NCBI GenBank assembly: GCA_949283445.1
Contig: CASDTD010000298.1
Coordinates: forward strand, 1-15,713
Length of the DNA: 15,713 bases
DNA from: an uncultured Coriobacteriia bacterium
Lineage (GTDB): Bacteria; Actinomycetota; Coriobacteriia; Coriobacteriales; QAMH01
Direction: 5' to 3'
Shown: piece by piece, positions 1-15,713 of the stretch
How the letters are laid out: each line of letters opens with the position of its first letter
Numbering within the stretch: position 1 is the first letter of the stretch
Made by a program: the position numbers and the translations under genes
The notes under the pieces: model-generated
Databases searched by the model: none
Seen by the model: the letters and a program-made list of their open reading frames with translations, nothing else
What the model was told of the DNA's origin: nothing

Positions 1-1
1 C

Positions 2-481
2 GTGCCGCACATCGTCTTGCTGCTGCTCATTTCCTTCGCGTTGGGCAAGGGCTTTTGGGGCGTGACCATTGGCGTGGCGCTCACGCACTGGGCAAGCCTC
101 ACGCGCGTCGTGCGCGCCGAAGTCTTGCAGGTAAAGCAGCAGCCCTACGTTTCCATCGCGCGCAACCTGGGGGTGGGGCGCATTGCGCTTGCGCTGCGCC
201 ACGTGCTGCCGGCGGTGTTTCCCCAGTACCTCGTCGGGCTCATCTTACTGTTTCCCCATGCCATCCTGCACGAAGCGGCCATCACGTTTCTGGGTTTCGG
301 CCTGCCGCCGGAGATGCCCGCTATCGGCGTCATCTTGAGCGAGTCGATGGGGTATCTCTCGTCGGGTGCCTGGTGGCTCGCGTTTTTCCCGGGGCTTGCG
401 CTCGTGGCCGTCGTCATGCTCTTCGATGCGGCGGGGCAGAGCGTGCGCAAGCTCGTCGATCCGCATCAGGCGCAGAAGTAG
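2..481 (+). CDS. ABC transporter permease, oligopeptide/nickel type (NikC/DppC-like), 5' part missing
   Basis: This is the C-terminal part of an inner-membrane permease of the DppBC/NikBC family, which forms the channel of a binding-protein-dependent importer. The frame is open to the left edge, so the true start lies outside the window. The sequence shows the cytoplasmic EAA-type coupling loop that contacts the ATPase (ARNLG, then RHVLPAVFP). It is followed by the typical family ending: the EAAITFLGFGLPP segment, a conserved Ile-Gly-Val after the Pro-rich turn, a hydrophobic helix through AWWLAFFPGLALVAVVMLF, and a terminal GQSVRKLVDP. The next gene starts 9 bases after its stop, so the permease and the two ATPases form one operon. 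The substrate cannot be read from this piece; the His-rich ATPase next door favours nickel over peptides. Confidence 0.9.
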   Translation: MPHIVLLLLISFALGKGFWGVTIGVALTHWASLTRVVRAEVLQVKQQPYVSIARNLGVGRIALALRHVLPAVFPQYLVGLILLFPHAILHEAAITFLGFGLPPEMPAIGVILSESMGYLSSGAWWLAFFPGLALVAVVMLFDAAGQSVRKLVDPHQAQK

Positions 482-490
482 GGGTGTGGA

Positions 491-1405
491 ATGCTCGATA
501 GGGTGAATAGAAAAGGCGGTACTGCAGCGCAGCGTGCCGTGACGCACGGGCATGACACCCAGCCCGACCATGCGAACGCCGAGTTTCATCACCATCATTC
601 GCACGGCGCCCATGCGCAGCACGTGCATGGGCATCATCTGCTGCAGGTCGAAGACCTCTCCATCGGCTTTTCGAGGTACGAGTCCGGGCGTTTCTTCTCC
701 TCGAAGCGCGTCGTCAGCAACGTCATCGACCATTTGAGCATATCGGTGCACGTGGGCGAGATTGTCGCCATCGTCGGCGCGAGCGGATCGGGAAAGTCTC
801 TGCTTGCCGATTGCCTCATGGGGTTGTACGAACCGAACGCGTTAGTGCGCGGCATCATCTATTACGACGGCGTGCAGCAGACGCCGGAAAGCTTGCGCGC
901 ACTGCGAGGCACGGAAATCGCCTTCGTACCGCAGGGTGTTTCCGCGCTCGACCCGCTCATGAAGGTGGGCAGGCAGATTGGCGGGGATACGGCGCGGCGC
1001 GAAGAGCTGCTCCAACGGTATCGGCTTTCTTCAGAGGTCGAAGAAATGTATCCCGACCAGCTGTCCGGCGGCATGGCGCGTCGCGTGCTGCTGGCCACCG
1101 CGCTCGTGAAGCGCCCGCGCCTGATCGTTGCCGACGAGCCGACGCCGGGGCTTGACCTGGAGCTTGCGGTGAAGGCGATGGAGGATTTCCGCACGTTTGC
1201 CAACGAAGGTGGGTCGGTGCTGCTCATCACGCACGATATCGAGCTCGCCTTGCGCGTGGCCGACCGCGTGGCGGTCTTTTTGGACGGCACGATCGTCGAG
1301 GAGACGGCTGTGGAGAATTTCGCGTCGCCCGAACTGCTGCGCCACGAGTTCTCGCGCACGTTGTGGCATGCCCTGCCGGAACACGATTTCGAGGTGACCC
1401 GATGA
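491..1405 (+). CDS. ABC transporter ATP-binding protein with His-rich N-terminus (NikD-like)
   Basis: This 304-residue ATPase powers the importer whose permease lies upstream. Visible motifs are Walker A GASGSGKS (96-103), Q-loop Gln148, signature LSGGM (191-195), Walker B LIVADEP (211-217) and H-loop His248. The order and the DPL after the Q-loop fit the OppD/NikD subfamily. Unusually, an extra N-terminal segment before the ATPase fold contains 13 histidines within residues 19-49, including a run of four. Such segments bind or store Ni/Co/Zn in other metal-handling proteins, so nickel import is the best guess; the metal itself is inference. The ATG at 491 follows a G-rich Shine-Dalgarno-like stretch directly after the permease stop. 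The gene overlaps the next by four bases (ATGA), which indicates translational coupling. Confidence 0.9.
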   Translation: MLDRVNRKGGTAAQRAVTHGHDTQPDHANAEFHHHHSHGAHAQHVHGHHLLQVEDLSIGFSRYESGRFFSSKRVVSNVIDHLSISVHVGEIVAIVGASGSGKSLLADCLMGLYEPNALVRGIIYYDGVQQTPESLRALRGTEIAFVPQGVSALDPLMKVGRQIGGDTARREELLQRYRLSSEVEEMYPDQLSGGMARRVLLATALVKRPRLIVADEPTPGLDLELAVKAMEDFRTFANEGGSVLLITHDIELALRVADRVAVFLDGTIVEETAVENFASPELLRHEFSRTLWHALPEHDFEVTR

Positions 1406-2007
1406 GCGTACTCGAGGCGAAAGACGTGGGCTTTGCCTACCCGCACGGCCCGCGTGTGCTTGATGGCGTGAATCTCGTCGTCGAATCTGGCGAGCGCGTG
1501 GCGTTGTCCGCGCCGTCGGGCTTTGGCAAGAGCACGCTGTGCCAGGTTCTGGCCGGCTACTTGAAGCAGGACGCGGGGGAGGTGTTGTTGGACGGCGCGC
1601 CGTTTTCCGCACGCACCGGTGCGCCCAATCCCGTCCAGCTCATCTGGCAGCATCCAGAAGCCGCGGTCGACCCGTATCTGCGGGTAGGTTCGTCGATGCG
1701 CGAGGGCGGAGAGGTTCCATCCGAGCTTGTCACGGGGCTGGGAATACGCGAAGAGTGGCTGGGCCGCTTCCCGCACGAACTGTCCGGCGGCGAACTGCAA
1801 CGTTGCTGCATTGCCCGCACGTTGGCGGCGCGCCCGCGTTTCATCATCGCAGACGAGATCTCCACGATGCTCGATGCCATCACGCAGGCGCAGATCTGGG
1901 AGTTCCTGCTTTCGTACTGCGTCGAACACGAGGTGGGGCTGGTGCTCGTGACGCATTCACGGGCGCTGCAAAAGCGCCTCGCCACGTGTGTCGTGGAGCT
2001 GGGGTAG
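1402..2007 (+). CDS. ABC transporter ATP-binding protein, second ATPase of the importer (NikE-like)
   Basis: This is the partner ATPase of the same importer, 201 residues from the ATG at 1402. I chose that start because it overlaps the previous stop as ATGA, has GAGGTG just upstream, and begins right at the ABC fold (SVLEAKDVGFAY). A longer frame from 1363 would add 13 residues with no homology. Motifs are Walker A APSGFGKS (37-44), Q-loop Gln83, signature LSGGE (127-131), Walker B FIIADE (147-152) and H-loop His185. It is clearly shorter than typical NikE/DppF proteins (about 250-330 aa): it ends soon after the H-loop and lacks the C-terminal extension. Walker B is followed by Ile-Ser rather than the usual Pro-Thr, as in other NikE-like proteins. 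No clear terminator follows. Confidence 0.9.
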   Translation: MSVLEAKDVGFAYPHGPRVLDGVNLVVESGERVALSAPSGFGKSTLCQVLAGYLKQDAGEVLLDGAPFSARTGAPNPVQLIWQHPEAAVDPYLRVGSSMREGGEVPSELVTGLGIREEWLGRFPHELSGGELQRCCIARTLAARPRFIIADEISTMLDAITQAQIWEFLLSYCVEHEVGLVLVTHSRALQKRLATCVVELG

Positions 2008-2254
2008 ACGCTTGAGGCAGCGCACGCGTTGTGCGAAACGCAACGCAGGGCGCGCTGCTGGCTTCACGTGCTTGCGGCCTGGGCCATCTCTGCCGTGTGG
2101 CAGTTTTTTCGGCGTAGTCGAATATCTCGGGCGTGCGTATTTCGAATGGCAAGAAGCTCCGGCGGCGTCGCAAGCGCGCGGGGTGTGGGGTATCCTAGGA
2201 AAAGAAGAAAAGACTCTCGATGCCCTGGTGCCGTCGCGAAGAGATTGGTGCTCT
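2008..2254. other. Intergenic gap between ABC operon and regulator gene
   Basis: This 247-base gap is open in the frame of the downstream regulator from 1988, but the upstream codons read as Arg/Cys-rich sequence without domain character, so I treat it as non-coding. A small inverted repeat (GCGTTG/CAACGC, about 2026-2046) has no U-tract. A TATCCT at 2191-2196 could be a -10 element, but no convincing -35 lies 16-18 bases upstream. I see no other gene. Confidence 0.5.
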
Positions 2255-4957
2255 ATGGTCAGCGAAGATAACAAGCGGTTCGTGTTCCCGGCTAAACTCG
2301 AGATGCCGTACCTCCCTCTGCACTATGTGCGACGCGAGGCGCTGCTCGAGAACATGCGCTCCGTCGTTTCCCATCAAAAGCTCACCTGCATGGTTGCACC
2401 GCAGGGCTGCGGCAAGACGAGTGCCTTGATCGACCTTGTCTTGACCTTGCGCGAAGACGGGACCGAGCTTGAAAACGGGCAGAAGAGCGCTTCCTGGGGC
2501 ACGGCTTGGGTCAACGTCGATGCTCAAGACGACGACGCGATGCGGTTTTGGCTGCATGTGTTTATCGCGGTGGGGGTGCTTTCCGCAAACGCGCAGGATG
2601 GCTTTTCCGAGCTGCCCTCCATCGCGCAGGCCGCAGCCAAGCTCCATGTCTTGACGGATGGGCCGTTTCTGCTGGTGCTCGATCATTTCGAGTGCATCGA
2701 CAACCCTGCGATAGAATCGCAGCTGATCGAGTTCGCGGCGCTTGCCCCACGTGATTTCCACGTTATCTTGAGCTCGAAGAAGCTTTCCAAGCAAATGCAG
2801 CTCGGCTCTTACGAGCTGGGGCATATACAGATCGTGGCGTCGAGCTTGCGGATGTCGAAACCCGAAGCGCGCGCGTTCGTGGATTCCGCTTTGGGTCAGT
2901 GCACGCTTTCGGATGAAGAGTTCGACCAGGTCTACGACTTGACGGAAGGGTGGGCGCAAGGCGTCGAGCTTGCCGTGCAGGTAGCTGTCACCGCCGCCTC
3001 GAACGGTCATGTTTTCTTGTTTGGGGGCACGTGCCGGCAGGTAAGGCGCTATTTCTCCGCGTGCATCCTGTCGCGTGTCGATTCCGAGCTGTTCTCGTTC
3101 GCGCTGGACCTGTCGTTTCTGGAACGCTTCTCCAGCACCCTGTGCTCCGAGGTCTTCGAAGACGCGCGCGTGCAGGAATCCCTGGAGTCCATACTCGGCG
3201 ACGGGCTGTTCCTGGTCGTTCCCTGTGACGAAGAAGACCGGTGGTTCCGTTTCAACCGCCTGTTCGCCGATTGGCTGCGAAACGAGCTTTTGAGCGTTCC
3301 CTTGGAGGTAACGCGGAAGAACTGCCTGAGGGCGGGGGAGTGGTTCTTCAATCACGGGCTGGTTAACGAGGCGGCAAAGTATCTGCTCATGGGAAGCGAT
3401 TTCGGTTACGTCGAGAACATGGCCGACGCGCTGTGCGGGCTCAAGCGCTCGAATGTGGATACCCCGTATCTCGTGTGGCTGGCAGGCGTGTCGGCCGACG
3501 AGTTCCCTTCCTCTCCGCTGCTGTGCATGCTCTCTGCCTGGGCATGCAATGCAGCCGCGCGCGTGGAAGAGGCGTTTGCCTGGACCGACCGGTTCGAGGC
3601 TGCATGCCGGCAACCCGCTTTCGCCGAGACCATCAAGCCCGATGTCTTGGAATTCGCGATTAAGGTCATGCAGATGAAGTGCAAGGCCATGGTGGGCGAC
3701 AGCTTCGCGGTGCGCGAGGAATGCGAGGAACTTCTGGCCAGCGATTCCCATATCAAACCCTCGCTTCTGAGCATGCTGTACCAGACGCTGGGGGAGTCTA
3801 TCGAGCAATCGGGCGACATGGCGCTTGCCGAGGAGATGTACTTGCAGGCACAGGCCAGCGCCAGCGTGGACCGCACGCGGCATCAGCTGTTCTTCAACAT
3901 GCTCAACGTGGTCAAGATGCACCTGTATTTGGGCGACCTGGAAGATGCCGAAAGCGCGTGCGAGAAGCTGCTTTCCGCTTGTCCGGCCGACTTCGTGTTC
4001 TCGGCTGCGGGCAAAGCGTATCTGGCGCAGATATACGTCGAGAGCAACCGCTTGGATGAGGCGTTTTCGCTGGCACGGCGGGCGCTACGTGGCGTTTCGG
4101 CCTACTGCAACATCGACTTGTTCATCGACGTGAAGATGGCGCATGTGGATTGTCTTATCGCGTCGTCCGACCTGTCTGAGGCCTATCGGGTCATCTCCGG
4201 TGCCATCATGAAGGGCGAGCAGTTCGACGTGCCGCGCGGCGTGCTGCTGAACGCGTATTTCAAGCAGGCTGAAATCGCCGTGCGCCGCCATAACGCACGT
4301 GACCTGAAGATTATCGAGAGCAAGTTCTCACGGCGCCTTCAGACACATGACGAATACCGGCAGGTGCTCTACGCGATTATCTGCGGGTTTCTAGCGCAGG
4401 AAACGGGGGACTTCGAGACAGCCGCCGAATGGTACTGCAAGGCGGCAGGCCGCGCCCGGGCGCATGGGTACAACCTGCTGTACGCCAAGGCGCTCGTCGC
4501 GGCGTTGCGTCTGTTCGAGGAGCATGACGACCACGAGCGGGCGACTGCGGTGCTCTACAAGCTGATTCCGCTGGCAAGCTCGCACGGCTACATCAGGTGC
4601 GTGCTCGTCGGCGGCGATGCGGTGCTGGAAGCATTGCGCGAGTACTCGAGCCTGAAGCACGCGAACGCCGCTGCCCGGACGTTTGCGAAAACCGTGTTGC
4701 TCGCGGCGGAATCTGGGGGCGTGCAGCAGGCGGCGCCCAAGAAGCCGCGCGATGCCGGCAGCGCCCTGGCGCCCGACTTGACCGACCGCGAACGCGAAGT
4801 GCTCACGCTGCTCAACATCGGCATGTCGCGCAAGGAGATATCCGAAGAGCTCAAGATCAGCATCAATACCACGAAAAAGCACCTGTCGAGCATCTACAGC
4901 AAGCTTGGCGTGAGCACGCGCGACGAAGCGCTGGAAGCGTACGAAGAGGGCGTCTGA
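2255..4957 (+). CDS. LuxR-family transcriptional regulator with MalT-like ATPase (LAL/STAND type)
   Basis: This 900-residue cytoplasmic regulator has the layout of MalT and other large ATP-binding LuxR regulators. An N-terminal NTPase has Walker A APQGCGKT (48-55), a MalT-like VNVDAQDDDAMRFW stretch (about 87-99) and Walker B LLVLDHFE (139-146). A long helical middle follows, with TPR-like segments (for example around LYQTLGESIEQSGDMALAEE). A C-terminal LuxR helix-turn-helix ends it (about 842-895: LTDREREVLTLLNIG, then ISINTTKKHLSSIYSKLGV). Proteins of this class are usually activators that oligomerise on an inducer plus ATP. I chose the ATG at 2255 because the ATPase fold begins shortly after it; a GTG at 2228 is possible and an ATG at 1988 would overlap the ABC gene. 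It sits directly upstream of the molybdoenzyme genes and is a candidate substrate-sensing regulator for them. Confidence 0.9.
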   Translation: MVSEDNKRFVFPAKLEMPYLPLHYVRREALLENMRSVVSHQKLTCMVAPQGCGKTSALIDLVLTLREDGTELENGQKSASWGTAWVNVDAQDDDAMRFWLHVFIAVGVLSANAQDGFSELPSIAQAAAKLHVLTDGPFLLVLDHFECIDNPAIESQLIEFAALAPRDFHVILSSKKLSKQMQLGSYELGHIQIVASSLRMSKPEARAFVDSALGQCTLSDEEFDQVYDLTEGWAQGVELAVQVAVTAASNGHVFLFGGTCRQVRRYFSACILSRVDSELFSFALDLSFLERFSSTLCSEVFEDARVQESLESILGDGLFLVVPCDEEDRWFRFNRLFADWLRNELLSVPLEVTRKNCLRAGEWFFNHGLVNEAAKYLLMGSDFGYVENMADALCGLKRSNVDTPYLVWLAGVSADEFPSSPLLCMLSAWACNAAARVEEAFAWTDRFEAACRQPAFAETIKPDVLEFAIKVMQMKCKAMVGDSFAVREECEELLASDSHIKPSLLSMLYQTLGESIEQSGDMALAEEMYLQAQASASVDRTRHQLFFNMLNVVKMHLYLGDLEDAESACEKLLSACPADFVFSAAGKAYLAQIYVESNRLDEAFSLARRALRGVSAYCNIDLFIDVKMAHVDCLIASSDLSEAYRVISGAIMKGEQFDVPRGVLLNAYFKQAEIAVRRHNARDLKIIESKFSRRLQTHDEYRQVLYAIICGFLAQETGDFETAAEWYCKAAGRARAHGYNLLYAKALVAALRLFEEHDDHERATAVLYKLIPLASSHGYIRCVLVGGDAVLEALREYSSLKHANAAARTFAKTVLLAAESGGVQQAAPKKPRDAGSALAPDLTDREREVLTLLNIGMSRKEISEELKISINTTKKHLSSIYSKLGVSTRDEALEAYEEGV

Positions 4958-5232
4958 GCCACAGCGTATGGTCATGAGGTGCGGTGCATGGAGGAGGGGA
5001 CAACTGTGGAGCGTGACGCATGGAACTCCGCTCGATGCGTCGCGCTTTCGAGCCAAGGTCTCTCAAGCGCTTTGGCTTAACCTCGCTTCGTCTCACGCGT
5101 CACGCTCGCACTGCTTTCACTAGGCGCCGCGCCCTTACCCGCAGCTTTGTCCTATGCGGTACGCTCCATGCGCTTTACGGCAGTTCTCGGGCTACGCGCT
5201 TTGGCGTGCAGCGCCTCTCGATTCATACGATG
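4958..5232. other. Non-coding gap after the regulator, rich in inverted repeats
   Basis: This is the first part of the 456-base gap before the molybdoenzyme genes. It contains a perfect 11-bp inverted repeat GAGCGTGACGC / GCGTCACGCTC (5009-5019 and 5097-5107). Between the arms are a shorter pair AGCCAA/TTGGCT (about 5051-5077) and an imperfect pair around GACGCAT/ATGCGTC (5011-5021 and 5035-5045). Together they could form a branched RNA or cruciform, or end transcription of the regulator, although no long U-tract follows. An open frame here would encode an Arg-rich 100-residue peptide without recognisable features; I do not call it a gene. Confidence 0.45.
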
Positions 5233-5261
5233 TTGTCACGGATGGGCTATGGCAGCATCAT
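5233..5261 (+). promoter_or_regulatory. Sigma70-like promoter for the transhydroxylase-like operon
   Basis: TTGTCA (5233-5238, five of six consensus bases) and CATCAT (5256-5261, four of six) are separated by exactly 17 bases. The predicted start of transcription is near 5268, just before the tandem palindrome, giving a leader of about 145 bases before the alpha ATG at 5414. This is inferred from pattern only. An alternative -10 is TATCCT at 5351-5356, but it lacks a good -35. Confidence 0.45.
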
Positions 5262-5270
5262 AGGTCACGT

Positions 5271-5305
5271 AAGGGTAGTACCCGTATCAAGAGGGTACTA
5301 CCCTT
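5271..5305. promoter_or_regulatory. Tandem palindromic operator (perfect 13-bp inverted repeat)
   Basis: AAGGGTAGTACCC (5271-5283) and GGGTACTACCCTT (5293-5305) are perfect reverse complements separated by nine bases. Each arm is itself a palindrome, GGGTA-N-TACCC, so this is two copies of one dyad with centres at 5278 and 5298, two helical turns apart. That arrangement is typical of cooperative binding by a dimeric regulator on one face of DNA. It lies immediately downstream of the promoter at 5233-5261. In RNA it would also form a 13-bp hairpin, without a U-tract. The binding protein is unknown: the adjacent LuxR regulator is one candidate, an unlinked repressor another. Confidence 0.7.
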
Positions 5306-5413
5306 ATAGATGGTACCGGTAAGGCGTTCCGGCTCCCATTCGCCCTTCCGTATCCTGTTCATGTCTCGTGTTACAAGCGCAGGCGAGAGATTGGAAAGGA
5401 AGGGAGAAACCAG

Positions 5414-8020
5414 ATGTCATCGAAAACCTCAGACAAGTCGGTCATCAAGTGTATCGGTTTCTGCGGCTTCGGCATGGGTGCCAACATCACCGAAGTCGAT
5501 GTGAAAGACGGGCGTGTCGCCCGTATTCGCCCGCTGCACTATGACCAGCTGTACAAACCCGAGGATCTGAACTACTGGAAGATCAAGGCGCGTGGCCACG
5601 AGTTCGAGCCACTTATGAAGAGCTTCCCGCCGCCTCTGTCCATTGGCTACAAGGCACGCACCTATTCTAAGAACCGTATTCCGTATCCCCTGAAGCGTGT
5701 TGACTGGGATCCGGACGGCGAGCGTAACACGCAAAACCGCGGCACGTCCAAGTTCGTGCGCATCTCCTGGGACGAAGCGTGCGACATCATCGCCAAGGAA
5801 ATCGTGCGCATACAGAAAGAGGCAGGTCCGTTCTCCATCCTCGCGCAGTCTGACGGACATGGCGAGACCAAGACCGTCCATGCAGCGCATGGCTGCCAGA
5901 CCAATCTGCTCGGCCTGATCGGCGGCTTTCTGAAGCAGGCGCGTCAGCCAGACAGCTGGGAAGGCTGGTACTGGGGCGCCAAGCACGCGTGGGGCATGGA
6001 CCCGGTCGGCATGCAGACCATCACCACCAACGTCATCAAGGACATTTCCGAAAACGGCGACGCGATTTTGTACTGGGGCGCCGACCCCGAGGCGACGCCC
6101 TGGGGCTGGGGCGGTCAGATGGCAAGCCGCCTGTGCTACTGGTTCACCGAAATCGGCGTGAAGTCCATCTTCGTCTGCCCCGACTGCAACTACGCGGCCG
6201 CCATCCACGCGGACAAGTGGATTCCTGTCCTGCCTAACACCGACGTCGCCCTGCAGCTGGCCATCGCCTATATCTGGATCACCGAGGGCACGTACGAGAA
6301 GGACTACATCGACACGCACGCCGACGGCTTCGACTGGTTCGAGTACTACGTGCTGGGCAAGGAAGACGGCATTCCCAAGACGCCGGAGTGGGCAGCCGAG
6401 AAATGCGGTGTGCCCGACTACAAGATCAAGGCGCTGGCACGTTACTGGGCACAGCACAAGGTCTCCATCGCGCACTGCAACGGCGGCGGCTACATCCGCG
6501 CGGCGTTCTCGCACGAGCCCGCCCGTATGGAAGTCTACCTGCTGGGCATGCGCGGCGTCGGTCAGCCGGGCGTCAACCAGTTCCAGATGATCGAATGGCA
6601 GCTCATGGACGTCAAGACCCTGAACCCGCTGCCTTCCTGCTCCATCCTGCCTACCGTCGAGGGCGCTTACCGCGGCGCGACTATGGAGATGAGCGAACCG
6701 TTCATCCCCAAGACGATGATTCACAAGGGCATTACCGAGCCGGGTATCCATTGGCATGGCCATGTCATCGCCGGCATCGCTCGCGAAGATCAGTTCATCC
6801 CCTTCAAGTGGGAACACGAGGCCGACAAGGGCATCCGCATGATCTGGTCGGATGCGCCGTGCTGGTCGGTTTGCTGGAACGGTGGCCACGAGTTCCAGGA
6901 CGCGTTGCGTGACCCCAAACTCGACTTCGTGCTTGTCCAGCATCCCTGGATGGAGAACGACTGCTACTTCGCCGACATCATCCTGCCCACGAGCACGATG
7001 ATGGAGTCCGAGGACTTCAACGTCGACGAGCGTTCTGGCCAGTGGAACGCCATTGCCTACGAGGAACAGGCAATCGAGCCGGTGGGCGAGGCTCGCTCCG
7101 ATTACGAGGCGGTCGGTTCGGTCGCCAAGGCACTGGAGAAGTTCGGCGGACAGTACGAGAATCTCTACGAGCGTTACACCGAGGGCAACGAGGTCATCGA
7201 CTGGATTGAGAAGGGCTTCCGTAAAAGCGGCGTGCCCAACGGAGAGACGGCCGACTTCGAGCAGTTCAAGAAGGACCGCTTCATGCTCTTCCCCACACGC
7301 GAGGACTGGGAAGAGATGCCGGCTGGCCTCATCGGCTTCTACGAGGATCCGGAGAACAATCCGCTGCAGACGCCTACGGGCAAGATCGAGTACTATTCCG
7401 TGCCGCTTGCCAAGGCGTTCCCTGATGACAAGGTGCGCGGCCCGGTGGCGCACTGGATCGAGAAGGGCGACGGGCACGACGACCGCCTGTCTTCCGAGCG
7501 CGCGAAGAAGTATCCGTATCTGCTCGTGACCAACCACCCGCGCTGGCGCGTGCACGCCAACCACGACGATATCCCCTGGCTGCGCGAGATTGATAACGTC
7601 AAGGTCAAAGGCCCTGATGGCTATATGTACGAGCCGTTGCTCGTCAACCCTGTCGATGCCGAGAAGCTTGGTCTGAAAGACGGCGATATCGCTGGCATCT
7701 ACAATGAGCGTGGCATGGTTCTGGGCGGTGTCATCGTGTCCGAGCGCATTATGCCCGGCGCGGTGCAGCAAGACCACGGCGCACGTGCCGACAGCGTGGT
7801 CGTCGGCATAGGCGGTCTGGACCGTGGCGGTTCTAACAACCTGATCTGCCCGTCTGCGACGACGTCTGCGAATTGCGCGGGCGAGGTCACGAACAGCTTC
7901 CTCGTCGGCGTCAAGAAGGTCGACGTCTTCGAGCTGGCAAAGAAGTATCCCGAGGCGTTCTCCCGTTCGTACGATCCTGACTTCGGCAGAACGTATAACA
8001 GCGCGATTGTGGAGGGGTAG
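5414..8020 (+). CDS. Molybdopterin (bis-MGD) oxidoreductase, pyrogallol transhydroxylase/catechol dehydroxylase-like alpha subunit
   Basis: This 868-residue catalytic subunit belongs to the DMSO reductase superfamily. It is very close in length to the alpha subunit of Pelobacter acidigallici pyrogallol:phloroglucinol transhydroxylase (about 875 aa). The motif QPDSWEGW gives Asp180-Ser181, matching by position and context that enzyme's catalytic Asp174 and Mo ligand Ser175; His149 (SDGHGE) corresponds to its His144. As in that enzyme there is no N-terminal [4Fe-4S] motif (only Cys13-x3-Cys17) and no Tat signal, so it should work in the cytoplasm. FADIILPTSTMMESEDFN (about 519-536) and the C-terminal dinucleotide-binding domain (about 700-860, starting YPYLLVTNHPRW) are typical family segments. 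The equivalent of the transhydroxylase's Tyr404 is not obvious, so the substrate may differ. A GGAAGGGAG ribosome site precedes the ATG. The beta gene follows after three bases. Confidence 0.88.
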   Translation: MSSKTSDKSVIKCIGFCGFGMGANITEVDVKDGRVARIRPLHYDQLYKPEDLNYWKIKARGHEFEPLMKSFPPPLSIGYKARTYSKNRIPYPLKRVDWDPDGERNTQNRGTSKFVRISWDEACDIIAKEIVRIQKEAGPFSILAQSDGHGETKTVHAAHGCQTNLLGLIGGFLKQARQPDSWEGWYWGAKHAWGMDPVGMQTITTNVIKDISENGDAILYWGADPEATPWGWGGQMASRLCYWFTEIGVKSIFVCPDCNYAAAIHADKWIPVLPNTDVALQLAIAYIWITEGTYEKDYIDTHADGFDWFEYYVLGKEDGIPKTPEWAAEKCGVPDYKIKALARYWAQHKVSIAHCNGGGYIRAAFSHEPARMEVYLLGMRGVGQPGVNQFQMIEWQLMDVKTLNPLPSCSILPTVEGAYRGATMEMSEPFIPKTMIHKGITEPGIHWHGHVIAGIAREDQFIPFKWEHEADKGIRMIWSDAPCWSVCWNGGHEFQDALRDPKLDFVLVQHPWMENDCYFADIILPTSTMMESEDFNVDERSGQWNAIAYEEQAIEPVGEARSDYEAVGSVAKALEKFGGQYENLYERYTEGNEVIDWIEKGFRKSGVPNGETADFEQFKKDRFMLFPTREDWEEMPAGLIGFYEDPENNPLQTPTGKIEYYSVPLAKAFPDDKVRGPVAHWIEKGDGHDDRLSSERAKKYPYLLVTNHPRWRVHANHDDIPWLREIDNVKVKGPDGYMYEPLLVNPVDAEKLGLKDGDIAGIYNERGMVLGGVIVSERIMPGAVQQDHGARADSVVVGIGGLDRGGSNNLICPSATTSANCAGEVTNSFLVGVKKVDVFELAKKYPEAFSRSYDPDFGRTYNSAIVEG

Positions 8021-8023
8021 AGC

Positions 8024-8836
8024 ATGAAAGCATTCCTAATCGACGTTGCGAAATGCAATGGCTGCCGCAACTGCCAGATTTCCTGCAAGGACGAGCACTG
8101 CGGCACTTCCTGGCTGCCCTATGCAGCCGAGCAGCCGATGACCGGTCAGTATTGGTGCAAGGTCGACGAGAAGACGCGCGGCAGCGTGCCGGTCGTGCGC
8201 GTGAGCTACACGCCGCTCATGTGCGGGCACTGCGATGACGCTCCCTGCATGAAGGTCGCCAAAGACGATGCGGTGTATCGCCGTGAGGATGGCATCGTCA
8301 TCATCGACCCGGAGAAGGCCAAGGGCCAGAAGGCCATCTACGAGGCCTGCCCGATGGGTGCCATCTACTGGAACGAGGATCTTCAGCTCCCGCAGAAGTG
8401 CACGGGCTGCGCGCATCTGCTGGACGATGGATGGACCGAACCGCGCTGCGTGGACGCCTGCCCGACGGGCGCTCTGCAGTTCGGCGAGGAGTCCGAGCTC
8501 GACCTCGCAGGTGCCGAGCAGCTGCCCGAGCTTGCCGGCCTGGGCGCGCACGTGTGGTACCGTAACCTGCCGAAGCGTTTCGTCGCCGGTTGCCTAGTGG
8601 ACTTCGAGGCGCGCGAGGTCGCCATCGGCGTCGAGGTGAAGCTGCTCGACGCGTCTGGTGCCGAGGTCGCGAGCATGGAGACCGATGAGTTCGGCGACTT
8701 CATGTTCGACCAGGTGGAGGCTGCTGCCTACACCATCGAGGCTGCGGGTAAGGACGGCGCCATCACCCTTGCTGCCGATGTCACCGAAAAGGACCTGAAC
8801 CTGGGCGATATCGCCTGGGCGGGGCAAGCTGACTAA
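8024..8836 (+). CDS. 4Fe-4S ferredoxin-type beta subunit with C-terminal beta-barrel domain (transhydroxylase-like)
   Basis: This 270-residue electron-transfer subunit pairs with the alpha subunit three bases upstream. Twelve ligand-type cysteines (11, 14, 17, 21; 67, 70, 75; 109; 126, 129, 142, 146) suffice for three [4Fe-4S] clusters. This is the count known for the P. acidigallici transhydroxylase beta subunit (about 274 aa); DmsB/NrfC-type subunits have four. Residues from about 184 to 266 form an additional domain (PKRFVAGCLVDF, then TDEFGDFMF), resembling the carboxypeptidase-regulatory/Cna-B-like fold at the end of the transhydroxylase beta subunit. There is no signal peptide or membrane anchor, so the complex is probably soluble and the clusters may act within an internal redox cycle. 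GGAGGGG just before the ATG overlaps the end of alpha, so the pair is probably coupled in translation. Confidence 0.9.
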   Translation: MKAFLIDVAKCNGCRNCQISCKDEHCGTSWLPYAAEQPMTGQYWCKVDEKTRGSVPVVRVSYTPLMCGHCDDAPCMKVAKDDAVYRREDGIVIIDPEKAKGQKAIYEACPMGAIYWNEDLQLPQKCTGCAHLLDDGWTEPRCVDACPTGALQFGEESELDLAGAEQLPELAGLGAHVWYRNLPKRFVAGCLVDFEAREVAIGVEVKLLDASGAEVASMETDEFGDFMFDQVEAAAYTIEAAGKDGAITLAADVTEKDLNLGDIAWAGQAD

Positions 8837-8860
8837 CGAGTCTGCAAGCTAGCACGACAG

Positions 8861-8902
8861 GCGACCCGCAGGGGAATGCTCCTCGGCGGGTCGCTTTTCT
8901 CT
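8861..8902 (+). terminator. Intrinsic terminator of the alpha/beta operon
   Basis: GCGACCCGC (8861-8869) and GCGGGTCGC (8886-8894) are perfect complements, with an inner AGG/CCT pair, and are followed at once by TTTTCTCTT. It lies 25 bases after the beta stop. It should separate the molybdoenzyme genes from the downstream MFS/amidase pair. Confidence 0.85.
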
Positions 8903-8905
8903 TCA

Positions 8906-8973
8906 CAAAATGAGGTCTCTGTACCGTTACAGACATGCATTTTGGTCAGTAGCCGTACAGAGACCTCATTTTG
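8906..8973. repeat. Perfect 19-bp inverted repeat with internal third copy
   Basis: The arms 8906-8924 (CAAAATGAGGTCTCTGTAC) and 8955-8973 are exact reverse complements around a 30-base loop. The loop itself holds a degenerate third copy on the minus strand (8927-8944, CAAAATGCATGTCTGTAA). So one module occurs three times: once on + and twice on -. It begins four bases beyond the terminator tract. It may be a repetitive palindromic element, a protein-binding array, or a second terminator for antisense transcription; the sequence does not decide. Confidence 0.75.
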
Positions 8974-8984
8974 CGTGACAGGGC

Positions 8985-9048
8985 GAGACGGTGTCGTGCC
9001 AGGAGCCGTGTCGGCACATGTCTCCGTCTCAAGGAGCGCTATCTCCTT
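8985..9048. repeat. Two further consecutive inverted repeats
   Basis: The first hairpin combines GAGACGG/CCGTCTC (8985-8991 and 9024-9030) with an inner GTGCC/GGCAC (8996-9000 and 9013-9017). Directly after it comes AAGGAG/CTCCTT (9031-9036 and 9043-9048) with a six-base loop. With the terminator and the 19-bp repeat upstream, nearly 190 bases are a chain of dyads. Confidence 0.6.
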
Positions 9049-9072
9049 CTTGTCTACCCTCCAATTTCATAC

Positions 9073-9083
9073 GGGTGATACCC
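9073..9083. promoter_or_regulatory. Operator-like site GGGTGATACCC upstream of the MFS gene
   Basis: The 11-mer has the same GGGT and TACCC half-sites and spacing as the tandem operators before the alpha gene (GGGTAGTACCC), differing only in the centre. A degenerate GGGT...TACCC pair follows at 9099-9115. The site is about 100 bases upstream of the likely MFS promoter, consistent with co-regulation of enzyme and transporter. An 11-base match is suggestive rather than conclusive. Confidence 0.4.
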
Positions 9084-9178
9084 CCCCGTTTTCTCCAAGG
9101 GTTATGTCTTTACCCGCAGCGGTGCCTTTCCAAATGGTTCACGCGGAGTGTTTCGCGGGAGGGGAGTCATTTTTATCC

Positions 9179-9207
9179 TTGAAAAGCACGTTGTACCTGT
9201 TCATACA
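9179..9207 (+). promoter_or_regulatory. Sigma70-like promoter for the MFS/amidase genes
   Basis: TTGAAA (9179-9184) and CATACA (9202-9207) are 17 bases apart, about 70 bases before the MFS start codon. The -10 is weak (three of six bases), as expected for a promoter needing an activator. This is pattern-based inference. Confidence 0.4.
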
Positions 9208-9278
9208 GGCGCAGGCTGTCGATTGGGTGTCGTCAGCTCAGCGTGCGAGGGTTTGCAAACGAGTGTAGGAGGGTGCCA

Positions 9279-10580
9279 ATGTCCAGAGAGTCGGCCGTCG
9301 ACAAAAGTGCGTACGGCAACAACAAGCTCGCCCAGTGGGGCGTGGCAGACGATCAGCTCACATCGGTGCAGCAGTGGCTCGCGTTCGCGTCCATGATGTT
9401 GCTGGGCGTGGTGAGCGTCCATCAGTATATGATGGTCAGTCCGGTTCTTACCTTCATCGGAGACGAATACGGCATGACATTGGGGAATGTCGGCTTCATG
9501 ATGTCGGTCTTCAACATCGCCGGCTTGATTCTCGTGTATCCCGCCGCTGCGCTGCTGCGCAAGTTCGGCGTCAAGTTCAGCCTCATCCTGACGGTCGTCG
9601 TCAGCCTTCTTGGAAACATCATGTCGTTGGCGGCGACTGGTGTCGAGATGTTCTTGGTGGCACGCACGCTGCAGGGCTGTGGTTTCGGTTTGATTGGCGT
9701 TGTCGGTAACAACCTCATCCCTCGTCTGATGCCTGCTAGCAAAATCGGTCTTTCGATGGGCATCTGGGGCCAGTGGTTCCCCGGCGGCGTGTTTTTGGCG
9801 ACGTTCACCACGCCCGCTCTGTATGCGGCGTTTGGGTGGAGAAGCCTGTTTGTTATGTCGTTGATTCTGTTTGTCATCACTGCTGTTTTGCTTCTTGTAT
9901 GGTTCAAACTTCCGCGCGTGCCTGAGAACGTGGTCGTCCAGGGCAAGAAGAACGCTGTACGCAAGTTCACGAAGACGCATTTCAAGAGCGCTATGCTGAT
10001 CATCGTCGCGTTCCTTTCCTGGGGCATCGTCTACAACGCAATCAACAGCTTCTATCCCACTTATGCGCAGGATGTCTACAACATGTCGGTGGCAGACGCC
10101 TCCTTCACGACGATGTTCGTCACCATCCTTTCTGTCCCGATGGGCATTATCGCGGGGGCGCTTGCAGACAAGCTCGTGCGTCGCAAGGCGTTTCTTTTGG
10201 TTGGGTATGCTCTGTTCGCTATCATCAGTGCCTTCATGCTGTGGTGCAACACGCCGAATCCGGCGCTCATGTGGACTGGCCTGGCTATTCTCGGTGCCAT
10301 ATGCGGGGCGATTATCCCGACCATCACCCGCACGATTATTCCCGTGCTGGCGATGTCGCCCGAGCACACTGACATCGCGCTCGCCTCGCAGCTCGTTGGT
10401 ACGACCGCTGGCGGCATCATCGCCGGTTTCTTTGGCACGCTCGTCGCGGGCACGTCTTATGCGACTGCCGGTATGGTCACGGCTATCCTGCCGGTGCTCT
10501 CGTTTGTCATCGTGTTGCTGTGCAAGAGCGACCGTGGCATCAATCTGGACGATTACAGCGTGATCGAGGAAACGGAGTAG
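9279..10580 (+). CDS. MFS transporter, 12 TM segments
   Basis: This 433-residue integral membrane protein of the major facilitator superfamily has about twelve hydrophobic segments in two halves. The loop 2-3 basic motif is LLRKFGVK (92-98) and its counterpart in loop 8-9 is GALADKLVRRK (about 293-303). The ATG at 9279 is chosen because AGGAGG lies six bases upstream; an earlier in-frame start at 9243 would put that ribosome site inside the gene. Relatives carry small organic anions or act as exchangers, but the substrate cannot be read from sequence. It lies downstream of the transhydroxylase-like pair with a terminator and its own promoter between. An operator-like site shared with that operon suggests import or export of its substrate or product (inference). 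Confidence 0.85.
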   Translation: MSRESAVDKSAYGNNKLAQWGVADDQLTSVQQWLAFASMMLLGVVSVHQYMMVSPVLTFIGDEYGMTLGNVGFMMSVFNIAGLILVYPAAALLRKFGVKFSLILTVVVSLLGNIMSLAATGVEMFLVARTLQGCGFGLIGVVGNNLIPRLMPASKIGLSMGIWGQWFPGGVFLATFTTPALYAAFGWRSLFVMSLILFVITAVLLLVWFKLPRVPENVVVQGKKNAVRKFTKTHFKSAMLIIVAFLSWGIVYNAINSFYPTYAQDVYNMSVADASFTTMFVTILSVPMGIIAGALADKLVRRKAFLLVGYALFAIISAFMLWCNTPNPALMWTGLAILGAICGAIIPTITRTIIPVLAMSPEHTDIALASQLVGTTAGGIIAGFFGTLVAGTSYATAGMVTAILPVLSFVIVLLCKSDRGINLDDYSVIEETE

Positions 10581-10602
10581 CGCAAAACGCAGGTTGTTCA
10601 TT

Positions 10603-10636
10603 GCAAAGGCGGGGAGCAGGGTCTCTCTGCCTTTGC
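10603..10636 (+). other. Strong RNA hairpin between MFS and amidase genes
   Basis: GCAAAGGCGGGGAG (10603-10616) pairs over 14 positions with CTCTCTGCCTTTGC (10623-10636) around a six-base loop; two of the pairs are G-U, so the full stem exists only in the + strand RNA. No U-tract follows. It may slow or process the transcript, or protect the upstream message, and thereby tune amidase relative to transporter. Confidence 0.6.
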
Positions 10637-10683
10637 GATGAAAAAGACATCAAGGCGAGAAGAGGAAAGGATTTGGTGCAGAA

Positions 10684-12165
10684 ATGAGCGATGGCAGCTA
10701 CTTGAGCGCGGTCGATCTCTCCAACGATATTAAGGTCAAGAAGGTTTCGTCCGTCGAGGTTATGGACCGCTGCATAGACATGGCCGAGAAACGCGACCCG
10801 TCGATTAACGCGTTTACCTACCGCGCCTTCGACGAGGCGCGGCAAAAGGCGAAGGAAGCCGAGAAGACGCTTATGGATGGCGATGCGAAAGGCGCGTTTT
10901 TCGGCGTGCCGACGGCCATAAAGGACTTCTTGCCAGGCGTCCCGGGGTGGCCGAACACCATGGGCGGCGTGAAAGCTGTCTCCCATTTGACTGATACCGT
11001 ATACAGCAATTATTCCAGGGCGATGCTGGACGAGGGCGCTATCATCATCGGCAAGACCAATGCTCCGTCGTTCGCGTTTCGCGGCACGTGCGACAACAAG
11101 ATGTTCGGGGCGACCTCGACGCCGTTTAAGCCTGGTTATAATTCCGGTGGTTCGTCAGGTGGTTCCGCGGCCGCTGTCGGCGATGGCATCGTACTCATAG
11201 CGGAGGGAACCGATGCTGGCGGCTCGAGCCGCATTCCCGTGGCTTGGTGCGGATGCTACGGCTACAAGGCTGGGCATGGCGTGCTGCCTTCCACTCCTCG
11301 TCCTGATGCGTTTATGCCTATACACGTGCAACCGGTTGACGGGTCGATTTCGCGTACCGTCAAGGATACGGCCTACATTCATCAAGCAATGGCGAAATTC
11401 GACCCGTTTGACCCTCTGAGCGTCGATTTGTCCGGACAGGACTTCTGCGCGGCACTCGAGAAGTCGGTCAAGGACTGGAAGATTGCCTATACACCTGACT
11501 TCGGGATGTTTCCCGTCGATGCCGAGGTGGAGCAGATCGTCGAGAAAGCCGCTTTGCGCTTTGAGGATGCCGGCGCGCATGTCGAGAAGGTCGATTTCAA
11601 GTTCGCTCATTCGGCATTCGAATATGCTGAGGCATGGTGCCGTCTTATCTCGATTTCGGGCATGCAGAGTTTCGAGCAGTTGAAAGCGCAGGGTATCAAC
11701 CTGCTGAAAGACCACCACGACGACTTACCCGACGAGCTTGTTGACTGGACGCGTAAGCTCTATCAGCTCGATTACGTCGATTACTACTATGACTCGATTA
11801 TGCGCACGGAAATCTACGATGGCCTGCAGACGGTGCTGAGCGATTACGATTTGATTGTCTCGCCGACGACGATTTGCATGCCGGTCAAAAACGACCCGGG
11901 TCATGACACGGTGGGTCCGACGAAGATGAACGGCATGGCAGTCGAGCCGCTCATCGGCTGGTGTGAGACCTTCCTGTGCAATTTCAGCTACAATCCGGCC
12001 GCGTCCGTCCCGGCGGGCATCTCCAAGGACGGCTTCCCGGTTGGCATGCAGATTATCGGGCGTCGTTTCCACGACGAGGACGTTTTCGCGGCCAGCGCCG
12101 CTTTCGAGCGCATCAGCCCCTGGGCGTCGATCTACGACATCACGGCTGGCAGGAACCTAGCCTAA
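10684..12165 (+). CDS. Amidase-signature family hydrolase
   Basis: This 493-residue cytoplasmic hydrolase has the Ser-cisSer-Lys triad of the amidase-signature family: Lys80 (GVPTAIKD), cis-Ser157 in NSGGSSGGSAAAVG, and nucleophile Ser181 in GTDAGGSSRIP. The 24-residue spacing between the two serines equals that in fatty acid amide hydrolase. Family members cleave linear amides, including aryl-acetamides, acyl amides, allophanate and the Gln of GatA. Lack of GatB/GatC neighbours and the divergent sequence argue against GatA. GGAAAGG sits 13 bases before the ATG, rather far. It follows the MFS gene by 103 bases containing a hairpin and is probably co-transcribed with it. The pairing suggests an amide imported by the MFS protein and hydrolysed inside; that role, and any link to the molybdoenzyme, are inference. 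Confidence 0.9.
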   Translation: MSDGSYLSAVDLSNDIKVKKVSSVEVMDRCIDMAEKRDPSINAFTYRAFDEARQKAKEAEKTLMDGDAKGAFFGVPTAIKDFLPGVPGWPNTMGGVKAVSHLTDTVYSNYSRAMLDEGAIIIGKTNAPSFAFRGTCDNKMFGATSTPFKPGYNSGGSSGGSAAAVGDGIVLIAEGTDAGGSSRIPVAWCGCYGYKAGHGVLPSTPRPDAFMPIHVQPVDGSISRTVKDTAYIHQAMAKFDPFDPLSVDLSGQDFCAALEKSVKDWKIAYTPDFGMFPVDAEVEQIVEKAALRFEDAGAHVEKVDFKFAHSAFEYAEAWCRLISISGMQSFEQLKAQGINLLKDHHDDLPDELVDWTRKLYQLDYVDYYYDSIMRTEIYDGLQTVLSDYDLIVSPTTICMPVKNDPGHDTVGPTKMNGMAVEPLIGWCETFLCNFSYNPAASVPAGISKDGFPVGMQIIGRRFHDEDVFAASAAFERISPWASIYDITAGRNLA

Positions 12166-12212
12166 TGCTTTAGGGCGCATGTGACAAAACTGCTTGTCGA
12201 AAAGCGTGAACT

Positions 12213-12259
12213 GCCTCCCATTTCCTGGATGTGATGCGAGCGTCCAGGAGACGGGAGGC
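12213..12259. terminator. Candidate bidirectional terminator in the convergent gap
   Basis: GCCTCCC (12213-12219) pairs with GGGAGGC (12253-12259), and inner TCCTGGA (12223-12229) pairs with TCCAGGA (12243-12249). The two 7-bp stems are stacked around a 3x3 internal loop. It lies between the amidase stop and the end of the opposing NCS2 gene, where a shared terminator is expected. U-tracts are poor on both strands, so intrinsic termination is likely but not certain. Confidence 0.6.
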
Positions 12260-12316
12260 GTTCTCATACCCGATACTTTAAGCTTGAAATGCGATCGGCT
12301 GTTCAGGACGTACCGG

Positions 12317-13684
12317 TTACGCCTCTTCGCGTTCGCGTGATGCAGCTTGCTCGGCTTGCGCCATCTGCTCCTCGTTTTCGCGTTCGATGTCTTTCAGGCT
12401 TTTCCTGCCTGGCAGTATCAAGTTCAGGATGACGGCGGAAAACGCCGTTCCCGGCACGCCGCACAGAAACATCGAGACCCACAGCGGGAAATTCGCCAGC
12501 GCGTCGGGCACGGCGTTGAAGCCGAGGCCGATGGCCAGTGACACGGCCAAGATGACCTGCGTGCGCGCATCGGGTTTGTTTTGTGTGATGATTTTCATGC
12601 CGTTGACGAGCACGACGCCGAAGGTCAGGATGACCGCGCCGCCGAACACGGGCGTGGGAATGATGGAACACAGCGCGCTCACCTTGGGGCACAGGCCCGC
12701 GATGACCATGATGACACCGGCGACGGCGACGACGTGACGGCTGAACACCTTCGTTATGCCGAGCAACCCGACGTCGGCGCTTGCCGAAATGGTCGGCCCT
12801 CCGTTGAACAACGCGGAAAACCCGCTCGTGACGGCTTGCGTGAAGATGACGCCGCGCGTCTCTTTCGTGGTGGGCATGCGGTTTTCCGCGAGCATGGTGG
12901 TCGCGGAAGTCGAGCCGAGCAGTTCCGCCACACCGCAAATGGCCAGGAAGGCGATGGTGATGCAGGCGTCGATGGGGAACTCTATGCCCCAGTGCAGCGG
13001 TTGCGGAATCCCGAACCAGGCAGCTTCGAGTACCGGCGTGATATCGACACGGCCGAGAAAGCCGGCGACGACCGACCCGACGAGCAGTCCGATGAGCGGG
13101 GCGGCACCGTGCAGGAAGCCCTTGCCGAGGATGTTGAAAATCAGCACGGTGACGAGCGTGATGCCGGCGAGTAGATAGTTGACCGGGTCGCCGAAGTCCA
13201 CGTTGTCGGCGCCTCCTCCGCAGTATTCGAGCGCGACGCCGATGAGCGTGGTCCCCAGCACCAGCACGACGGCGCCTGACACGAACGTGGGGAAGATGAC
13301 CTTAAGTTTGTCGGAAAACGCGAAAAAGACGAGCCCGCACACGATGCTGCCCACCAAACAGGCGCCAACGTAGCCCGCGTAGCCGACCTGCGGAGCGATG
13401 AGCAAAGCAGGCGAGACGAAGACAATGCTGCCGACCATCGCCATGGGGAGCTTGCCGCCAACCGGACCGATACCCATGGTCTGAACGATGGTGGATATGC
13501 CCGCGACGAACAGGGCGCAGGCGACCAGGATGGTCGTCTGAGCGGTGTCGAACCCCAGACCCGCCGAGACGAGCAGCGGGGCGGGGAGCGCTTGGAACGC
13601 CACAAGAAGCGCATGCTGGACACCAAAGGGGATGAGCTCGCGAACGGGCGGGCGTTCATTCATTCCATAGCCTTGAGATTTCAT
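12317..13684 (-). CDS. NCS2 (uracil/xanthine permease family) transporter, second of a tandem pair
   Basis: This 455-residue membrane transporter belongs to the nucleobase:cation symporter-2 family. The start at 13684 is fixed by AAGGAGG at 13689-13695, four bases upstream; an earlier ATG at 13747 would read through the intergenic hairpin. The family pattern is clear: the TM1 motif GVQHALL (Gln23-His24), the TM8 motif GVAELLGSTSATT with Glu254 (UraA Glu241 position), and the TM10 stretch PTISASADVG. Exactly 49 residues after Glu254, where UraA has Glu290 and xanthine/urate carriers have Gln, this protein has Ala303, followed by Asp304 instead of Asn. That predicts a changed substrate. The C-terminus is a charged Glu/Ala-rich cytoplasmic tail. 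It is a diverged tandem copy of the permease upstream and the last gene of the minus-strand unit. Confidence 0.88.
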   Translation of the reverse strand: MKSQGYGMNERPPVRELIPFGVQHALLVAFQALPAPLLVSAGLGFDTAQTTILVACALFVAGISTIVQTMGIGPVGGKLPMAMVGSIVFVSPALLIAPQVGYAGYVGACLVGSIVCGLVFFAFSDKLKVIFPTFVSGAVVLVLGTTLIGVALEYCGGGADNVDFGDPVNYLLAGITLVTVLIFNILGKGFLHGAAPLIGLLVGSVVAGFLGRVDITPVLEAAWFGIPQPLHWGIEFPIDACITIAFLAICGVAELLGSTSATTMLAENRMPTTKETRGVIFTQAVTSGFSALFNGGPTISASADVGLLGITKVFSRHVVAVAGVIMVIAGLCPKVSALCSIIPTPVFGGAVILTFGVVLVNGMKIITQNKPDARTQVILAVSLAIGLGFNAVPDALANFPLWVSMFLCGVPGTAFSAVILNLILPGRKSLKDIERENEEQMAQAEQAASREREEA

Positions 13685-13712
13685 TACCCCTCCTTGAAAC
13701 GTGGATAGAAAG

Positions 13713-13740
13713 CGGCGCACCCGGTGGTTCGGGTGCGCCG
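13713..13740 (-). terminator. Perfect 11-bp hairpin between the two NCS2 genes (attenuator/terminator candidate)
   Basis: CGGCGCACCCG (13713-13723) and CGGGTGCGCCG (13730-13740) are exact complements with a six-base loop. On the minus strand the stem starts 21 bases after the first permease's stop and is followed by CTTTCTATCC, a weak U-rich tract. It could partly terminate transcription so that the second permease is made at a lower level, or stabilise the upstream message. Confidence 0.65.
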
Positions 13741-13761
13741 TGAGCAACGCAGGGTAGGATG

Positions 13762-15225
13762 CTAGCTTCTATCGTGCGAACCCTGCGGTTCTGGCGAGCT
13801 TTGCTGCTCGGCTGCATGTGTCTGGACGGCAGGCGCTTCGGCCGCGTCGCCATCGACAGTCTCGGCAGCGGCGGCTGTTTCGGAATCCTGCGCGCCTTCG
13901 GCTTGCAGGGGCTTGCGCTTCAAGTTGCGGCCCGGCAGCAGCACGTTCAGGATGACCGCCGTGAACGCCGTTCCGGGGACGCCGCACAGGATGGTGGAGA
14001 CCCAGAAGGGGAAGAGGTCGAGTGCGCCGGAAACGGAGTTGAAGCCGATGCCGACGGCCAAGGAGACGGCCAGGATGGTCTGGGTGCGCGAGGTGAGCTC
14101 GTCTTCCATGATGATCTTCATGCCGCTGACCAAGATGGTACCGAACATCATGAGAACGGCGCCGCCGAACACGGGGTCGGGGATGACGGAGAACACCGTG
14201 GAGAACTTCGGGCACAGGCCCATGATCAGCACGAGCACGCCCGCGCAGGAGACGGCATAGCGCGTGTAGACCTTCGTGACGTCCATAAGGCCGATGTTCG
14301 CGCTGCCGGAAATGGTCGGGACGGCGTTGAAGATGCCGGCGAACACGCTCGTGACGGCCTGCGTCAGGACGGTTTTCTTGGTCTCGGTCTGGGTCGCCAG
14401 GCGGTTTTGCGCGACCGTGGTCGTGGCAGACGTCGTGCCCAGGATCTCGACCACGCCGCATATGGCCACGAGCGTCATGACGATGCAGGCGTCAATGGGA
14501 AACGAGATGCCCCAGTGCAGCGGTTGCGGCACGCCGATCCATGCGGCGTCGGCGACGGGCGAGAAATCGACCATTCCCAAGGCGATGGCGACGATGAAGC
14601 CGATGACCATGGCGATGAGCGGGGCCGCGCCCTGGACGAACCCCTTGCCGAACACGCTCAGCACGAGGGCGAGCACGAAGGTCAACGCGGCAAGACCAAG
14701 GTTGACGGGGTCGCCGAAGTTGGCGGCGCCATCGCCGCCGGCGGCGTTGGTGATGGCGTTGCCAATGAGGCCCGTTCCCAAAACCAGCAGCACCGCGCCG
14801 GAAATGAACGACGGGAAGATGACCTTCAGCCAGTCCGAGAACAGGACGAACACGATGCCGCAGATGATGGCGCCGACGATGCAGGCGCCCATGTAGCCGC
14901 CGAAACCGGCCTGCGGGATGATGAGCAGGGCGGGCGCGATGAACACGAAGCTCCCGACCATGACCATCGGGATGCGCGCGCCCAAAGGCCCGAGGCCGAA
15001 GCTCTGGATGAAGGTGCAGATGCCGCTCACGAACAGCGCGCAGGCGATCAGAAGCGCGGTCTCCACGGCATCGAGGCCCAGGCCGCCGGAAATCAGCAAC
15101 GGGGCCGGAAGTGTCTGGAACAAGATGAGCAGGGCATGCTGGAGGCCGAAAGCTCCCAGTTGCGGCGCGCTCGGCAGCTCGTTCATGCCGTAACCGCGCT
15201 TGATTTTCTTCGCTTTGTCAGTCAT
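13762..15225 (-). CDS. NCS2 (uracil/xanthine permease family) transporter, first of a tandem pair
   Basis: This 487-residue membrane symporter of the NCS2 family lies 30 bases after the beta-subunit gene and is preceded by AAGGAGG, so the two are surely co-transcribed. Motifs are the TM1 GLQHALL (Gln29-His30), TM8 GVVEILGTTSATT with Glu260, and TM10 PTISGSANIG. The residue 49 after Glu260, equivalent to UraA Glu290, is Ala309, while the following Asn310-Ile-Gly is retained. Loss of the second carboxylate or Gln argues against ordinary uracil or xanthine transport. The protein ends in a roughly 50-residue Ala/Glu/Gln-rich hydrophilic tail absent from typical members. It is about half identical by eye to the second copy, with the same Ala substitution, so the pair arose by duplication. 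Its linkage to a transhydroxylase-type beta subunit suggests the carrier supplies that enzyme's substrate (inference). Confidence 0.9.
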   Translation of the reverse strand: MTDKAKKIKRGYGMNELPSAPQLGAFGLQHALLILFQTLPAPLLISGGLGLDAVETALLIACALFVSGICTFIQSFGLGPLGARIPMVMVGSFVFIAPALLIIPQAGFGGYMGACIVGAIICGIVFVLFSDWLKVIFPSFISGAVLLVLGTGLIGNAITNAAGGDGAANFGDPVNLGLAALTFVLALVLSVFGKGFVQGAAPLIAMVIGFIVAIALGMVDFSPVADAAWIGVPQPLHWGISFPIDACIVMTLVAICGVVEILGTTSATTTVAQNRLATQTETKKTVLTQAVTSVFAGIFNAVPTISGSANIGLMDVTKVYTRYAVSCAGVLVLIMGLCPKFSTVFSVIPDPVFGGAVLMMFGTILVSGMKIIMEDELTSRTQTILAVSLAVGIGFNSVSGALDLFPFWVSTILCGVPGTAFTAVILNVLLPGRNLKRKPLQAEGAQDSETAAAAETVDGDAAEAPAVQTHAAEQQSSPEPQGSHDRS

Positions 15226-15255
15226 GACTTCCCTCCTTGTGAAGTCGTTTTGCTG

Positions 15256-15713
15256 CTAACCCGCCACAGCGGTCTTGTAGAAACGCAGTTCGGCGATGGC
15301 CTGGTCTTTTTCGGTCAGATCGAGGTCGCGGTACTGGTCCAGGTAGCCGTCTTTCTGAATCCACAGGCGGTACTTCTTGGGTTCGAGGTCCTCGAACCAG
15401 ATGTCGCCGAACTCGTCGGTCTGACCCGAGAAGAGGAACTCCTCCGTCTCGACGTCTTGGACCGTCGCCGTCGCGCCATCGACGACTTCATCGGCGTCGA
15501 TGTCGACGACCGTCGCCGCGATGAAGCGCTTGGGCTTGTTCAGGTAGTAGACGCGCGGCTGGGTCTCGAACTCCGGATGGAGCACTTCCGCGTCGTCTAG
15601 CTCGTCGCCGACATCTTCCACCTCGCCAAAACGCAACGCACCGGTGGCGCAGGCGTCCACGCAACGCGGCACGCTCCAGCCGTCGTCCAGCAGGTGCGCG
15701 CAGCCCGTGCACT
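15256..15713 (-). CDS. 4Fe-4S beta subunit of a second transhydroxylase-like molybdoenzyme, N-terminal part outside window
   Basis: This is the C-terminal 151 or so residues of a paralogue of the beta subunit at 8024-8836; the gene runs off the right edge. The visible part opens with the last cysteine group (CTGCAHLLDDGW, then RCVDAC), nearly the same as in the first beta subunit. It continues into the same extra domain: KPKRFIAATVVD, TDEFGDIWF, then a terminal LTEKDQA segment matching LTEKD-like residues in the paralogue. The domain is somewhat longer and the two copies are diverged outside the motifs, so this is an older paralogue rather than a recent copy. The catalytic alpha gene is expected just upstream, beyond the window. 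It is the first visible gene of the minus-strand unit with the NCS2 pair. Confidence 0.9.
   Translation of the reverse strand, partial: CTGCAHLLDDGWSVPRCVDACATGALRFGEVEDVGDELDDAEVLHPEFETQPRVYYLNKPKRFIAATVVDIDADEVVDGATATVQDVETEEFLFSGQTDEFGDIWFEDLEPKKYRLWIQKDGYLDQYRDLDLTEKDQAIAELRFYKTAVAG

Follow-up and report, generated by a model that had tools for sequence, protein, structure and literature searches.

Genes and features of the locus

We analysed a 15,713-nucleotide stretch of DNA from an uncultured Coriobacteriia bacterium (the window; G+C content 60.6%), in which a regulator gene is followed by the genes for the two subunits of a putative molybdopterin enzyme (Table 1). The best solved relative of the alpha subunit is the large subunit of pyrogallol hydroxytransferase (E = 1.3e-108), in keeping with the preliminary description of this gene as transhydroxylase-like. 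The window further encodes two purine-type permeases, and its first 2 kb look, by eye only, like ABC transporter genes. At its far end, positions 15256-15672 of the reverse strand hold an end fragment that runs off the window and shares with beta a carboxypeptidase-regulatory-like domain; a second molybdoenzyme operon may lie next to this end.

Table 1 Coordinates of genes and sequence features in the window
Feature	Position	Strand	Basis or remark
MalT-like (LAL-type) LuxR-family regulator, 900 aa, proposed activator	2255..4957	+	Domain matches, orthologues in related clusters
TTGTCA-17-CATCAT, promoter of the preliminary description, probably unused	5233..5261	+	Near-chance match
Enclosing inverted repeat, proposed operator	5270..5306		14 nt per arm, 9-nt loop
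Dyad 1, GGGTAGTACCC	5273..5283		Two inverted TACCC half-sites
Dyad 2, GGGTACTACCC	5293..5303		Its TACCC (5299-5303) is nearest the proposed promoter
TATCCT, proposed −10 of the alpha promoter	5351..5356	+	Distance rule common to 10 related promoters
Molybdopterin enzyme alpha subunit, pyrogallol-hydroxytransferase-like	5414..8020	+	Domain scan, solved-structure match
4Fe-4S beta subunit	8024..8836	+	Domain scan
One-mismatch dyad GGGTGATACCC, weaker candidate second operator	9073..9083		Upstream of MFS gene
MFS transporter	9285..10580	+	Domain scan
Amidase	10684..12165	+	Domain scan

Among the eight window proteins scanned, the product of 2255-4957 is the only transcription factor. It joins a MalT-type TPR region to a C-terminal LuxR helix-turn-helix (HTH), with domain matches to TPR_MalT (2.5e-15) and GerE HTH (7.5e-14) that bear out its earlier designation as MalT-like; the scores are 57.1 bits for PF17874 (cut-off 45) and 51.5 bits for PF00196 (cut-off 23.5). 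With regard to a possible N-terminal ATPase with a P-loop, the MalT model spans residues 11-565 and GCGKTS is readable in the translation; the domain scan gave no ATPase family among the matches listed.

Two exact dyads make up most of the inverted repeat

Two exact GGGTA-N-TACCC dyads lie between the regulator and alpha genes, 20 bp apart from start to start, just as had been proposed. The repeat around them is perfect, as also claimed, with arms (5270-5283 and 5293-5306) that are 100% complementary but 14 nt long, one base more than the 13 bp given before. Because two dyads with identical arms have complementary centre bases here, an 11-bp inverted repeat arises automatically, and the TAA/TTA flank is the sole extra. 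The nested repeat thus mostly follows from the two dyads and is not independent evidence.

The dyad pair itself is hard to obtain by chance. No identical-arm perfect 5-1-5 pair within 40 bp appeared in 300 dinucleotide shuffles of the window, and 8 of 300 shuffles had a pair when centre gaps of 0-4 were permitted. On the + strand of the window, 7 of 12 TACCC occurrences are intergenic, while intergenic DNA makes up ~1458 of 15713 bases.

The cluster recurs in related genomes, the dyad does not

For comparison we used a family of 138 genomes, probably Eggerthellaceae to judge by gene content and the abundance of LuxR and molybdoenzyme candidates, and a class-wide sample of 396. Four family members (G457, G458, G459 and G425) carry, in one neighbourhood, an alpha subunit 84-85% identical and a regulator 37-45% identical to those of the window; in G665, from the sample of 396, alpha is 79% identical and each of two regulators 33-34%. 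A regulator orthologue therefore accompanies the cluster in five genomes. In G665, loci L153 and L154 form one cluster with two regulator copies and two amidase copies. Several molybdoenzyme genes are preceded by a small gene whose product starts MCFRPP and has CxxC pairs and a Pro/Ala/Gly-rich tail (about 8708-8917 at L078, reverse complement; also L077, L079, L087, L088 and L090); searches of the window for MCFRPP, MCYRPP and CFRPP gave no match.

As a unit, the double dyad is not conserved. Allowing up to three mismatches, we found it in 1 of 138 family genomes (G520, two mismatches), at a locus without homology to the cluster proteins, and the backwards-pattern control matched in 5 of 138. 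None of 30 alpha-homologue loci, a subset of the alpha matches, had a dyad with one mismatch or fewer up to 700 bp upstream. The alpha promoter lies further upstream in G457-G459, since alpha is inside an operon there. The dyad had been offered as a compact motif for finding the whole regulon, with conservation upstream of orthologous alpha genes as its test; these results do not support that idea. Wider searches for it fared no better: a contig scan with centre spacers of 4-22 returned 46 stretches of mixed spacings, none titled Coriobacteriia, and three viral stretches with a double-dyad match had no homology to the cluster. Plasmid and viral sequences yielded nothing usable as relatives of the cluster.

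TTACCC-type arrays occupy the corresponding gaps

In the relatives, the gaps that follow the regulator and precede molybdoenzyme genes contain tandem TTACCC-type repeats with a step of 11-13 bp. In eight such gaps from four related clusters (1655 bases, hand-picked after the repeats had been noticed), TTACCC occurs 16 times and is found in 7 of 8 gaps, while 500 shuffles averaged 0.5 and never exceeded 4; GGGTAA occurs in none of them. When any 6-mer was allowed, the top count in 300 shuffles reached 15 (mean 5.3) against 16 for TTACCC, so that this test is not strong by itself, whereas the count of TTACCC alone is.

Location in the genome points the same way. A search of ten genomes for TTACCC doublets gave nine matches, eight of them in the cluster (three in G425, four in G457 and one in G458) and the ninth, in G475, at a site without homology to it; the backwards control gave three. 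G459 has no exact TTACCC doublet though the regulator is present, and its repeats are mostly AACCC and CACCC variants. No doublet was found in G368, G460, G476, G519 or G414. Raw counts of triple arrays had to be discarded as evidence, with 23 matches to three TACCC at 11-13 bp (in 17 of 138 genomes) against 32 in the backwards control. Simple tandem repeats account for 15 of the 23; the other eight are four in the cluster (G457 twice, G458 and G425), two overlapping ones in G477, and one each in G486 and G070. For triple arrays it is only location and spacing that carry the argument.

The last half-site keeps its distance to a −10-type hexamer in ten related promoters

In six loci (103 kb) from G457, G458, G459, G425 and G665, we looked on each strand for an ACCC doublet with a TANNNT hexamer 20-99 bp further on; only doublets that such a hexamer follows were counted. 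Ten promoters from all five genomes have a TANNNT whose distance from the start of the last ACCC half-site is exactly 51 bp. A further nine cases at 63-64 bp correspond to one repeat further up, and every other distance in the range has at most two. Among 46 unrelated loci (329 kb), each distance from 45 to 57 bp had 0-3 cases, with two at 51 bp. The genes downstream of the ten promoters are a small peptide gene, a second molybdoenzyme gene, alpha in G425, and in G665 the MFS gene and a regulator gene; the array upstream of that regulator gene suggests autoregulation there. Autoregulation in the window finds no such support: a TATCCT at 2191, before the regulator gene, has no ACCC half-site 50-52 bp upstream.

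The rule has exceptions in at least two arrays, with no −10 at 51 bp in the G425 array between regulator and molybdoenzyme or in the G665 array after one regulator. At four loci with more distant regulators (L081, L082, L155 and L156), no ACCC doublet stands 50-52 bp before TANNNT. All six promoters of G457-G459 (L077, L078 and L079; counted by eye) have a further element 27 bp ahead of the −10, GGTCATG(A), which may be either an unusual −35 region or the site of a second factor. It is absent from the G425 alpha promoter and from the window.

The window comes within one base pair of this distance: from start to start, its last TACCC (5299) and TATCCT (5351), the hexamer that the relatives' loci L078 and L079 have as well, are 52 bp apart. 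When we kept the operator in place and shuffled the sequence downstream of it, 4 of 5000 trials had TATCCT at 50-52 bp and 292 of 5000 had any TA[TAG]NNT there, so the telling observation is the exact hexamer only. Scanning the window for a single ACCC half-site 50-52 bp before TANNNT gave two matches, at 5299 and at 13718, the latter inside a permease gene. What these comparisons show to be conserved is the TACCC half-site and its distance to a −10 hexamer, not the dyad unit.

TATCCT at 5351 is probably the −10 of the alpha promoter, which would place the start of transcription near 5363. A true promoter further downstream, at this very hexamer, was among the options of the preliminary description, and the distances of 51 bp in ten related promoters and 52 bp in the window argue for it. 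The operator would then occupy about −92 to −58 relative to that start, a position expected of an activator, and the paradox of a MalT-like regulator bound downstream of its promoter would be gone.

Control by repression or roadblock, suggested earlier, is unneeded once TATCCT at 5351 is the promoter. It would have transcription start from TTGTCA-17-CATCAT and a dimeric regulator block it from the dyads just downstream. Palindromic dyads on one helix face are typical of dimeric repressors, and the promoter-like sequence is indeed present, with 9 of 12 consensus matches; one such match against a shuffle mean of 0.3 is nonetheless near chance. Moreover, relatives with non-palindromic arrays show both the half-site and its spacing from TATCCT, and a roadblock accounts for neither. 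We consider it unlikely.

Further elements lie upstream of the MFS gene. The gap before it holds, besides the one-mismatch dyad (shuffling this stretch gave at least one such dyad in 20 of 2000 trials), additional TACCC at 9055 and 9111 and a TATCCT at 9174. A second promoter here is the weaker case because the ACCC half-site closest to this TATCCT is 63 bp away and none lies at 50-52 bp. A terminator-like inverted repeat (8856-8899; 20 nt, 80% complementary) runs into TTTTC just after beta, and would leave the MFS gene with its own promoter. A 29-nt inverted repeat, 90% complementary with a 10-nt loop, follows at 8906-8973.

The regulator shares its recognition helix with array-bearing relatives

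The closest relative of the regulator, P0002, is 74% identical. N-T-x-K-K-H is the recognition-helix sequence of the window regulator, of its seven closest relatives (P0002-P0008, compared as protein sequences), of the regulators at L077-L080 and of one G665 regulator; the second G665 regulator shows K-K-Y. Those relatives that lack a TTACCC array (L081, L082, L155 and L156) have K-H or K-T, and L082 and L155 have CACCC repeats. The association of K-K-H with TACCC was noticed post hoc in a small number of regulators and should be taken as a lead rather than a test. At L126 (G477, contig 4, 1477-1515), GGTACCC occurs four times at 11-bp intervals beside TACAAT, near a LuxR-type HTH gene with K-K-H.

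That G477 gene adjoins its GGTACCC repeats, and TACCC is therefore not necessarily private to the MalT-like branch. Hence the dyads might be bound by a regulator encoded elsewhere, such as a membrane LuxR-type protein or another TACCC-reading LuxR-type factor; membrane LuxR proteins activate catechol dehydroxylases in Eggerthella lenta, according to the accessible sections of PMC9734109. We regard this as quite unlikely, since the adjacent regulator stays with the cluster in five genomes. G368 and G460, members of the same family with only a 26% partial regulator match, lack the TTACCC doublet, as does the orthologue-bearing G459. Finally, an RNA hairpin that ends or slows transcription arriving from the regulator gene is very improbable: the repeat folds well (-28.5 kcal/mol, z -4.4, 0 of 200 shuffles as good), but no T run follows the stem, the relatives' repeats at the same place are direct rather than inverted, and neither shared half-site nor distance is explained. 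The terminator scan, which found none, has a loop limit of 8 that puts this 9-nt loop outside its test.

Discussion

We propose, with a probability of roughly 0.75, that the MalT-like regulator docks at four TACCC half-sites and activates the operon from the TATCCT promoter. The two dyads would be a cluster of half-sites for the protein encoded just upstream, which would oligomerise with ATP and an inducer, presumably the operon's phenolic substrate, and dock at about −92 to −58. RNA polymerase would thereby be recruited to a promoter that has TATCCT (5351) as its −10 and lacks a recognisable −35, and alpha and beta, perhaps the MFS gene too, would be turned on. From the half-site, its recurrence in related clusters, its constant distance to the −10 and the shared recognition-helix residues, we infer binding, oligomerisation, inducer, activation and transcription start.

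Several observations count against activation by this regulator. The window half-sites are head-to-head with a 20-bp step, whereas those of the relatives are head-to-tail at 11-13 bp; regulator identity is about 33-45%; the dyad is absent from the relatives and an exact TTACCC doublet from G459; one array each in G425 and G665 lacks a −10 at 51 bp; and GGTCATG(A) is missing from the window. Tentatively, one MalT-like lineage may read TACCC in two geometries with the −10 distance unchanged. The promoter would then constrain the last half-site only, and the regulator oligomer would tolerate a flipped HTH partner.

A close counterpart of the proposed system is Escherichia coli MalT, which shares the TPR_MalT region and C-terminal LuxR HTH and reportedly activates through MalT sites in direct repeat (Vidal-Ingigliardi 1991, as cited in PMC8265627), the arrangement of the relatives' arrays. 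It differs in that MalT recognises the MalT box, distinct from the TACCC half-site; in that direct repeats occur in the relatives and not in the head-to-head window; in its neighbours, which are molybdoenzyme genes here; and in that the window regulator scores 187 bits against an NCBIfam MalT equivalog cut-off of 537. Also comparable are DadR, CadR and HcdR of Eggerthella lenta, LuxR regulators with 10-12 membrane helices that activate molybdoenzymes substrate-specifically (PMC9734109, accessible sections). These share with the window regulator the C-terminal LuxR-type HTH, the bacterial group and molybdoenzyme targets, but carry a membrane domain where ours matches MalT-type models; those same sections hold no binding motif for the three that we could find. 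More generally, LuxR-type regulators beside such enzymes are described in the available parts of PMC9734109, PMC11585353 and PMC12771579 (membrane-bound in the first two), in which we found no operator motif; the word MalT is absent from those parts of PMC11585353 and PMC12771579. Actinomycete LAL regulators, which have an ATP-binding part, are likewise large LuxR-type proteins, and direct repeats are reported for SARP-LAL binding (PMC5930380); these regulators belong to Streptomyces antibiotic clusters, unlike the present case.

Activation by a MalT-like protein is ordinary in kind; the value of the finding lies in the operator code it offers for this family of enzymes. We found no description of the code in the accessible portions of the open-licence literature, to which the search was confined. 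The bacterial group carries many molybdoenzymes of unknown substrate, and regulators are used for guessing substrates (PMC11585353, in its available parts). A recognition code linking K-K-H to TACCC might extend to other LuxR-type regulators of these bacteria. The operator code, TTACCC-type repeats 51 bp before a −10, corrects where the promoter should be sought and would make the regulator's regulon readable from sequence.
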